Source: Actinopolymorpha alba DSM 45243 (GTDB taxonomy: Bacteria; Actinomycetota; Actinomycetes; Propionibacteriales; Actinopolymorphaceae). Taken from it: a DNA stretch of 64,000 nt. A program made the translations under genes and the position numbers. Below, one piece after another: positions 1-64,000 of this stretch. Each line of letters begins with the position of its first letter. Within the stretch, counting starts at the first letter, position 1. The DNA lies in NCBI RefSeq assembly GCF_000373925.1, contig NZ_KB892731.1, positions 33,532 through 97,531 of the forward strand, written 5' to 3'. Under the pieces are notes generated by a model. That model saw nothing but the letters and a program-made list of their open reading frames with translations, did not search any database and was not told where the DNA came from.

Positions 1-489
1 CCCACCCAGGGTGGGGAGAAACCGCACATCGTCGTCACCATCACCGACGAGGATCTGGTCAACGGCACCGGACTCGGCCGGCTCCTGCGTACCGGCACCT
101 ACGTCTCCGCCCGCACCGTCCAGGAATGGGCGTGTGATGCCAAGGTCAGCTGGTTCGGCAACCGCGACGGCGAAGTCGCCCTCTCCGACGGCACCAGATT
201 CTTCACCGGCCGCCTCCGCAAAATGCTGGAGCTACGGGATCGCGGATGCGCTTTCCCCGGCTGCGACCGCCCACCCGCCTGGTGCCACGGCCACCACATC
301 AAATCCTGGCTCGACGGCGGACCGACCACGCTGGCCAACGGGACCCTGCTCTGCGGCTACCACCACAGGCTCATCCACCAAGGCAACTGGCAGATACGGA
401 TAGCCGAGGACGGCGTACCCGAGTTCATCCCACCCGAATGGATCGACCAACAACGCAACCCCATCCGCAACCACCGACTCCGAACCTGA
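1..489 (+). CDS. DUF222/HNH endonuclease family protein, 3' end (partial)
   Basis: The reading frame is open from the first base, so the N-terminus lies outside the window; 162 residues are visible. The C-terminal part carries a complete HNH nuclease core: a Cys pair in the stretch RGCAFPGCDRP, then CHGHHIKSW, then LCGYHHRLIH, which supply zinc-binding Cys and the catalytic His residues. This arrangement is the usual C-terminus of actinobacterial DUF222/13E12-repeat HNH proteins, multi-copy genes whose role is not established. The following gene starts 91 bp downstream on the same strand. Confidence 0.85.
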   Translation, partial: PTQGGEKPHIVVTITDEDLVNGTGLGRLLRTGTYVSARTVQEWACDAKVSWFGNRDGEVALSDGTRFFTGRLRKMLELRDRGCAFPGCDRPPAWCHGHHIKSWLDGGPTTLANGTLLCGYHHRLIHQGNWQIRIAEDGVPEFIPPEWIDQQRNPIRNHRLRT

Positions 490-580
490 CAGACCAGGAG
501 CAGCAGAGCACCACCCCCACACCCCACCAGTCAGCGGGCGTGGAGCGCGCCGGACAGGACGCGGGTACGATTCCAGCCCG

Positions 581-1915
581 ATGCGTCCCGACGATCCCAA
601 TCCTGACCCGGCCACCGGCAGCGCGCTGGCCCTACCCGCCCGCACGCTCGGGCTCCTCGGCCGGCACTGGGCACCACTGGCGTTCTGGTTTGTCGTCGGC
701 TACCTCGCACACGACCTGAGCCTGCGTGGATCGGCGTGGCTCGCTCATCGCAACCAGTGGCTCGGCTTCGCCGGACTCTCCGTCGGCGTACTCATCCAGC
801 TGACCACAACGATCATGATGCTCCACGCTCTCCGTCCCGGCCTCGTGCCATTCGGAGGGCGTTATCGCTCACGGGTGCTCTCGCCCACGGTCGTACCATC
901 GGATCAGCCGCGGCTCGTCGTACAGATCGCGGAGACGATCCTGCCGTTCCTGATCTTCTACGGCGCGTGGGGGTTGTTCACCGACGAGGTGCGCAGCTGG
1001 GGCGTCCACGTACTCAACCAGGGCTTCGGGGCCGGGATCGACATCGTCGACGTCTTCGGCAGCGTCACCGGCGTCCCCCTCGCGATCGCGGCCGGGTCCT
1101 GGCTGATTCGCGCGGTGTGCGAGCGCATCTACAACCTGCGCGGAGGCCGGACCCTCGGCGTGGTGGTCGCGTTGTTCGAGGCGAACTGGATGTTCTTCGG
1201 TGTCATCTCGGTGTCGGTGCTCTCCGCGGACGCCGTCGGCTGGGTCACCGGGCGGGTCGCGTGGGTCGAGTCCCGGGACGCGATCAGTGGCCTCCTCTCC
1301 ACGGTCGGCCACTATTTCCCCGGTGTCGAGTGGCTCACGCAGACCTGGGGTTGGCTGATTGGTCACTACTGGCCCGACATCAAGGACGGTCTCCTGCTCC
1401 CCCTGCTATGGCTCACCATCGCCGCGGTGGTGTTCGGCGAGGAGATGGACCGCGACGGGCGAGTGATCGCCGGGAGCCGGCTGGAGCGGGCTGGCACGTT
1501 GTTCCAACGCCTTCCCACCCGCATGCAGGCGGCGACCGAACTCTTCAGCCGCGGGTTCCGCGACAAGTGGACCCCCCTCGTCAACGGCCTTCGGCTGGTG
1601 CTGGGCGCGGGGCCAGTCTTCTACCTCACGTTCTGTCTCTGCTACGTCCTCATCGAGGTCGGCACCAACTGGGCGTTCATCGGCACGACCCAGCTACTCG
1701 GCGCCCATCCCTGGGACTGGTGGTTCCCCCGGCTGGCACCGATCGACTTCGTCCAGCAGGGTGTCCACGAGGTGCTGAAGGTCGCCCTGCTCGGCGCGGC
1801 GTACGAGGCCTGCATGGACCGGGCACGGCGCAGCCAGCGGCAGGAGGCCGAGTCGTGGGCAGTCCCGTCTGACGCCGGTCGCGCCGCCGGCCCCGTCAGC
1901 CTGGACCGGAGGTAG
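581..1915 (+). CDS. polytopic membrane protein of unknown function
   Basis: The 444-residue product has about seven hydrophobic segments (for example around residues 25-45, 60-80, 115-130, 205-220, 285-300 and 340-365), so it is an integral membrane protein. Polar loops separate them and the last 35 residues are charged (RARRSQRQEAES). I do not recognise a family, and no catalytic motif stands out. The ATG start lacks a strong Shine-Dalgarno sequence, but the hydrophobic N-terminal segment follows it closely. It converges on the minus-strand operon that ends at 1973. Confidence 0.7.
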   Translation: MRPDDPNPDPATGSALALPARTLGLLGRHWAPLAFWFVVGYLAHDLSLRGSAWLAHRNQWLGFAGLSVGVLIQLTTTIMMLHALRPGLVPFGGRYRSRVLSPTVVPSDQPRLVVQIAETILPFLIFYGAWGLFTDEVRSWGVHVLNQGFGAGIDIVDVFGSVTGVPLAIAAGSWLIRAVCERIYNLRGGRTLGVVVALFEANWMFFGVISVSVLSADAVGWVTGRVAWVESRDAISGLLSTVGHYFPGVEWLTQTWGWLIGHYWPDIKDGLLLPLLWLTIAAVVFGEEMDRDGRVIAGSRLERAGTLFQRLPTRMQAATELFSRGFRDKWTPLVNGLRLVLGAGPVFYLTFCLCYVLIEVGTNWAFIGTTQLLGAHPWDWWFPRLAPIDFVQQGVHEVLKVALLGAAYEACMDRARRSQRQEAESWAVPSDAGRAAGPVSLDRR

Positions 1916-1972
1916 CACCCACCGTCGCGGACGGCCAGAGTGGATGCCAGAGTGGATGGCCAGCGTGGATCG

Positions 1973-3025
1973 TCAGCGGTTGAACTCCAGGTAGCGAGGA
2001 GCCGCACCCCGCACCTGCACCTGTAGGCGGAGGCTCTTCACCGCGTCCTTCGGCACCAGGAACGCCGTCACGATCTTCTGGTTCTGTCCCGGCGCGATCG
2101 GCTTCTGTTCGTACTCCCCGGCCTTCTGGTAGCACCCGGTCGCCGGGTCGCCCACCGCCTCGAAGTCGGCCACGCTCGAGCGGGCGGCGTTCCACTGCCG
2201 GCCCCGGTCGTCGACGGCCTTGAACTGGCAATCGTAGATTCGCTTGCTTGCCCGCGCATCGGACGGCGTGACCGACAGCCCGACGTACACCACTGCGGTG
2301 TCCTTGGGGATACGCGCGTCCTTACGCTCTGGTCCGGGCACCATCACGATGAACTTCCACGTGCCGCCCGCATAGCTGCCGGTCGCGCCCTTCGCGACGA
2401 CGACGGCCTCGTGCATCAGCTCCGGTGAATCCTTGCGATCGAGCCAGTACTCGAGTCCGATCGTGCCGGGCAGCAGGACAAGGAGAGCCAGGACGTACGC
2501 CAGGGTCGAACGCCGCTTGGCGCCGCGGCGTACCCCCTGCCGGCGACGTGACGTCGGGGAGGCGGCGGGCCGGTCGGATCTCTCGGGGGGCACGGACGGC
2601 GGCCAGTGACCTGGCGGTGCCGCGTGAGACCCGGGTGGGTACGCCGCGTGGGGCGGAGACGGGTAGGCCCCTTGCGGTGAGGGCGAGTAGGTCCCTGGGG
2701 GCGCGGAAGAGTAGGGAGTCTGTTGGTGCGAAGGCGCGTACGCCGGCGGGCGCGCCGACTGCGGTGCTGTCCCACCCCAGCCGCCGGGCGCGGGCGCCGC
2801 GTCTGGTGGTGATCCGTACGGTCGTGCTCCCTGCGGAGGTGCTCCATAGGGACCGGGTGCCGCTGCCGTGCGTGGGGGTGGGCCACCCGACGGCGTACGC
2901 CAGGACCAGCCCGGCTGTCCGGGCTGAGCCGGTGGCCCGTCCGGCGGTCCGGGACTGGCGTCTGGCGGTCCGGGGTTCGCGTCCGGCGACCGGCGCGGAG
3001 AGTGCGGTGGTGGCGCGTCGTTCAT
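1973..3025 (-). CDS. Pro/Gly-rich membrane-anchored protein with extracytoplasmic domain
   Basis: The 350-residue product begins with about 160 residues dominated by Pro, Gly, Ala, Ser and Tyr (PPDASPGPPDGPPAQPGQPG type repeats). A basic patch (RRRQGVRRGAKRR) and one transmembrane helix (AYVLALLVLLPGTIGLEYWL) follow, then a roughly 150-residue domain probably outside the membrane. That domain has two Cys and a beta-rich look, resembling DUF4352-type immunoglobulin-like domains only loosely. It is the last gene of a three-gene operon (4576 to 1973) and starts 13 bp after the previous stop. The function is unknown; the shared topology of all three products suggests an envelope complex. Confidence 0.7.
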   Translation of the reverse strand: MNDAPPPHSPRRSPDANPGPPDASPGPPDGPPAQPGQPGWSWRTPSGGPPPRTAAAPGPYGAPPQGARPYGSPPDAAPAPGGWGGTAPQSARPPAYAPSHQQTPYSSAPPGTYSPSPQGAYPSPPHAAYPPGSHAAPPGHWPPSVPPERSDRPAASPTSRRRQGVRRGAKRRSTLAYVLALLVLLPGTIGLEYWLDRKDSPELMHEAVVVAKGATGSYAGGTWKFIVMVPGPERKDARIPKDTAVVYVGLSVTPSDARASKRIYDCQFKAVDDRGRQWNAARSSVADFEAVGDPATGCYQKAGEYEQKPIAPGQNQKIVTAFLVPKDAVKSLRLQVQVRGAAPRYLEFNR

Positions 3026-3038
3026 CTGGCGTACCCAC

Positions 3039-3623
3039 TCATCTGCCGTACCCGACCGAGGTCAGCTCGATCTGTGGGGCGGCACTCCTGATCAGTCGCC
3101 GCGCCGTTGCGGCGTCGAGTCCGAGATCGACCACGGCCTGCGGGGCGAGCCGGGTGTCGAGTCCGGAGATCCGGAACACCGCGCCCGCGAGCTGGTCTGG
3201 CGGTAGCTCGAAGACGATCTGGCCACGGCGAGGAATTCCGGGCTCGGTGTTGTAGTCCTCGGTGAGGCGGTTCGTGGTGCTCGGGCGTTCGGACACCAGG
3301 TAGATGGTGCCGTCGGGGGTCCGCAGCTCGGCCGAGTCGTACGTCGCGACCTTCCAGTTGCCAGTCAGCGTCGCCGTCAGCACGAGCCAGATGCCGTCAG
3401 TCGTCAGCGGAGGTCCCGGGCTGAACCCGCCCTCGGCGAGCTTGCGGGTCACCTGGACCTTTTCGACGGTGATGGCGAAGCCGCCGGTGTCGACGTCCTC
3501 GCCGACCTTGCCCTCGGTGGCGATCGGCGCGAGCCGCCGGTCGGGGTCGGGGATCTGGCGGTTCGCCACGACGACGGCGATGAGCAGCAGCGCACTGAGC
3601 GCAGCAGCTCCAACCCGTCTCAT
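3039..3623 (-). CDS. membrane-anchored/secreted protein, DUF4352-like
   Basis: I place the start at the ATG at 3623. It gives an N-terminal signal or anchor helix (MRRVGAAALSALLLIAVVVA) directly, whereas longer versions read through the upstream repeats and give low-complexity sequence. The product is 194 residues. After the helix comes a Pro/Asp-rich linker, then a beta-rich domain with the pattern GGFAITVEKVQ, GIWLVLTATLTG, YDSAELRTPDG and PRRGQIVFELP, typical of DUF4352-like extracytoplasmic domains (inference by pattern). The ATG overlaps the stop of the preceding 27-codon mini-ORF as ATGA, and a GAGGA Shine-Dalgarno lies 7 bases upstream inside the repeat. Confidence 0.75.
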   Translation of the reverse strand: MRRVGAAALSALLLIAVVVANRQIPDPDRRLAPIATEGKVGEDVDTGGFAITVEKVQVTRKLAEGGFSPGPPLTTDGIWLVLTATLTGNWKVATYDSAELRTPDGTIYLVSERPSTTNRLTEDYNTEPGIPRRGQIVFELPPDQLAGAVFRISGLDTRLAPQAVVDLGLDAATARRLIRSAAPQIELTSVGYGR

Positions 3624-3703
3624 GCGCGTCCTCGCTCCGCTGCGGGCGCGCATGAGGCACTCAAGCCGCTGTCCTGAATGATTCGCTCGCTCCGCTCGCT
3701 CAT
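3620..3703 (-). CDS. 27-codon mini-ORF (third copy of tandem unit)
   Basis: The peptide starts MSERSERIIQ and ends CAPAAERGRA. Its TGA stop overlaps the ATG of the 3623 gene (ATGA), which suggests translational coupling. A GAGGA Shine-Dalgarno in the preceding unit serves its start. It is too short to recognise by homology, and translation is an inference. Confidence 0.45.
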   Translation of the reverse strand: MSERSERIIQDSGLSASCAPAAERGRA

Positions 3704-3860
3704 GCGCGTCCTCGCTCCGCTGCGGGCGCGCATGAGGCACTCAAGCCGCTGTCCTGAATGATTCGCTCGCTCCGCTCGCTCATGCGCGTCCTCGCTCCGC
3801 TGCGGGCGCGCATGAGGCACTCAAGCCGCTGTCCTGAATGATTCGCTCGCTCCGCTCGCT
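3621..3860 (-). repeat. three perfect 80-bp direct repeats between two operon genes
   Basis: Units 3621-3700, 3701-3780 and 3781-3860 are identical at all 80 positions, with no spacer. On the minus strand each unit contains an 8-bp inverted repeat, CATGCGCG / CGCGCATG. Its right arm includes the start codon of the next reading frame, and its 18-base loop contains the GAGGA ribosome-binding sequence. A diverged single copy lies at 43581-43664. The perfect identity indicates a recent tandem amplification. Confidence 0.9.
3700..3783 (-). CDS. 27-codon mini-ORF (second copy of tandem unit)
   Basis: Identical to its neighbours at every base. The stop overlaps the next mini-ORF start as ATGA, and the start overlaps the previous mini-ORF stop in the same way. 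The 80-base period equals 84 coding bases minus the 4-base overlap, so the repeat length itself preserves the coupling. Confidence 0.45.
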   Translation of the reverse strand: MSERSERIIQDSGLSASCAPAAERGRA

Positions 3861-3863
3861 CAT
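3780..3863 (-). CDS. 27-codon mini-ORF (first copy of tandem unit)
   Basis: The first unit of the array. Its ATG overlaps the TGA of the upstream membrane-protein gene (ATGA at 3860-3863), so the chain gene, mini-ORF, mini-ORF, mini-ORF, gene is linked by four successive ATGA junctions. Confidence 0.45.
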   Translation of the reverse strand: MSERSERIIQDSGLSASCAPAAERGRA

Positions 3864-4576
3864 GGGCGTCCCTTCGTGACCGGCAACCTGACCCGGGCGA
3901 CAACGGTGTCGTCGAGGGTACGGCGCCATTGGAGCCTCTCGTCGAAGAAGCCCGGCGCCTGCTGCCAGCCGTAAACCCCGACCTCCACCTCAGCGGGCCG
4001 CGGCTGCGACTTGGGCAGCTTGTAGACCACGAGGACCCGGCGCGGGAGGCCGGGATGGAGCTGGGCGAATGAGAGGTCCGCCGCGAGGACGGCGCCGGCC
4101 CGCATCGGGATCGACTTCCTGTCCGCGGCGTCGATCGTGAAGCCGTTCGGGAGGCGTACGACGTAACCGTCCTGGACCTCCGAGGCGAAGCGGGTGCTCT
4201 CCGGCGCGGTCAGCTTCAGGTCGGCCTCGACGACGAGGTAGCGGCCGGCCTCGGCGTAGCTCGTGTCGTTGGTTGGGTCCTTGTCGGCCGTCCATGCCCG
4301 TCTGGCGGTGACCTCGAAGCGGCCGTTGTCGATCGGCTCACCGACCGGGACCAAAGGTGGCGGTGGTGTCGGCGCGGCGCGAAGGCCACCCGCACGCTCT
4401 ATGAGGACGAGCGCCGCACCCAGCACCACCAGGACCAGTCCGATCGCCAGCGCGTACACACCGAGCCGGCGACGCCGGGCCGGCGGCGCGATGCGGCCCG
4501 GTGCGGCGGGCGAGCTGACCGGTGGGCTGGCCGGTGGGCTGGCCGGCGGGCTGGCCGGCGGGCTGGAAAAGGACAC
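3860..4576 (-). CDS. membrane-anchored protein with ASPP-repeat N-terminus
   Basis: The 238-residue product starts at GTG 4576. The N-terminus holds repeated ASPP units encoded by a 12-bp DNA repeat (about 4520-4565). A basic cluster (PPARRRRLG) and one transmembrane helix (VYALAIGLVLVVLGAALVLI) follow, then a domain of about 165 residues probably outside the cell. Segments such as RYLVVEADLKLT and GYVVRLPNGF suggest a beta-sandwich like those of the two downstream products. It is the first gene of the operon. The TGA stop overlaps the first mini-ORF start (ATGA). Function unknown. Confidence 0.7.
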   Translation of the reverse strand: MSFSSPPASPPASPPASPPVSSPAAPGRIAPPARRRRLGVYALAIGLVLVVLGAALVLIERAGGLRAAPTPPPPLVPVGEPIDNGRFEVTARRAWTADKDPTNDTSYAEAGRYLVVEADLKLTAPESTRFASEVQDGYVVRLPNGFTIDAADRKSIPMRAGAVLAADLSFAQLHPGLPRRVLVVYKLPKSQPRPAEVEVGVYGWQQAPGFFDERLQWRRTLDDTVVARVRLPVTKGRP

Positions 4577-4640
4577 GGCCAGGCATCCTACGAGAGAACC
4601 CCGACGGGCCGCCCCGGCCGGGAACGCACGGTCGGGACTA

Positions 4641-4740
4641 CGCCCGCCGTCGCCTACCTACGCCCGCCGTCGCCTACCTACGCCCGCCGTCGCCTACCTA
4701 CGCCCGCCGTCGCCTACCTACGCCCGCCGTCGCCTACCTA
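4641..4740. repeat. 20-bp minisatellite, five perfect copies
   Basis: The unit CGCCCGCCGTCGCCTACCTA is repeated five times without interruption in the gap between the methyltransferase stop at 4754 and the membrane-protein start at 4576. The preceding bases ACTA and following CGCCGGCCGG continue the pattern weakly. No spacers are present, so it is not a CRISPR array. Confidence 0.9.
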
Positions 4741-4753
4741 CGCCGGCCGGTCC

Positions 4754-5659
4754 CTACTTCCGCCAGTACGCGCCCCACCCGTCGATCGACTCGATGTGTT
4801 CGGCGATCCGGTGGGCGACGCGGTAGTCCTCGACCGCTCGCCGGCACCCTTCGAGGGCGCCGTAGTCGTCGATGATGCAGAACCCGCCGGGCGACAGCTT
4901 GGGGTAGAGGGCGTCGAGCGCCTCGATCGTGCTGGAGTACATATCGCCGTCGAGCCGCAGGATGGCGAGCCGCTCGATGGGCGCGGACGGAAGCGTGTCC
5001 CGGAACCATCCCGGCAGGAACTTCACCTGGTCGTCCAGGAGGCCGTAGCGGCGGAAGTTCTGGCGTACCTCCTCCTGCGACACCGCGAGCGCGCCGAAGG
5101 TGTGGTGGCGGTCGCCCGCGTCGGCGGGGTATTTCTCCGGCTCGGGTTCGGGCAGGCCGCTGAACGAGTCGGCGAGCCACACGGCGCGGTCCGTGACACC
5201 GTGGGCGGCCAGGATGCCGCGCATCAGGATCGCCACGCCGCCACGCCACACGCCCGTCTCGATGAAGTCGCCCGGAACGCCGTCGCGCAGGACGCGTTCG
5301 ACGCATTCGTGGAGGTTGTCGAGGCGTTGGGTGCCGACCATCGTGTGCGCGAGCCTCGGCCAGTCACGACCGATCGCACGGACGTCGGGCCTCGGCAGCT
5401 TCACCAGGGAGAGATCGCGACGCTTCAACAGCCGCTGGATCAGACGGACGCTCCGCCGTTGCGCCATCACCACCCCGCCGTCCGCCCCGTCCCACAGGGA
5501 GAACGTCAGAGCCTGCTTCAGTAACTCGATGTACCGCTCCGTGACAAGTCCGGTATCCGGCCCCCACGGGCTTCGCCCGCCGGGCCCACCCTCCGCCGTC
5601 GCGCCTTGCCGTGCCGTCCCGGTCACGGCCAGATCCGTCGTATCCACCTTTCCCCCCAT
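4754..5659 (-). CDS. TylF/MycF-family O-methyltransferase
   Basis: About 301 residues. The class I SAM-binding region reads VPGDFIETGVWRGGVAILMRG (residues about 128-148). Conserved TylF-family segments follow: VWLADSFSGLP, then LAILRLDGDMYSSTIEALDALYPKLSPGG and IIDDYG, where the acidic residues bind a divalent metal in macrocin O-methyltransferase relatives. Such enzymes methylate sugar hydroxyls in antibiotics or surface glycans; the acceptor here is unknown. The start is uncertain: ATG 5659 has almost no spacing from its AAAGG, while GTG 5647 follows a run of G residues with better spacing. The reading frame stays open far upstream but antisense to the next gene, so longer starts are rejected. 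Confidence 0.85.
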   Translation of the reverse strand: MGGKVDTTDLAVTGTARQGATAEGGPGGRSPWGPDTGLVTERYIELLKQALTFSLWDGADGGVVMAQRRSVRLIQRLLKRRDLSLVKLPRPDVRAIGRDWPRLAHTMVGTQRLDNLHECVERVLRDGVPGDFIETGVWRGGVAILMRGILAAHGVTDRAVWLADSFSGLPEPEPEKYPADAGDRHHTFGALAVSQEEVRQNFRRYGLLDDQVKFLPGWFRDTLPSAPIERLAILRLDGDMYSSTIEALDALYPKLSPGGFCIIDDYGALEGCRRAVEDYRVAHRIAEHIESIDGWGAYWRK

Positions 5660-5812
5660 CCTTTCGACTCTGCTTTCCCCGGGATTCGGCTGACCAAATC
5701 CTGGACGCCGGCGCTGGTGTCGTACGGCCGACCGATCCAGCGCCGACGCACGTGCCCACGAGCCGTGGCGGAAGTCACGAACGCCGGCGCGAAGTCGGGA
5801 GAAGATGGGGTC

Positions 5813-6214
5813 GTGCGCGGACAGGACATCGCCCGGGGCGTCGCCAACCTCGTCAACCTCAGCACCCCGCTCGGCCTCGTGATCGCGGGCCTGGGACGAG
5901 CCCGCTTCTCCCGCGGGCCGCGCGGGCTTCTCCTCGGAACGTCGTACCGCCTGGCGCTTCCTCCCGCGGTGGCGTTCACGGTGGGCAACGTGATCCTGAC
6001 CCGGCACACCCGGGACGAGTTGCTCAGCCGCCCCCGCCTGCTCGCGCATGAGGAACGCCACACCTGGCAGTACGTCGTCTGCCTGGGACTGCCGCTGATC
6101 CCGCTCTATCTGGCCGCGTGCGGCTGGTCCTATCTGCAGAGCGGCGACTTCGCCAGCCACAACGTGTTCGAACGTACCGCCGGTCTCGCCGACGGCGGCT
6201 ATCCCGAAGGATGA
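5813..6214 (+). CDS. small membrane protein with HEERH motif
   Basis: The 133-residue product from GTG 5813 has hydrophobic segments around residues 10-25, 40-60 and 80-100. Between the last two lies LLAHEERHTWQY, which contains the HExxH pattern of zinc metallopeptidases, followed by a hydrophobic helix and a later conserved-looking HNVFERTAG. Whether it is a peptidase is not shown; HExxH can occur by chance, though its location at a membrane helix border is typical of small embedded metallopeptidase-like families. It ends 84 bp before the GT20 gene on the same strand. Confidence 0.6.
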   Translation: MRGQDIARGVANLVNLSTPLGLVIAGLGRARFSRGPRGLLLGTSYRLALPPAVAFTVGNVILTRHTRDELLSRPRLLAHEERHTWQYVVCLGLPLIPLYLAACGWSYLQSGDFASHNVFERTAGLADGGYPEG

Positions 6215-6297
6215 CCGTGACATGGGAGGTGCGGCCGCGACATGAGAGTCGCGCGAGAAAGGGCTTAGGCTCTGTCGCCATGGCGAGCCAAGGAAAG

Positions 6298-7746
6298 ATG
6301 AGCGTGCTGCTCGCCTCCAATCGGGGGCCGGTGTCGTTCACGCTCGGCGACGACGGTTCGCTGCGCGCCCGCGGCGGCGCTGGCGGACTCGCCGCCGCGC
6401 TCGCGGCGATCCCGCGCCAGGCCGACACCTTGTGGGTCAGCGCGGCGTTGTCAGACGTCGACCGGATAGCCGCGCGGGCGGCGCCCCACGGGCGGCTCGA
6501 TCTGGCGGGGTACGACAGCGGGACGGTTCCGGTGCGGCTGCTCGACATCGAGCCGCTGACCTTCAACCGCGCCTACAACGGGATCGCCAACTCCACCTTG
6601 TGGTTCGTTCACCACATGTTGTTCGACACCGCCAACTCCCCGATCTTCGACAGCCGCTTCCGCCGTGAGTGGGCGTCGTACGCCGACTACAACCGCGCGT
6701 TCGCCGACGCGCTCGCGGAGGAGGCGGCGCCGGGCGCCCGGGTCTTCATCCAGGACTACCACCTGAGCCTCACGCCCCAGCTGCTGCGGGAGCTGCGGCC
6801 CGACCTCGCCATCGGCCACTTCTCGCACACGCCGTGGGCACCGCCGGACTACTTCCGCCTCCTTCCCGACGACGTGGCGGTCGGCCTGCTCGAGGGCCTG
6901 CTCGCCGCGGATCACGCGGGGTTCCTCACCGAGCGGTGGGCGCAGGCGTTCATCGCCTGTTGCGAGACGGTGCTGGGGGCGCGCGTCGATCCGGTGTCCC
7001 GCACCGTGGAGTACGCCGGACGCCGGACGCGGATCGGTGTCCATCCGCTCGGGGTCGAGCCCGAAAGCTTCCGAGCCCGCGCTCACCAGGCCGACGTCGC
7101 GACCCGGATGGCGGGGCTTCGCAGCCTGGTCGGCGGGCGGCGGCTGATCATCCGCGTCGATCGGGCCGAGCTCAGCAAGAACATCGTGCGGGGCCTGCTC
7201 GCCTACCGCGACCTGCTGCGCCGGCGACCGGAGTGGCAGGGCCGGGTGGTCCACGTCGCGCTCGCCTATCCGAGCCGGCACGACCTGCCGGAATACCGCG
7301 AGTACGCCGCCTCGGTGCAGCGCACCGCGAAGGAGATCATCGACGAGTTCGGCAGCCCTGACTGGGAGCCGCTCGTCCTCGCCGTCGACGACGACTACGC
7401 CCGATCCCTGGCGGCCTACCGGATGGCGCACGTGGCCCTGGTCAACCCGATCAGGGATGGCATGAACCTCGTCGCCAAGGAGATCCCGGTGGTCTCCGAC
7501 AACGGCTGCGCGGTGGTCCTGTCCCGCGAGGCCGGCGCCGCGACCGAGTTGGGCGACGCCGCGCTGCTGATCAATCCGTACGACATCGAGGCGACCTCCG
7601 ACGCCCTGCACGCCGCGCTCTCCATGAGTGGAGAGGAACGCCGGGCACGCACCGCCCGGATGGCCGCCGCGGCGGTCGCACAACCACCCGAGCGCTGGCT
7701 CACCGAACAACTCAGCGCCCTCGAAACCGCGTCGAACCATCCCTGA
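6298..7746 (+). CDS. GT20-family glycosyltransferase (trehalose-6-phosphate synthase-like, atypical)
   Basis: About 482 residues. The GT20 fold is visible from NRGPVSF (residue about 8), through QDYHLSLTPQLLRELRP (about 151), RVDRAELSKNIVRG (about 285) and [13 protein letters not shown] (about 383). Canonical OtsA has NRLP/NRIA and DRLDYTKG at the first and third positions; here NRGP and DRAELSKN replace them, keeping the Arg and Lys that contact phosphate. This pattern recalls the VldE/ValL-like and glucosylglycerol-phosphate-synthase-like branches. A second, canonical OtsA lies at 33567. The ATG at 6298 follows AAGGA at good spacing; ATG 6280 is the alternative. It may use a different acceptor than glucose-6-phosphate (inference). 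Confidence 0.85.
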   Translation: MSVLLASNRGPVSFTLGDDGSLRARGGAGGLAAALAAIPRQADTLWVSAALSDVDRIAARAAPHGRLDLAGYDSGTVPVRLLDIEPLTFNRAYNGIANSTLWFVHHMLFDTANSPIFDSRFRREWASYADYNRAFADALAEEAAPGARVFIQDYHLSLTPQLLRELRPDLAIGHFSHTPWAPPDYFRLLPDDVAVGLLEGLLAADHAGFLTERWAQAFIACCETVLGARVDPVSRTVEYAGRRTRIGVHPLGVEPESFRARAHQADVATRMAGLRSLVGGRRLIIRVDRAELSKNIVRGLLAYRDLLRRRPEWQGRVVHVALAYPSRHDLPEYREYAASVQRTAKEIIDEFGSPDWEPLVLAVDDDYARSLAAYRMAHVALVNPIRDGMNLVAKEIPVVSDNGCAVVLSREAGAATELGDAALLINPYDIEATSDALHAALSMSGEERRARTARMAAAAVAQPPERWLTEQLSALETASNHP

Positions 7747-7872
7747 ATTTCGTTCACCTCGTTGACGCGTCACGAATCGATTAAGTTCTTCCCATCGCAC
7801 CGCGGCTATTTTCGCCACCACTAACATTGCCGGTGGAAATCGCAGAGTTTGTACGCGTATCACGGGGACAGG

Positions 7873-8943
7873 ATGCGGTCGCTCGGACCCATGGCAGATG
7901 GTCTTGATTCTGCCGAGACCGGTTGGCCCGCGGTCTCGGTGGTCATGGCCATTCGCGACGACGAGCGCCATCTCCGGCACAGCGTCAACCACATCTTGGC
8001 GCAGGACTACCCCGGCAGCCTTGAAGTGATACTCGCGCTCAGCCCTGCCAGAGATCGAACATCGGAGATCGCCCGCGCCGCGGCTCAGCGCGACCCGCGG
8101 ATGAGGGTCGTGGAGAATCCCGCCGGAACGACGCCGAGCGGGCTCAACGTGGCGATAGCGCACGCCAGCCACGACATCATCGTCCGCGTCGACGGTCGCG
8201 GCCTGCTCGACCCCGGCTATATCCGCCGGGCGGTAGAGATTCTCGAAGAAACCGGAGCCGACAATGTTGGCGGCGCCTGCATACCGCACGACGAAACAGC
8301 GTTCGGTGAGGCGCTTTCGCGGGCGATGATTCACCCACTCGGTAACGGCCGGAAGAATGGCAGATTCCACCCGAACGGCCGGCCGGGACCAGTCGACACG
8401 GTCTACCTCGGCGTCCTTCGTCGACAGATTCTCGACCAACTCGGGGGATACAACGAAACCCTTCCCCGGGCACAGGACTGGGAGCTCAACTACCGCATCC
8501 GCCGGGCTGGCGGCACGGTGTGGTACGACCCGGACCTCCACGTGGTCTACCGTTCCCAGCCCACCATGGCCTCGCTGATCCAGCAGTTCTATCTCAACGG
8601 CCGGTCGAGGCGCCTGGTCGCTCGCCTTCACCGCGGGACGCTCAACCTGCGTTACCTCGCCCCACCCCTCGCCGTGATCGCCTGCGTGCTCGGGATTCTT
8701 GTCAGTCTGGCCAGCGCGGTCGCGTTCCCTGAACTCGCTGCCACGGCCGCCGCCGTACCAACGACGTACGTCCTGGGTGTGGTGCTCGCCTCCGTCACCG
8801 CCGGGCGTGGGCTCTCTCCGCGAGCGCGGCTGTGGCTGCCGGTCGTGATGATCGCCATGCACATGTCGTGGGGGGTCGGGTTCCTCGCCAAGCCCACACC
8901 GGCCAGAACCCCCCTGTTACTCGCTCAGAGCTCTCAACGCTGA
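7873..8943 (+). CDS. GT2 glycosyltransferase, ExoA-like
   Basis: About 356 residues. The N-terminal GT-A domain begins [22 protein letters not shown], with the nucleotide-sugar Asp motif at [16 protein letters not shown] and the acceptor-site region [16 protein letters not shown]. Three hydrophobic segments at the C-terminus (about residues 255-345) anchor it in the membrane, as in succinoglycan ExoA relatives. It likely adds a sugar to a lipid-linked repeat unit on the cytoplasmic face. The start is chosen at ATG 7873, behind GGGGA; TTG 7849 and ATG 7891 are alternatives. Its last 10 bases overlap the convergent gmd gene. Confidence 0.85.
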
Positions 8944-9923
8944 GGAGAGAGCTTCCGCTCGATCTCGAGATCGGCGGTCACCATCATCTCCACCAGCCCG
9001 CGAAATTCCACCTGCGGTTTCCAGCCGAGTTTATCCCGCGCACAGGTGGCATCGCCGATCAGGAGATCGACCTCCGCCGGGCGGAAGAAGCGGGGATTCT
9101 GGACGACGTACGGGGTCCAGTCGTTGACACCGACCCGGGCGAAGGCCACGTCGAGCAGGTCCCGGATCGAATGCGTCTCGCCGGTCGCGATGACGAAGTC
9201 GCCCGGCTCGTCCTGCTGAAGCATCAGCCACATCGCTTCCACATAGTCGCCCGCGAATCCCCAGTCGCGGCGGGCATCGAGATTGCCCAGCTCGATCTTC
9301 TCCTGCAGCCCGAGCGCGATCCGTGCCACACCGCGAGTGACCTTGCGGGTGACGAACTCATAGCCACGCCGGGGCGACTCATGGTTGAACAGGATGCCCG
9401 AGCAGGCGAAGGCGCCGTACGACTCGCGGTAGTTGACGGTCATGTAATGGCCGAACGTCTTGGCGACGCCGTACGGCGAACGGGGATGGAAGGCCGTGGC
9501 CTCCCGCTGGGGAGTTTCCCGGACCTTGCCGAACATCTCCGAACTCGATGCCTGATAGAAACGGACTCTGGACATGTCGTTCTGCGTGTGGATCCGGATC
9601 GCTTCCAGGACACGCAGAACCCCCATGCCGGTGATCTCTCCGGTGAGTTCGGCCAGCTTCCATGACAGCCCGACGAAACTGATCGCGCCAAGGTTGTAGA
9701 CCTCGTCGGGCTGGGCGATCTCCATCGCGCTGATCAACGAAGAAAGGTCACGCAGGTCACCTTCGAGAAGCTGGATTGACGGGATGGCCGCCTCGACGAT
9801 GGGGGCCTTGGGGTTGTTCTGACCCCGCAACATGCCGAAGACCTCATAGCCTTTGGCGGCGAGGAGTTCGCCGAGGTAGAGACCGTCCTGACCGGTGATG
9901 CCGGTGATGAGAGCGCGCGGCAC
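8934..9923 (-). CDS. gmd: GDP-mannose 4,6-dehydratase
   Basis: The 329-residue product is an extended short-chain dehydrogenase. The NAD(P)-binding motif TGITGQDG is at residues 7-14, the conserved ASSSEMFG near 125-132 and the catalytic YGVAK at 151-155. The insert [15 protein letters not shown] and the later [15 protein letters not shown] are characteristic of Gmd. It converts GDP-D-mannose to GDP-4-keto-6-deoxymannose, the precursor of GDP-fucose, GDP-rhamnose or related sugars. No GMER/fucose synthase is seen in the window, so the final sugar is not determined. It is transcribed divergently from the GT4 gene at 10189. Confidence 0.93.
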
Positions 9924-10047
9924 CTGACCCCCACTTTCGCTCGACCGGCAGTAGCGACCTCAGCCTATGGTCACGCAGCCGAGAATTATCCCAATCTGGT
10001 AGGACACGATCCGGACGGCCACGCTAAACCAATATCGCATCACGATC

Positions 10048-10069
10048 GAACGTCCGTTCCGTAACGGAA
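10048..10069. promoter_or_regulatory. overlapping inverted repeats in divergent gmd/GT4 intergenic region
   Basis: The 265-bp gap between divergent starts at 9923 and 10189 holds GAACG-TC-CGTTC (10048-10059) and, overlapping it, TTCCGT-A-ACGGAA (10057-10069). Such nested short dyads could be a regulator site controlling both transcripts. No regulator gene sits in the cluster, so this is a weak call. Confidence 0.35.
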
Positions 10070-10188
10070 GTATGAACCCACACGAATTCGACCAGTCGCG
10101 TCTTCGGTGCATAGCTAGCGTCAAATCCTCGAAAGCGGGTGGACAGACTCGAAAGCGGCGAGTGGACCAGGGAGAGGACGAGGCAAGC

Positions 10189-11388
10189 GTGAAAGTTCTC
10201 GTGGTCACTGCTCGCGCGCCAGCCCTGCACGGTAAAGGCGATCAGGTGCGGGTGGCACAGCTCCTCCCGTCGCTGTGCACGGCACACGAGGTCACCGTCC
10301 TCTATCCCATCGAACGCCGCTCGACTGGCTCCGGCGTACCTGCTCGGGATGAGCCCGAGGGGTGGTCGGCCATTCCGGTGCAGCTGTCGGCGTTCGAACG
10401 AATGAATGGCGCCCTCGCCAGCTGGCTGAAGGGGCATCCCGCCCAGGCCGGGTGGTGCGCACCCCGGCGCTTTCGCGCGGCCGTTGGTCGAGCGGCGGAT
10501 TCGTACGATCTCCTTGTCTTCATCACCACTCGGTGCTTCGTCGAGCTACCCGGCCGGCCGTTCGTGATCGACCATGTTGACGCGCTCAGCCTCAACGCGC
10601 GACGGCGCGGGAAGGCGGCGCAAGGCTTCCTTGCCCGGACCTTCTGGAGGCGCGAGAGCAGACGCCTCGCGCGTTGGGAGGACGTTATCGCGCGTCGTGC
10701 GGGCGCTCAGCTGGTCACCTCCGCGGCGGACGCGGCCGCACTCCCGACGTCGCCGGACCCGGTCGTCGTTCCCATCGGTGTCGACGCAGATGCCTTGGAC
10801 GCGCCGCTCTCTTCCGGACCGCGAGACATCGACGTCATCTTCACCGGCAACATGCGGTATCCCGCCAACCGCGATGCGGCGTGTTGGCTCATCAACGCGA
10901 TCGCGCCAGTCGTACGCGCAGGATATCCGGATCTCAGGATCGTCATCGCGGGAAGAGCGGCCAACTCCCTGCCTCGCGCCGACGGAATCGAGATCGCCAG
11001 CGACGTCCCGAGTCTCATGCCGTTTCTCCAGCGGGCCAAGATCGCGGTGGCGCCCCTGCGAATCGGAACCGGCGTACCCATCAAGGTTCTCGAGGCCGCG
11101 AGTGCCGGCGCCGCAGTGGTGATGACGCCGGAAGCCAATGCGGGCCTTGGGTTCAACGACCGTTCAGTCGTCGTCGCACAGACGTCCACCGCCTTCGCCG
11201 CGGAGATCGTGCGGCTCCTCCATTCGCCCGAGCGCCGGCAGAAACTCGTCGAGTCAAGCCGTCAGGAGCTCCGGGGCTTTGATCTGCGACGCGTCGCCAA
11301 GACCTACCTCGCCGCCCTTGATCGCGGAGTTTCGTCGCGGTCGTATTCGACCCAGGTCAGCACTCCTGATCAAGCGAATAGAACATGA
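10189..11388 (+). CDS. GT4-family glycosyltransferase
   Basis: About 399 residues from GTG 10189, which follows GAGG at normal spacing and starts exactly at the first beta-strand (VKVLVVTARAPALHGKGDQVR). The C-terminal GT-B domain shows IDVIFTGNMRYPANRDAACWLI, LRIVIAGRAA and the EAASAGAAVVMTPEANAGLGF loop, where the glycosyltransferase 1 family binds the nucleotide sugar. This resembles the sugar transferases annotated with PEP-CTERM/exopolysaccharide systems. It lies inside the polysaccharide cluster, upstream of the priming transferase gene. Confidence 0.85.
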   Translation: MKVLVVTARAPALHGKGDQVRVAQLLPSLCTAHEVTVLYPIERRSTGSGVPARDEPEGWSAIPVQLSAFERMNGALASWLKGHPAQAGWCAPRRFRAAVGRAADSYDLLVFITTRCFVELPGRPFVIDHVDALSLNARRRGKAAQGFLARTFWRRESRRLARWEDVIARRAGAQLVTSAADAAALPTSPDPVVVPIGVDADALDAPLSSGPRDIDVIFTGNMRYPANRDAACWLINAIAPVVRAGYPDLRIVIAGRAANSLPRADGIEIASDVPSLMPFLQRAKIAVAPLRIGTGVPIKVLEAASAGAAVVMTPEANAGLGFNDRSVVVAQTSTAFAAEIVRLLHSPERRQKLVESSRQELRGFDLRRVAKTYLAALDRGVSSRSYSTQVSTPDQANRT

Positions 11389-11487
11389 TCAGAGAAGCAG
11401 GAATCACAACAAGATAACCTTGCGACGATTTATCCAGGGGCTGGCGGGTTATCAATAGCATCGACCCGAATCCATCTCGGGGGAAAT

Positions 11488-12606
11488 ATGGGGGGTACGA
11501 TGCCGCTCTCGACCGGCACGCCCGAAGAAGGCGCCACGACCGGACGGCAAGCTTCTCTTGACGGTTGGATACGCACTCTTCCCGCCACCTCCGCCAGTAG
11601 ATCCGCTGATGCGACGGCTGCCGTGCTGGACGTCCACGCGATCCCGGCACCCGCCACGCCACGAGATCTCCAGCCACCAGCGCAGCGTTCGCGCCCGCGG
11701 CCAGCGCAGGGTCCGAGTGCGATCGTGTTGGAGGGCATGGCCCGCACTGATCACATCACGGACCGGCTCGACGACGAACTCGACATCGTCGCGCGATTCC
11801 CCGTACCCCCAGACGTCGTGGGGCTGAAGGCAACCCTGGCGAATCTTCGCCCAAGGCTTCTGCTGGTGAAGTCCTCCTTGGATGCCGTTGACTACTGGCT
11901 GTTGACGCTGTGCCAGGCCCATCGTGTGCAGGTCCTCGTGCTGGCGCGCGCCGCCTACGGTCTGCTTGGTTCCACCTCCGTGCACCGGTTCGGTGGTCTG
12001 CCCTGGTTGCGTCTGCGCCTTCCAGGCCGTGATCGGCTCGGCGCGCTCCTGAAACGCTGTGTTGACGTGCTCCTCGTGCTACTGAGCGCGCCGTTCCTGC
12101 TGCCCCTCATGTTGGTGATCGCGGCGATCCTTTGTCATGACGGTCCGCCGTTCTATATCCAGCAACGAGTGGGCGAGGGCGGACGTGCGTTCCGGCTGGT
12201 GAAGTTCCGTACGATGCGGGTGGACGCGGAGGCGCACACCGGTCCGGTGCTGGCGATCGCCGACGACCCGCGCACCACCCGGGTGGGCCGGATCCTTCGC
12301 CGCCTCCGTATCGACGAGTTGCCACAACTGTGGAATGTTCTGCGCGGGGACATGAGCCTGGTCGGTCCGCGGCCGGAACGCCCGGAGTTCATCGAGCATT
12401 TCCGGCGCCTGCCACACTACGATCTTCGTCATCTCATCCGCCCCGGGCTCACCGGCATCGCACAGTTGACGGGCGGCTATGGCGCGACGGTCGAAGAGAA
12501 GCTTCGCTGTGACCTGCTGTACGTAAGCTGCCGCTCGCTGCGGCTCGACCTCAGGCTCCTCGCCCTCACGATCAGGGACCTCCTGCGGGGCTTTCCTCGT
12601 GGATGA
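11488..12606 (+). CDS. undecaprenyl-phosphate sugar phosphotransferase (priming transferase)
   Basis: The 372-residue product has a bacterial sugar transferase domain (PF02397 type) from about residue 190. A single hydrophobic helix (VLLVLLSAPFLLPLMLVIA) is followed by FYIQQRVGEGGRAFRLVKFRTM, RIDELPQLWNVLRGDMSLVGPRPERPEF and RPGLTGIAQLTGGYG, which carry the catalytic Asp-Glu and Arg residues. It transfers a sugar-1-phosphate to undecaprenyl phosphate to start repeat-unit synthesis. Unlike WbaP/WcaJ, the N-terminal 185 residues contain no obvious transmembrane helices and are Pro/Ala/Arg-rich at first. The ATG start has GGGGG four bases upstream. The stop overlaps the flippase start. Confidence 0.92.
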   Translation: MGGTMPLSTGTPEEGATTGRQASLDGWIRTLPATSASRSADATAAVLDVHAIPAPATPRDLQPPAQRSRPRPAQGPSAIVLEGMARTDHITDRLDDELDIVARFPVPPDVVGLKATLANLRPRLLLVKSSLDAVDYWLLTLCQAHRVQVLVLARAAYGLLGSTSVHRFGGLPWLRLRLPGRDRLGALLKRCVDVLLVLLSAPFLLPLMLVIAAILCHDGPPFYIQQRVGEGGRAFRLVKFRTMRVDAEAHTGPVLAIADDPRTTRVGRILRRLRIDELPQLWNVLRGDMSLVGPRPERPEFIEHFRRLPHYDLRHLIRPGLTGIAQLTGGYGATVEEKLRCDLLYVSCRSLRLDLRLLALTIRDLLRGFPRG

Positions 12607-14176
12607 CCCGTCGGAGCCATGGGTACGTCGGGTAGCGCGAAACGGTGCAGCGCTGCTGATGGCTCGCGTCACCTCCACGCTCGCTGGCACCGTGACGCTT
12701 CCGGTGCTCTACAGCCACCTGGAGCAACGCGAGTTCGGTGTGTGGGTGCTCCTCAGCGGCCTGGTCACTTTGATCGCGTACGCCGACATGGGGCTCGGCT
12801 CCGCGCAAACTCGCGAGGTCGCCCGCGCGGTGGCGAGCGAGGAACCGCGGGCGGCCCGTGGCGTCCTCGCGGTCGGCATCCTGTGGGCCGCCTGCCTTTG
12901 CGCCCTGGCGTTCCTCGCGGTGCCGGCGTGCTGGCCCTGGCTGGCGGGGATTCTGCGCCTGGGGGACCTGGCCTCGCCTGCCCTCAACGCCGTTCTCGTC
13001 CTCCTGGTGGGGTTCACGATCGCCAGCATCACCGCGCCATGGCGGGCGGTATTGGAGGGGACCCAGCGATACCTGCCGGTCGCCTGGGCCGACGGGTGCG
13101 CCGCCATGCTGAGCGCCCTGCTGTCGATCACCGTGGTGCTCTGGGGCGGCGGCCTGGTGGCACTGGCCATGTGTGTCGTCACTGCCAACGCGGCCCGGGC
13201 CTTCGCCCTCGTCGCGGTCGCGCGTGCGCACGCTCCCTGGTTGACGCCACGCGTTCGCGGGCTCCGGCGAACCGATGTCAAGGTCGCGTTGCGCTACGGT
13301 CTGCCCGTCCAGTTGACCAACGCCTCAGCGGCGGCGCTCTTCGAGACCGACCGGTTGTTGCTGGCCGGATTCGTGGGCCCCACCGCCGTGGCTGGTTTCG
13401 AGCCCGGCAGCAAGCTGGCGCACCTGCTCCGGCTCCCGCCCGCGCTGATCATGACCGCCATGTTTCCCCAGGCGGCCACGACCGCGGCCGCCCACGAACC
13501 CGCGCGCCTGAACCGGCTCTACCTCACGTTGACGAGGTACGTCGCGGTGTTCGCCGCTGTCGCCTTGGCGGCGATGGTCGTGGCGGCCGATCCGCTGATC
13601 CGCCTGTGGCTCGGCACCTCCGTACCGCTGGCCGTCATGACGCTGGTGACCTTGAGCATCGGCAACGCATTCCATGTCACCGCTGTCGCGGCGGCGATCG
13701 TCACCCGAGCCGAGGGGCAGCCCGCCCGCGAGACGAGGTACGCCGTCGTGGCGGCCGCACTCAATCTCGCCCTCACGATCCCGCTCATCGCCCTCCTTGG
13801 CCCCGTGGGCGCTCCGCTGTCGACCGCGGTCGCGATCTCGACGGCGACGGGCTACTTCTTCCTTCACTTCCACCGGAGTTCGAAACGCCGCATCCTGCCA
13901 CTGCTGCGGGTGCTCTGGCCGCCGGCCCTGGCGGCGGCCGCCGCGGGTTTCCTCGTCTGGATGGCGACGCCGTATCTGCCCGACGGCGCCGGCCGGGGTG
14001 GAGCGGCGGTTGCCGTCATGTGCCGCGGAGGGCTCGTCGTCCTGCTCGCTGGCGCCTTCCTTCTGGCACTGAGGTACTTCAGCGCGGCAGATCGCGCGTG
14101 GGTACGCGCAGCCCTCTCCCGGCCGCGGCAGCGCCGGGCGGTCACTCCGGCCGCGCGGGAGGCATCGCATCGATGA
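12599..14176 (+). CDS. Wzx-like polysaccharide flippase (copy 1)
   Basis: The 525-residue, very hydrophobic product has about 12-14 transmembrane segments and the Wzx/MVF topology. Typical features are RNGAALLMARVTSTLAG near the N-terminus, ADMGLGSAQTREVAR, an acidic position in the seventh helix region (ALFETDRLLLAGFVGP) and FEPGSKLAHLLRLP. It probably flips lipid-linked repeat units across the membrane. GTG 12599 overlaps the preceding gene by 8 bases. A paralogue at 23205 shares many blocks, including GLGSAQTREVARAV and the PYLPDGAGR-like C-terminal loop. Confidence 0.88.
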   Translation: MDDPSEPWVRRVARNGAALLMARVTSTLAGTVTLPVLYSHLEQREFGVWVLLSGLVTLIAYADMGLGSAQTREVARAVASEEPRAARGVLAVGILWAACLCALAFLAVPACWPWLAGILRLGDLASPALNAVLVLLVGFTIASITAPWRAVLEGTQRYLPVAWADGCAAMLSALLSITVVLWGGGLVALAMCVVTANAARAFALVAVARAHAPWLTPRVRGLRRTDVKVALRYGLPVQLTNASAAALFETDRLLLAGFVGPTAVAGFEPGSKLAHLLRLPPALIMTAMFPQAATTAAAHEPARLNRLYLTLTRYVAVFAAVALAAMVVAADPLIRLWLGTSVPLAVMTLVTLSIGNAFHVTAVAAAIVTRAEGQPARETRYAVVAAALNLALTIPLIALLGPVGAPLSTAVAISTATGYFFLHFHRSSKRRILPLLRVLWPPALAAAAAGFLVWMATPYLPDGAGRGGAAVAVMCRGGLVVLLAGAFLLALRYFSAADRAWVRAALSRPRQRRAVTPAAREASHR

Positions 14177-14218
14177 CCCGCCGTTCGACCTTCATCCTTG
14201 CCACGCAGGAGCCGCCGC

Positions 14219-15181
14219 ATGACCAGACCTGAGGTCTCCATCCTCCTGGTGAGCTGGAACACCCTCGCCGAGACGCGTAGGTGCCTTTCCTCGTTGGAGT
14301 TCGCTGTCAACGACGGCTTGCGGTACGAAGTCATCGCGGTCGACAACGGATCGCGGGACGGATCCGCCGACCTGCTGGCATCCTGGCCGGACCTGCGCCT
14401 CATCCGCAACCAGACCAACGTGGGCCACTCGGCGGCCATCAACCAGGCCTACGCGCGCTCAACCGGTGAGCTGATCCTGCTGCTCAACAGCGACATAACC
14501 TTCCACCCTGGATCACTCACGGCGCTTGTCAGCTTCCTCCGCACCCGGCCAGAGGCCGCAGGAGTCGCTCCGCGCTTCCACTACCGCGATTCCGCCAAGC
14601 AGCACTACTACCGGCTTCTGACGTACCGAAGGGCACTGGCGCTGACACCTCTGCGGAGGCTGCGAACCTTCCGCCGCGCCTACCAGGAGTACGCCATGCA
14701 GGGCGACGACTTCTCCGATCCGCGTCTGGTGGAGATGCCTTCGGCCGCCTGCCTCCTCCTGCGGCGCACGGTCCTCGACAGGGGGCAGATCTTCGATGAA
14801 CGCATTCCGCTTTACCACAACGACGTTCTTCTCGCGCATACACTCGCGTGCCAAGGTTTACGGCTGTGGATGACACCTGACAGCGTGGTCACCCACACTG
14901 TCAGCGCGTCCGCAAGACTGGTGGACGCACACACCCTCCTCCGCCTCGAACTCGGCGGACTCATCCGCTATCTCCAGATCACCCAGCCCCGCTACCGGGT
15001 GTGGCTGTTCCAGCTGGTGGCAGCCGTCAGCGAGGTGACCCGCCGGCAACTGCGCAGAGGGCCTCGTCTGCGGATCCCGGACCTGGTCGCCACGCTGCGA
15101 GGAGAGCTCCCTCGGCTCCCCGACGCTCCGCCAACACCGTCGAAGACCTCCGTTCCCGCACCGCTGGTGGAGAAACTGTGA
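14219..15181 (+). CDS. GT2 glycosyltransferase (tandem paralogue 1)
   Basis: The 320-residue GT-A enzyme begins VSILLVSWNTLAETRRCLSS, carries the donor-binding VDNGSRDGSADLL and the metal-binding LLLNSDITFHPGS, and ends with a basic region. Rhamnosyltransferase-type GT2 proteins such as WbbL look like this. The ATG follows AGGAG with 9-10 bases spacing. Its stop overlaps the next gene (GTGA), and the two proteins share long stretches, for example VNDGLRYE and LWMTP(D/E)SVVTH, so they arose by tandem duplication. Confidence 0.88.
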   Translation: MTRPEVSILLVSWNTLAETRRCLSSLEFAVNDGLRYEVIAVDNGSRDGSADLLASWPDLRLIRNQTNVGHSAAINQAYARSTGELILLLNSDITFHPGSLTALVSFLRTRPEAAGVAPRFHYRDSAKQHYYRLLTYRRALALTPLRRLRTFRRAYQEYAMQGDDFSDPRLVEMPSAACLLLRRTVLDRGQIFDERIPLYHNDVLLAHTLACQGLRLWMTPDSVVTHTVSASARLVDAHTLLRLELGGLIRYLQITQPRYRVWLFQLVAAVSEVTRRQLRRGPRLRIPDLVATLRGELPRLPDAPPTPSKTSVPAPLVEKL

Positions 15182-16197
15182 ACTCCTCTGGACGGTCAGC
15201 TCCCTGCGAGGTGTCGGTGCTCCTGGTGAGCTGGAACACATGTGTGGAGACGCGCCGCTGCCTCGCCTCGCTGGACACCGCTGTCAATGACGGCCTGCGC
15301 TACGAGCTCATCGCGGTCGACAACGACTCCCAGGACGGCTCCGTCGACCTCCTGGAGTCTTGGCCGGGCCTGCGCCTCATCCGCAACTCTGCGAACGTCG
15401 GCTACGCCGCCGCCGTCAACCGGGCATACCAGCAGGCACGAGGAGAGTTCATCCTGCTCCTCAACAGCGATATCTGCTTCCAGCCTGGCGCCCTCAGCGC
15501 ACTGGTCGCGTTCCTGCGCGAACACGGCGACGCCGCTGGCGTCGTGCCTCTCTATCTCGAGAACGGCCTCGCCGGAGCGCTTGGCCATCATTACTGCGAC
15601 CTGCTTGATCTCAGAAGTGCACTGGCCCTGAATCCCCTCCTTGGCAGGCTTCCGGGATTCCGCAGCGCACTGAAGCAGCACACGATGCACGGCGTCGACT
15701 TCTCGCGCCCGCGGCCCGTGCCCCGGCCCGCCGCGGCCTGCCTCCTTCTGCGCCGACGCCTTCTTGGCGAACACCAGATCTTTGACGAGCGCCTGCCGCT
15801 GTTCTGTAACGACGCTCTCCTCGCCCAGCAACTCGCCAGCCAGGGACATCGGCTCTGGATGACGCCAGAGAGTGTGGTCACCCATCTTTTCGGAGCCTCC
15901 ACCCGGCTTCTCGATCCGACCGCACGCAGCCGGCATCACATCGGCAGCTTCGTCCGGTATCTACGCCTCACCGAGCCTCGACGGAGTCTCGTGATCTATC
16001 AGTCGGTAGTTCTGGCCGATCGTTTGATCCGCCGACTCTTCCGGCTACCCGGCCACCTGCCAGTACGGGACCTGATCGCGGCGGTCCGCGGTGATCTCGG
16101 GCCGCTTCCGCTCGCCGCACCGGCCATCCGAGAGAAAGATCAGAATTCGGAGAGCACTGAGAACACTGATCATCAATTCCGTGTCACGAATCGATGA
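15178..16197 (+). CDS. GT2 glycosyltransferase (tandem paralogue 2)
   Basis: The 339-residue product from GTG 15178 (GGAG 10 bases upstream, GTGA overlap with the previous stop) has the same plan as its neighbour: VSVLLVSWNTCVETRRCLAS, VDNDSQDGSVDLLESW, LLLNSDICFQPGA and FDERLPLFCNDALLAQQLASQG. Differences concentrate in the middle acceptor-side region, which fits divergence toward a different acceptor. It probably adds the next residue of the same repeat unit. Confidence 0.88.
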   Translation: MNSSGRSAPCEVSVLLVSWNTCVETRRCLASLDTAVNDGLRYELIAVDNDSQDGSVDLLESWPGLRLIRNSANVGYAAAVNRAYQQARGEFILLLNSDICFQPGALSALVAFLREHGDAAGVVPLYLENGLAGALGHHYCDLLDLRSALALNPLLGRLPGFRSALKQHTMHGVDFSRPRPVPRPAAACLLLRRRLLGEHQIFDERLPLFCNDALLAQQLASQGHRLWMTPESVVTHLFGASTRLLDPTARSRHHIGSFVRYLRLTEPRRSLVIYQSVVLADRLIRRLFRLPGHLPVRDLIAAVRGDLGPLPLAAPAIREKDQNSESTENTDHQFRVTNR

Positions 16198-16373
16198 AGG
16201 CGTGTGCGATTACCTGATTCTCACCATTTGCCCCGATAGCATCGCAGCCTAGATAACCAGCTTTCTTGCTACCCACTCGCCGCGCCCCCGCGGGCCGGAT
16301 AGCGATCTTCACCGGACGCGCTGAAGCCGTGCGGTGACCGGCTGCGCCACGTCGAGTTGGAAGGCCAGACACG

Positions 16374-17762
16374 TTGAAGGCGCTGTGGTTGTTCGGCACC
16401 CTCACGAGCGCCGCACTGGGCGCGATCGCGGCATTGATGCTGACGCTCGCACCCAATGATCTCGGCATGGCGCTGGTTGGCGCCCTTGTGTGCCTTACGA
16501 TCTTTGTCATCTGGCCCTGGTTGGCACTTCCGGTCGGAATTGTCGGTGGCGAGATCGCCTCCTCGTTTCTTTTCGGCCGCGATCTCAGGGTGATCATAGG
16601 AATTCACGGCGGAATCCTGCTCGCCGGCAGCCTGGCCATGCTGATTCGTCAGCTCTTCGCTCCCGGAAGCGAAGGAAGGATCAAGACCCGCGTCGACCTC
16701 GGAATGCTGCTCATCGGCCTGGTCGCGCTGCTCGGTGCCGGCTATGGCATTGCCCGCGGGAACGCGCCATACCTCACCCTTGTCGCGGGATATGCCGTCG
16801 CGGTCATCCCAGCGTACTTCTTCGTCGCCACGTACAGCCTCAACACGCCTGCCCGATTGAAGCGCGCGGCAATCGCGTACGTCGTAGGTGGGACGGTGTT
16901 GGCCGGCGCCAGCCTCACGACTCCCGGCCAACACGGCGGGCTGATCTCCGCCCTGGCGGTAGTGCCACTGCTGGCCATCGGTCGGGTCGCGAGTCCCTGG
17001 CGCCGGGTCGGTCTCGTGGTCCTCCTGGCCATCCTCATGGCCGACACCGTGCTGGCGAGTTCGCGGACCATCTGGGTGGTCACCGGCGTCGCCCTGGTCG
17101 TGCTCCTCATTCGTGGATCACCCACCGTGCGCCTGCGGGTCATTCTCGCGGCTACGGCCGGAGCGCTGATCATCCTTGGTGGGGCCGCCGTCAGCAGCGG
17201 CCTCGGGGAGCGCACCGGACTGATCGCGGAAAAGATCGTCTCCTCGACCGGCGTGCGCGAAACCGAATCCATGGTCGGCCTGCGCGCCTTCGTGGACAGC
17301 CCACTTATCGGCCAGGGCCTTGGGCAGACCGCCACCGACATTTTCATTCCGATGTACCGCGTGGCAGATGTCGGCCCGATCTACCACGCCTTCTGGTTGA
17401 TCATTCTCGCCAACCTCGGCCTGGTCGGCCTGGTCGTTCTGCTCTGGCCACTCCTGGCTTCCATCCGCGTCGGCCTGACCAGTCGCGACGGCCTCGCCCT
17501 GAGCTTCGCCGCACTCACCTGCGGTTGGCTCGTCGGCGCGGCGTTCGCCGGTCCCAATGACGGGCACTGGGAGTTCGGCCTGCTCCCCGCGTTGACCTTC
17601 CTCGCCTGGCAGCTGAGTTCGAGCCAGCGCCACGCGCAAGCATTAGGAGATCAGCAATGTTCACCGAATCGGCTGCCGCAGCACGGGTGGCGGACACCGA
17701 CCTGGGCGCGACAGCCGTCGTCGTCACCTACAACTCAGCCGCCTACCTCGCTGACTGTATAA
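16374..17762 (+). CDS. Wzy/O-antigen-ligase-like polymerase (membrane)
   Basis: The 462-residue product has about ten transmembrane helices in the first 420 residues, with a large loop near ETESMVGLRAFVDSPLIGQGLGQ. That loop holds the small Gly-rich RAF-DSPLIGxGLG motif typical of Wzy/WaaL-type O-antigen ligases. It likely polymerises repeat units outside the membrane. The start used is TTG 16374, which lacks a convincing ribosome-binding site, so the true start may be slightly downstream. The last 35 codons run out of frame through the beginning of the next gene (106-base overlap) and look non-native, suggesting loss of the original stop. Confidence 0.75.
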   Translation: MKALWLFGTLTSAALGAIAALMLTLAPNDLGMALVGALVCLTIFVIWPWLALPVGIVGGEIASSFLFGRDLRVIIGIHGGILLAGSLAMLIRQLFAPGSEGRIKTRVDLGMLLIGLVALLGAGYGIARGNAPYLTLVAGYAVAVIPAYFFVATYSLNTPARLKRAAIAYVVGGTVLAGASLTTPGQHGGLISALAVVPLLAIGRVASPWRRVGLVVLLAILMADTVLASSRTIWVVTGVALVVLLIRGSPTVRLRVILAATAGALIILGGAAVSSGLGERTGLIAEKIVSSTGVRETESMVGLRAFVDSPLIGQGLGQTATDIFIPMYRVADVGPIYHAFWLIILANLGLVGLVVLLWPLLASIRVGLTSRDGLALSFAALTCGWLVGAAFAGPNDGHWEFGLLPALTFLAWQLSSSQRHAQALGDQQCSPNRLPQHGWRTPTWARQPSSSPTTQPPTSLTV

Positions 17763-18658
17763 ACGCACTCCAGGACTCGGGACTGGCCGTCAGGGTGGTC
17801 GACAACGCTTCCACGGACGGGACTCCCGCTCTGATCGCGTCGAGGTTCCCGGACGTTCTCCTGACGGTCAACGACATCAATGTCGGCTTCGCGGCCGCCG
17901 TCAACCAGGCCCTGACAGATGTGGGCACCGACGTGGCGCTCCTGGTGAATCCTGACTGCGTCCTCGCCCCTGGTACCGCGGACGCGTTGGTACGGACGCT
18001 CCGGGAGAGACCTGAGGTCGGCGTCGTCGGGCCCAGGCTGGTCGGCGCCGATGGCACAGTGCGCGGGAGCGCCAACACCTTCGAGTCCTTCCTCAGTGTC
18101 GTCGCCGGAAAGTTCGGCGGCCGTCTCCTACCCATACGCCTTCGCCGGTTGGTCTGTGTCGGGCGGCGACGGCGCACATACGCCTTATGTCTTCAGGGAC
18201 CGAGCGCGCCGGTGTCGGTGGACTGGCTGTGTGGCGCCTGCCTGGCCGTTCGTACCTCGCTGCTCGGCAAGCTGGGTGGTCTAGATCCGGGCTACTTCAT
18301 GTACTACGAGGACGAGGACCTGTGCCTGCGGGTATGGCGCACCGGGAGTCGCGTGCTCTACCTGCCAGCCGTCGAGGCCATGCATGTCGGCGGAGCGAGC
18401 AGTGGCGACAATCCCTGGTCCGTGCTGCCCTACCTCTACCAGAGCATGCTGCGGTTCTTCGTCCTGCATCGCCGTCGCACCTATCCGCTGTTGCGCGGGG
18501 CCATCCTGATCCGTGCGGTGCTGGGCATGTCCGCTGCCGCCTTCCGCTCGCTGCGCCCGTCAGGCGACGGGCGCGCACGAGCCCACGCCTGGACACAGAT
18601 CGCGCGCATCGCTCTCACCACCCAATCGTCGGGGAGGGAGACGGCATGCACGTCCTGA
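17657..18658 (+). CDS. GT2 glycosyltransferase, WbbL/rhamnosyltransferase-like
   Basis: The 333-residue enzyme reads AVVVTYNSAAYLADCINAL, VVDNASTDGTPAL, VALLVNPDCVLAPGTADAL and the acceptor-side block GYFMYYEDEDLCLRVWRTG, the EDxD region expected in WbbL-like rhamnosyltransferases. ATG 17657 is preceded by GGAG nine bases upstream, supporting this start despite the overlap with the upstream frame. The C-terminus (RTYPLLRGAILIRAVLGMSAAAF) is amphipathic and may associate with the membrane. The next gene starts inside its last codons. Confidence 0.88.
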   Translation: MFTESAAAARVADTDLGATAVVVTYNSAAYLADCINALQDSGLAVRVVDNASTDGTPALIASRFPDVLLTVNDINVGFAAAVNQALTDVGTDVALLVNPDCVLAPGTADALVRTLRERPEVGVVGPRLVGADGTVRGSANTFESFLSVVAGKFGGRLLPIRLRRLVCVGRRRRTYALCLQGPSAPVSVDWLCGACLAVRTSLLGKLGGLDPGYFMYYEDEDLCLRVWRTGSRVLYLPAVEAMHVGGASSGDNPWSVLPYLYQSMLRFFVLHRRRTYPLLRGAILIRAVLGMSAAAFRSLRPSGDGRARAHAWTQIARIALTTQSSGRETACTS

Positions 18659-19881
18659 TCGCCGCGGTCCCCTATCGCACGGAACACTGGCTCGATCTCC
18701 TCAGAGTGCTCGTGAGAAGACCCGACATCGAAATCACCTTCTTCACCGCGAGCACCTCCGACCGATCCCGTCAGGCTCTGGAGTACCTCGCGGAGACCTT
18801 CCCGCACTTTCGTTTCCACGTCGCCCCGAGACTGATCGGCGAAGAAGGCACGGGCCACATGGCCTCGGTGATGTACCGCCCGGGCAGCGCGCGAGTGCTG
18901 AAGTCCCGCCGGCCCGACGTCCTGCACATCATCGGAGAGCCGGCGTACCTGTCCACCGCACAGATGCTCGCCCTTCGCAAGAGGTACTGGCCCGACGTGC
19001 CCGTCACGATGTATGCGGCGCAGAACGTCGTTACCCGCTTCCCCTTCCCCTTCCCGTCGCTGGAGCAGCGGGCCTACGATGCCATCGACTGTGCCTTGCC
19101 GATCACGCCGGCCGCCGAGAACGTCCTGCGGACAAAGGGATATCGGGGTCAGGTCCGGCTGGTTCCGCTGGGGGTTGACACCGAACTCTTCCAACCCGTC
19201 GCCATGCCGTTACCGTCTCATCCGTTCACGGTCGGCTTCGTCGGATGGTTCACGCGTTACAAGGGCATCGGGGACCTCCTCGCCGCTGCCCGGCAGATCG
19301 ACTGCGACCTTCTGTTCGTGGGGAGCGGCAGCCTGAGCGAGGAGATCCAGCAGGAGGCCGCCAGGCGCCCGGGACGGATCGAGCTGCATTCGTGGGTGGA
19401 TCGGCGCGACCTGCCGGCTCTGCTCGCCCGCATGGATGTCCTTGCCCTTCCGTCGGTCGAGCTTGTGCAACGCAACGTCGCACCGTGGATCGGCATCCCT
19501 CTACGCGAACAGTTCGGACGCGTCCTCGTCGAAGCGATGGCGTGCGGGGTTCCCGTGGTGGGCAGCGACGTGGGTGAACTCCCCTACGTCATCGGATCCG
19601 CTGGCCTCATCTTTCGCGCTGGCAACCCGGCCGCGCTCGCCACTCGCCTCGCGCAGATCCGGGACGACCCGGCACTTGCTCAACGCCTTGGCGCCGCTGG
19701 TCAAACCCGTGCCCAGCTCTTCAGCTGGTCACGCATCGCCGACAGTCTCTGCCAGACCTGGCAAGGCCTGCTTGACACCCGCCTACGCGTCGGCCACGAA
19801 GGAATGTTCCGAACCACCACACCATGGGGCACGGCGCCCGCGCCACTCCCAATCCGAGAGAAGGAAGGGCAAACACTGTGA
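18646..19881 (+). CDS. GT4-family glycosyltransferase
   Basis: About 411 residues from ATG 18646, which follows GGGAGGGAG. GT-B features are MHVLIAAVPYRTEHWLDLL at the N-terminus, then VRLVPLGVDTELF, FTVGFVGWFTRYKGIGDLL (donor-domain start), LLFVGSGSLSEEI and EQFGRVLVEAMACGVPVVGSDVGELP, the E-x7-E donor-binding loop. It is likely a mannosyl or glucosyl transferase of the same surface polysaccharide. The stop overlaps the next start as GTGA. Confidence 0.9.
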   Translation: MHVLIAAVPYRTEHWLDLLRVLVRRPDIEITFFTASTSDRSRQALEYLAETFPHFRFHVAPRLIGEEGTGHMASVMYRPGSARVLKSRRPDVLHIIGEPAYLSTAQMLALRKRYWPDVPVTMYAAQNVVTRFPFPFPSLEQRAYDAIDCALPITPAAENVLRTKGYRGQVRLVPLGVDTELFQPVAMPLPSHPFTVGFVGWFTRYKGIGDLLAAARQIDCDLLFVGSGSLSEEIQQEAARRPGRIELHSWVDRRDLPALLARMDVLALPSVELVQRNVAPWIGIPLREQFGRVLVEAMACGVPVVGSDVGELPYVIGSAGLIFRAGNPAALATRLAQIRDDPALAQRLGAAGQTRAQLFSWSRIADSLCQTWQGLLDTRLRVGHEGMFRTTTPWGTAPAPLPIREKEGQTL

Positions 19882-21467
19882 GCGCTCCCCTGAATGCGGG
19901 CGCGGTCTGGCGTACCGCACGGTGGCCCGCCGCCATCACGCTGCTGTCCATCGGCGCGGGCGTCGCCGGCGCGTTCTGGGTAACGGACCAGATCCCGCCC
20001 AGCTACGAAGCCAAGGCGTCGACCGTGATCGCCGCCTACATCTTCGAGGACAAGGTGGTCAACGAGCCGGCAGGCCGTGGCACGGGGACCGGTGACACGC
20101 CGAGTCCTGCGGAAACCACCAGGACGGTGAGTGTCCCGGTCTACGACGCCGCCATCTCACAGGCCATGGTGGGCTCGGTCGCGCGCCTGGCCGAATCCAC
20201 TGAGGTGGCGCTCGCGACCGCCGCGGCGGCTCGCCTGCCAAGGGAAGATGTGCTGGACCACATCGATGCGAGCTACGAGCCCAACGTCCAGATCATCACG
20301 CTCACCACCAGAGCTGGCACGGCACGTGACGCCGCTACGATGGCCAACGCGGCGGCGAATGTCCTTCGACAGAAGGTGGGCGCGGGCAGCATCTCGGGGC
20401 GCAGAGGAACGCTCTACGCCCAACCCCTCGACAGGGCGACCCCGCCGGAATCTCCGGTGACACCCAAACCGCTCATTAACCTGCTCCTGGGTGGCTTCGT
20501 GGGACTGCTCGTCGCGATCGGGGTCATCCTGCTTCGGCGCAAGCTCGACGACCGCCTGCGTTCGTCCGTCCAGATCGAGAAGGAACTCGGTCTGGGAGTC
20601 CTGGCCGTGCTGCCGCGAGTACGCCGTCACCACGCCCGGAAGCGGGCGCGTAAGGCCTACGGTCGAAACAGGATCGCGCGGCCGGTCGGCTCCGCCGTGG
20701 CAGCGCTCTCGCCCCTGACCGACTCACCGGGCCGCCGGTTCCTGATCACAAGCGTCGGTGAGAGAGAACACAAGACGCTGGTGTCAGCCGCACTCGCCCT
20801 CGGCTTCGCCGACCAGCGCTACCACGTGACTCTCGTCGAAGGTCAACTACACAAGCCGGAACTCCTCCGGCATTTCCCCGAAAGCGCCGAACAGAGTATC
20901 CAGCAACTCCTTTCCGCGAACGAGTTCAAGCTCTCCGCTTCCTCACCGGACACACTGCGCGTCGTCTCGGGACAGGCGATGGATGTCGAGATCAGCCGGA
21001 CCCTGCTGCGCGGTCAGGCGTTCGCCCGATTCGTCGACACGACCGCCGATCACAGCGACGTCGTGTTGTTCAACGGCCCGGCCGTCCTTGCCAGCGCGGA
21101 CGTCGCCGCGCTCGCGGCACACACTGACGCTGTCATCCTTGTCGTCCGTAGTGGCACCACCCGGATTGACGATGCGCGCCGGGCGATCAACGTTCTCCAA
21201 CGACTGGCACTTCCCATCGCCGGGATCGTGATCACGGACGCGGTCGATCGTGGGCTTGGGGGCTCCAGCCAGCCCGCGATCCAGGTACCCGACCTCACGC
21301 CAGTCCCTGGACAACCGCTGGTGCCCACGATGGGAGTCGGGCAGGGCTATGTCGGTGTCGACGACCGCGACGCTCCTCCGCAGCGGAAGAGCCTTCCGCA
21401 GGAAGCATTGGTGGGCCGCGAGCAGGCCATGTCCTCCGAAACTGACAACCAGGCCATCAGCAACTAG
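19878..21467 (+). CDS. Wzz/polysaccharide co-polymerase with degenerate BY-kinase domain
   Basis: The 529-residue product from GTG 19878 has an N-terminal helix (PAAITLLSIGAGVAGAFWV), an extracytoplasmic region of about 160 residues, and a second helix (LINLLLGGFVGLLVAIGVIL). A cytoplasmic domain laid out like BY-kinases (CpsD/Wzc) follows. The nucleotide-binding motifs are altered: the Walker A position reads SVGEREHKTLVSA, Walker A' VTLVEGQLHKPEL without the usual Asp, and Walker B DVVLFNGPAVL. No C-terminal Tyr cluster is seen. It probably controls chain length as a structural partner rather than as a kinase (inference). Confidence 0.82.
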   Translation: MSAPLNAGAVWRTARWPAAITLLSIGAGVAGAFWVTDQIPPSYEAKASTVIAAYIFEDKVVNEPAGRGTGTGDTPSPAETTRTVSVPVYDAAISQAMVGSVARLAESTEVALATAAAARLPREDVLDHIDASYEPNVQIITLTTRAGTARDAATMANAAANVLRQKVGAGSISGRRGTLYAQPLDRATPPESPVTPKPLINLLLGGFVGLLVAIGVILLRRKLDDRLRSSVQIEKELGLGVLAVLPRVRRHHARKRARKAYGRNRIARPVGSAVAALSPLTDSPGRRFLITSVGEREHKTLVSAALALGFADQRYHVTLVEGQLHKPELLRHFPESAEQSIQQLLSANEFKLSASSPDTLRVVSGQAMDVEISRTLLRGQAFARFVDTTADHSDVVLFNGPAVLASADVAALAAHTDAVILVVRSGTTRIDDARRAINVLQRLALPIAGIVITDAVDRGLGGSSQPAIQVPDLTPVPGQPLVPTMGVGQGYVGVDDRDAPPQRKSLPQEALVGREQAMSSETDNQAISN

Positions 21468-21538
21468 GAGCGACCCATTCGTGCTCGGCGCTTGCTCCCA
21501 GCCTGCGCCGAGCACGAAGGTCGAGAACGGAGCAGACC

Positions 21539-22315
21539 ATGCTGAAGGAGCGAATTCGCGGGACCGGTGAGCTGCTCGCCGGCTACCGCCGGGCCGGCGA
21601 GTCGCTGTCGGGCCACCAGGTTCCGCAGGGCACCGGTCAGCTGCGGTGCCCGTGCTGCGGGGGTTGGGAGTTCTCCCAGCCGCCGGTCCTGTGGCCGAAG
21701 CTGATCGAGGAGTGGCAGCTGACCGAAGAGGAAGTCCGCTACATCGATCGGCAGCAGGGGATGCGGTGCATGCGGTGCCGGATGACGCTGCGTTCTCTGG
21801 CGCTGGCACATGCGATCACGACGTTGTACGGACCGCCGCGGCTGTTTCCGTTCTTCATGGTGCGCCATCCGCTGCTCAGGGTTCTCGAAGTAAACGCGGC
21901 GGGAAACCTCCATCATGCGTTGCGGTTTCTGCCCCGCACGGTGTCGACCAACTATCCCGAGGTCGACATGATGGAGTTACCTTTCCGCGATGCGTCGTTC
22001 GATCTCGTGGTCCACTCCGACACCCTCGAACACGTGCCCGATCCCGTCCGAGGGCTTCGCGAATGCTTCCGCGTCCTGAAGCCACGCCGATGGGTCTGCT
22101 TCACGATTCCTGTGGTTGTCGGTCGGCTCACGCGGTCTCGAACCGGCAAGCCGCCGAGCTTCCACGGGTCCCCACCAAATGGCACGCCCGACTGTCTGGT
22201 GCAGACCGAGTACGGCGCCGACATGTGGACCCACCTCATGGAAGCCGGCGCGCGGGAATGCCGGATCATCAGCCTCGAGTACCCTGCGGCCCTCGCCATC
22301 GCGGGCCGTAAATAA
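21539..22315 (+). CDS. class I SAM-dependent methyltransferase with Cys4 zinc ribbon
   Basis: The 258-residue product carries two CxxC pairs (LRCPCCGGWEF near residue 35 and MRCMRCRMTL near 75), a likely zinc knuckle, followed by a methyltransferase core: HPLLRVLEVNAAGN, DMMELPFRDASFDLVVHSDTLEHVPDPVRGLRECFRVLKP and a GT-like tail. Methyltransferases of this type often act in glycan clusters on nucleotide- or lipid-linked sugars. The ATG has GGAG ten bases upstream. It closes the forward-running part of the cluster and is followed by a convergent methyltransferase gene. Confidence 0.82.
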   Translation: MLKERIRGTGELLAGYRRAGESLSGHQVPQGTGQLRCPCCGGWEFSQPPVLWPKLIEEWQLTEEEVRYIDRQQGMRCMRCRMTLRSLALAHAITTLYGPPRLFPFFMVRHPLLRVLEVNAAGNLHHALRFLPRTVSTNYPEVDMMELPFRDASFDLVVHSDTLEHVPDPVRGLRECFRVLKPRRWVCFTIPVVVGRLTRSRTGKPPSFHGSPPNGTPDCLVQTEYGADMWTHLMEAGARECRIISLEYPAALAIAGRK

Positions 22316-22331
22316 GGCGACGCCGGATCGG

Positions 22332-23180
22332 TCAGATTGTCTTCCGCAACCAGAGCGCGCCACCCACACCGCCGGCGCGCGCCATCCATTCGGGTACGAC
22401 GTCGGCATGCGTTCGCCAGAGCCAGTTCGAGAAGAGACTGACCTGCCACTGCTGGTTGGCGACAAGGAATGCGTGTAGGGCGTACGCCTCGGTCCAGTCG
22501 CGGCCCTGCCGAAGCCACTGCTCGCCGTACTCGAACGGCCAGCCGATGTCGTGGAAGTGCACGGTCACTCCGGCGTTCAGGGTCGGCAACACCCGCAGGA
22601 GCAGCCACACGACATCGGAACCAGCCTTCACCACATGCGTGGAGTCGATGAAGAGCACGTCGCCGTCGTGGAGAGCCGTGTAGGCGGCCAGCGGAATCTC
22701 CTGCACCGGTTGGCGCAGGAGCCGCACCTTCAGGTCATCCCCCGGGCCGAGCAGTCGCATGAGTCGCTTCGGAGCTGGCTCGATGCAGGTGATCTCGATG
22801 TCGAGAGCGAACTCCTCGGCCGTGTCGAGAAGGCAGGCGGTCGAATACCCAGAACCCACCTCGATCACCCGTCGCGGTCGTAGGTGCCGCAGCATCGCCT
22901 GGTAGACAGCCGCGTCCGCGCGCCCGTAGATGCCGTTGCCCGGGTCGTAGCGGCGGCGGGAAAGGTCGAGCATGGGCAGCAGCTTTTCCCAAAGCTCGAG
23001 TTGCTCCGCTTCCCGCAGGTCCACCCCGGGCGCCTCGGCCGGCCAGGACAGGGCGCGCTCGACATCGGCGGGTGAGGAGATGGGCGAGTAGTAGTGGCCA
23101 GGCGGGACCCAGGTCGGCCGTCTGATGGCGCTCGTGACGCCCTGGACCGTGCGCACCGCCCGCCTCGCGATCCTGCGCAT
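22332..23180 (-). CDS. class I SAM-dependent methyltransferase
   Basis: The 282-residue product starts at ATG 23180, behind a clear GGAGG; upstream in-frame sequence overlaps the divergent flippase and is excluded. Residues about 110-140 read RPRRVIEVGSGYSTACLLDTAEE (SAM motif I), followed by DIEITCIEPAP, GDVLFIDSTHVVKAGSDVVWLLLRVLPTLNAGVTVHFHDIGWPF. The final HFHDI resembles the cephalosporin-hydroxylase/TylF-like group that uses a metal. The substrate is unknown, but the location suggests a sugar of the polysaccharide. The start lies 24 bases from the divergent flippase start. Confidence 0.83.
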   Translation of the reverse strand: MRRIARRAVRTVQGVTSAIRRPTWVPPGHYYSPISSPADVERALSWPAEAPGVDLREAEQLELWEKLLPMLDLSRRRYDPGNGIYGRADAAVYQAMLRHLRPRRVIEVGSGYSTACLLDTAEEFALDIEITCIEPAPKRLMRLLGPGDDLKVRLLRQPVQEIPLAAYTALHDGDVLFIDSTHVVKAGSDVVWLLLRVLPTLNAGVTVHFHDIGWPFEYGEQWLRQGRDWTEAYALHAFLVANQQWQVSLFSNWLWRTHADVVPEWMARAGGVGGALWLRKTI

Positions 23181-23204
23181 GTGATTCCTCCCCTGAAGCA
23201 GAAG

Positions 23205-24890
23205 ATGTCCTTTGGGGGGATTTCCGAAACGTCCGGCGGGAATCCTGCCGAGGTGCCTGGAGAGGAATCGCGCACCATCTCTGGCCGCCTCGCCCGCAAC
23301 AGCGTGATCCTCTTGGTCGCGCGCCTCGCCTCGGCATCGGCCGGCATGGTGGTGCTTCCCGTGCTGTACGGACGACTTGGCGAGCGCGAGTTCGGGATCT
23401 GGGCCATGCTCACCGGACTGGTTGCCCTGGCAGGTTATGCGGACCTGGGACTCGGCTCCGCGCAGACGCGCGAGGTTGCCCGGGCCGTCGACCTTGGGCG
23501 GCATCGCCAGGCACGGGCCGTCATGGCGGTGGGTGTCCTCTGGGGCGGCTGCCTTGGCATCCTCGCCTTGACAGGCACCGCCATCTGTTGGCCATGGCTG
23601 GCTCCGGTCTTCCATCTGGGCGACCTGGCCACACCTGCCCGGGACGCCGTACTCGTGCTCCTGCTGGGTTTTCTGCTCCGCAACCTCGCCTTGTCATGGC
23701 GTGCGGTCTTCGAGGGAACCCAGCATTACGGGCCGATCGCCGTCATCGACGCCGGCACCGCCGTGGCGAGTGCCGCGCTCACGGTCGTGGTCGCCATGCT
23801 GGGCGGAGGACTGGTGGCGTTGGCGGCCGCCCTGGCGGTGGTCGACGCGGGACGCGCTCTGACGGTGGTGATCGCGGCCCGGCGCCACGCGCCCACACTG
23901 ACGCCGAGCCTGCGATGCCTACGCCGATCAGACCTGCGCGAGACATTTGGCTACGGCGTACGCATCCAGGTGACCAACACAGCGGCGGCCATCAACAACG
24001 AGACCGACCGGCTGGTCCTCGCCGGCTTCTTCGGCCCTTCCGCGGTGGCCGGCTTCGAACCCGGCAGCAGGCTGGCGAATCTGTTGCGGCTGCTTCCGGT
24101 GTTCGCGCTCACGGCAATGTTTCCGGCGGCTGCGACGGTCGCGGCGAGCGGAGACTCGGCCCGGCTGGACCGGCTCCATATCGGGATGACTCGCTATCTC
24201 ACCACGTTCGCGATGGTCGGCGCCGCCGTGATGATGGTGACGGCAGATCCGCTTGTACGACTGTGGCTTGGGCACCCGGTGCCGTTCGCGGCCGTGACCG
24301 TTGCCCTCCTGGCGCCCGGCTACGCCGTTCACCTTGCCAGTGCGCCGGCCAGGGTGGTCACCAGGGCAGAGGGCTATCCCGGTGCCGAGACGAGGTACGC
24401 CTTGCTGTCCGCCGGGCTCAATGTCGTTCTGACGCTTCCTCTGCTGCGGGTCCTGGGCATGCGAGGCGTTCCTCTCGCGACCACCCTGGCTGTCGCGGTG
24501 GCGACGGCCTACTACTTCGGCCACGTCCACCGGAAGCTGGCCCGCCCACTCGCGCCGGTGCTGCACGCCATGTGGCCACCAACGCTCGCCGCTTCTGTCG
24601 CGGGAAGCCTTACCTGGTTGGCGGCACCGTACCTGCCAGGTGGAGCCGATCGAGCCGGAGCGGCACTCGCGGCGGCCTGTCAAGGCGCCTTGACGGTGTG
24701 CCTGGCCGCTCTGATCCTTGTCCTGCTTGGCTACTTCGACGCGCACGATCGCGCCAGGCTCCGCACGGCGCTGACCTCGCTACGGAAACCGAACTCCACC
24801 ACCCGGCTGACCGCCAGCGGTGACCGCCCCACGGCGCCGTTGGAAGCTCCCCGCCACGACACCGTTGACGCGGCTCAGGACGGAAGGTAA
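23205..24890 (+). CDS. Wzx-like polysaccharide flippase (copy 2)
   Basis: The 561-residue, 12-14 helix membrane protein is paralogous to the product of 12599. Shared blocks include ADLGLGSAQTREVARAV, FEPGSRLANLLRLLP, DPLVRLWLG and APYLPGGADR. It differs by an N-terminal extension of about 25 residues and a hydrophilic tail (RPTAPLEAPRHDTVDAAQDGR). ATG 23205 lacks a good ribosome-binding site and lies very near the divergent start, so GTG 23253 remains possible. Two flippases in one cluster suggest two glycans or a duplicated export step. Its end overlaps the convergent sulfotransferase gene by 16 bases. Confidence 0.87.
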   Translation: MSFGGISETSGGNPAEVPGEESRTISGRLARNSVILLVARLASASAGMVVLPVLYGRLGEREFGIWAMLTGLVALAGYADLGLGSAQTREVARAVDLGRHRQARAVMAVGVLWGGCLGILALTGTAICWPWLAPVFHLGDLATPARDAVLVLLLGFLLRNLALSWRAVFEGTQHYGPIAVIDAGTAVASAALTVVVAMLGGGLVALAAALAVVDAGRALTVVIAARRHAPTLTPSLRCLRRSDLRETFGYGVRIQVTNTAAAINNETDRLVLAGFFGPSAVAGFEPGSRLANLLRLLPVFALTAMFPAAATVAASGDSARLDRLHIGMTRYLTTFAMVGAAVMMVTADPLVRLWLGHPVPFAAVTVALLAPGYAVHLASAPARVVTRAEGYPGAETRYALLSAGLNVVLTLPLLRVLGMRGVPLATTLAVAVATAYYFGHVHRKLARPLAPVLHAMWPPTLAASVAGSLTWLAAPYLPGGADRAGAALAAACQGALTVCLAALILVLLGYFDAHDRARLRTALTSLRKPNSTTRLTASGDRPTAPLEAPRHDTVDAAQDGR

Positions 24891-25699
24891 CCCCACCTGC
24901 GCGCGATGCCCCGGAGTCTGTCCGGCACCACCTCAACGGGCGGGAGGGCGCGCCCTGGCCGCACCTTGCCCGCGCGGATCTTTTCGTTCCAGTCGCCGAG
25001 GCCGATCCAGAATGGACCGTGATCGCGCTTGCCGTAGTCCAGCATGGTGGGTTCCCACGGGACCTCGAGGAATTCGCAGATCCGTTGCGTGGTCGCGGCC
25101 GGATCCGCGGTCAGGTCCTCGTAGCGAACGGTGTGGCCAGGCAGCGTACGGCGGGCACGATCCACGGCTTCGACGAACTCCAACACCTCCGCCACAGCCA
25201 GGTCGAAAGCACCCCCAGGACGCGCGGCAGAGAACGACTCGAGGATCGAGCCCGGATGCCGGAGCAGGAAGAGGTAGCGCGCCTGCGGCCAGCAGTGAGC
25301 CAGCCGGGACCAGTCCAGTGCGTTCGCGGGGGTCTTGTCGACGATCACAGACTTGCCGCTGCGGCCGAGTTCGCGGTGGAGCAGGCGATCCCAGAGCAGA
25401 TGCTCAAGCTCCTTGTGGTCGATTCCGAGAAGGTTGACCGCGGTTTCGGCGTACGACTCCCCGATGGTGACCCCGAGCGTCTGAAGGTGAAGCTCATGAG
25501 GAGCATGAATCTGGGAGTGGCTGTTGAGCAGGACCCGCAGGAGGGTGGAGCCCGAACGCGGTGGACAGATCACGAATACCGGTGACCGGACCAGACGGGC
25601 AGAAGGCTTGACCCGCAACGGGCGGCCCTGCCCTAGCCCGTGGGATATCCGGCGTGCCCGGAGGGCGACCTTCTGCAGCGCCGGCGAGCGCAATGTCAT
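24875..25699 (-). CDS. sulfotransferase family protein
   Basis: The 274-residue product from ATG 25699 shows the 5'-phosphosulfate-binding loop PVFVICPPRSGSTLLRVLLNSH (residues about 38-58), the 3'-phosphate region YLFLLRHPGSILESFSAA and VRYEDLTADPAATTQRICEFLEVP, as in PAPS-dependent sulfotransferases. It would add sulfate to a glycan or glycolipid hydroxyl. GGAGGTGA lies ten bases upstream of the start. Sulfated exopolysaccharide is plausible from context, not shown. Confidence 0.88.
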   Translation of the reverse strand: MTLRSPALQKVALRARRISHGLGQGRPLRVKPSARLVRSPVFVICPPRSGSTLLRVLLNSHSQIHAPHELHLQTLGVTIGESYAETAVNLLGIDHKELEHLLWDRLLHRELGRSGKSVIVDKTPANALDWSRLAHCWPQARYLFLLRHPGSILESFSAARPGGAFDLAVAEVLEFVEAVDRARRTLPGHTVRYEDLTADPAATTQRICEFLEVPWEPTMLDYGKRDHGPFWIGLGDWNEKIRAGKVRPGRALPPVEVVPDRLRGIARRWGYLPS

Positions 25700-25906
25700 A
25701 GCTCGGTCACCTCCACAATCCCTATTGCCGCGCACATTACCGACCCAATCGCGTCGACCGGAGCCGAATGGCAAACCCACGTAAACCCTCGCTTTGTTTC
25801 GTACGACCAGATTGCGGATAGACCAGAGGGATATCGCGAAGGCGATGGTGACTCACTCGTCGCCCGCCGCGCGGGCCACGAGGTGAGCCGCCCGAGGGGA
25901 GCGATC

Positions 25907-26737
25907 TTGTTAGCGAAGATGAAGGATCGGTTGCGGCGCCCCCTTCGGATCGCACGATCGCTACCAGTCGTAGGAAACTCCTTCAGGAAACCCGATCTTG
26001 GCCGGGGCCTCGGTCCCGGAGCTGCGCATTACCGCGCCTACGTCGGCCCGCCCGAAGATTATGATCTCATCGGCGGGATACAGGTCGGCCTTCTGCTCGC
26101 CGCCGGACTGCGCGAACGCCACATTCTCGCCGATCTCGGCTGCGGATCACTTCGTGCCGGCCGGCTACTCATTCCTTACCTCGCACCCGGTCACTATTTC
26201 GGCCTCGAACCCAATCGCTGGCTGATCGAGGAGGCGGCGACACGGGAACTCGGCGCCGATCTGTTCAGACAACGCAAACCGGTGTTCCTTCACACCAACG
26301 ACTTCGGACTCTATCGGTTCGGTGTGGAGTTCGATTACGTACTCGCTCAGAGTATTTTTTCCCACACTTTTCCCGATCTGCTGATGACCGCGCTCCGTCG
26401 GGTCGAGGAAGCCTTGGCTCCGGGCGGGTTCCTGCTCGCGACCTATTTCGACGGCGAGGGGCCTCGGGAGCGATCGGGCTGGCTCTATCCGGGTTGCGTG
26501 ACCTACACCTGGGCCGAGCTGTGCGAAATCTTGGATCGATGTGGCCTCGCGGGCTACCCGATCGACTGGCCGCATCCTTATCAGCAGTGGTTCCTCGCCG
26601 CCCGGCACATTGATGGGGCAGCGGCGGCGGCGTTGGCCACGGCGATTCGTTCACCACGCGCGGACGCGTTACGCCGGGTCGGGCAGGCGGTGGGCCCGAC
26701 GCGAATCGAGCCGGATCCCGGCGTCGGGGTGCAATAA
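25907..26737 (+). CDS. class I SAM-dependent methyltransferase
   Basis: About 276 residues. The SAM-binding core is RHILADLGCGSLRAGRLLIPYLAPGHYFGLEPNRWLI, then FDYVLAQSIFSHTFPDLLMTALRRVEEALAPGGFLLATYF. The HFxxEP-like GLEPN and SHT features match the small-molecule methyltransferase group (methyltransf_11/25). TTG 25907 is chosen because GGGGAG lies five bases upstream; ATG 25919 is the alternative. The gene ends 69 bases inside the convergent periplasmic-binding-like gene, an unusually long overlap. It is the last recognisable glycan-cluster gene. Confidence 0.82.
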   Translation: MLAKMKDRLRRPLRIARSLPVVGNSFRKPDLGRGLGPGAAHYRAYVGPPEDYDLIGGIQVGLLLAAGLRERHILADLGCGSLRAGRLLIPYLAPGHYFGLEPNRWLIEEAATRELGADLFRQRKPVFLHTNDFGLYRFGVEFDYVLAQSIFSHTFPDLLMTALRRVEEALAPGGFLLATYFDGEGPRERSGWLYPGCVTYTWAELCEILDRCGLAGYPIDWPHPYQQWFLAARHIDGAAAAALATAIRSPRADALRRVGQAVGPTRIEPDPGVGVQ

Positions 26738-27580
26738 CGCGGCCAGTGCCTCCACCCCCTCGACGAGGCGTGGGCCAGGGCGGGCGAAGGACGCGCTCGC
26801 GTCCACGGCCCACACCGGCACCCCGCGCGGCAGCCGGCCTTCCGCGACCACCGCCTCCGCGAGTGACACCGATCCTGGGAGGTCATACCCGCAGGGCGCG
26901 CACACCACGACCTCCGGTGCCGCGGCGGCGACCGCCTCCCAGGTGGTGCGCTTCGAGCGTTCGCCAGCCCGGCCGAGCACCGGCATCCCACCCGCCCGCG
27001 TGACCATCTCCGGGATCCAGTGGCCCGGGGCGAACGGCGGATCTGTCCATTCGAGAACCATCGTGGGTACGCGGCGCCGGCCGCGTACCGCCACCTCGAC
27101 CGCGTCCAGGCGGGACCGAAGCCCGGCAACCAACGCTTGCGCGGCGTCCTCCCGGCCAACGGCCAGACCAAGCTGGACGAACGAACCCAGCACCTGCTCG
27201 AGGTCCTGCGGGTCGAGCGTGAGCACCTGCGCCCGGCACCCGAGGTAGGACAGGGCATCATCGACGACGGACACATCAACGGCACACACCGCACACAGGT
27301 CCTGCGTGACGACGAGGTCAGGGTCCAGTCCGCTCAGCGCCCCCTCGTCGAGATGATAGAGATCCTCGCCGGCTGCCATCCGGGCCGCGACGACCGCATC
27401 GATCTGCGCCGGCGGCAGCCCCTCCGGTAATGCGCTGGTGGAGACGACCCGCCGGGTACGAGCCTGCGGCGGGTAGTCGCACTCGAAGGTCACCCCGACG
27501 ACGCTGTCACCCGCGCCGAGGGCGAACAGCGCCTCGGTGGCCGATGGGAGCAACGACACGATCTTCAACGGACGCCCCAT
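26669..27580 (-). CDS. BtuF-like cobalamin-binding domain protein (no signal peptide)
   Basis: The 303-residue product has the class III substrate-binding fold: IVSLLPSATEALFALGAGDSVVGVTFECDYP, DPDLVVTQDLCAVC, VVCAPCGYDLPGS and WAVDASASFARPGPRLVEGVEALA. These segments match COG0614 cobalamin/iron-siderophore binding proteins. There is no signal peptide or lipobox and no adjacent permease or ATPase, so it may be cytoplasmic or work in corrinoid salvage or sensing. ATG 27580 begins exactly at the fold; ATG 27601 is possible. Confidence 0.8.
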   Translation of the reverse strand: MGRPLKIVSLLPSATEALFALGAGDSVVGVTFECDYPPQARTRRVVSTSALPEGLPPAQIDAVVAARMAAGEDLYHLDEGALSGLDPDLVVTQDLCAVCAVDVSVVDDALSYLGCRAQVLTLDPQDLEQVLGSFVQLGLAVGREDAAQALVAGLRSRLDAVEVAVRGRRRVPTMVLEWTDPPFAPGHWIPEMVTRAGGMPVLGRAGERSKRTTWEAVAAAAPEVVVCAPCGYDLPGSVSLAEAVVAEGRLPRGVPVWAVDASASFARPGPRLVEGVEALAALLHPDAGIRLDSRRAHRLPDPA

Positions 27581-27657
27581 CTGAACGAGCGTAGCTCCCA
27601 TCGGCGCCGGTCACGGTGAAGACATGTCACCGACAAACGGGCATATCTCTTACTGGG

Positions 27658-28599
27658 TCAGCGGATCGGTGATTCGTAGACGAACAGTTCGGTGCCCGCG
27701 GTCTCCTCACCATCGTCGGGTGCGGCGAGCAGGCGCAGCTTGTTACCGGCCACCTCGAGTGCAACCGGGTTACGGGTCATCACGTGGCCGGCAGTGGAGA
27801 ACTCCGGGAACGGAACCTCATGCAGGATCCGGTTGTCGCGCAGGTCGCGCAGCACCAGTCCACCAAGCTCGTAGCTACCGCCTTCGGGGCGGGCCAGACC
27901 GGTGACGCCGGAGCAGATCTGCTTACGCCAACCGGCGTAATCGCAATCCTGGTAATCGATCAGGTGGTCCTCGTTCGCCTGCTTGGTGAGCTGGCGACCG
28001 CTCCGCGTCCAGGAGTACAACGTCCGCGAACCCCAGCTCACGCCGTGGACATTGCCGCTGACCCGGTCGCGAACCACCCCACCTACGTGGTCGGCTACCC
28101 GGAACTCTTCAGAAACTTGGTACGTCGTGGGGTCGAGCCGATAGACGATTGCCTTACTGTTCGGGCGATACTCGGCGACCGGCACCCACACCGACGTGCC
28201 GTCGAAGTCGATGCCGCCCGGGTGATAAACGGTGCCCTCGCCGAGCTTCACGTCCTTGAGCAGCTTCCCCTGCCGGTCCAGGACGAGCACGTGTCCGACG
28301 CCCTTGCCCGGCGTACGGTCGTATCCGTCAACGGGCTCCGGGTATCGCACCGGCGCTTCGATGATCTCCACGGTCGACAGGAAGATCTTGTCGCCGACTA
28401 GCGCCAAGCCCTGCGGATGGTACGTGGGGAAGCGCAGCGGGATCTTCTGCACTCGCGTCCATACCGTCGACCGGGTGGTCTGGGCCAAGGCGGCCGTTAC
28501 CCGATCGTCGCGGTGCTGCTCCTCGGCCTGTGCCGACGTCGCGAGCAAGGCCGCTGCTGCCAGGGATCCAGCGAGGCCCACCATGAGCGCGCGTCGCAT
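27658..28599 (-). CDS. secreted beta-propeller-like protein (DUF6454-like)
   Basis: The 313-residue product has a Sec signal peptide (MRRALMVGLAGSLAAAALLA, cleavage near SAQA-EE). The mature part has repeated strands such as YHPQGLALVGDKIFLSTVEI, GHVLVLDRQGKLLKDVKL, YHPGGIDFDGTSVWVPVAEY and VYRLDPTTYQVSEEF, typical of a six-bladed propeller. It resembles a family of secreted proteins of unknown function found in actinobacteria and fungi, probably DUF6454 (from memory). AGGAGG lies eight bases upstream of ATG 28599. The role is unknown; two Cys suggest one disulfide. Confidence 0.75.
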   Translation of the reverse strand: MRRALMVGLAGSLAAAALLATSAQAEEQHRDDRVTAALAQTTRSTVWTRVQKIPLRFPTYHPQGLALVGDKIFLSTVEIIEAPVRYPEPVDGYDRTPGKGVGHVLVLDRQGKLLKDVKLGEGTVYHPGGIDFDGTSVWVPVAEYRPNSKAIVYRLDPTTYQVSEEFRVADHVGGVVRDRVSGNVHGVSWGSRTLYSWTRSGRQLTKQANEDHLIDYQDCDYAGWRKQICSGVTGLARPEGGSYELGGLVLRDLRDNRILHEVPFPEFSTAGHVMTRNPVALEVAGNKLRLLAAPDDGEETAGTELFVYESPIR

Positions 28600-28733
28600 G
28601 TCGTTCCTCCTCAGGTTGCGCGTATCTGCCACCGGATCGTGGAGGTCCTTGCTGGCGGTGCGGTTGCGTACGCGTGTCCGCTGGCGGAAGTCTTGGGGCT
28701 GGTCGCAGACGCCTCGGGACAACGGTCCCGGAT

Positions 28734-29579
28734 CTAGCTGCCAAACCGCGCGGCCAGCGCCGAGAGAAACGCCACGACGCCGGCGGGCCCGTCGACCACG
28801 ATGTCCGCCCGCTCGGCCAACGCGGTCACCTCGGTCGATCCCGAGCACACGAGCAATCCGTCGAGCCCCTCGGAACGCAGTTCCTCCACCGCGTCGTACG
28901 CCGGAAGGTCTCCGAGGTCATCGCCGGTGTAGCTCACGGCGCGGACACCCACCTCGGCAACCAGACTCCGCAGTGCGGTGCCTTTGTGCATGCCCGCCGG
29001 CTTCAGCTCGAGCACCATCCGCCCCGGTTGCACAGAAAGACCGTGCGCAGACGCAAGCTCCGTCAGCGGCTCGGTGAGCAGGGCGCCAGCTGCCGCGGGA
29101 TCCGCGGCTCGCCGGAAGTGCACCGCGACCGCGCGTCCCTTGTCCTCGATCGCAGTCCCGGGCGGCGCACCCAACCGCGAGAGCAGCTCCGGCAATCCCC
29201 GGCGTACCTCCTCCACGCCGGGATCAACCGACGGCGCGGTGATCTCGCCCGTACGCGCGTCCCAGCGTTCCTCGCCGTAGTGGCCGACGACCAGCAGGCC
29301 GGCGAGCTCAGGGACACCCGCGAAACCTCCGAGGCGTACGACGACCTCGGCCGGGCGGCCCGTCACGATCGCCAGGGCCCGGAAGTGCGGCGCGAGCCGT
29401 GACAGCGCGGGGACCACCGCCGGATGCGCGAAGGCGCGCTCAGGATCGTCGACGATCGGCGAGAGGACGCCGTCGAAGTCGAACGCCAGCATCGCCTCGC
29501 CGGGGTGCTCGACCAGCGCGCGGAGTCCGGCCACGCCAGCCGGCGTCCGCGGCTGCGGCAGCTCGCCAGAGACCGTCAT
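28734..29579 (-). CDS. otsB: trehalose-6-phosphate phosphatase
   Basis: The 281-residue HAD-superfamily protein has AFDFDGVLSPIVDDP (motif I, DxD), VTGRPAEVVVRL (motif II), KPAGMHKGTALRSL (motif III Lys) and YTGDDLGDLPAYDAV (motif IV GDD). It removes phosphate from trehalose-6-phosphate to give trehalose, acting downstream of OtsA at 33567. It lies 24 bp after the DUF3263 gene on the same strand, an arrangement I recall as common in actinobacteria. ATG 29579 lacks a clear ribosome-binding site, so the start may differ by a few codons. Confidence 0.9.
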   Translation of the reverse strand: MTVSGELPQPRTPAGVAGLRALVEHPGEAMLAFDFDGVLSPIVDDPERAFAHPAVVPALSRLAPHFRALAIVTGRPAEVVVRLGGFAGVPELAGLLVVGHYGEERWDARTGEITAPSVDPGVEEVRRGLPELLSRLGAPPGTAIEDKGRAVAVHFRRAADPAAAGALLTEPLTELASAHGLSVQPGRMVLELKPAGMHKGTALRSLVAEVGVRAVSYTGDDLGDLPAYDAVEELRSEGLDGLLVCSGSTEVTALAERADIVVDGPAGVVAFLSALAARFGS

Positions 29580-29602
29580 CGGCAGCAGGCGGAAGGAATG
29601 GG

Positions 29603-29941
29603 TCAGACCTCGACGCCGAGCCGGCGAGCGGCGCGCGCCCGCTGGCGGCTTGACCGCAACCGGCGCAACCGCTTCACGAGGAGCGGGTCGAAGGCCAGCG
29701 CGTCCGAGCGGTCGATGAGGGCGTTGAGGACCTGGTAGTAGCGGGTCGCTGACATTCCGAACTGGTCGCGGATCGCCTGCTCCTTGGCGCCGGCGTACTT
29801 CCACCACTGGCGCTCGAAGGTGAGGATCTGCTGGTCACGCTCGGAGAGTTCCTCTCCACCGCGTGCCGAGGCCTCTGCGGTAGACGCGCTCGGCGTGGTG
29901 CCTGGCCCCGTAGCTGGATCCATTGCAGCGTCCATACCCAA
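29603..29941 (-). CDS. DUF3263 family protein
   Basis: The 112-residue product has the conserved block LSERDQQILTFERQWWKYAG followed by AKEQAIRDQFGMSATRYYQVLNALIDR and KRLRRLRSSRQRARAARRLG, the signature of DUF3263. The sequence looks like a sigma-70 region 4-like or helix-turn-helix domain (TRYYQVLNAL), suggesting DNA binding. TTG 29941 sits five bases after GGAGGG and is preferred; ATG 29935 is also possible. It is divergent from the amidase gene across a 125-bp gap and probably co-transcribed with otsB. Confidence 0.88.
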   Translation of the reverse strand: MGMDAAMDPATGPGTTPSASTAEASARGGEELSERDQQILTFERQWWKYAGAKEQAIRDQFGMSATRYYQVLNALIDRSDALAFDPLLVKRLRRLRSSRQRARAARRLGVEV

Positions 29942-30036
29942 GCGTTCCCTCCGGTTCGATCAGCAGCGACAGTCATGGTACGCACCGAACCACAACTGTG
30001 TCATTCGCCGTGGCGAGGTTGGCCGATCGGCCCGCA

Positions 30037-30060
30037 ATGGTCCACCGTACGGTGCACCAT
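30037..30060. promoter_or_regulatory. 24-bp near-perfect palindrome upstream of amidase gene
   Basis: The half-sites ATGGTCCACCGT and ACGGTGCACCAT are reverse complements except at one position per arm, with the perfect core CACCGTACGGTG at 30043-30054. It ends 6 bases before the amidase ATG and lies in the divergent DUF3263/amidase gap, where a bound repressor would block the amidase ribosome site and promoter. A second perfect palindrome, GGCCGATCGGCC, lies just upstream at 30021-30032. Confidence 0.55.
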
Positions 30061-30066
30061 TGCTCG

Positions 30067-31599
30067 ATGTCCCTTGATCCCTCGCCATCGACGGCCGACG
30101 CGGCCGAGCTCGACGCCCACGCTCTCGGTCGCCGCTACGCGTCCGGGGCCACCTCCGCGGCCGACGTGGCCGCCACGCTCCTACGCCGGATCGAGGAGAT
30201 CGACAGGTCCGGCCCCACCCTCCGATCGGTCATCGAGACCAACCCGGACGCTGCCGCACTCGCCGCCGAGCTCGACAGCGAACGCGCGGACGGCCGGGTA
30301 CGCGGCCCCCTGCACGGTATCCCGGTCCTGGTCAAGGACAACATCGACACCGCGGACGGCATGCACACGACCGCGGGCTCCCGCGCGCTCCTCGACAGCC
30401 GGCCGCTCGCGGACGCGCCCCTGGTCAGTGCGTTGCGCGCGGCCGGGGCGGTCATCCTTGGCAAGGCCAACCTGTCGGAGTGGGCGAACTTCCGTTCCAT
30501 CTACTCCTCGTCCGGATGGAGCGCCGTCGGCGGGCTCGGCGTCAACCCGCACGCTCTCGACCGGTCGGCTGGTGGGTCGTCGTCCGGTTCCGCGGCGGCG
30601 GTCGCTGCCGGGCTCGCGCCGCTGGCGGTCGGTACGGAGACGGACGGGTCGATCGTCTGTCCCGCATCCCTGTGCGGGGTGGTCGGCATCAAGCCCACCG
30701 TCGGCCTGATCCCGCGTACCGGAATCGTCCCCATCTCGCACAGCCAGGACACGGCGGGTCCCATCGCCCGGACGGTGGCCGACGCCGCCCTCCTGCTCGG
30801 CGTGCTCGCCGGCACTGCGAGCGACGACCCGGCCACCCTCCAGCGCGGCCGTACGGCGCACTCCGACTACACGGGATTCTGCCGCCGCGACGGTCTGCGC
30901 GGCGCTCGGATCGGCCTGCCCCGCAAGGGACTGTGGGGGTACGCACCGCGCGCGGACGCCCTCGCGGAGCAGGCGGTCCGGCTGCTCGCCGCCGAGGGTG
31001 CGACCATCGTCGACCCGGCCGACCTGCCGGTCGTCAGCGACCTCAGCTCCAGCACCTGCGAGGGCACGGTGCTGACGACGGAGTTCAAGGTCGACATCGA
31101 GGCGTATCTCGCCACCCGCGGTCCGGGCGCGCCGCGAAGCCTCGCCGACCTGATCGCGTTCAACGAGGCAAACGCGGACACCGAGCTCCAGTACTTCGGG
31201 CAGGAACGCTTCGAGGACGCGATGAACACCCGTGGCCTCGACGACCCCGCCTACCTCGAAGCCCTCGCGACCTGCCGCCGGCTCGCGCGCGCGGAGGGGA
31301 TCGACGCGGCACTTCGCGCCCACGACCTCGACGCATTGGTGATGCCGGCCTACCCGCCGGCCTGGAAGATCGACCTGGCGAACGGCGACCACCTGTCCGG
31401 CGGCTGTTCCCAGCCGGCCGCGCTGGCTGGCTATCCGGTGGTCTCGGTGCCGTGCGGTGTCACCGACGGCCTTCCGGTGGGGCTCGCCTTCATGGGTACG
31501 GCGTGGAGCGAGCCGACGCTGATCAGGTTGGCGTACGCCTTCGAGCAGGCGCTCGACCTGTCGCTCCGGCCGGGGTACCGCCCGCCAGCGGCCGGCTGA
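30067..31599 (+). CDS. amidase (amidase signature family)
   Basis: The 510-residue product carries the amidase signature: the catalytic Lys in [15 protein letters not shown], the Gly/Ser-rich segment [38 protein letters not shown] with the cis-Ser and nucleophile Ser, and [18 protein letters not shown]. It hydrolyses carboxylic amides; the substrate is unknown. The C-terminal region [27 protein letters not shown] is normal for the family, as is the length. No ribosome site precedes ATG 30067, but the palindrome just upstream supports transcription starting close by. Confidence 0.88.
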
Positions 31600-31661
31600 C
31601 CGGAGTGGGCATTCCGGATGCTGAGAAATCGAGGACGAACCCCTGGCAAGTTCAACGCCGG

Positions 31662-32018
31662 TCAGCAGGCGCAGAGGCAGAACGGGTGACCGACCGGGTC
31701 GAGGAACACCCGGAACGTCGTACCCGGTTGGTAGTCCGCCTTGCGGGCACCAAGCTCGAGGACCTGCTTCTCCGCCACATCGAGGTCGGTCACCTCAACG
31801 TCGACATGGGCCTGCTGCGGCCGCTCTTTGCCCGGCCAGATCGGCGGCTGCCAGTCATCCGCGCGCTGGAACGCCAGGCCGACACCGTCGTCGCCGCGCA
31901 GCGTCACCCAGTCGCCGTCGCCGTCGAGCGAGCCGCCGATGACCGAGCGATAGAACTCCGCGAGCGACCTGGGCTCTGGGCAGTCGAGCGCGACCACTCC
32001 GAGTTTGCCGACAGCCAT
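31662..32018 (-). CDS. VOC-family (glyoxalase/bleomycin-resistance-like) protein
   Basis: The 118-residue product has the two beta-alpha-beta-beta-beta modules of the vicinal-oxygen-chelate fold: VVALDCPEPRSLAEFYRSVIGG, then AHVDVEVTDLDVAEKQVLELGA and FRVFLDPVGHPFCLCAC. The DPVGHPFCL tail is typical of this subgroup. AGGAGGT lies five bases upstream of ATG 32018. Substrate unknown. Confidence 0.85.
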   Translation of the reverse strand: MAVGKLGVVALDCPEPRSLAEFYRSVIGGSLDGDGDWVTLRGDDGVGLAFQRADDWQPPIWPGKERPQQAHVDVEVTDLDVAEKQVLELGARKADYQPGTTFRVFLDPVGHPFCLCAC

Positions 32019-32146
32019 GGGGACCTCCTGAGTTTTCGACCTTTGCTCCGAAACCTGCGTACGCATTATGGCGGTTACGGCGACCGAATATCAACCGGCA
32101 TCACGTTTTTACTGGTGTCGATCCACCCCCCGCCCCAGCGCTGCGC

Positions 32147-32238
32147 GGAATGATCACGTTTACGTGGTCATTACCTGCCTCGCACGGTGTCGGTGCCATG
32201 TGAAGCAGGGAATGACCACGTAAACGTGATCATTCCGG
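32147..32238. repeat. 33-bp inverted repeat (large hairpin) in 370-bp intergenic gap
   Basis: Left arm 32147-32179 and right arm 32206-32238 are reverse complements with one mismatch; the central 24 bases (AATGATCACGTTTACGTGG...) match perfectly. Each arm is itself almost palindromic around GTTTAC. Outside this hairpin, the gap 32019-32388 between the VOC gene and the oxidoreductase gene shows nothing recognisable except the ribosome site AAAGGGAG before 32389. Confidence 0.85.
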
Positions 32239-32388
32239 GCCCCACGAGGGGCCGGTACCGGACGGCTTCCGACCAAGGGTTGAACGGATCCCGACTCCGG
32301 CCGGTGGCACCCAAGTAGCGTCCAGGACAGGGTGCGCCCAAGACCCGCGCCCTGGCAGCAACCGGAAGCCAACAGGAAAGGGAGTCGT

Positions 32389-33384
32389 ATGCACCCCCGG
32401 ATCCGCTGGGGCATCGTCGCGACCGGAAACATCGCCACCGTCTTCGCCCGTGACCTCGCCCTGCTCGCCGACCACGAGGTGGTGGCCGTCGGGTCACGAA
32501 GTCTCGAGCGGGCGAAGACGTTCGCCGAGAAGTACGACGTACGCCGGGCCTACGGGTCGTACACCGAGGTGGCCGATGACCCCGACGTCGATGTGGTCTA
32601 TGTCGCCACACCGCACTCGGACCACCTGGCCACCGCGCGGTACGCGATCCAGGCCGGAAAGGCGGTGCTCTGCGAGAAGGCACTCACGGTCAACGCCGCG
32701 GAGGCGCGGGAGCTGATCGCCCTCGCCCGGGAGAAGCAGGTCTTCCTGATGGAGGCCATGTGGATGCGTTGCAACCCGCTTCACCTGCGGCTTCGTGAGC
32801 TGGTCGCGGCCGGCGCCATCGGCGAGCCCCGCTCGGTGCAGGCGAGCCTCGGTTTCCTCGCCACGTACGACCCGAACGACCGGTTGTTCGCTCCGGAGCT
32901 TGCCGGCGGGGCCCTCCTCGACGTCGGCGTCTATCCGGTGAGCCTGGCCCACCATCTACTGGGGGCACCGCGGAGTGTCCGCGCGACGGGAACCCTCGCG
33001 CCGACCGGCGTGGACGCCACGGTCGGGATGCTGCTCGACTACGACGGTGACGCGGTCGCCAACCTGACCGGCTCGCTCACCGGCTCCCTCCCCAACACCG
33101 CCTCGGTCGCCGGCACCGACGGCTGGATCGACCTGCCGCGCAGTTTCCACGACACCCACCAGTTCACCCTCCACCGGCCGGACGGCGAAGATCCGGAGAC
33201 GTACGCCGTCGAACTCCTCGGCGTCGGGTACACCTACGAGGCCATGGAGGTCGCCCGCTGCCTCCGGGACGGGTTGCTCGAGAGTCCCCTGGTGTCCTGG
33301 GCCGACAGCCTGGCGGTCATGGAGGTGCTCGACGCGGCCCGCGGCCAGCTCGGAGTCCGTTATCCAGGTGACGACGCTACGTAG
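32389..33384 (+). CDS. Gfo/Idh/MocA-family oxidoreductase
   Basis: The 331-residue product has an N-terminal Rossmann fold (RWGIVATGNIATVFARDL, an AxGxIA variant of GxGxxG) and the conserved VLCEKALTVNAAEARELIALA. This contains the EK(P/A) motif with the Lys near the active site, and GGALLDVGVYPVSLAHHLLGAP, where Asp and His are the usual catalytic residues. It probably oxidises or reduces a sugar or cyclitol using NAD(P). The ATG follows AAAGGGAG. The substrate cannot be told from context. Confidence 0.87.
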   Translation: MHPRIRWGIVATGNIATVFARDLALLADHEVVAVGSRSLERAKTFAEKYDVRRAYGSYTEVADDPDVDVVYVATPHSDHLATARYAIQAGKAVLCEKALTVNAAEARELIALAREKQVFLMEAMWMRCNPLHLRLRELVAAGAIGEPRSVQASLGFLATYDPNDRLFAPELAGGALLDVGVYPVSLAHHLLGAPRSVRATGTLAPTGVDATVGMLLDYDGDAVANLTGSLTGSLPNTASVAGTDGWIDLPRSFHDTHQFTLHRPDGEDPETYAVELLGVGYTYEAMEVARCLRDGLLESPLVSWADSLAVMEVLDAARGQLGVRYPGDDAT

Positions 33385-33566
33385 ACGTCAAGATGCTCTA
33401 CGTGTGGAGGTGTACGGATCTCCCGAGGATCCCGCGCCGCTCGCCGCGTGGATCCAGCCCCTCACGAGGTTCGCCCGTCCGGGCCCGCCCCCACTGGGTG
33501 GATCCAGCCCTACCCCGCTCGTCCACGTAGTGTCGAGTAGGAACCAACTGAGGGAGTTGAGACCCA

Positions 33567-35210
33567 GTGCCCGCCGACATCCCGGCGCCGTCGCGAACCA
33601 CTCCGTCCACGACCACGGCTCTCCCAAGAGGATCGTCACCTAGCCCGTCAGCCGGCGCGCCACTCGCACCCGCCGCCCCACTCGCACCTGCTGACCCGCT
33701 CGCACCCGCTGACCCGTTCACACCGGCCGTCGCGACGCAGGGCACCGAAGTAACGCCGGCCGAGACGACGACCTCCGCACCCAGCACGGATAAGAAGCGG
33801 GTCCGCCCGAACTCGGCCAAGTCCGCGTTCGTCGTCGTCGCCAACCGCCTGCCCGTCGACCGGACGGACAGGCCCGACGGCACCACCACCTGGCGCCGGA
33901 GTCCGGGTGGGCTCGTCACCGCCCTCGACCCCGTGATGCGCGCCAACAAGGGTGCGTGGATCGGCTGGGCGGGCGGCACCGGCGAGGCACCCGCGCCCTT
34001 CGACGAAGCCGGCATGCACCTCGTCTCGGTCCCTCTCTCCCAAGACGACGTGGAGATGTACTACGAGGGCTTCTCCAATGCCACCATCTGGCCGCTCTAC
34101 CACGACGTCATCGCTCCGCCCGTCCACCGCCGGGAGTGGTGGGACTCCTACGTGCAGGTCAACCGCAGGTTCGCGGAGGCAGCGGCGGCCTCGGCCGGTT
34201 TCGGCGCCCTGGTCTGGGTGCACGACTACCAACTCCAGCTCGTGCCCGAGATGCTGCGCGAACTCCGGCCCGACCTGCGGATCGGCTTCTTCCTGCACAT
34301 CCCGTTCCCGCCCGTCGAGCTGTACGCCCGACTGCCGTGGCGCCAGCAGATTCTGCGCGGCCTGCTCGGCGCCGACCTGATCGGGTTCCAGCGACCCGGT
34401 GCCGCCTCGAACTTCATCCGGCTGACCCGTCGCCTGCTCGGCTACCAGACCCAGCGTGACCGGATCTTCCTGCCCGACGGCCGGGTCGTCCATGCGCGTT
34501 CGTTCCCCATCTCGATCGACGTCGGCGAGTTGGAGGAGATCGCCCGCCGGCCCGAGACGGAGCGTCGAGCCTGGGAGATCCGCGAGGAGATCGGCGCGCC
34601 GGTCAAGATCCTGCTCGGCATCGACCGGCTCGACTACACCAAGGGGATCGCCGAACGCATCTACGCGTTCTCCGAACTCCTCGACGAGGGGCTGCTCACG
34701 CCCGACGAAGCGACGTTCATCCAGATCGCGACGCCGAGCCGCGAACGCGTCGAGCAGTACCAACTCCTGAGGGACGAGGTCGAGCTCGCGGTCGGCCGGG
34801 TCAACGGCGTACACGGCCGGATCGGGCGACCCGCCGTGACGTACCTCCATTCCTCCCACGACCGTTCGGAGCTGGCCGCGTTGTTCCGGACCGCCGACGT
34901 CATGGTGGTGACGCCGCTGCGGGACGGCATGAACCTCGTCGCCAAGGAGTACGTCGCCTGCCGTTACGACCACACCGGAGTCCTCCTTCTCAGCGAATTC
35001 GCCGGCGCCGCCGACGAGTTCCGGCAAGCTCTTCTCGTGAACCCATACGACGTGGACGGGCTCAAACGCTCAATCCTCGAGGCGCTGCGGATGGAGCCGC
35101 GGGAGGCGACCCGCAAGATGCGGGCGATGCGGCGGCATCTCGTGGAGCACGACGTCGACCGGTGGGCGAGTTCGTTCCTTTCTGCCCTGACGGAGGGGAC
35201 CCACCCATGA
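33567..35210 (+). CDS. otsA: alpha,alpha-trehalose-phosphate synthase (UDP/GDP-forming)
   Basis: The 547-residue product is a canonical GT20 enzyme: [14 protein letters not shown] (residue 89 on), [49 protein letters not shown] (about 350) and [16 protein letters not shown] (about 448). Arg/Lys in DRLDYTKG bind phosphate. The first 85 residues are an unusual Pro/Ala/Ser/Thr-rich extension with [14 protein letters not shown] repeats, probably disordered; the gene could start further in. It makes trehalose-6-phosphate for OtsB (28734). Its stop overlaps the next start (ATGA), so the kinase gene is co-transcribed. Confidence 0.93.
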
Positions 35211-36679
35211 CCGACCCTCGGCGCCCTTCACGGCGCCCGGCGGACGCAGGCCCGGCCCCGGCGGAGTCCCCGACCGGACGCCGGGTGCTGGCGCTCGACC
35301 TTGGGTCCTCCTCCGTCCGAGCCGTGGTCTGCGACGCCCGGGCCGAACCCATCCCCGGGCTGCTCGCCCGGGCCGGCGTCCAACCGCAGCAGGATGACGA
35401 CGGGCGGGGAGAGCTTGATCCCGACGCCTATGTCGCGGGGCTCGTCAGCTGTCTCGACCAGCTCGCGGAGGGCGGCGCGCTCGACGGCGTCGAACTCGTC
35501 GCCACCTCGTCACAGTGGCACTCCCTGCTCGCCGTGGGGCCGGACGGCGTACCCCGTTCGGCCGTCCTCACCTGGCTGGACACCCGGGCGCAGCCAGATC
35601 CCGGGCGGCAGCCCGCCGACCCGGACGCCTTCCACGCGCGGACCGGCACCTGGGTTCACCCGTTGTACTGGACGGCGAAGGTTCCATGGCTGCGCGGCCA
35701 GCTCGGCGCCCAGACTCCCCTGCGGTTTCTCGGTCTTCCTGACTATGTCCGCGCCGTACTGCTCGGCACCGACGCGACCTCGGCATCCGTCGCGTCCGGC
35801 ACCGGACTCCTGGACCTCGACCGGCAGTGCTGGGACCCCGAGGCACTCGACCTCGCCGGCCTGGCACCGACCGCCGTCGAGCTGCCGCTGATCGACGACA
35901 CGCCCCGCCGGCTCGCTCCCCGCTGGCGCGACCGGTGGCCTGCGCTCGCCGACGCCCAGTGGACCGCGGTGCTCGGGGACGGTGCCGCCTCCAACCTCGG
36001 CAGCGGCTGCGCTCAGGCCGATGCCGTCGCGGTGACGGTTGGTACGTCCGCGGCGCTGCGCGTCGTTCACGGTCCCAACGTTCCTCCGCCCCCACCGACG
36101 GTCTGGCGCTATCGGGTGGACGCCGAACGCCTGGTCAGCGGCATCGCGTTCTCGGGCGGCGGGGTCCTCCACGCCTGGGCGGTCCGGCTCCTCACCCTCG
36201 GTCCCGACACCGAACCCACCATCCCGCCGGGCGCGAGCGGCCTCGTATCGATCCCCCTGCACGCCGGCAGCCGGCCGCCTGGGTCGATGCCCCCTGGCTC
36301 GGGCCTGGTGGCGGGACTGTCGCTCGAGACTTCCGCTGAGGACCTCCTCGCCGCCACGATGGAGGGCGTGGCCCTCGAAGCGGCCCGAGCTCTGGATGTG
36401 CTGGAGAAGTCGTTCGGCGCAGAGCTGGACGTCGTACTCGGCGGTGGCGCGGTGCACGCCTCGCCGTGGTGGCAGCGCGCGTTCGCCGCGACGTTCGACC
36501 GCCGGGTGCGTATCGCCGACGACCCGGAGGTGGGTGCCCGCGGCGCTGCCGCCCAGGCACTCGGACTGGACCTGCCGCGGCCGGGTCCGCTCCTTGGTCC
36601 TGATCCTGACGACGCCGCGCGGATGGCCACGGTCCGCGCCCGCTATTCACGACTTCGTGACGTATGGGGAGGAATTTGA
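35207..36679 (+). CDS. FGGY-family carbohydrate kinase (gluconokinase/xylulokinase-like)
   Basis: The 490-residue product from ATG 35207 (GGAGGGG nine bases upstream) has the FGGY features [18 protein letters not shown] (phosphate 1), [35 protein letters not shown] and [45 protein letters not shown], where the adenosine-binding GGG lies. It resembles gluconokinase-type members. It is translationally coupled to otsA, an unexpected partner that suggests a link between a phosphorylated sugar and trehalose-6-phosphate metabolism (inference). Confidence 0.85.
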
Positions 36680-36817
36680 TGCGGCGACAGGCACTGCGGG
36701 AACCCCTCGCAATCACCTGCGTCTGAACGAAAGCCGCACCGCCGTCGCTCGTGCGGAGTTTCCGCACCTGCCGGCTACCAGGCAAGATGATGCTCCGCAA
36801 CGGAAGGGGCACATGGA

Positions 36818-38689
36818 GTGACAAGGCCAGCCGAGCGGGAGCGCCTCGAAGCGTTGCTCGACCTCACGGGGAGCGGCGTCGTGCTCGTCGACGCCGCTGC
36901 TCGGATCAGAATCTGGAACGCCGCCGCCGAGTCGATCCTTGGCTGGTCCGCTGACGACGTTCTCGGTCAGGACGCGGGCGAGGCGATGGCCGCCATCGAG
37001 GGCGCGAACGCCGGGGAACTCCTCGCCCGGACCCGCGCCAACGGCACCTGGGAAAGCACTGTCCACCTGCGCCACAAGAACGGCGAGCCCGTGCTCTGCG
37101 CCGTCCGCGCCCGCGCACTCGACGGCTCTCCGGACGGCCCCAGTCCCAAGGTCGAGGTCGCCGCCCGCGTCGGGGGCGCGGAGTCACTGGCCACCGCGGC
37201 CGAGAGCGTACTCAGTGCATCCTCGCTCAGTTCCGCCGCCGGCGACGTGCTCGTCGTCCTTGCCGAACTCGACGAACTCGACGGGCTCGACGAACTCGGC
37301 GGGCTCGACGACCGGCGTACCAACTCCCGCCGAGACGACGACGAACGCGCCGCGCTCCTGCGTGCCGAACGCGCCGCCCGGGCGGAGCTCGAGCATGTCC
37401 GCGACCGGCTGGCGTACGTCGTCCACGCGAGCAGCCGGTTGGCCTCCTCGCTGGACGTCGGTATGACCCAGGAAACGGTGGGCGACCTGGTGGTCCCGCG
37501 GTTCGGTCAGCTCTGCATCATCGACCTCTGGGACGGCCGACGCCTCGACCGGGTCTACGTCCGCGACGCCGATCCAGCCCGGCAGGAGCTCGCCCACGCG
37601 GTCCTGAAGCTCGGCGGCACCCACCGCGACGACCACCCTGCCATCCGGGCGGTCCTCACCGGCCGGCCCAGCGTGGTCAACGCCACCGATCCACGGGTCA
37701 CTGCCCTGATGTACGACGACCCGCAGTCCCGCGAGATCGTCCAGGAGGCCACGCAGGGACGGGGCTTTGTGTCAGTCCCCCTCATCACCCGGGGACGCGT
37801 CATCGGCGTCCTCACCCTGCTCGGACCGGGTCAGGCGTACGACCGCGAACTCGAACCCGGCGAGGACCTCCCCGTCCTCGAGCAGATCGCGACCAGGGCC
37901 GCCCAGAGCATCGAGAACGCCCGGCTCTTCGACGCCGAACGCCGCCTCGCCCGCAACCTCCAGGACAGCGAACGCCGCCAGCGCCGCGCGGCCCTCACTC
38001 TCCAGCGGAGCCTCCTCCCCGCCTGGACCCACCAGCCGGCCGAACTCGAGGTCGCGACCAGATACTTCCCCGGCGCCGAGGAGGCGGAGGTGGGTGGCGA
38101 CTGGTACGACGTGATCCCGATCGCCGCCGGCCGGACCGCCCTGGTGATCGGCGACGTGATGGGGCGAGGGCTGCGGGCGGCGACCCTGATGGGGCAGGTA
38201 CGCACCGCCGTCCGCGCGTACGCCCGCCAAGACCTGCCCCCGAAGGAGATCCTCGACCTCCTCGACGGTGTGGTCGGCGATCTGGGCGAGGCGGAGATCG
38301 TCACGTCGGTGTACGCCGTCTTCGACCGGGTGCGGCGGACGCTGACCTACGCCTCGGCGGGCCACCTGCCGATCCTGGTCGTCAACCGCGCGGGCCGGGC
38401 CCGGCGGCTGGACCACGAGGCCGGGCTCCCGCTCGGCGTGGGCACCTGCGCGGCGCCCGAACATGTCGTCACGGTCCCTGAGGGAACCATGGTCGCGTTC
38501 TACACAGACGGGCTGGTCGAGCACCGCCAACGCGATGTTGACGCGGGTATCGACGAACTCGTCGACGCGCTCGCCAAGGCGTCGGGCACCCTCGAAGGCA
38601 TGTGCGACCAGGTCATCGACGCACTACGACCGCCGGCGGGGTACGACGATGACGTGGCCCTCCTCCTCGCCCGGGCCCGCCAGCCGTAG
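36818..38689 (+). CDS. PAS-GAF-SpoIIE (PP2C-type) protein phosphatase
   Basis: The 623-residue product has a PAS domain (about residues 8-110, IRIWNAAAESILGWSADD), an acidic low-complexity linker (ELDELDGLDELGGLDD), a short helix, a GAF domain (about 205-365) and a SpoIIE phosphatase domain (about 395-620). The phosphatase motifs are EVGGDWYDVIPI, VIGDVMGRGLRAATLMGQVRTAVRAYA, TLTYASAGHLPILVV and GYDDDVALLLARA, with metal-binding Asp residues. Such proteins control anti-anti-sigma factors in the general stress network. No anti-sigma partner genes lie nearby. The GTG start follows GGAAGGGG. Confidence 0.88.
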   Translation: MTRPAERERLEALLDLTGSGVVLVDAAARIRIWNAAAESILGWSADDVLGQDAGEAMAAIEGANAGELLARTRANGTWESTVHLRHKNGEPVLCAVRARALDGSPDGPSPKVEVAARVGGAESLATAAESVLSASSLSSAAGDVLVVLAELDELDGLDELGGLDDRRTNSRRDDDERAALLRAERAARAELEHVRDRLAYVVHASSRLASSLDVGMTQETVGDLVVPRFGQLCIIDLWDGRRLDRVYVRDADPARQELAHAVLKLGGTHRDDHPAIRAVLTGRPSVVNATDPRVTALMYDDPQSREIVQEATQGRGFVSVPLITRGRVIGVLTLLGPGQAYDRELEPGEDLPVLEQIATRAAQSIENARLFDAERRLARNLQDSERRQRRAALTLQRSLLPAWTHQPAELEVATRYFPGAEEAEVGGDWYDVIPIAAGRTALVIGDVMGRGLRAATLMGQVRTAVRAYARQDLPPKEILDLLDGVVGDLGEAEIVTSVYAVFDRVRRTLTYASAGHLPILVVNRAGRARRLDHEAGLPLGVGTCAAPEHVVTVPEGTMVAFYTDGLVEHRQRDVDAGIDELVDALAKASGTLEGMCDQVIDALRPPAGYDDDVALLLARARQP

Positions 38690-38804
38690 GAACATCAGAG
38701 GCGCCACGATGCCGGGCGAAACAGTGCCGGACAAAGCAGTGGCGGACGAAGCAGCGGAGACTCTTCCGTGTTCTGACCCGGAAAGGTCTCCACTGCCTCA
38801 CGGC

Positions 38805-39500
38805 CTAGCGCAGTACGACGAACGCGCCGCGGCTCTCACCACCGTCCGGCAGGCGCCAGCTGACGTTGACGTATCCCCTGACCCCGGTGACCCCGAGTGT
38901 GGTGGTCTCGGACGTGGCCTGGTCCGGTCGGAGGGCGCGGGTCACGTCGATGGTCAGACGTCCGGCTGGCGTGCGGTTTGGCTGCGCCTCCGGACTGGTT
39001 TCCACCGCGAGGTGGGTGCCGTGCGGACCGTTGGTGACGACCGCCGACTCGACCACGGGCGAAAAGCCGGCGCCGGTGAAGGAAACGATGACCGACCGGT
39101 CGGCGGTGTCGCTCAGGCTCTGCGCCTGCGGCTCGACTTGGCCCTGGAGCAGGGCGAGCAGCCCCGCGACGAGGACCGGATCGTGGGTACCGTCGTACAC
39201 CCACCGCCGTCCCAGCACCCCGTGCTCGGACGTGCCGATGAGGGCCTGCTCGGCACCGTCGAGCGGCGCGCCGCGGTACGTGAGGGGTAGGTGGTACGAC
39301 GCGGGCCGCTCGCCGGAGGTGTCGGTGACGACCATGAACTCGATCCCGACCTCGCCCTGGGGGTCATCGAGACGGAAACCCCCGACCTTCGTCAACTCGG
39401 GCTTGCGCTCCGTGCTGGCGTACCACGGTTGTGTGGGAAGCCAGGGCTCGAGCAACTCCAGCTTGGTGGGCTTCATGGTCGTGTGGTGGATGACAGCCAT
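38805..39500 (-). CDS. maltokinase N-terminal cap-like protein
   Basis: The 231-residue product begins MAVIHHTTMKPTKLELLEPW and continues PTQPWYASTERKPELTKVGGFRLDDPQGEVGIEFMVVTD, which matches the N-terminal cap domain of actinobacterial maltokinase without the kinase part. Related free-standing proteins are sometimes annotated as 1,4-alpha-glucan branching proteins. A role near trehalose, maltose-1-phosphate or glycogen metabolism is plausible. It converges on the phosphatase gene, with 115 bp of gap. Confidence 0.75.
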   Translation of the reverse strand: MAVIHHTTMKPTKLELLEPWLPTQPWYASTERKPELTKVGGFRLDDPQGEVGIEFMVVTDTSGERPASYHLPLTYRGAPLDGAEQALIGTSEHGVLGRRWVYDGTHDPVLVAGLLALLQGQVEPQAQSLSDTADRSVIVSFTGAGFSPVVESAVVTNGPHGTHLAVETSPEAQPNRTPAGRLTIDVTRALRPDQATSETTTLGVTGVRGYVNVSWRLPDGGESRGAFVVLR

Positions 39501-39631
39501 CCCTCATGATTGCCAGACCTGGGCAGCGTCCCTCAACTGGGTCGGCCCAGCCGCAGCATCGAGAGCCCAGCGTGGCGTCGCGGTGACAACCACCCTCGGG
39601 AGATCACACGTCGCTCGAAGCTGCCGACGAG

Positions 39632-40045
39632 GTGCTTCCTCGGATCAAGGACTACCTCACTCGACACCAGGGCGAGGAGACCACCCCCCTGCTGGTCGCC
39701 GACAACGACCGGAAGGAAACCCTGGAGGTTCCTCTTGCCGCGGTGGCCTTGCTCGCTCGAATCCTTGCTCACATGGCGGCCGGCCGAGGTGTCTCCGTTA
39801 TTCCGGTCCATGCCGAATTGACCACTCAACAGGCGGCCGACATGCTCAATGTGTCGCGTCCGTTCCTGATCAGCCTGCTGGACGCAGGCGAGATCGACTA
39901 TCACACGGTGGGCAGCCACCGGCGGGTTCGCGCGGAATCACTTCTTGACTACCGCCGTCGCGACGACGAACGCCGACGGATGGCCGCCGACGAGCTCTCG
40001 ACACTCTCGCGTGACCTAGGCCGTGTTGCTAAAGGAAGCTGGTGA
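39632..40045 (+). CDS. excisionase-type antitoxin, C-terminus altered by IS insertion
   Basis: About 137 residues. The helix-turn-helix core is LTTQQAADMLNVSRPFLISLLDAGEIDYHTVGSHRRVRAESLLDYRR, typical of MerR/excisionase-like antitoxins paired with PIN-domain toxins. The last seven codons (after RDL) come from the IS end at 40019. Joining across the element restores a reading frame ending RDLEV and a TAG stop, five bases before the GTG of the decayed toxin gene at 41643. The start GTG 39632 is uncertain. The antitoxin may survive alone as a repressor. Confidence 0.65.
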   Translation: MLPRIKDYLTRHQGEETTPLLVADNDRKETLEVPLAAVALLARILAHMAAGRGVSVIPVHAELTTQQAADMLNVSRPFLISLLDAGEIDYHTVGSHRRVRAESLLDYRRRDDERRRMAADELSTLSRDLGRVAKGSW

Positions 40046-40226
40046 GCCGGGTGCACCCCAGTCCTCGGCGTCGAGCAGCGTCATTCCCAGCACGGGCCAC
40101 GCCTCCCGCCTGCGACGGTGCAGCCGCGTGGTGTCCATCTCGCTGCGTAAGCTGTTGGCTCGTATGCCCGTCTGTGATGTCTATGCGCACACTGACGGTT
40201 TCCCGTTCGACCCGAAGGACTGAGCC

Positions 40227-40550
40227 GTGCCCGACCGACCTGAGATTGTCTGCATCTGCGGCTCTACCCGGTTCGTGGACGAGATGAGCGCGGCGAACCG
40301 TGATCTGACCTTCGCAGGTGTCATCGTCGTCGCGCCAGGCGTCTTCCTGCGCGCCGAGGATCACGAAGCAGACGAGTTGATCACCAACGAGCAGAAGACC
40401 GCGCTGGACGCCCTCCACCTGCGCAAGATCGACCTGGCTGACCGGGTTCTGGTCGTCAACCCAGGCGGGTATATCGGCGAGTCCACGAGCAGGGAGATCG
40501 CATACGCCCACGCCACCGGCAAGCCGATCTCGTTCACCGATCCCGTCTGA
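40227..40550 (+). CDS. nucleoside 2-deoxyribosyltransferase-like/DUF4406 passenger protein
   Basis: The 107-residue product starts at GTG and begins with PEIVCICGSTRFVDEMSAANRDL, with later DRVLVVNPGGYIGESTSREIAYAHATGKPISF. The CGSTRF start and the GxxGxSTxxEIxYA helix match small Rossmann-like proteins related to nucleoside deoxyribosyltransferases, common in phages and plasmids. It lies between the element ends, so it is a passenger of the insertion rather than a host gene (inference). Confidence 0.7.
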   Translation: MPDRPEIVCICGSTRFVDEMSAANRDLTFAGVIVVAPGVFLRAEDHEADELITNEQKTALDALHLRKIDLADRVLVVNPGGYIGESTSREIAYAHATGKPISFTDPV

Positions 40551-40644
40551 CCAGTAGACGCTTCGTGGTGCGCGCGGGCAACGAGTTTCGGTCAGCCTCG
40601 GAGCGTGTTGCTAGGGGGTCTTCGAAGTCGTCGGGCGCAGCCTT

Positions 40645-41630
40645 GTGCTTGTGTCGCGTGACGTGATCTCTGATGAGGCGTGGGCCGTGCTCGGGCCTCT
40701 GTTTCCCGCTGTGAAGGCTACGGGCCGTCCGCCGGTAGACCGACGCTCGGTGGTCGAGGCGACGGCGTGGCGGTTTCGCACCGGGGCGCCGTGGCGTGAT
40801 CTGCCCGAGCGATTCGGGAGCTGGAACACGATCTACAAGAACTTCGACCGCTGGTCGACGGCCGGGGTCTGGGCGCGCGTCCTCGAGCAGGTCCAGGCGA
40901 TGGCTCACCAGGGCGGCGACGTCGACTGGATCGCGTCGATCGACTCCACGATCGTGCGTGTCCACCAGCACGGCGCGACCCTGCCCAGGGACACAGGGGG
41001 CACGGTCGAACTACAAGAAGTTCGGAGATGAACCCGCTGATCACGCGATCGGCCGCTCCCGTGGCGGGTTGACGACCAAGACGCACCTGGTCGCCGACGG
41101 CAAGGGGCGGGCGCTGGCGTTCGACCTGACCGGTGGCCAGGTCGCGGACGGCAAGGGGCGGGCGCTGGCGTTCGTCCTGACCGGTGGCCAGGTCGCGGAC
41201 GGCAAGGGGCGGGCGCTGGCGTTCGTCCTGACCGGTGGCCAGGTCGCGGACACGACCATGCTGCCCGACACGCTCGACGAGATCCGCGTGGCCGGCGCGA
41301 CCGGACGGCCACGTCAGCGCCCGGACCGGCTGCTGGCGGACAAGGGCTACCCGTCCAGGGCGAACCGGGCGTGGCTGCGCGAGCGCGGCATCGCCACGAC
41401 GATCCCGGAACGTGACGACCAGATCGCCCACCGCCGCAAGCGACCTGGCCGCCCGATCGACTTCGGTGACGAGGTACCGGGGCCGCAACGTCGTCGAGCG
41501 CTGCTTCAACAAGCTCAAGCAGTGGCGTGGGCTCGCGATGCGATCAGACAAGACCGCCCGCAACCACCACTCCGGTCAGTGCCTCGCCGCCACACTCCAC
41601 TGGGTCCAGACCTTTAGCAACATGGCCTAG
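40645..41630 (+). pseudogene. IS5-family transposase, frameshifted twice
   Basis: Three frames carry the protein. Frame 1 (40645-41030) has SDEAWAVLGPLFPA, RTGAPWRDLPERFGSWNTIYKNFDRW and DSTIVRVHQHGA. Frame 2 continues YKKFGDEPADHAIGRSRGGLTTKTHLVADGKGRALAF to RPIDFGDE. Frame 3 has RYRGRNVVERCFNKLKQWRGLAMRSDKTARN. These are IS5/IS427-type DDE transposase blocks. The first shift, near 41015, could reflect programmed frameshifting, but no slippery run is present; the second, near 41478, has no such excuse. A 51-bp triplication lies between them. The final TAG stop uses flanking host bases. Confidence 0.85.
41090..41242 (+). repeat. 51-bp in-frame triplication inside transposase
   Basis: Three tandem 51-bp units (41090-41140, 41141-41191, 41192-41242) each encode VADGKGRALAF(D/V)LTGGQ. 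They differ at only two or three bases. IS5-family relatives have one unit here, followed by VADTTML, so this is an expansion after the transposase lost constraint or by slippage. Confidence 0.9.
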
Positions 41631-41642
41631 AGGTGTAGCCAT

Positions 41643-41930
41643 GTGTCGTTCGTCGTCGTCTACGACGCCGACGTGCTCTACAGGAGCAGCGTCCGCGACC
41701 TACTCATCCGGGTCGGACAGTCGGGCCCTGTCCAGGCCAAATAGTGGAATGTCGAGGCCAAGCATCCGGACGAGTTCGTGCTCGACCAGATTGACCTCGA
41801 CGAGGCAGCCGTCGCAGCGGCAATACAGCAGATAGCCGATGCGTGGCGTGCCGGCACGACTATCGACGACGTTCTCGCCAGCCTCGAATGTGACGGGCTC
41901 GTCGAATCTGTCGCAGCTCTTCGAAGCTAG
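41643..41930 (+). pseudogene. PIN-domain toxin (VapC-like), internal deletion and stop
   Basis: From GTG 41643 the frame reads SFVVVYDADVLYRSSVRDLL, with the first PIN acidic residues (YDADV), then Q-A-K followed by a TAG at 41739-41741. It resumes WNVEAKHPDEFVLDQIDLDE and runs to VESVAALRS at 41930. The middle, which should carry the remaining PIN acidic residues and span about 100 residues, is missing. The gene probably encoded the partner toxin of the antitoxin at 39632 and is now inactive. Confidence 0.75.
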
Positions 41931-41968
41931 CGCCCGCAGCCGGGGCCGGTCTGGGAGTACTGACTCGG

Positions 41969-42943
41969 TCAGCGGGCGACGTTCTCGGTGCCGTCGAGGG
42001 TCGCGAGCTCACTCCGGCGAGGCAGGCCTTCCCAGTCCCCCGACACCGACACCGCGAACGCGCCGCAGACGTTGCCGCGCCGCAGTCGCTCCGCCGGCGC
42101 CAGGCCGTCGAGCCGGGCCGACAGGTATCCCGCCACGAACGCGTCGCCCGCACCTACCGGGTCGATGAGGCTCACGGCGAGCCCCGGCGACGAGACGGCC
42201 GCACCATCGATAACGGCGTACGCTCCCGCGGCACCGAGTTTGAGGATCACCTCGGACGGTCCGCGCGCGGCGAGTTCCTTGGCCAGGTGGTCTGGTGAGC
42301 CCTCGCCGACGACGAGCGTCGCCTCCTCCTCACCGGCGTACACGACGTCCGACTGTTCGACGAGCGCACCCATCGCCGCACCCGCCTCGGCGGGCGACCA
42401 CAGGGCGGCGCGGTAGTTGAGGTCGAACGACACGAGAACGCCGGCCGCCCGGGCCAACTCCACAGCGCGGTGGACCGCCGCCTTGGCCGAAGGAGACAGG
42501 GCCGGCGTGATCCCAGAAAGGTGCAGGCACCTCGCGGACTGGACCAGTTCCGCATCGACGTCCTCGGGCGCAAGCCTCGAGCCGGCCAGCCCGCGACGGT
42601 AGTAGCTGACCCGGACCCGGTCGGCGGTCCGGTGCTCGCGCAACATCAGGCCGGTGGGCACCTCGGTCTCGAGACGTACGCGTGACACGTCCACGCCCTC
42701 GCCGCGCAAGGCGTCGTTGACAAGCTGGCCGAGCGGGTCGGCGCCGAGCCGACCGATCCAGGCGGTGGCGTGTCCGAGCCGGCTCAGTCCGATCGCGACG
42801 TTGGTTTCGGCGCCACCGAAGGAGATCCGGCTCGGTGCGCCCACCGTGAAGGACCCGGTCGTCGTGGCGGCGACCAGCGCCATCGTCTCCCCGAGCGTGA
42901 CCACATCCACGGTGGGCTGGGCGTCGGTTGAGGAGCCGGTCAT
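41969..42943 (-). CDS. kdgK: 2-keto-3-deoxygluconate kinase (PfkB family)
   Basis: The 324-residue product has the PfkB signatures FGGAETNVAIGLSRLGHATAWIGRLGADPLG (N-terminal) and LIDPVGAGDAFVAGYLSARLDG (C-terminal, anion hole GAGD with catalytic Asp). The overall pattern VVTLGETMALVAATTTGSF and RTADRVRVSYYRRGLAGSRL fits KDG kinases. It phosphorylates 2-keto-3-deoxygluconate to KDPG, which the aldolase encoded immediately upstream cleaves. The start ATG overlaps the aldolase stop by four bases. Confidence 0.88.
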   Translation of the reverse strand: MTGSSTDAQPTVDVVTLGETMALVAATTTGSFTVGAPSRISFGGAETNVAIGLSRLGHATAWIGRLGADPLGQLVNDALRGEGVDVSRVRLETEVPTGLMLREHRTADRVRVSYYRRGLAGSRLAPEDVDAELVQSARCLHLSGITPALSPSAKAAVHRAVELARAAGVLVSFDLNYRAALWSPAEAGAAMGALVEQSDVVYAGEEEATLVVGEGSPDHLAKELAARGPSEVILKLGAAGAYAVIDGAAVSSPGLAVSLIDPVGAGDAFVAGYLSARLDGLAPAERLRRGNVCGAFAVSVSGDWEGLPRRSELATLDGTENVAR

Positions 42944-43584
42944 GGGCGGGCCACCGCCCCCGTGACGCTCGCCACCAGCGCACGGGCCCGCGCGGAGAGC
43001 GCGTCGAGATCACCGCCCGGCTCGCAGGCGTCGGCGACCAACGGACTCCCCACCCCTACGCCGACCGCTCCCGCCGCGAGGTAGGCACCGGCATTGTCGA
43101 CGTCAACGCCGCCGGTCGGGACCAGCGGGATGTCGGAGAGCGGCCCTCGAACCGCCTTGATGTACGACGGGCCGCCTACTGCGGAAGCCGGAAAAACCTT
43201 GACCATCGCGGCACCCGCCCGCCATGCCGTGAGGATCTCGGTGGGAGTCAGCGCGCCCGGAAGGACGGGTACGCCGAGGCGGGTGCCCTCCTCGATGACG
43301 TCAACGCAGATGGACGGTGAGATGAGGTACGTCGCACCGGCCTCGACCGCTGCCCGCGCCTGCTCGACGGTGATGACCGTGCCGGCGCCGAGGGCCACGT
43401 CGGCCGGCTTGCAAGCGGCGTAGGCGCGGATCGCGTCAGCGACGTCCGGTGCCGTGAACGTGAACTCCACGGCCCGGATGCCGGCCTCGACCAGGACGTC
43501 ACTCACGTCGGAATACCGGGCCGCTGACGACGACCTCAGAATCGCGACCGCCGGGCACTTCTTCATGGCCTGCTGCAAGCTCAT
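42940..43584 (-). CDS. eda: KDPG/KHG aldolase
   Basis: The 214-residue product from ATG 43584 has the aldolase motifs AVEFTFTAPDVADAIRA (catalytic Glu), LGAGTVITVEQARAAVEAGATYLISP and MVKVFPASAVGGPSYIKAVRGPLSDIPLVPTGGVD, with the Schiff-base Lys in VKVFP. It splits 2-keto-3-deoxy-6-phosphogluconate into pyruvate and glyceraldehyde-3-phosphate. Its ATG overlaps the stop of the 27-codon mini-ORF (ATGA) and is predicted to be hidden in a hairpin formed by the mini-ORF sequence. Confidence 0.92.
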   Translation of the reverse strand: MSLQQAMKKCPAVAILRSSSAARYSDVSDVLVEAGIRAVEFTFTAPDVADAIRAYAACKPADVALGAGTVITVEQARAAVEAGATYLISPSICVDVIEEGTRLGVPVLPGALTPTEILTAWRAGAAMVKVFPASAVGGPSYIKAVRGPLSDIPLVPTGGVDVDNAGAYLAAGAVGVGVGSPLVADACEPGGDLDALSARARALVASVTGAVARP

Positions 43585-43664
43585 GCGCGTCCTCGCTTCG
43601 CTGCGGGCGCACATGAGGCACTTTTCGCGCTGTGTTGGATGATTCGCTCGCTGCGCTCACTCAC
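43581..43664 (-). CDS. 27-codon leader mini-ORF upstream of aldolase gene
   Basis: GTG 43664 follows a strong GGAGGGG. The peptide begins MSERSERIIQ and ends CAPAAKRGRA, the same length and frame as the 3.6-kb array units. Compared with them, five codons change silently and four or five change the residue, clustered at positions 11-14 and 23. The TGA overlaps the aldolase ATG. The hairpin arms CATGTGCG / CGCGCATG keep eight pairs through one G-U. Confidence 0.55.
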   Translation of the reverse strand: MSERSERIIQHSAKSASCAPAAKRGRA

Positions 43665-43735
43665 GTGCACCCCTCCTCATCCGCCGGGTCGACCACCCGA
43701 GTCTAGGGTCCGGCGTCAGAAAGCGGCCCTTCGTG

Positions 43736-43749
43736 CCGGTCTTGACCGG
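43736..43749. promoter_or_regulatory. palindrome CCGGTC-TT-GACCGG in divergent promoter region
   Basis: This 14-bp dyad lies between the mini-ORF/aldolase operon (minus) and the permease pseudogene/FadR regulator (plus). A candidate -35-like TTGACT is at 43767-43772. A dimeric FadR-type regulator such as the 44530 product could bind it, but the match to a GntR consensus is only general. Confidence 0.35.
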
Positions 43750-43828
43750 ATTGATCACGAGCAGCTTGACTGTTTCCGCAGCGTTTCGTCCGCGTCACGG
43801 CACGTCAGGCCAACGAAGGGACGACCGC

Positions 43829-44533
43829 ATGTCGACCGAGCATGATCCTGCGGCCCTACATCTCTTCGCAGGTAGGGCTGGTGTTTCTCTGGGGCGCCGT
43901 CCTCGGGGTCATCACGCAGTGGTTTCTCAATATGGAGATCGGGCGAAACACGCTCGCGACCGGCGAAACCGCACTGACCGGATTCAGCCGGCTGTGGAAA
44001 CACTCGGGTCTCGTCTTCGCGATCATGACCTACTTCGCGAACCTCTGGCCTGGTTGGGCGACGAGTTCGGCGACGATGGTGACCGGCCAGTTCCCGGATC
44101 TCGAATTCGCACTGATGCTGGGTGCGATCGCCTACGCCGGGGCGGGTGGTGGCCAGAATCTCTGCCAGAGCAACTGGATCCGCGACAAGCAGTTCGGCAT
44201 GGGTGCGTACGTCCCGCGCCTGGTGAGCCCGATCACCGGCCAGGACGAAGCCGCGTCCGCCACCGGTTACGTCTTCGCGCCAACGCAAGGAAACCTTGCC
44301 CGCTGCTGGCCGGCGTCACCCAGCCCCTCGTGCTGCTCGTCATCTCCTCCTGCGTGAGCGGCGTCATGATGGCCATCTACGGCGTACTCCTCATCGTCAT
44401 GAACAAACGGGCACTGCCCCGGCCGATCCAGATCAGGCGGTTCCGCACCGTCATGATCGCCCTGGCGGTGGCCTTCTACGGGACACTTGGCATGATCACG
44501 ATCGTTCAGCAGGGCCAGAAGCTGTTCGAGTGA
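43829..44533 (+). pseudogene. Nramp-like divalent metal/solute permease, decayed
   Basis: The start MSTEHDPAAL (frame of ATG 43829) breaks off and the sequence resumes in another frame at about 43845: RPYISSQVGLVFLWGAVLGVITQWFLNMEI, TLATGETALTGFSRLWKH, YFANLWPGWATSSATMV, GGGQNLCQSNWIRDK. Near 44285 the frame changes again to PLVLLVISSCVSGVMMAIYGVLLIVMNKRALP through GQKLFE. Segments look like an SLC11/Nramp-type membrane protein with an N-terminal and an internal deletion, about 230 of the expected 450 or more residues. It is likely nonfunctional; family assignment is moderate. Confidence 0.65.
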
Positions 44534-45390
44534 ACGAATCGACCGGCGCGGCTCGTCGGCAGGAAGGACAGCGCCCCGTGAGCCCGCACACCCGCGACAG
44601 CCTCGCCGCCCACCTGCTCGACGAGATCCTCGCTGGGCGGCTCGCCTCGGGAGCCAGGCTCCCGCCCGAACGCACGCTCGCCAGGACGTTCGGCTTGTCC
44701 CGCCCGATGGTGCGGGAGGTGCTCCGCGGGCTGGCCGAGCGCGGCTTCGTCGACATCGTGCCGTCTCGCGGCACCTTCGTCCGTGAGCCGCGCTCGACCG
44801 ACGGCGCACGCTCGCTTGACACGTCGTACCGCCGGCGGAACACCTCGGTTCGCGAACTCCTCGAGACCCGCATGATGGTGGAGGCGTACTCCGCGAGGCT
44901 CGCGGCCTGCCACGCGACCGACACGGAGATCCGGGCGATGCGGCGCTGCCTGGACGACTTCGCCACCACCCGGCGGGTGCTCGAGCGGGCCCGGCTCGAC
45001 CTCGCCTTCCACGCGCTCGTCGTCCGAGCAGGTCACAACACCGTGATCGAGACGATGTACGCCTCGATCACGAGCCTGACCTTCGAGTTGATGCTGCGCA
45101 GCCTCTCTGACCGGCAGGCGCGCCAGGCCAGCATCAGCCAGCATGACGAGGTGTGGCAGGCGATCCGCGACCGCGACCCCGACCGGGCCTACGCCGCCAT
45201 GCGAGAGCACCTCGACCTCACCCGGCAGCTGTACGCCAAGGACCTCGAGCGCCGGGTCGACCAGCTTGCGCTACGCGAACTCCAACGGATGCTCGGCCCT
45301 TCGGTCACCCTGGAAGGAATCCTGGACGACGTGGCCCGGCGCCACGCCGCGTTCCAGAACGCTCCTGGCGTGGCGGACGAGCTCAGCTGA
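44530..45390 (+). CDS. FadR-family (GntR) transcription regulator
   Basis: About 286 residues. The N-terminal winged helix is LLDEILAGRLASGARLPPERTLARTFGLSRPMVREVLRGLAERGFVDIVPSRGTFV. The C-terminal FCD domain shows RELLETRMMVEAYSARLAA, DLAFHALVVRAGHN and SISQHDEVWQAIRDRDPDRAYAAMREHL, with Asp/His residues that hold a metal and ligand in FadR-C proteins. It likely responds to a sugar acid and controls the neighbouring KDG operon. GTG 44530 overlaps the pseudogene stop (GTGA); GTG 44578, behind AAGGA, is the alternative. Confidence 0.87.
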   Translation: MNESTGAARRQEGQRPVSPHTRDSLAAHLLDEILAGRLASGARLPPERTLARTFGLSRPMVREVLRGLAERGFVDIVPSRGTFVREPRSTDGARSLDTSYRRRNTSVRELLETRMMVEAYSARLAACHATDTEIRAMRRCLDDFATTRRVLERARLDLAFHALVVRAGHNTVIETMYASITSLTFELMLRSLSDRQARQASISQHDEVWQAIRDRDPDRAYAAMREHLDLTRQLYAKDLERRVDQLALRELQRMLGPSVTLEGILDDVARRHAAFQNAPGVADELS

Positions 45391-46138
45391 AGTACGTACC
45401 CCCGTTGAGGTCGAGCACCGCACCAGTGGTGAACGCCCCGAGATCCGAAGCCAGGTAGAGCACGGCGCCGGCCACGTCGTCGGGGAAGCCCGCGCGCCGC
45501 AGCGGGGTGCTGTCAACCGCGGCTTGCTGTTCCGCCGCCGGCGTGAATGCCTCGTGGAACGGCGTGTCGAGGATCAGCCCGGGCGCGACGGCGTTGACCG
45601 TGATGCCGCGCGGGCCGAGTTCCTTCGCCAGCCCGCGGGTCAACCCGTGCATACCGGCCTTCGCGGCGGCGTACGCGACCGCACCCCGACCGCCGCCGTT
45701 GCGGGCGGCGAGGGAGGAGATGTTGATGATCCGGCCGTTGTCCGGCAGGTGTCGCAACGCTGAACGCGAGCAGGCGAACGCGCTGAACAGGTTGACATCG
45801 ATGACCTGATGCCAGTGCTCGTCGGTCATCGTCGCGATCGGCGTACGTCCGATGAGGCCGCCGGCGTTGTTGACCAGGATGGTGAGCTGCCCACCCAATG
45901 CCGCGGCCGCCTCGTCGATCACCTGGTCGACCTGGCCGCTGTCCGTGGCGTCCAGTTCGTACGCCGCTGACCTTCGGCCGAGGTCGGCGATCTCCTTCGC
46001 GACCTGCGCGCCGTCGTGGCTGCGGTAGGTCACCGCCACGTCGGCGCCGGCGGCGGCCAGCGCCAGCGCCACGCCTCTGCCGATACCGGTCGCTCCGCCG
46101 GTGACGAGCGCGGACTTTCCGCTGAGGTCGAGCTCCAT
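45383..46138 (-). CDS. short-chain dehydrogenase/reductase
   Basis: The 251-residue classical SDR has SALVTGGATGIGRGVALALA (cofactor motif TGxxxGxG), ILVNNAGGLIG, IINISSLAARNGGGRGAVAYAAAKAGMHGLTRGLAKELGPRGITVNAVAPGLI with Ser-Tyr-Lys catalytic residues, and a glycine-rich tail (LDLNGGTYFS). AAAGGTGA lies just upstream of ATG 46138. It overlaps the convergent regulator by eight bases. Given its neighbours it may act on a keto-sugar acid, but the family is too broad to decide. Confidence 0.87.
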   Translation of the reverse strand: MELDLSGKSALVTGGATGIGRGVALALAAAGADVAVTYRSHDGAQVAKEIADLGRRSAAYELDATDSGQVDQVIDEAAAALGGQLTILVNNAGGLIGRTPIATMTDEHWHQVIDVNLFSAFACSRSALRHLPDNGRIINISSLAARNGGGRGAVAYAAAKAGMHGLTRGLAKELGPRGITVNAVAPGLILDTPFHEAFTPAAEQQAAVDSTPLRRAGFPDDVAGAVLYLASDLGAFTTGAVLDLNGGTYFS

Positions 46139-46180
46139 GCGAATCACCTTTCTGTACGGCGATGTGGCCGTGGACGTCGG

Positions 46181-47191
46181 CTAGGCGAGGACGGTGACGG
46201 AGGCCGCGGGTACGGCGTACCGCAAGGGTTCCTTGCGCAGGAAGCGCACGATCTCCGAGACCATCGCATCCCCCTGGCGGCGGTGCGAGTCGAGCGTGTG
46301 CCCAGCCGTGTGCGGCGAGATGATCGCGTTCGGCACCTTCCGCCATTCGCTGTCTGGCGGCAGTGGCTCACTGGGGAACACGTCGAGGGTCGCCGTGATC
46401 CGGCCCGCCTGCAACTCGGCCAGCAGCGCGTCCGGCTCGACCAGACCACCACGCGCGCTGTTGACCAGCAAGGCGCCGTCCCGCATCAGGCGGAGCTCCC
46501 GCGCGCCCAACAGATTGCGAGTTTCCGGCAGGAGTGGCGCGTGGAGGGTGACCACCTCGCTGCGCCGGAGGAGGTCGTCGAGATCGAGCAACTCAACACC
46601 GAGGGCATCCGCCTGCTCGCTGGACAGCAGCGGATCACTGACCAGGATGGTGGCACCGAACGCCCGTAGGAGCTGGATCACCGCCTGGCCGGTGCGGCTC
46701 GCGCCCACCACGCCGACGGTGCGCGCCCCGAGCAGCCGTCCGGGATGCTCGGTGCGGAGGTCGCCCCACGCAGCGCCGTTGCGGAGCCCCTGGTCATGGC
46801 GGTGGAGTTCGCGCAGGCTGGAAAGCATCTGGAGGACGACGAGTTCGGCCACTGAGTCGGCGATCAGAGCCGCTGCCTGGCAGACGATGAGCCGATCACC
46901 GACCGCCTCCTGGGGAACGAGGTTGCGGATACTTCCGGCCGAGTGCGCGACGAGCCGCAGCGACGGGCAGGCCTGGAGCACCTCCGCGTCCAACCGCGGC
47001 GTCCCCCATCCGGTCAGGCAGGCTTCCGCACCGTCCAGGAGAGCGGGAAGGTCCCACGTGTCCGGCGTTCCGGTTGCCTGGCGTACGTCCGCCACCGCCC
47101 CCAGCCGCTGCTCGGCCTCGCCGGTGAGGACCATCGCGCGGGTGGCCTCGGACAGGAGAACCGCCACCCGGGCGCGGGAATCGCTCGTCAT
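46181..47191 (-). CDS. D-isomer-specific 2-hydroxyacid dehydrogenase
   Basis: The 336-residue product has the NAD domain RTVGVVGASRTGQAVIQLLRAFGATILVSDP (GxxxxG variant), HAPLLPETRNLLGARELRLMRDGALLVNSARGGLVEPDALLAEL with the catalytic Arg, and ATLDVFPSEPLPPDSEWRKVPNAIISPHTAGHT with Glu and His of the active site. The typical GxGxxG is degenerate (VGASRTG). GGAG lies five bases before ATG 47191. It is part of the LacI-led operon. Confidence 0.85.
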   Translation of the reverse strand: MTSDSRARVAVLLSEATRAMVLTGEAEQRLGAVADVRQATGTPDTWDLPALLDGAEACLTGWGTPRLDAEVLQACPSLRLVAHSAGSIRNLVPQEAVGDRLIVCQAAALIADSVAELVVLQMLSSLRELHRHDQGLRNGAAWGDLRTEHPGRLLGARTVGVVGASRTGQAVIQLLRAFGATILVSDPLLSSEQADALGVELLDLDDLLRRSEVVTLHAPLLPETRNLLGARELRLMRDGALLVNSARGGLVEPDALLAELQAGRITATLDVFPSEPLPPDSEWRKVPNAIISPHTAGHTLDSHRRQGDAMVSEIVRFLRKEPLRYAVPAASVTVLA

Positions 47192-47215
47192 CCGTACTCC
47201 TTCGTGCTCAGGCTC

Positions 47216-47944
47216 TCAGGACTGGCTGGGATACAGGAGAAGTTCGGGCACGTGTGCGCGTGCCGGCAAAGCCATTACCGCCAGGCACATGCGGGCGACG
47301 TCCTCCGGCCGCAGGGCCTTGGCCAGCATCTCGGCCGTCGGTGGGGTGGGACGCCTTTCGACCAGGGGCGTGTCGGTGAAACCGGGATAGAGGACCGAGA
47401 CGCGCACACCGTTCGCGCGTTCTTCCTCCATCGTCGCGTGTGCCAGGGCCGCGACACCCGCCTTGCTGGCTTGGTATCCCACCCCGGAGACATCGGGCTT
47501 CTTCGCGGCCGAGGAGGAGATGTGGAGCAGGAGGCCGTCGCCTTGCGCCCGGAACACCGGCAGCACCGCCTGGGTGAGCACGAACGCCGCGTCGAGGTTG
47601 GTCGAGATGAGGTCGCGCCAACCCTCCATTGACAGGGCGGTGAGAGCGCGTTCCTTGAGATTGGTTCCGACACTGTTGAGGAGAATGTCGAGCCGGCCGA
47701 AACGCTCGACCGCCGCCGCGACCGCGGCCGCCGCGGCATGTGGATCGGTGGCATCGCCGGTGACACCGACCGCCTCGCCACCATCGCCGGTGATCGCCTT
47801 CTCCACCTCGGCCAGCGCCTCCGCCCGGCGGGCGAAGAGCACCAGCCTGGCACCCGCAGCAGCCGCCGCGAGCGCCGTCGCGCGGCCCATGCCGCTGCTC
47901 GCACCGGCGACCACGATCACCTTGCCCGCAAGCTCGTTGGCCAT
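47216..47944 (-). CDS. short-chain dehydrogenase/reductase
   Basis: The 242-residue SDR shows VIVVAGASSGMGRATALAAA, LDILLNSVGTN (replacing NNAG), LLHISSSAAKKPDVSGVGYQASKAGVAALAHATMEEERANGVRVSVLYPGFTDTPLV with the Ser-Tyr-Lys triad. Its ATG overlaps the stop of the sugar isomerase gene (TGATG), so the two are translationally coupled. It is probably a dehydrogenase for the pathway of the LacI operon. Confidence 0.87.
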   Translation of the reverse strand: MANELAGKVIVVAGASSGMGRATALAAAAAGARLVLFARRAEALAEVEKAITGDGGEAVGVTGDATDPHAAAAAVAAAVERFGRLDILLNSVGTNLKERALTALSMEGWRDLISTNLDAAFVLTQAVLPVFRAQGDGLLLHISSSAAKKPDVSGVGYQASKAGVAALAHATMEEERANGVRVSVLYPGFTDTPLVERRPTPPTAEMLAKALRPEDVARMCLAVMALPARAHVPELLLYPSQS

Positions 47945-48795
47945 CACGAGACCACCTCGGCGGCCTGGACGGAGGCCGAACTGCCTGCTGTCAGGAGTCG
48001 CTTGACATAGCGGAGGTCGGTGCGGGTCTGGTCGAGCACCTGCGGGTACGGCAGGTGGTAGTGGCTGTGCAGCGACAGCGGGCCGGCGTACTCGATCCCG
48101 TTGAGATACGCCAGGATGTCGGGCCACGGCACCATGCCGTCCGCAAGGCCGAGCCAGTCCGACCGCCACCCGCGTTGGCCGGAGTCCGCTGTCTCGCCGG
48201 CGAACCACCCGCCGTTCTTCACGCCCACGCAGGCAAGCCACGGCCCCAGCAGGTCGAAGGTCAGGCGCCAGTCCTCGCGGCCGTCCTGCACCGCCTGGTT
48301 TCCGGGGTCGGGATAGGCGCCGAGTTGCGCGGGAAGGTGGCCGTCGAGCAATGCTCGGGTCAGGGCCCCGGAGGAATGGATCGTCCCACCGTGCAGCTGG
48401 ATGGCGAGCCGGACTCCGTGGCGGGCCGCGAGATCGACCAGCTGGGCAAGGTGTTCGCGGGCCTCGTCCTTGACGCTGGCGTACGGCCGGGTTCCGTCGT
48501 ACTTCCAGTATCCAAGGCGGACGAGCTCGATGCCGGCGTCCGCGCAGGCGCCCAACACCTTGTCCGCCGGAAACGCAGCCGGATCGGCAAGGTCGGTGGT
48601 CGCCATCGGGACGGAGAGGCCGTTGTTTCGCAGGCGATCGGCGGCTTGGGCGATCTGGTCGGCGCTTTCGGGATCGACGGTGAATCCTGGCCGGATCAGC
48701 AGGTCGATGCCGTCGAAGCCGAGGTCGGCGGCCGTATCGGCGATCTCGCCAACCGGCCGATCCTCGAACAGCTTCGTGAAGAGAACGGTCTGCAT
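47944..48795 (-). CDS. sugar phosphate isomerase/epimerase (xylose isomerase-like TIM barrel)
   Basis: The 283-residue AP-endonuclease-2-like TIM barrel has ADTAADLGFDGIDLLIRPGF, GIELVRLGYWKYDG, RHGVRLAIQLHGGTIHSSG, GAYPDPGNQAVQDG, LACVGVKNGGWF and YAGPLSLHSHYHLP. Asp, His and Glu residues at the barrel mouth would bind a metal. It likely interconverts a keto-sugar or its acid. It overlaps both neighbours as TGATG, forming a tight lacI-isomerase-SDR unit. Confidence 0.82.
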   Translation of the reverse strand: MQTVLFTKLFEDRPVGEIADTAADLGFDGIDLLIRPGFTVDPESADQIAQAADRLRNNGLSVPMATTDLADPAAFPADKVLGACADAGIELVRLGYWKYDGTRPYASVKDEAREHLAQLVDLAARHGVRLAIQLHGGTIHSSGALTRALLDGHLPAQLGAYPDPGNQAVQDGREDWRLTFDLLGPWLACVGVKNGGWFAGETADSGQRGWRSDWLGLADGMVPWPDILAYLNGIEYAGPLSLHSHYHLPYPQVLDQTRTDLRYVKRLLTAGSSASVQAAEVVS

Positions 48796-49889
48796 CAGTG
48801 GGCGCTCCGATGGTCGTTCGCGGGAAGGGTGGTGGCGAAGGCGGCCGTTGACGCGCGTGCGACCAGCTGTGGCGGCATCACGGCCGAGATTGGTTGCTCG
48901 TCTTCGTTCTCGTCGCCGGTGTCCCGCCGGATCGCTTCGATCGCGAAGCGAGCCATGTCGTCGAGCGGTTGCCGGACGGTCGTCAGGGGCGGGTTGAAGA
49001 GTGGGGCGAGGACGATGTCGTCGAAGCCGACGACCGAAAGGCCATGGTGCTCGCCGGGTATCGCCAGGCCGGCTGCCCGGGCGGTGGCGCAGGCCCCGAT
49101 CGCGTACATGTCGTTGATGGTCACGACCGCCGACGGCGGCTCCGGGAGGTCGAGCAGGGCCGCCATGCCCTGCCGGCCGAGTTCGGCGCTGTCAATGTCG
49201 CCGTACCCGTTGCCCTCGCCGGCCCAGACGAGTTCGTCGCGGAAGGGAACGCCCGCCCGCTCCAGCGCCGCGCGGTACCCCGCAAGGCGTCGTTGACGGC
49301 TCACGGTGGCGATCGCGCCGGAGATGAAGCCGATCCGGCGATGGCCGAAAGCGAGCAGATGCTCGGTCGCCAGCTGGCCGCCGAGCAGGTTGTCGACGCT
49401 GACGCTTGCCAGGTTGGGCGGGTCGGCGGGTTGGCGTTCCCGGTCGAACGCCACCAGCCGCAGGCCGCGCTCCATCAGCGGTCGCAGGTGATCCAGCGAT
49501 AGCAGGGACGTGCCGATGATGACCGCGCGGATGCCGCCGGCCCAGAGTTCGTCGACGTACGCGCGTTCGCGCTCCGGATCGCGTTCGCTGTTACACAGAA
49601 GCACCTGGTCGCCGTGCCGCATCGCCACGGACTCGACCGCGCGGGCGAAGCTGCCCCAGAACGGGTTCGCGACGGACGGAACGACGAGGCCGAACGCCTG
49701 GGCCTGACCGGTCCGCAACTGCCGGGCGACCCGGCTCGGGCGGTAGCCGAGCTCGTCGATCGCGCGGGTGATCCGCGCTTTGGTCCGTGGTCGCATCCGG
49801 CCGTCACGGCCGTTGAGGAGATTCGAGACCGTGCTCGGCGAGACGCGCGCGGCCTGCGCGACATCCCGGATCGTCACCTCCCGCTTCAT
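48795..49889 (-). CDS. LacI-family transcription repressor
   Basis: The 364-residue product has the DNA-binding domain TIRDVAQAARVSPSTVSNLLNGRDGRMRPRTKARITRAIDELGYRPSRVARQL, with the hinge helix region at the end, and a periplasmic-binding-type ligand domain from about residue 65 (AFGLVVPSVANPFWGSF to SVVGFDDIVLAPLFNPPLTTVRQP). It is the first gene of the operon to 46181, and two TGTAACG-type half-symmetric operators lie 26-53 bases upstream of its ATG, so autoregulation is likely. Confidence 0.92.
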   Translation of the reverse strand: MKREVTIRDVAQAARVSPSTVSNLLNGRDGRMRPRTKARITRAIDELGYRPSRVARQLRTGQAQAFGLVVPSVANPFWGSFARAVESVAMRHGDQVLLCNSERDPERERAYVDELWAGGIRAVIIGTSLLSLDHLRPLMERGLRLVAFDRERQPADPPNLASVSVDNLLGGQLATEHLLAFGHRRIGFISGAIATVSRQRRLAGYRAALERAGVPFRDELVWAGEGNGYGDIDSAELGRQGMAALLDLPEPPSAVVTINDMYAIGACATARAAGLAIPGEHHGLSVVGFDDIVLAPLFNPPLTTVRQPLDDMARFAIEAIRRDTGDENEDEQPISAVMPPQLVARASTAAFATTLPANDHRSAH

Positions 49890-49914
49890 GCCCTCACCCC
49901 CGAGCGCCGATTGG

Positions 49915-49942
49915 TGTAACGATGCACGAATGTAACGTTGCA
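49915..49942. promoter_or_regulatory. two tandem LacI-type operators
   Basis: TGTAACGATGCA (49915-49926) and TGTAACGTTGCA (49931-49942) are near-palindromes with a central CG, the typical LacI-family layout. Their centres are 16 bp apart, roughly one and a half helical turns. They sit directly upstream of the lacI gene start at 49889. Confidence 0.6.
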
Positions 49943-50067
49943 CCAGCGCATGGTCACGTCCTTCGTCCGGATCCGGCAGCCCTCTCAGCCCTCTCAGCCC
50001 TCTCCGCCCTCGACCTTCGGCCGTCCGCCTCTTTGCCCTCTGCCCGGGCTGGGCCACCGCGGCCGCC

Positions 50068-50134
50068 CCGTGATCATGATCTTGTCCATGAAGGGTTTCG
50101 GGACGTATAGCCCTATCTGGCTTCATGATCACGG
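50068..50134. repeat. inverted repeat CCGTGATCATGA / TCATGATCACGG
   Basis: The perfect 12-bp arms at 50068-50079 and 50123-50134 enclose a 43-base loop with further pairing (ATGAAG/CTTCAT, GGGAC/...CCC). It lies in the 361-bp gene-free gap 49943-50303 downstream of the operators. That gap otherwise has a short CTCTCAGCC tandem run (about 49980-50010) and nothing recognisable. The form suggests a REP-like element or terminator. Confidence 0.6.
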
Positions 50135-50303
50135 AACGCAGGGCCTGAGAGCGGGCCCTGCGGCAGGTCCAGGCGCCGAGACAGAGACGTCAAGGAATGC
50201 TTGCAGTCAAACACCGTGCGACACATAGCAACCAGCCCGCCGCGACGCGCGCGTAATCGCGGTACCGCTGCGGAGCCGGCTCGCGCTACGGCATGCTGGC
50301 GGC

Positions 50304-50728
50304 ATGGCCAGGATGACCCGCGAGGAAGCTCTGAGGTTCCTCGCGGAAGGCGCGCGTACCGGTCACCTCGCTACCGCGACCCGTTCCGGCTCACCGCACG
50401 TGGCACCGGTCTGGTTCGTGGTCAGTGACGGCGACATCGTGTTCACCACCGGCCGCGACACGGTCAAGGGCCGCCACCTTCGGGCCAATCCGCGAGCCGC
50501 CCTCACCGCCGACGACAGGACTACCCCCACACGTTCGTCGTTGTCCGTGGACCGGTCAGCCTTGACGAGCACGCGGCCGATCTACTGACCTGGACGACCA
50601 GGCTCGCCTCGCGGTATGTCCCGGCCGGCCGGGGCGAGGAGTACGGCAGGCGCAATGCGGTCGAGGGCGAGCTCCTCTGCCGGCTGCGGCCGGAGCGGGT
50701 CGCCGGAGTACACGACATCGCACTCTGA
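50304..50728 (+). pseudogene. PPOX-class (F420/FMN-dependent) oxidoreductase, frameshifted
   Basis: From ATG 50304 the frame has EEALRFLAEGARTGHLATATRSGSPHVAPVWFVVSDGDIVFTTGRDTVKGRHLRANPRAALTADDR, a split-barrel flavin or F420-binding fold. After about 50519 the homologous sequence continues in another frame as DYPHTFVVVRGPVSL, HAADLLTWTTRLASRYVP and LCRLRPERVAGVHDIAL to TGA 50728. One missing base in a G run (GG where GGG is expected) explains it. The gene would otherwise be about 142 residues, normal for the family. A sequencing error is possible. Confidence 0.8.
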
Positions 50729-50770
50729 GGCAGCGGAGCCGGCGCGTGAGGTCACGGCCGTTAGACCCGA

Positions 50771-50815
50771 GTTGTCAGAGGTTTCTCGGTCTCTTAGCGA
50801 GAAACCTCTGACAAC
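50771..50815. terminator. 18-bp perfect hairpin between convergent genes
   Basis: Arms 50771-50788 (GTTGTCAGAGGTTTCTCG) and 50798-50815 pair perfectly around a 9-base loop. Lying between the PPOX gene (plus) and the dehydrogenase gene (minus), it can terminate both; no T tract follows, as usual in high-GC genomes. Confidence 0.65.
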
Positions 50816-50837
50816 CCGGCAATGGGACGGCGCGGGC

Positions 50838-52328
50838 TCAGGCCTTCACGTCGTCCGTCGTCAAGACGTTGTTGACGCGGCGCGGGATGCCGAGGAGGTT
50901 CTCGTCACGGAGCGCCTCCGGCAGCGCGGCCTGCGGCATGCTCTGGTAGCTCACCGGGCGCAGGAACCTCCGGATCGCGGTCGTACCCACCGACGTGTGG
51001 ATCGACGCGGTGGTCGCCGGCCACGAACCGCCGTGGTGCATGGCGTACGTCACCGAAACGCCGGTCGGCCAGCCATTCCACAGCAGCCGGCCAGCGCGGT
51101 CGCGGAGCACGTCGAGCAGTGGCGCCACGGCGTCCGCCTCCGACTCCTCGCCCTGCACGGTCGCGGTGAGGTTGCCCGCGAACGCCGACGCCGCCGCGAG
51201 AAGTTCGTCGTCCTCTGCGTACTCCACGACCAGGGACACCGGCCCGAAGCACTCCTCCAGCAGCGCGTCGGCGTGCTCGAGCAGCACCGGCACCGTCGTC
51301 TTGACCAGGCTGGGCGCGGTCACGAGTCCGTCAGCCGCGCCGTCGACGAGGACAGACACGCCGGGGACGGCGGCCAGGCGTTCGAGGCCGTCGGAGTAGC
51401 CCTCGGCGATCCGGCCGTTCAGCAGCGGCGCGGGGTTGATGCCGCGCACCGCCGACACGATCGTCTCGTCAAGACCGTGACCCGCCGGGAGGAACAGCAG
51501 CCCCGGCTTGGTGCAGAACTGCCCGACCCCCAGCGTGAACGACGCCGCGTAGCCGGAGGCGATCTCCTCACCCCGCGCCGCCAGCGCGCCGGGCGTCACG
51601 AACACCGGGTTGAGGCTGCCCAACTCGCCGTAGAACGGAATCGGGTCCGGCCGCGACGACGCCAGCTCGAACAACGCCCGCCCACCCGGAATCGACCCGG
51701 TGAACGATCCCGCCTTGATCCGGGGATCCTTCAACGCGGCGACCCCGCAGTCGAACCCGAACACCACCGCGAACGTCCCGATCGGCGCCCCACCGTCAAC
51801 CAGCGCTTGCGCTACGACCTCGCCGGTACGGAGGGACAGCCGTGGGTGCCCGGAGTGGGCCTTCACGATCACTGGGGAGCCGGCCGCCAGCGCGGCCGCG
51901 GTGTCGCCACCCGCGACGCTGAACGCGAACGGGAAGTTGCTCGCCGCGTAAACCAGAGCGGGTCCGAGCGGCACGAGCATCCGCCGCAGGTCGGGGCGTG
52001 GGCCCATGCCCCAGTCGGGGTCGGCGGGGTCGATGTAGGCCTCGAGGTACGACCCCTCCTCCAGGACCTCGCCGAACAACCGCAGCTGGAACGTCGTACG
52101 CGCCAACTCCCCGCGCAGGCGCGCCTCGGGCAGGTGCGACTCCTCCATCGCGAGCGGCACGAGTTTGTCGGCCGCGGCGTCGAGGGCGTCGGCCACGCCG
52201 CGGAGCAGCGCGGCGCGCTCGGCCGGACGCAGGTCAGCCAGCGGACGGGCCGCCTCGGCGGCCGACGCGAGGACGCCTTCGAGCTCCTCCGGGGTGGTGT
52301 TGGAGATGACGGTGTCGGGCTGGGTCAT
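50838..52328 (-). CDS. aldehyde dehydrogenase, 2-oxoglutarate-semialdehyde type
   Basis: The 496-residue NAD(P)-dependent aldehyde dehydrogenase has VYAASNFPFAFSVAGGDTAAALAAGSPVIVKAHSGHP, SFTGSIPGGRALFELA (cofactor), ELGSLNPVFV with the general-base Glu, and GVGQFCTKPGLLF with the catalytic Cys. The Asn-Phe-Pro variant NFPFAFS and the ELGSLNP motif are features of the 2,5-dioxovalerate dehydrogenase (KGSADH) group. Its ATG overlaps the stop of the FAH-fold gene (ATGA), giving the last two steps of a Weimberg-type pentose or uronate pathway ending in 2-oxoglutarate. Confidence 0.88.
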   Translation of the reverse strand: MTQPDTVISNTTPEELEGVLASAAEAARPLADLRPAERAALLRGVADALDAAADKLVPLAMEESHLPEARLRGELARTTFQLRLFGEVLEEGSYLEAYIDPADPDWGMGPRPDLRRMLVPLGPALVYAASNFPFAFSVAGGDTAAALAAGSPVIVKAHSGHPRLSLRTGEVVAQALVDGGAPIGTFAVVFGFDCGVAALKDPRIKAGSFTGSIPGGRALFELASSRPDPIPFYGELGSLNPVFVTPGALAARGEEIASGYAASFTLGVGQFCTKPGLLFLPAGHGLDETIVSAVRGINPAPLLNGRIAEGYSDGLERLAAVPGVSVLVDGAADGLVTAPSLVKTTVPVLLEHADALLEECFGPVSLVVEYAEDDELLAAASAFAGNLTATVQGEESEADAVAPLLDVLRDRAGRLLWNGWPTGVSVTYAMHHGGSWPATTASIHTSVGTTAIRRFLRPVSYQSMPQAALPEALRDENLLGIPRRVNNVLTTDDVKA

Positions 52329-53248
52329 CGCGCGGCCTCCCGGGCGAACGGATCGGACAGGGCGTCGACGAGCCAGCCGAGTGGCTCCTTGCCGACCACG
52401 ACGGGGTTCGAGAGTACGCCGACCGCGGCGATCTCGATGTCGACCCGATCACCGGCGGCCAGCGTGAACGACAGCTCGGGGATGATGCCGGTGCCGGTCG
52501 CGAGGAACGCACCGTCGGGGAAGGAGTCACCGCGGAAGAGGTAGCCGACGAGTTCGGGGAGGGTACGCCGCATCCGCGCGGTGGACGTCTCGCCCTTCCA
52601 GACGGGCTGGCCGTCGCGGACCACGGTGAGCCGGATGTCGAGCGCGCGGGCGTCCTCGACCTCCCAGGCGAGACGGATCCCCGCGGAGAGCGCGCAGCTG
52701 CCGGCGTAGACCTTCGCCTGTGGGAGGTAGAGCGGGTTCTCGCCCTCGATGACGCGGGAGCTCACGTCGTTGCACACGACGTACCCCACGATCTCGCCGG
52801 CGGTGTTGGCCACGACGCCGAGCTCGGGTTCGGGTACGTCGAGGCCGGAGTCGGCGCGGATCCCGATGGGCTCACCGTGGGTGACGACCCGCCAGGCGAC
52901 GGACTTGAAGAACAGCTCCGGCCGCTCGGCGTCGTACACCTTCTCGTACACCGACTTCTCGGTGCTCTCCTCGACGCGCGCCTCCTTGGAGCGCTCGTAC
53001 GTCACGCCGGAGGCCCACACCTCGGTACGCCCGTCGAGGGGCGGTAGCAACAGCACCGCCGTTTCGTCGAGGCCGGCTTCACCAGCCACCGCGCCGGCGG
53101 CTTCGACGCGCTGACGGATCTCGGTCAGCGGAAGCCGTAGCAGGCTCGCGATGTCGCTCACTCCGGCCAGGGGGACGACCCGGCCCTCACGACGGACACC
53201 CACCCGGACGGCACGGTCCGTGCGGTCGGCGTAGCGGACGATCTCCAC
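52325..53248 (-). CDS. FAH-family 2-keto-3-deoxy-sugar-acid dehydratase (AraD1-like)
   Basis: The 307-residue product from GTG 53248 carries the FAH-fold metal site (DVPEPELGVVANTAGEIVGYVVCNDVSSRVIEGENPLYLPQAKVY) and VTYERSKEARVEE. Enzymes of this group, adjacent to a semialdehyde dehydrogenase gene, dehydrate 2-keto-3-deoxy-L-arabinonate or -xylonate to 2-oxoglutarate semialdehyde. The coupling with the dehydrogenase gene supports that role over fumarylacetoacetate hydrolysis. No arabinonate dehydratase gene (IlvD/EDD type) lies in the window. The 173-bp gap to the IclR gene holds nothing recognisable. Confidence 0.83.
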   Translation of the reverse strand: MEIVRYADRTDRAVRVGVRREGRVVPLAGVSDIASLLRLPLTEIRQRVEAAGAVAGEAGLDETAVLLLPPLDGRTEVWASGVTYERSKEARVEESTEKSVYEKVYDAERPELFFKSVAWRVVTHGEPIGIRADSGLDVPEPELGVVANTAGEIVGYVVCNDVSSRVIEGENPLYLPQAKVYAGSCALSAGIRLAWEVEDARALDIRLTVVRDGQPVWKGETSTARMRRTLPELVGYLFRGDSFPDGAFLATGTGIIPELSFTLAAGDRVDIEIAAVGVLSNPVVVGKEPLGWLVDALSDPFAREAAR

Positions 53249-53421
53249 GGGACGCCCCTCTCTGTGTCGGTTCCGGTCTCTGTCGGCCCCGGCCAGCAGT
53301 CATCAGATGTTTCGTCGCCGGCGCTCAGTCTTGCAAACGAGCGTCCCACCAGGTCACCCGGGCCCTGCCGACTCCGGCCAGTTCCGGCCGGCCGGAAACG
53401 CCGGGCCTGACAGCACCGCCT

Positions 53422-54186
53422 TCAGCCGCGGTGACCCAGCCGCGTGGACAGGCTTACCGCCCCCTGCGCGACCAGTTCGGCGAGCTCACCGGCCCGTTTC
53501 CGCGACCACCGCATGGTCGGGACCGAGATGCTCATCGCGGCGACGATCCTGCCGCTCCGGTCAGCGACCGGTGCCGCGACGCAGGCCACCGCCTCGTTGG
53601 ACTCGCAGAACTCCTCCGCGATGCCGCGACCACGGATCCGCGCGAGGCGGGTACGGAGTTGCTCCGGTGAGGCGATGCTCCGCTCCGTGAGCGCCGGGAG
53701 GTTCCGTCCGATCGGGAACAGCTCGTCCAGCCGGTTGTCCTCGAGTGCGGCCAGCAGCATCAGACCGACCGCGGTGCAGTGGGCCGGAAGCCGGCGGCCG
53801 ACCGCGGAGACCATGCGGACCGGATGGGTACTGTCCGCCTTCGCGACGTAGACCACGGACGAGCCGTCGAGCACCGCGACGTGGACCGTCTCGTCGCAGG
53901 CCGCCGCCACCTCGGCCGCCACGGTCTGACCTTCGCGGGTGAGGTCCATGCGTTCGGCGTACGCCGCGCCGAGGTGGAACGCCCCGACCCCGAGCCGGAA
54001 GCGGTGCGGCTGGCCCGGCACCGGCGTGAGATAGGAACGCTCGACCAGCGTGCCGACCAGCTCGTGCACCGACGTACGCGGAAACCCCAGCTGGGCATGG
54101 ATCTCGGGGATGGAAAGCTCTTCTTTGGTTCCGAAGAGTTCGAGGATGTCGAGTGCGCGCATGACCGCGGGTACTGATCTCCCCAC
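53422..54186 (-). CDS. IclR-family transcription regulator
   Basis: The 254-residue product has the winged helix VMRALDILELFGTKEELSIPEIHAQLGFPRTSVHELVGTLVERSYL and the IclR effector domain, with DETVHVAVLDGSSVVYVAKADS, RLPAHCTAVGLMLLAAL and GIAEEFCESNEAVACVAAPV. GTG 54186 follows AGGGGGGA and is preferred over TTG 54207. It is divergent from the 54315 gene and next to the sugar-acid dehydratase gene, and probably controls both. Confidence 0.88.
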   Translation of the reverse strand: MGRSVPAVMRALDILELFGTKEELSIPEIHAQLGFPRTSVHELVGTLVERSYLTPVPGQPHRFRLGVGAFHLGAAYAERMDLTREGQTVAAEVAAACDETVHVAVLDGSSVVYVAKADSTHPVRMVSAVGRRLPAHCTAVGLMLLAALEDNRLDELFPIGRNLPALTERSIASPEQLRTRLARIRGRGIAEEFCESNEAVACVAAPVADRSGRIVAAMSISVPTMRWSRKRAGELAELVAQGAVSLSTRLGHRG

Positions 54187-54280
54187 GCTCCCCCCTTCGT
54201 ACCGCAACGCGTACCAGGCGATGAACAGAGCTTGACGTCACGGATGGCGGCTGGACAACATGTCCGAGTATACGAATGTC

Positions 54281-54296
54281 GTTCGAAATACCGAAC
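54281..54296. promoter_or_regulatory. IclR-type dyad GTTCG-N6-CGAAC
   Basis: GTTCGAAATACCGAAC (16 bp) lies in the 128-bp divergent gap between the IclR gene and the 54315 gene, followed by the GGAGG ribosome site of that gene. A site of this form is reasonable for an IclR protein, but no experimental link is visible. Confidence 0.4.
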
Positions 54297-54314
54297 ACTC
54301 CGGAGGATGAATCC

Positions 54315-55262
54315 GTGGCCGGCACACCAGCCTCGCACCTACTGGACAACCTCCGCCTTCCACGTCGCGACCTGGGAGAACTACCCGCGTCCAGCAAGCG
54401 ATTTCCGGACGGCGTCCGCTACCGGATCGAGATCCCGAGCACCGAAGGTCCGCGCTGCCTCGCGGCCGCGCTCGAAGAAGCCGAACGACTCGATGTTCCC
54501 GTACGCCGGATCTCCCAGGGCAGCGGCGTCTTCCTGCTGACCGACGGCGAACTCGACGAGATGGTCGAGCAGGCCGACGCCGCCGGTATCGAGATCAGCC
54601 TCTTCGCCCGTCCCTGCGCCGGATGGGGTGTCTCCGCGACCGCCCGCTCGCTGGCCGGGAGCGGGTTCGCCGCGGCCGCGCACGGGCAGGACCAGGTGGC
54701 CGCCGTTCTCGACGACATCCTGCGCGCCGCCGACCACGGTGTCCGCAGCGTGCTGATCTCCGACCTCGGAGTACTCGCGGCGTTCGGCAAACTACGGGCC
54801 AGCGGCGACCTGCCCTCCGACATGCAGGCCAAGATCTCGGTGATGCTGCCGATCACCAACGCGGCCACCGCGCGGGTGCTGGAGGACCTCGGCGCCGACA
54901 CGCTCAACGTCGCGACCGACCTCAGCCTGGCGCAGATCGCCGCGATCCGTTCTGCCGTTGACATTCCGCTGGACGTCTATGTCGAGGCGCCGGACAACCT
55001 GGGCGGCTTCGTACGCCATCACGAGATCCCCCAGCTCATCGAGGTCGCGGCGCCGGTGTATGTCAAGTTCGGCTTGCGCAACGCTCCCGACGTCTACCCG
55101 GCCGGGACCCACCTGGAAGCCACCACGGTCGCGTTGACTCGAGAACGTGTACGCCGGGCACGCCTTGGTCTGGATCTGCTCAGGAGGTACGGCGTCGACG
55201 AGGCGACGTCCAAGCCGCGAGCCGCCGGCCTCGCGCTGCCGGTGCGCCCGGGCGTCAGATAA
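54315..55262 (+). CDS. U32-peptidase-like TIM-barrel protein
   Basis: About 315 residues. GTG 54315 follows GGAGG nine bases upstream and is preferred over ATG 54276. Segments such as RCLAAALEEAERLDVPVRRI, GVRSVLISDLGVLAAFGKL, ISVMLPITNAATARVLEDLGADTLNVATDLSLAQIAAIRS, PLDVYVEAPDNLGGFVRHHEIPQLIEVAAPVYVKFGLRN look like the barrel of the U32 peptidase family, although its catalytic details are not confirmed. It may belong to the regulon of the divergent IclR. A sugar-acid enzyme is an alternative, since many TIM barrels look similar. Confidence 0.55.
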   Translation: MAGTPASHLLDNLRLPRRDLGELPASSKRFPDGVRYRIEIPSTEGPRCLAAALEEAERLDVPVRRISQGSGVFLLTDGELDEMVEQADAAGIEISLFARPCAGWGVSATARSLAGSGFAAAAHGQDQVAAVLDDILRAADHGVRSVLISDLGVLAAFGKLRASGDLPSDMQAKISVMLPITNAATARVLEDLGADTLNVATDLSLAQIAAIRSAVDIPLDVYVEAPDNLGGFVRHHEIPQLIEVAAPVYVKFGLRNAPDVYPAGTHLEATTVALTRERVRRARLGLDLLRRYGVDEATSKPRAAGLALPVRPGVR

Positions 55263-55983
55263 CCCCGCCGTTGGCGTAGATCACCTGTCCGTTGATCCAG
55301 CGGGCCGGACCGGCGAGGAAGGCGACCACCTCGGCGATGTCAGTGGGCATTCCGAGCCGTTCCAGCGGCGCCAGGTGCGCCAACTGGTCGATCGTGCCCT
55401 GATCCTTGCCGTCCAGGAACAGCGGTGTCGCCGTGGGGCCGGGCGCCACGGCGTTCACCGTGATGTCCCGGCCACGCAACTCCCTGGCGAGGATGAGGGT
55501 GATCGCGTCCACCGCGCCCTTGGTGGCCGCGTACGCGGCGTAGGACGGCAGGGCGAGCTTGACCACCGACGAGGAGAAGTTGATGATCGCCCCGCCGGTA
55601 CGGATCCGGCGGGCCGCCTGCTGGTCGACCACGAAGGTGCCGCGGATGTTGACGCGGTGCATACGGTCGAGATCGGCCAGGTCAAGCTCCGCGAGCGGGG
55701 AGAGGAGCATGATCCCCGCCGCGTGGACAACGACGTCGACGCCGCCGTACCGCCGCTCGGTCTCGTCGAAGAGCGCGGCCACCTGGTCCTCGTCGGCGAC
55801 ATCGGCCTGGTAGCTGCTCGCGGTGCCGCCCTGCTTGGTGATGGACTCCACGACTTCCTCAGCACGGGCAGGGTTTCCCGCGTAGTTGACGAGAAGGCTC
55901 ATCCCGTCGGTGGCGAGCCGCTCGGCGACCGCGCGGCCGATGCCACCGGAAGCCCCGGTGACGAGGGCAACCCTCCTGGTCAT
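55255..55983 (-). CDS. short-chain dehydrogenase/reductase
   Basis: The 242-residue SDR has VALVTGASGGIGRAVAERLA, VVVHAAGIMLLSPLAEL (replacing NNAG), GAIINFSSSVVKLALPSYAAYAATKGAVDAITLILARELRGRDITVNAVAPGPTATPLFLDG and the C-terminal INGQVIYANGGVI. The Tyr-x3-Lys motif is YAATK. GGAG lies seven bases before ATG 55983. It converges on the 54315 gene with an 8-base overlap. The 3-oxoacyl reductase/glucose dehydrogenase-like subgroup fits; substrate unknown. Confidence 0.88.
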   Translation of the reverse strand: MTRRVALVTGASGGIGRAVAERLATDGMSLLVNYAGNPARAEEVVESITKQGGTASSYQADVADEDQVAALFDETERRYGGVDVVVHAAGIMLLSPLAELDLADLDRMHRVNIRGTFVVDQQAARRIRTGGAIINFSSSVVKLALPSYAAYAATKGAVDAITLILARELRGRDITVNAVAPGPTATPLFLDGKDQGTIDQLAHLAPLERLGMPTDIAEVVAFLAGPARWINGQVIYANGGVI

Positions 55984-56026
55984 GACGAAACTCCGATCAG
56001 GGAAAGGACTTTCGGACCGTCCCGGT

Positions 56027-56530
56027 TCAGCGGCTGAGGAAGTCGAGCAGCGCGGGGTTGACCTCGTCCGGATGAGTCCAGGCGATGTTGTGCGGCCCAC
56101 CCTTCACAGTGACGAACTCGAGGTCCTTGATCAGGTGGGGCAGCCGGGCCGCGGTGCTTTCGTACGGCAGGATCCGGTCGGCGTCGCCGTGGATCAGAAG
56201 CACCGGTACGTCGATCTTGGGCAGGTCCTTCCGGAAGTCGGTGAGCCAGGTGTCCACGCAGGCGTACTCCGCGTAGGCGGACGCGGCGACCGCGACGTTG
56301 AAGCTGTTCTGCCAGGCCTGGTCGCTGATCCGGGTTCCGGCGAAGGTGTCGACGTTGTAGAAGTTGTCCAGGAAGTCCTTCATATAGGCGGGACGGTCCT
56401 TCACCACAGCCGCCTTGATCCCGTCGAACACCGACTGCTCGACCCCCTCAGGATTTTCGTCCGTCTTGAGTAGGAACGGTGGGATCGCCCCCATCAGCAC
56501 CGCCTTGCGTACCCCGGCCGAGCCGTAGGT
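56027..56530 (-). pseudogene. alpha/beta hydrolase (non-heme chloroperoxidase-like), 5' truncated
   Basis: The recognisable sequence begins TYGSAGVRKAVLMGAIPPFLL near 56530 and runs to HPDEVNPALLDFLSR at 56027, with the C-terminal catalytic region LIHGDADRILPYESTAARL and the His in KGGPHNIAWTH. The upstream half, which should contain the oxyanion hole and nucleophile Ser (the GFSMG region), is missing; sequence before 56530 bears no resemblance. It is a broken gene, perhaps truncated by rearrangement with the palindrome-rich DNA next to it. Confidence 0.8.
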
Positions 56531-56708
56531 GGCTGCTGATCGGCGCGCCGCGTGCCCTTCTCCACCTTCGTCCGCCACCGCGGTCGTGCCATCGCACAAA
56601 GACGTGCGATCAACGGTCCGTCCTGCCCTGGCGGCTACCCCCGCCATCGCGTAACGCAGGCGGACAGCGTGGCGCGCCAGTCTCGTGATGGGCGGGCCAG
56701 CTCAGATC

Positions 56709-56748
56709 GTGGAAACTCCGTGGTGCTATAACACCCCGGAGTTTCCAC
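56709..56748. terminator. hairpin GTGGAAACTCCG / CGGAGTTTCCAC
   Basis: The perfect 12-bp arms at 56709-56720 and 56737-56748, with inner GGTG/CACC pairing, form a long stable stem. It is likely a bidirectional terminator or part of the palindrome family of this region. Confidence 0.5.
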
Positions 56749-56800
56749 AGTCTTCTTGAAGTGGAGCGAATGCGAGACTCATTCGGGGGCTCATGCTCTG

Positions 56801-56885
56801 TGTCGCCACCAAGCAAGGCGAATTCAGCGTGCTTCGTGGAGAGGTACCGCGTGAGGTCGCGGCTGTCTCGAATGGCGTACACCCG
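56801..56885 (-). repeat. palindromic element copy 1 (inverted, diverged)
   Basis: On the minus strand this contains GACCTCACGCGG (56847-56858) and GAATTCGCCTTGCTTGGTGG (56806-56825), 18 of 20 identical to the element at 56915-57043. Its arm CTGTCTCGAATGGCGTACACC (56863 onward) also matches the outer arm of that element at about 18 of 23 positions. Confidence 0.65.
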
Positions 56886-56914
56886 GATGTATCGGATAGT
56901 GAGAAGCTAGGGTT

Positions 56915-57043
56915 CTGTCTCACATTGTGTACACCCTTGGCGGACCTCACGCGGCAAGTCCCCACCTCACTAGGCGAATTTGCCTTGCCTGGTGGGGATA
57001 TGCGCCGCCTCGCACCGGAGAGGGTGTACACAATGTGAGACAG
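56915..57043 (+). repeat. palindromic element copy 2 with 23-bp perfect terminal inverted repeats
   Basis: The outer arms 56915-56937 and 57021-57043 are perfect reverse complements (left arm starts CTGTCTCACATTGTGTACAC). Inner pairs TCCCCACC/GGTGGGGA and AGGC...GCCT nest inside. The whole 129-bp unit could extrude as a cruciform or fold as one large RNA hairpin; it resembles a MITE-like or REP-like mobile repeat. Confidence 0.75.
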
Positions 57044-57139
57044 CCGGCACCTCAGCAAGCTCAGGGCCATCGACGAGCATGGCGGCCTCTCAAAAGCCAG
57101 CGCTGGCGGCCGCACGCGGGATATCTCGCCCGGCCTCTG

Positions 57140-58879
57140 TCAGATCTGGGTGGAGGTCCAGCGTTCGATGACCTCGCCCAGCACTGTCAAGGGTAGGTTG
57201 CCGTGGCCGAGGACGGCATCGTGGAAGTCCCTGATCGAGAACCCCGAACCAAGCTCGCGTTCGGCTTCTGCCCGAAGGCGCCGGATCTCCAGCCGGCCGA
57301 CCATGTAGCCGAGCGCCTGACCCGGCCAGCCGATGTACCGGTCAACTTCGTTCTCGATGTTCTTATGGGTAAGCGCACTGTGGTCGAGCATGTAACCGAC
57401 CGCCTGGTCGCGGGTCCAGCCGCGGGCATGCAGGCCGGTGTCAACGACGAGTCGACACGCCCGCCAGAAGTCGAACGACACCATTCCCAGGCGATGCACC
57501 TCGTCGGTGTAGAGCCCCAGCTCGTCGGCGAGGCGTTCGGTGTAAAGCGCCCAGCCTTCGGTGTACGCCGTCACATGCGCGTGCCGCCGGAAGTCGCACA
57601 GCTCAGAAAGCTCATACTGCAAGGCGATCTGCGTGTGGTGGCCGGGTACCGACTCGTGGAAGGCGAGGGTCTGCGCTTCGAACCTCGGCCGGGTGTGCGG
57701 CTGGTACGTGTTGATCCAGTAGGTGCCCGGCCGCGAGCCATCCAGGGCGGGCCACTGGTAATGCCCAAGGTCGCCGTTCTCCACCTCGTGCGGCCCCATC
57801 GGCACCACCTGGCATCCCACCCGGGGCAGCCGGCCGATATACGCCGGCAGTGCTGCCTCCGCTCGCGCCAGTGCATCCCGGGCCGCCGCCGCCACCTCCT
57901 CGGAGGAACCGAAGAACAGCGCGGGATCGGTGCGCAGGCGACCGGTGATCTCGGCGAGGTCGCTGGTCCCGAAGACGCGTTCGCCGCGTTCTCTCATCTC
58001 CTCGATGAGTTCCCGTACCAGGTCGAGACCGAGTTGGTGAAGCTCGTCGATCGTGTGGTCTGTGGTCGTATGCCCGGCTGCCAGCTGCCCATAGAGTTCG
58101 GTCCCACCGGGCAGATGCGCGATGCCGGGCTGCTCGTCTGGTCGTGCGTCGGGGAGGACCTCCGCCACCAGCACGTCGCGGTACCCCGCGAGGGCCGGGC
58201 GTACCTCGTCCCCTATCACCGCGGCGAGCTTGTCCCGCCATGCCGGTGACGCCTCACCGTCCGGATCGGGTACGCCGAGCAGCGGATCCGCCGCCAGTGG
58301 CGCCGAGAGGTATGCCGTGAGCTGGTCAACGGCGTTCACCACCAGTCGGCGTACCGGCCGGCGACCGGCGGCCCGACCGAGGCGAAGGCGCTCGGCGGCA
58401 TCCTCGAGCAAGGTGGGCACCTTCGCGCAGCGTTCGAGGTAGCTGCGCGCGTCCTCCTTCGTACGCACCAGGCTGTGCGGGACGCTCACGATGATCTGCG
58501 CCGCGGCACCCGTTTGTGGAATCGGTGTCACGGTGTAGTCCGAGGCCGCAGCCTCGATGGCGAGCAGGCCGTCGGCGACCTTGCGCCGCAGGACCGCCAC
58601 AGTGATCCGGCGTTCGTCGTCCAGCAGGCTCTCGTCGATCGCGGCCGCGCGGTCACGCAGGTTCGCCAGCTCCGCCTGCCGCCGCCGCGTTCCCTCGACG
58701 CTCAGGTCGGGCAGCTCCGGGGCGTACTCCGCATAGCCGATCTGGCTTGCGTACAAGGGAGACCAGGAAAGCTGACGCCGGAACATCTCATCAGCGAGGC
58801 GGTCGAGCTCGTCAGCAGCGGCGGACTCACCCGTCGCATCCGTCCCTGGCACCACGTTTCCCTCCGCCGGTTCTGACAT
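57140..58879 (-). CDS. DUF885 family metallopeptidase-like protein
   Basis: The 579-residue product has the DUF885 motifs AQTLAFHESVPGHHTQIALQ (HExxxGHH, zinc site) and HVTAYTEGWALYTERLADELGLY (EGW...E, further metal/active-site acid), plus an earlier GTYWINTYQP. The family is related to dipeptidyl carboxypeptidase-like zinc enzymes and has no signal peptide here, so it is cytosolic. It starts only 20 bp after the ABC permease stop and is probably co-transcribed, suggesting it processes peptides imported with the sugar substrate. Confidence 0.88.
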   Translation of the reverse strand: MSEPAEGNVVPGTDATGESAAADELDRLADEMFRRQLSWSPLYASQIGYAEYAPELPDLSVEGTRRRQAELANLRDRAAAIDESLLDDERRITVAVLRRKVADGLLAIEAAASDYTVTPIPQTGAAAQIIVSVPHSLVRTKEDARSYLERCAKVPTLLEDAAERLRLGRAAGRRPVRRLVVNAVDQLTAYLSAPLAADPLLGVPDPDGEASPAWRDKLAAVIGDEVRPALAGYRDVLVAEVLPDARPDEQPGIAHLPGGTELYGQLAAGHTTTDHTIDELHQLGLDLVRELIEEMRERGERVFGTSDLAEITGRLRTDPALFFGSSEEVAAAARDALARAEAALPAYIGRLPRVGCQVVPMGPHEVENGDLGHYQWPALDGSRPGTYWINTYQPHTRPRFEAQTLAFHESVPGHHTQIALQYELSELCDFRRHAHVTAYTEGWALYTERLADELGLYTDEVHRLGMVSFDFWRACRLVVDTGLHARGWTRDQAVGYMLDHSALTHKNIENEVDRYIGWPGQALGYMVGRLEIRRLRAEAERELGSGFSIRDFHDAVLGHGNLPLTVLGEVIERWTSTQI

Positions 58880-58899
58880 CGATCGTGACGCTCCCTTGA

Positions 58900-59802
58900 T
58901 CAGCTCTTGATTCCCGTGAGTGTGACGCCCTCAATGAAGTACCGCTGGAGGAAGAAGAACAACGCGATGATCGGCGCGATGACCACCGCCGAGGCCGCCA
59001 TCAGGTAACCCCACTGCGCGGTATAGACGCTCTGGAACGAGGCGAGACCGAGTGCCAAGGTGTACTTGCTCTCGTCGCTCAGGTAGAGCAGCGGTCCGAG
59101 GAAGTCGTTCCAGACGCCGATGAAGGTGAAGATCGTGACCACCACGAGCGCGGGCTTCGACAGCGGCATGATGACCAGCCAGAAGACCCGCCATGGCGAC
59201 GCGCCATCGATGTAGGCAGCCTCGTCGAGTTCGAACGGAATCGTGAGGAAGAACTGCCGTAGCAGGAAGACGTTGAAGACGCCTCCACCCGCGCCGGCGA
59301 ACCACGCCGGCACGGTGAGGGGGACGAACGTGTCGAGGGCGCCCAGCGAACGCCACATCACGAACGTCGGGATCAGGGTGACCGCGTACGGCAGCATCAC
59401 GCTGGTGAGGAGCAGGGCGAACACGACGTTACGGCCGCGCCAGCGTAGCCGGGCGAAACTGAACGCCGCGACCGAGCAGGTGAGAACGGTTCCTGTGACG
59501 ACGACCAGCTCAATGATCATCGTGTTGACGAAGTAGCGGAAGAACGGCTGAGCGGTGAGGGCGCCGCTGAAGTTCGCCCATTCGAAGGGATTCGGGATCC
59601 ACTCCGGCGGGGCGATGAAGATCTGGTTGTCGTTCATGAGAGCACTACGGGCCAGCCACACGAACGGCAGCATGGTCGGTACCGCCCCGATGGTGAGCGC
59701 CACGTAGAGCAGCACCCGGCCCGGTCTCCACCGCCGCCCGCCGCCGCTGGTGTGGGGCGTCTTCGTGGACGCGGCCGGCGCGGTGCTGGTCATTGTCGTC
59801 AT
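58900..59802 (-). CDS. ABC sugar transporter permease, MalG type
   Basis: The 300-residue product has six transmembrane helices and the cytoplasmic EAA loop DEAAYIDGASPWRVFWLVIMPLSKP that couples to the ATPase. The C-terminus ends FIEGVTLTGIKS, the typical MalG tail. ATG 59802 overlaps the stop of the MalF-type gene (ATGA). No MsmK/MalK-like ATPase gene is encoded in the operon, so a shared ATPase elsewhere is likely, as in many actinobacteria. Confidence 0.92.
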   Translation of the reverse strand: MTTMTSTAPAASTKTPHTSGGGRRWRPGRVLLYVALTIGAVPTMLPFVWLARSALMNDNQIFIAPPEWIPNPFEWANFSGALTAQPFFRYFVNTMIIELVVVTGTVLTCSVAAFSFARLRWRGRNVVFALLLTSVMLPYAVTLIPTFVMWRSLGALDTFVPLTVPAWFAGAGGGVFNVFLLRQFFLTIPFELDEAAYIDGASPWRVFWLVIMPLSKPALVVVTIFTFIGVWNDFLGPLLYLSDESKYTLALGLASFQSVYTAQWGYLMAASAVVIAPIIALFFFLQRYFIEGVTLTGIKS

Positions 59803-60716
59803 CGCGCACCTGCCATCTCGTAGTAGACCCAGCGACGTGCGTTCTGGAAGAGCAGGAAGGTGACCAGCATGATCACCATGAAGAGCACCCACGCCAGAGC
59901 GCTCGCATATCCCATCGCGCTTTCGGTGAATGCCGTGCGGTACAGGTAGTAGATGTAGAAGAGGGAGGCGTTGTTGGGGCCGCCCTGCGTCATGACGTAC
60001 GCCTGGTTGAAGACCTGGAAGGTCCCGATCACGCCGGTGACGAGGTTGTAGAAGATCGTCGGCGTCATCATCGGCAGCGTCACGTGGCGGAACCTCTGCC
60101 ACGCGCCACCGCCGTCGATGGAGACCGCCTCATAGAGATGGCGCGGCACCCCCTGGAGCCCGGCCAGGAAGATCACCATGGCATTGCCGAACCCCCACGT
60201 GCTCATGATGATCAGCGAGGGCACCACCGCCTCCTCGCTGTAGAGCCATTGCGAGGTGGGCAGGCCGGCCTGCCGGAGCAGCGAGTTGAGCAGGCCGAAA
60301 TCGGGGTTGAAGATCCAGATCCACAGCACCGCACTCGCGACCGCCGGCACCAGCGTCGGCAGATAGTAGATCGTCCGCCACAGACTCAGGCCGCGTACCC
60401 GCTGGTTCAACAGCAGTGCGAGCGCGAAGCCGATGATGAGGCCGAGCGGCACGGCCCCCACCGTGTAGTAGGCCGTGACGCTGAGAGACTTCCAGAACAG
60501 CTCGTCCTTGACCATCGTCCGGTAGTTGTCCAGCCCGATGAAGGACGGCCGACCACCGATCGTCCAGTCAGTCAGGCTGAAGAAGAACGACGCGATCATC
60601 GGACCGATGGTGAAGATCAGGAAGCCGAGGATGGCCGGCATCGCCAGGATGATCCCCCAGCGGCTCTCCAGACGGCCTTGTCCTGACAGGCGGGACTTCT
60701 TCGCGGCCACGCTCAT
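59799..60716 (-). CDS. ABC sugar transporter permease, MalF type
   Basis: The 305-residue permease from ATG 60716 has six to seven helices and the EAA loop LYEAVSIDGGGAWQRFRHVTLPMMTP. Longer upstream frames run antisense-like through the binding-protein gene and are rejected. It forms the channel with the MalG-type subunit. GGAGG lies very close to the start. The 11-bp spacing to the binding-protein stop shows one transcript. Confidence 0.92.
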   Translation of the reverse strand: MSVAAKKSRLSGQGRLESRWGIILAMPAILGFLIFTIGPMIASFFFSLTDWTIGGRPSFIGLDNYRTMVKDELFWKSLSVTAYYTVGAVPLGLIIGFALALLLNQRVRGLSLWRTIYYLPTLVPAVASAVLWIWIFNPDFGLLNSLLRQAGLPTSQWLYSEEAVVPSLIIMSTWGFGNAMVIFLAGLQGVPRHLYEAVSIDGGGAWQRFRHVTLPMMTPTIFYNLVTGVIGTFQVFNQAYVMTQGGPNNASLFYIYYLYRTAFTESAMGYASALAWVLFMVIMLVTFLLFQNARRWVYYEMAGAR

Positions 60717-60727
60717 GCCTCCGGATG

Positions 60728-62131
60728 TCAGAGCTTCTGTGTCGGGTACCAGCCCTGGAGCAGGGCGTCGATCTTCGGTGTCAGCGCCGTCAAGATCTCC
60801 TTGGCGGGTTGCTTGCCGGTCTCGATCTGCTGGAGCGCGGGCGTCAGGACGTTGCCGATCTTGTCCATGTTCTTCAGGCGTTGCCCGAACGCCGTGGTCG
60901 CGTGGTTGACGGTGTAGTCGACCACGGCGGTTTTGTACTCCGGCGGGTGGACGTCGTTCTTGATCCAGGAGTCGACGGCCGCCGGATCGGTGTAGTACTT
61001 CATCTCCAGCGGCATCCAGAGGCCGTTCTTGAAGAGTTCGACGTACTTCGGGTCGTTGTGGAAGAGGAAGAGCTCGACCGCCTCCTCCGGATGTTTCGAG
61101 CCCGAGAAGACCACTGACGCGCCGCCGAGCTGGGTGGTCGAGGGTTCCTGGTAGCTCGGGAGAACCCCGATCCCGAAGTCGATCTTGCTCTGCGACATGT
61201 CGAGCAACATCCACTGGCCATCGATCGCCATCGCGATCCGCTTGGTCTGGAGCTGGACGTTCGTCGCCGGGGCGTTGTTGCCGAGCTGGACGGGCGTCGG
61301 CGCGACGTGGTGTTTGTACATCAGGTCCTGGAGGTTCTGGAAGACCGTCACCGCCTCCGGCGTGTCCAGCAGACACTTCTTGCCCGCCTCGTCCACGACG
61401 TCGACACCGTTGCTCCGCAGGAAACACTCCCAGGCCGGTGCGTACTGAATGCTGGTCGAGACACCGAACTGCCTGATGCGCTTGGGATCAAAGCCCGACT
61501 CGTCGGGACGCTTGCCGTTCTGGTCGAGGGTGAGCTTGTTGGCCGTCTCGACGAACGTGTCCCATGACCAGGCCTTCGACGCATCCGCGGGCGGCAGGTC
61601 GACGCCGGCATCCTTGAAAGCCGGCTTGCTGTGCCACAGCAGCATGACCTCGTTGGCGGTCTGGGTCCCGAACGTCTTGTCCTTGCCGTGCCAGAAGTAC
61701 GTGCCAGGCAGGCGCTTGGCCAACTCGGGGTACTTGTCGAAGTACGGGAAGAGGTTGACCAGCTTCCCCTGCTCCGCCAGGCGGTAGCCCATCGAACCAC
61801 CCATGTATCCGACATCGGGCGGGCGGTTACCGGCGACGAGCGTGTTGACCTTGGTTTCGTAGTCGTTCGGAGTGTAGAGCGGCTTGACCGACGCGCCCTT
61901 GTTCTTCTGCTCGAACTGCTTGAGCATCGCGTTGATCGCCTTCTGCTCGAAGGTCGAGCCCCAGTACATGAACTGCAGATCAACGCTCTCGCCGCTTCCC
62001 CCGCCGTCACTATCGGAATTGCAGGCGGCCAGCCCTGGAACGGCGGCAACCCCCGCCGCCAGACCACCAAGCCGCAGTAGGTCGCGCCGGCTCCAGCCGT
62101 TCCGCGGCCCCGTGATCATTCGCGGGCTCAT
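60728..62131 (-). CDS. extracellular sugar-binding lipoprotein (copy 1)
   Basis: The 467-residue product has a Tat motif (SRRDLLRLGG), a hydrophobic segment and a lipobox LAACNSDSD, so it is a lipoprotein exported folded. The mature part is a family 1 solute-binding protein: LQFMYWGSTFEQKAINAMLKQF, DVGYMGGSMGYRLAEQGKLV, TANEVMLLWHSKPAF, RIAMAIDGQWMLLDM. It closely resembles the product of 62191 throughout. AAGGAG lies eight bases before ATG 62131. Confidence 0.92.
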   Translation of the reverse strand: MSPRMITGPRNGWSRRDLLRLGGLAAGVAAVPGLAACNSDSDGGGSGESVDLQFMYWGSTFEQKAINAMLKQFEQKNKGASVKPLYTPNDYETKVNTLVAGNRPPDVGYMGGSMGYRLAEQGKLVNLFPYFDKYPELAKRLPGTYFWHGKDKTFGTQTANEVMLLWHSKPAFKDAGVDLPPADASKAWSWDTFVETANKLTLDQNGKRPDESGFDPKRIRQFGVSTSIQYAPAWECFLRSNGVDVVDEAGKKCLLDTPEAVTVFQNLQDLMYKHHVAPTPVQLGNNAPATNVQLQTKRIAMAIDGQWMLLDMSQSKIDFGIGVLPSYQEPSTTQLGGASVVFSGSKHPEEAVELFLFHNDPKYVELFKNGLWMPLEMKYYTDPAAVDSWIKNDVHPPEYKTAVVDYTVNHATTAFGQRLKNMDKIGNVLTPALQQIETGKQPAKEILTALTPKIDALLQGWYPTQKL

Positions 62132-62190
62132 GGGCGAACTCCTTATGAGCGGTGTCGGCCCAGGGACAATCCCTGGAACCTCTGAAGAAG

Positions 62191-63582
62191 TCAGAGCTCC
62201 TGGGAGGGATACCAGCCCTGGAGCAGCGGCTCGATCTTCGGCTTCAACGCGTCGAGGACTTCCTTGGCTTTGTGCTTGCCCGTCTGGATCTGCTGGATCG
62301 CGGGGGTGAGTACCTCGCCGATCGCGTCAGTGTTCTTCAGCCGCTGATCGAACATCGGGACGGAGTTGTTCAGTGTGTAGTCGACGACCGCGGTCCGGAA
62401 CTCCGGCGGGTGTGCGGCGTTCTTGGTCCACGAATCAATCGCCGCCTGGTCCTCGTAGTACTTCTTCTCCAGCGGCATCCACAGGCCGCTCTTGTAGAGA
62501 TCCACATAGCGTGGATCGTTGTGGAACATGTAGAGCTCCACCGTCTTGTCGTCATGATCGCCGGTGAAGGCCGCGGTCGCCGCGGCGAAGCCGATGGTGG
62601 TGGGCTCCTGATAGCTCGGGAGCACTCCGATGCCGTAGTCGAGATTGCTTTCGGCCATGTCCAGCAGGACCCACTGACCGTCGATGGCCATCGCGATCCG
62701 TTTGGTCTGCAGCTGCACGGTAGTGGTCGGCGCGTTGTTACCCGTTTGCGCCGGCGTCGGTGAGACCCGGTGTTCGTACATCAGGTCCTGGAGGTTCTGG
62801 AACACCTCCACGGCCTCCGGGCTGTTGAGGAGGAACTTCGTACCCGTCTCGTCAACGAAGTCGCCGCCGTTACTGCGAACCAGCGGATACCAGCCGTAGC
62901 TGTTGAAGTTGGCGGCGAGGCCGAACTGCCGGATCTGCTTGGTGTTGAATCCCGACTCGCTCGGTCGCCGGCCGTCCTGATCGAAGGTCAACCTCTCGGC
63001 GGTCTCGACCAGCGTGTCCCACGACCACGCCTTCGAGGCCTCCGCCGGTGGATGGTCAACCCCGGCCTCCTGGAACGTTTTCTTGTTGTACCACAGGAGG
63101 ATGACCTCGTTGGCCGTCTGAGTGCCGAGCAACTTGTCCTTGCCGTACCAGTAGTAGGTGTACGGCAGTCGACTGGCGAGCTCTGGGTGCTTCTTGAGGT
63201 AGGGGTAGAAGTTGACCAGTTTCCCCTGCTCCGCAAGGCGGTACGCTGTGCCCGCGCCGAGGTACGCCACGTCGGGCACCCGCTTGCTGGCCACGAGGGT
63301 GTTGAGCCGGGTGTCGTACTCCTGCGGTGTGTACAGCGGTTTGACCGACGCGTCCTTCTGGCGGCTGTTGAACTCGTCGAGCATCTTCTGGATCGCCTTC
63401 TGTTCAAAGGACGATCCCCAGTACATGAACTGCAGGTTGGCCTTGCCACCGCCGCCGGACTCCTCGCCCGCGCAGGCGGCGAGCGCTGGTCCGGCCGCGA
63501 CACCGAACGCCGTGAGGCCGCCGAGCCGGAGCAGGTCACGCCTGCTCCAGCCGGTCGAGCCACTCAGCGAGTGCCGGATCAC
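62191..63582 (-). CDS. extracellular sugar-binding lipoprotein (copy 2)
   Basis: The 463-residue paralogue of copy 1 has the same Tat/lipobox start (SRRDLLRLGG, ALAACAGEE) and parallel blocks LQFMYWGSSFEQKAIQKML and RIAMAIDGQWVLLDM. Differences are scattered through the ligand cleft (for example YYWYGKDKLLGTQTANEVILLW). GTG 63582 overlaps the preceding gene stop (GTGA). It probably recognises a related oligosaccharide and shares the single pair of permeases. Confidence 0.92.
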   Translation of the reverse strand: MIRHSLSGSTGWSRRDLLRLGGLTAFGVAAGPALAACAGEESGGGGKANLQFMYWGSSFEQKAIQKMLDEFNSRQKDASVKPLYTPQEYDTRLNTLVASKRVPDVAYLGAGTAYRLAEQGKLVNFYPYLKKHPELASRLPYTYYWYGKDKLLGTQTANEVILLWYNKKTFQEAGVDHPPAEASKAWSWDTLVETAERLTFDQDGRRPSESGFNTKQIRQFGLAANFNSYGWYPLVRSNGGDFVDETGTKFLLNSPEAVEVFQNLQDLMYEHRVSPTPAQTGNNAPTTTVQLQTKRIAMAIDGQWVLLDMAESNLDYGIGVLPSYQEPTTIGFAAATAAFTGDHDDKTVELYMFHNDPRYVDLYKSGLWMPLEKKYYEDQAAIDSWTKNAAHPPEFRTAVVDYTLNNSVPMFDQRLKNTDAIGEVLTPAIQQIQTGKHKAKEVLDALKPKIEPLLQGWYPSQEL

Positions 63583-64000
63583 GACCCGTTCTCCAGGTGG
63601 AGCGGAGTCCAGACGCGCATCGCGCTTCCGTCGCGGTTGTCCCACTGGAAGTACGGGACGGCGGTGGCAGTGGTGGGCGTCACCGTCACCAGCTCCTCGG
63701 GACGCTTGGTGGAGTACGGAAGGCCGTCGCTGGGTTGGGAGACGACGAACGCCGACGCCTCGATCGCGACCGTCCGCCCCACACCGGGGAGCTCGGTGTC
63801 CTTTACCCGCAAGGCCGCATCGGGCGCGAGGGCGAGGTCGCCCACGTCCGCACCTTCAGCTTGGTCCACCTGTTCGAAACAGTAGACCAGAGGTCCACGT
63901 TCCACCGCCGTGGAGCCGCGTACGGCGTCGATGCTCTGGTGCGGGAACACCAGGCGAGGCGTCATGTCCAGCTCGATGGTCATCGTGTCACCCGGTTGCC
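63579..64000 (-). CDS. GH127 beta-L-arabinofuranosidase-like, 3' end (partial)
   Basis: The frame is open to the window edge, so only the C-terminal 140 residues are visible. The motif VERGPLVYCFEQVDQAEG and the preceding DTMTIELDMTPRLVFPHQSIDAVRGSTA are characteristic of the C-terminal beta-sandwich region of GH127 (former DUF1680) enzymes. They remove beta-L-arabinofuranose from hydroxyproline-linked oligoarabinosides of plant cell-wall proteins. The catalytic Cys/Glu site lies outside the window. No sign of export can be judged. Confidence 0.8.
   Translation of the reverse strand, partial: QPGDTMTIELDMTPRLVFPHQSIDAVRGSTAVERGPLVYCFEQVDQAEGADVGDLALAPDAALRVKDTELPGVGRTVAIEASAFVVSQPSDGLPYSTKRPEELVTVTPTTATAVPYFQWDNRDGSAMRVWTPLHLENGS

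Follow-up and report, generated by a model that had tools for sequence, protein, structure and literature searches.

The MIRUs of mycobacteria are apparently mobile units that insert at start codons and contain an internal ORF coupled with a spacing of −4 nt (2025 review, PMC12548453). Units of 77 and 53 bp have been described in the senX3-regX3 operon (PMC4213456), and models in which ATGA coupling proceeds through unfolding or reinitiation have been reviewed (PMC12548453). The family of repeats analysed here uses ordinary ATGA coupling of this kind; it differs from other −4-nt overlaps and leader-ORF arrangements in that the leader ORF comes from a dispersed, stackable repeat.

The likeness to MIRUs extends over most of the design. 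Both are short interspersed or tandem units placed at start codons, single or stacked, and the present family occupies about 48 array sites in this genome, of which the array described below is one. In both, the internal ORF overlaps the neighbouring genes by 4 nt (38 chained arrays here and 73 in other genera), insertion takes place at NTGA with the empty site found in relatives, and orientation matches that of the flanking genes. Unit length is 2 mod 3 in both, a GAGGAG-type ribosome site precedes the outgoing start, and two-component operons are among the targets (senX3-regX3, PMC4213456; a Kribbella junction in this work). The coupling design, which a sequence-only reading of this DNA had considered undescribed, is thus already on record for mycobacterial MIRUs (PMC12548453). 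The sequences themselves are different. The MIRU units read here begin with RTGAnnCGCGCCGGCGACGATGCAG, whereas the units here begin with RTGAGCGAGCGNAGCGAGCGAATCAT, and most of the unit does not align; the lengths are 53 or 77 bp in MIRUs as opposed to 80 bp here, and the host range of the present family is non-mycobacterial, the host of the window belonging to the order (Propionibacteriales) that also includes Kribbella and Nocardioides. Only the GAGCGNAGCGA..GAGGA stretch aligns between the two, with 1 of 16 pairwise comparisons lying beyond all 400 shuffles. Because architecture and arithmetic are alike while only this short stretch can be aligned, the family is best classed as a counterpart of MIRU outside mycobacteria that is distinct in sequence; it works like MIRU but is not a proven member. 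In the open-access literature, we found nothing relevant on MIRU-like elements outside mycobacteria, and "MSERSER" returned unrelated plant papers only.

Three coupled mini-ORFs between two genes

Repeat analysis of the window (the whole stretch of 64,000 nucleotides that was analysed) identified three copies at 80-bp spacing, with 99–100% identity over 93 nt, at positions 3619–3871. Tandem Repeats Finder reported a single 80-bp array at this locus with 99% matches, and the repeat is far beyond chance. Repeat search and translation bore out the three perfect 80-bp units with 27-residue mini-ORFs described in the sequence-only reading; mini-ORFs 1–3 all translate to MSERSERIIQDSGLSASCAPAAERGRA followed by a stop. 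The ATGA overlaps that were said to link the mini-ORFs to each other and to both flanking genes were likewise confirmed at 3620–3863 on the minus strand (Table 1), with the TGA stop of the upstream gene (3862–3860) overlapping the first ATGA of the array. The proposed equality of repeat length with ORF minus overlap also holds (84 − 4 = 80). The description of the neighbours as envelope-protein genes was a guess: both products look membrane-anchored, but neither has a Pfam match. Pfam also gave no family for the mini-ORF peptide, and Rfam gave no RNA family above the gathering score in window 3000–4700. Homologues of the two flanking genes adjoin each other in genomes G006 and G007.

Table 1. 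Positions of the repeat units, their hairpins and the adjoining genes in the window.
Feature	Position	Strand	Description and basis
Upstream gene	3860–4576	−	238 aa from GTG start; Pro-rich N-terminus; one membrane segment by eye
Mini-ORF 1 / repeat unit 1	3780–3863 (unit 3784–3863)	−	ORF translation and repeat analysis
Mini-ORF 2 / repeat unit 2	3700–3783 (unit 3704–3783)	−	ORF translation and repeat analysis
Mini-ORF 3 / repeat unit 3	3620–3703 (unit 3624–3703)	−	ORF translation and repeat analysis
Hairpin of unit 3, CUCAUGCGCGCCCGC...GCGAGGACGCGCAUGAG	3619–3656	−	Holds the downstream start codon; inverted repeats, RNA fold, covariation
Equivalent hairpins of the other two units	3699–3736 and 3779–3816	−	Inverted repeats
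Downstream gene	3039–3623	−	194 aa; N-terminal membrane segment by eye; ATG at 3623 is that of the last ATGA
Second family member (L082)	43581–43664	−	One unit; GTGA left, ATGA right; precedes 214-codon ORF

Very probably, the array consists of tandem copies of a short, non-autonomous interspersed element whose insertion target is the start codon (RTGA) and whose insertion is tolerated by means of its coupled mini-ORF. Each 80-bp unit begins at the target ATGA and recreates one at its end. Its frame of 26–27 codons starts at the incoming start codon and ends in a TGA that overlaps the outgoing one; the unit also supplies a GAGGA-like ribosome site and, around the outgoing start codon, a hairpin. 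A ribosome that leaves the upstream gene, or one that initiates at the original start, would then read the mini-ORF, open the hairpin, stop at the TGA and restart on the ATG of the next unit or gene, so that translation is predicted to run through the whole chain of mini-ORFs. Because the ribosome would be handed on in this manner, an insertion would be tolerated and tandem multiplication would become possible. We infer that the main reason for the design is the harmlessness of the insert rather than a function of the peptide, and that the element is mobilised by some activity.

Other features were observed in the window. Five to six near-perfect 20-bp tandem repeats (CTACGCCCGCCGTCGCCTAC) lie at 4638–4749, just upstream of the first gene flanking the array, and 41089–41251 contains 3.2 copies of a tandem repeat, matching at 98%, whose unit of 51 bp is a multiple of three. 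The 214-codon ORF behind the second family member looks like a KDPG-aldolase-type sequence.

Placement at start codons and empty sites

The census of the family was based on DNA searches, pattern searches and the reading of 48 genome stretches. At E ≤ 0.001, the repeat DNA of the window matches 41 places in the genome. Its 26-nt left end, with up to 3 mismatches allowed, has 65 genome matches as opposed to 0 for a reversed control pattern. Units in this genome are 80 bp long, are present in 1–4 copies per array and vary mainly in codons 10–15. The near-identical copies within an array indicate that local duplication does multiply units. However, the reading of the repeat as chance, or as a plain tandem duplication of the 5' end of one gene, is already refuted by the dispersed copies, some 48 sites before unrelated genes, and recurrence in many genera together with clean empty sites speaks against it as well; we consider its probability negligible.

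When the mini-ORF was followed from each start in a scan of 46 rows, 38 arrays chained via an NTGA overlap into a gene, 4 were fused in frame to the gene, 2 ran off the contig and 0 were dead ends, the two remaining rows being a chance match and one at a contig edge. An ORF of at least 130 codons was reached by 44 of the 46 arrays, compared with 130 of 666 control RTGAG sites in the same loci (19.5%; p about 4e-29). Every chained or fused array is co-oriented with its downstream gene, and the genes targeted are functionally mixed. Among length-variant mini-ORFs in this genome, the overlap is kept in 6 of 6, where two in three would be expected to lose it; this speaks for selection on the chain, although some of these variants could be inherited, so that the count overstates independent events. 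The scan passed over three more arrays, L070, L072 and L105, whose left end is shortened. L105 is an exception to the pattern, since its last ATG opens only 11 codons and no gene starts at its right end.

The left end coincides with the stop codon of an upstream ORF in 26 of 47 arrays, compared with 3 of 25 comparable RTGA starts elsewhere in the loci (p = 0.0004), where the upstream ORF had to span at least 100 codons and score best of the six frames in a codon-usage measure simpler than a full gene caller. No upstream ORF ends at the left end in 16 of 47 arrays and 5 of 47 are ambiguous; these 16 comprise gene starts preceded by a ribosome site, starts that appear to be leaderless and sites with a truncated unit in front. 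Most of the arrays that do not begin on a stop codon lie at normal gene starts. The notion that the element is exclusive to ATGA overlaps did not survive these counts, which indicate that the element targets the start codon: overlaps are enriched among its sites but are not a requirement.

Comparison with relatives identified the unoccupied state of two sites. The occupied junction in the window reads ...GGACGCCC-ATGA-(3 units)-ATGA-GACGG, whereas the same gene pair contains no insert in two genomes of the same family (...GGTGCCGG-ATGA-GGCGG in G007 and ...GCGAGCC-GTGA-GACGC in G006). In Kribbella, a junction between a kinase and a response regulator (identities read from the protein ends, not from a family search) contains exactly 76 extra bases and a second NTGA in three species (G025, G610, G042; L274–L276). 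The corresponding junctions L286, L287, L291 and L296 have a plain ATGA, directly after which the same codons follow, and the other Kribbella junctions have a plain ATGA with a regulator longer or shorter by a few codons. Given 76 bp plus NTGA in some species and a plain ATGA in their relatives, the insertion of 76 bp and 4 bp is precise and nothing was lost. Empty sites and genome-wide placement together substantiate the earlier proposal of a modular element that inserts at junctions with the −4 overlap kept, and, at the level of genome anatomy, its presence at ATGA junctions without a break in the predicted coupling is well supported. A retained-target model, in which GTGA would lie on the left and ATGA on the right, was attractive from 5 of 5 GTGA sites in this genome. 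It was not adopted because Nocardia sites comprise four GTGA/GTGA and two and two of mixed type, and because the left base differs among the Kribbella species that share the insertion.

Some arrays have altered relations to genes or contigs. In-frame fusions of the unit's left half to the starts of unrelated genes occur in L085, L091, L101 and L113 (minus strand) and also in L150 and L187; the proteins that result begin with MSERSERI or a similar sequence. At L072, around position 2516 on the minus strand, the right half of the unit appears to have turned into the C-terminus of the upstream gene (...ASGAPGAKRGRA and stop). The end of contig C41 (L089) and the start of contig C63 (L098) lie in the same unit variant, which suggests that the assembly probably broke at an array of two or more copies and that these contigs are neighbours.

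Hairpin, conserved left block and possible roles

RNA folding of the right half of the unit yielded a 46-nt structure of −27 kcal/mol (z = −4.1 and −3.7) whose stem includes the next AUG. Across 94 distinct 80-bp units, 61 stem cells were changed on both sides, compared with a shuffle mean of 18.7 and a maximum of 28 (500 column shuffles), in tests that ignore relatedness; stem pairing over these units was 76%, as opposed to at most 52% in slid registers. When the set is thinned to 12 rows, pairing is equally good in a register shifted by one, which indicates that the exact stem pairs differ between genera. The sequence-only reading had placed each downstream AUG in an 8-bp stem with GAGGA in the loop. 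The fold agrees on the position of the AUG, but the stem has at least 10 uninterrupted pairs and GAGGA is partly paired, not simply in the loop. The hairpin could play its role either as RNA, by masking the start site, or as DNA, in mobilisation.

These properties bear on the idea of a regulatory relay selected for its effect, in which unit number and hairpin would set a ratio, or a strict dependence, of downstream on upstream translation. Such a relay would be consistent with a start codon in the hairpin stem (z about −4), with the compensatory changes in this stem, with the overlap chain being intact in all arrays of this genome and with three Nocardioides genomes retaining one and the same insertion site (L118, L121, L145). 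However, gene pairs of relatives without the element keep a simple NTGA junction, the targets are functionally mixed and many sites are first genes without an upstream cistron; the hairpin could equally be a DNA end recognised in transposition. Selection for a regulatory effect is therefore possible but, in our judgement, unlikely.

The mini-ORF peptide itself was also considered as the functional product. In its favour are the conservation of its opening MSERSERI across genera and an entropy that is slightly lower at first codon positions than at the other two. Against this, synonymous third positions in the conserved left block hardly vary, column 12 excepted, which indicates that the nucleotide sequence and not the residues is conserved there, whereas residues 10–27 vary freely and the mini-ORFs differ in length; the motif is also fused to the N-termini of unrelated proteins. 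With the left block conserved as nucleotides and the rest variable, the peptide is unlikely to be what matters; given this substitution pattern, we rejected a peptide function and regard it as highly improbable.

With respect to mobilisation, a hairpin beside a fixed tetranucleotide and nine Pfam Y1_Tnp matches in the genome would be in line with an HUH transposase (Y1, IS200/IS605 or RAYT-like) that recognises hairpin and NTGA and moves the element as it would a REP. REPs are typically extragenic and are not known to carry a coupled frame. The present family shares with the REP/RAYT (TnpA_REP) system its small size, dispersal, hairpin and lack of coding capacity for its own movement, but differs in lying nearly always at a start codon, co-oriented with the gene, and in having no linked RAYT among the five of nine Y1_Tnp loci examined. 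No complete unit adjoins these five loci, where the only matches are isolated weak ones to one half-motif. The intact transposases that were read resemble short TnpA proteins of the IS200 type (142 aa), and their occurrence in a single genome does not prove a link. Moreover, the left and right tetranucleotides of Nocardia sites agree more often than not, as target duplication would give. An HUH transposase thus appears a distinctly doubtful candidate.

Occurrence in other genera and in mycobacteria

Among the matches listed, the exact left-end pattern occurs in Micromonosporaceae, Nocardia, Nocardioides, Kribbella, Streptomyces, Kitasatospora, Nonomuraea, Pseudonocardia and others. It is present in 4 of 396 genomes spread over the phylum, which makes the distribution patchy, and in 33 of 59 genomes of a single genus, probably Nocardia; the 93-nt unit of the window has no match in five genomes of the same genus as the window. 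Arrays in other genera chain into a gene in 73 cases and are fused in 11, as opposed to 4 dead ends, counts that overstate the number of independent events because some length variants and orthologous insertions could be inherited. The right halves of these arrays provide an independent test, since most of the loci were picked by the left end alone (26 nt). Unit lengths in these genera are 68, 71, 77 and 80 bp, all 2 mod 3, as is required of an ORF with a 4-nt overlap, and L123, L160 and L172 are broken arrays.

The design known from MIRU is hence not peculiar to mycobacteria but occurs across several actinomycete families with different sequences. We can offer only tentatively, and with considerable doubt, a wider account in which a sequence-distinct, start-codon-targeting mobile family of several actinomycete families, moved by an activity reading RTGA and hairpin, acquired this design independently or anciently. 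Such a family may now form a stackable translational relay before dozens of genes per genome and may in places have been domesticated as N-terminal extensions. In-frame unit fusions may explain the recurrent MSERSER N-termini in actinobacterial annotation. One and the same gene pair with 0 to several coupled mini-ORFs provides natural replicates for measuring translational coupling, and array copy number could type strains outside mycobacteria as MIRU-VNTR does within. The placement also raises the question of which enzyme inserts DNA at start codons.

For comparison, mycobacterial arrays were located with a MIRU core that was verified in the data, in a genus that is probably Mycobacterium. 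They comprise 53-bp tandems with ATGA chains and one 77-bp unit leading into a gene. In this genus, one gene junction contains a single MIRU-type unit in two genomes and six in another (L247, L254, L265).
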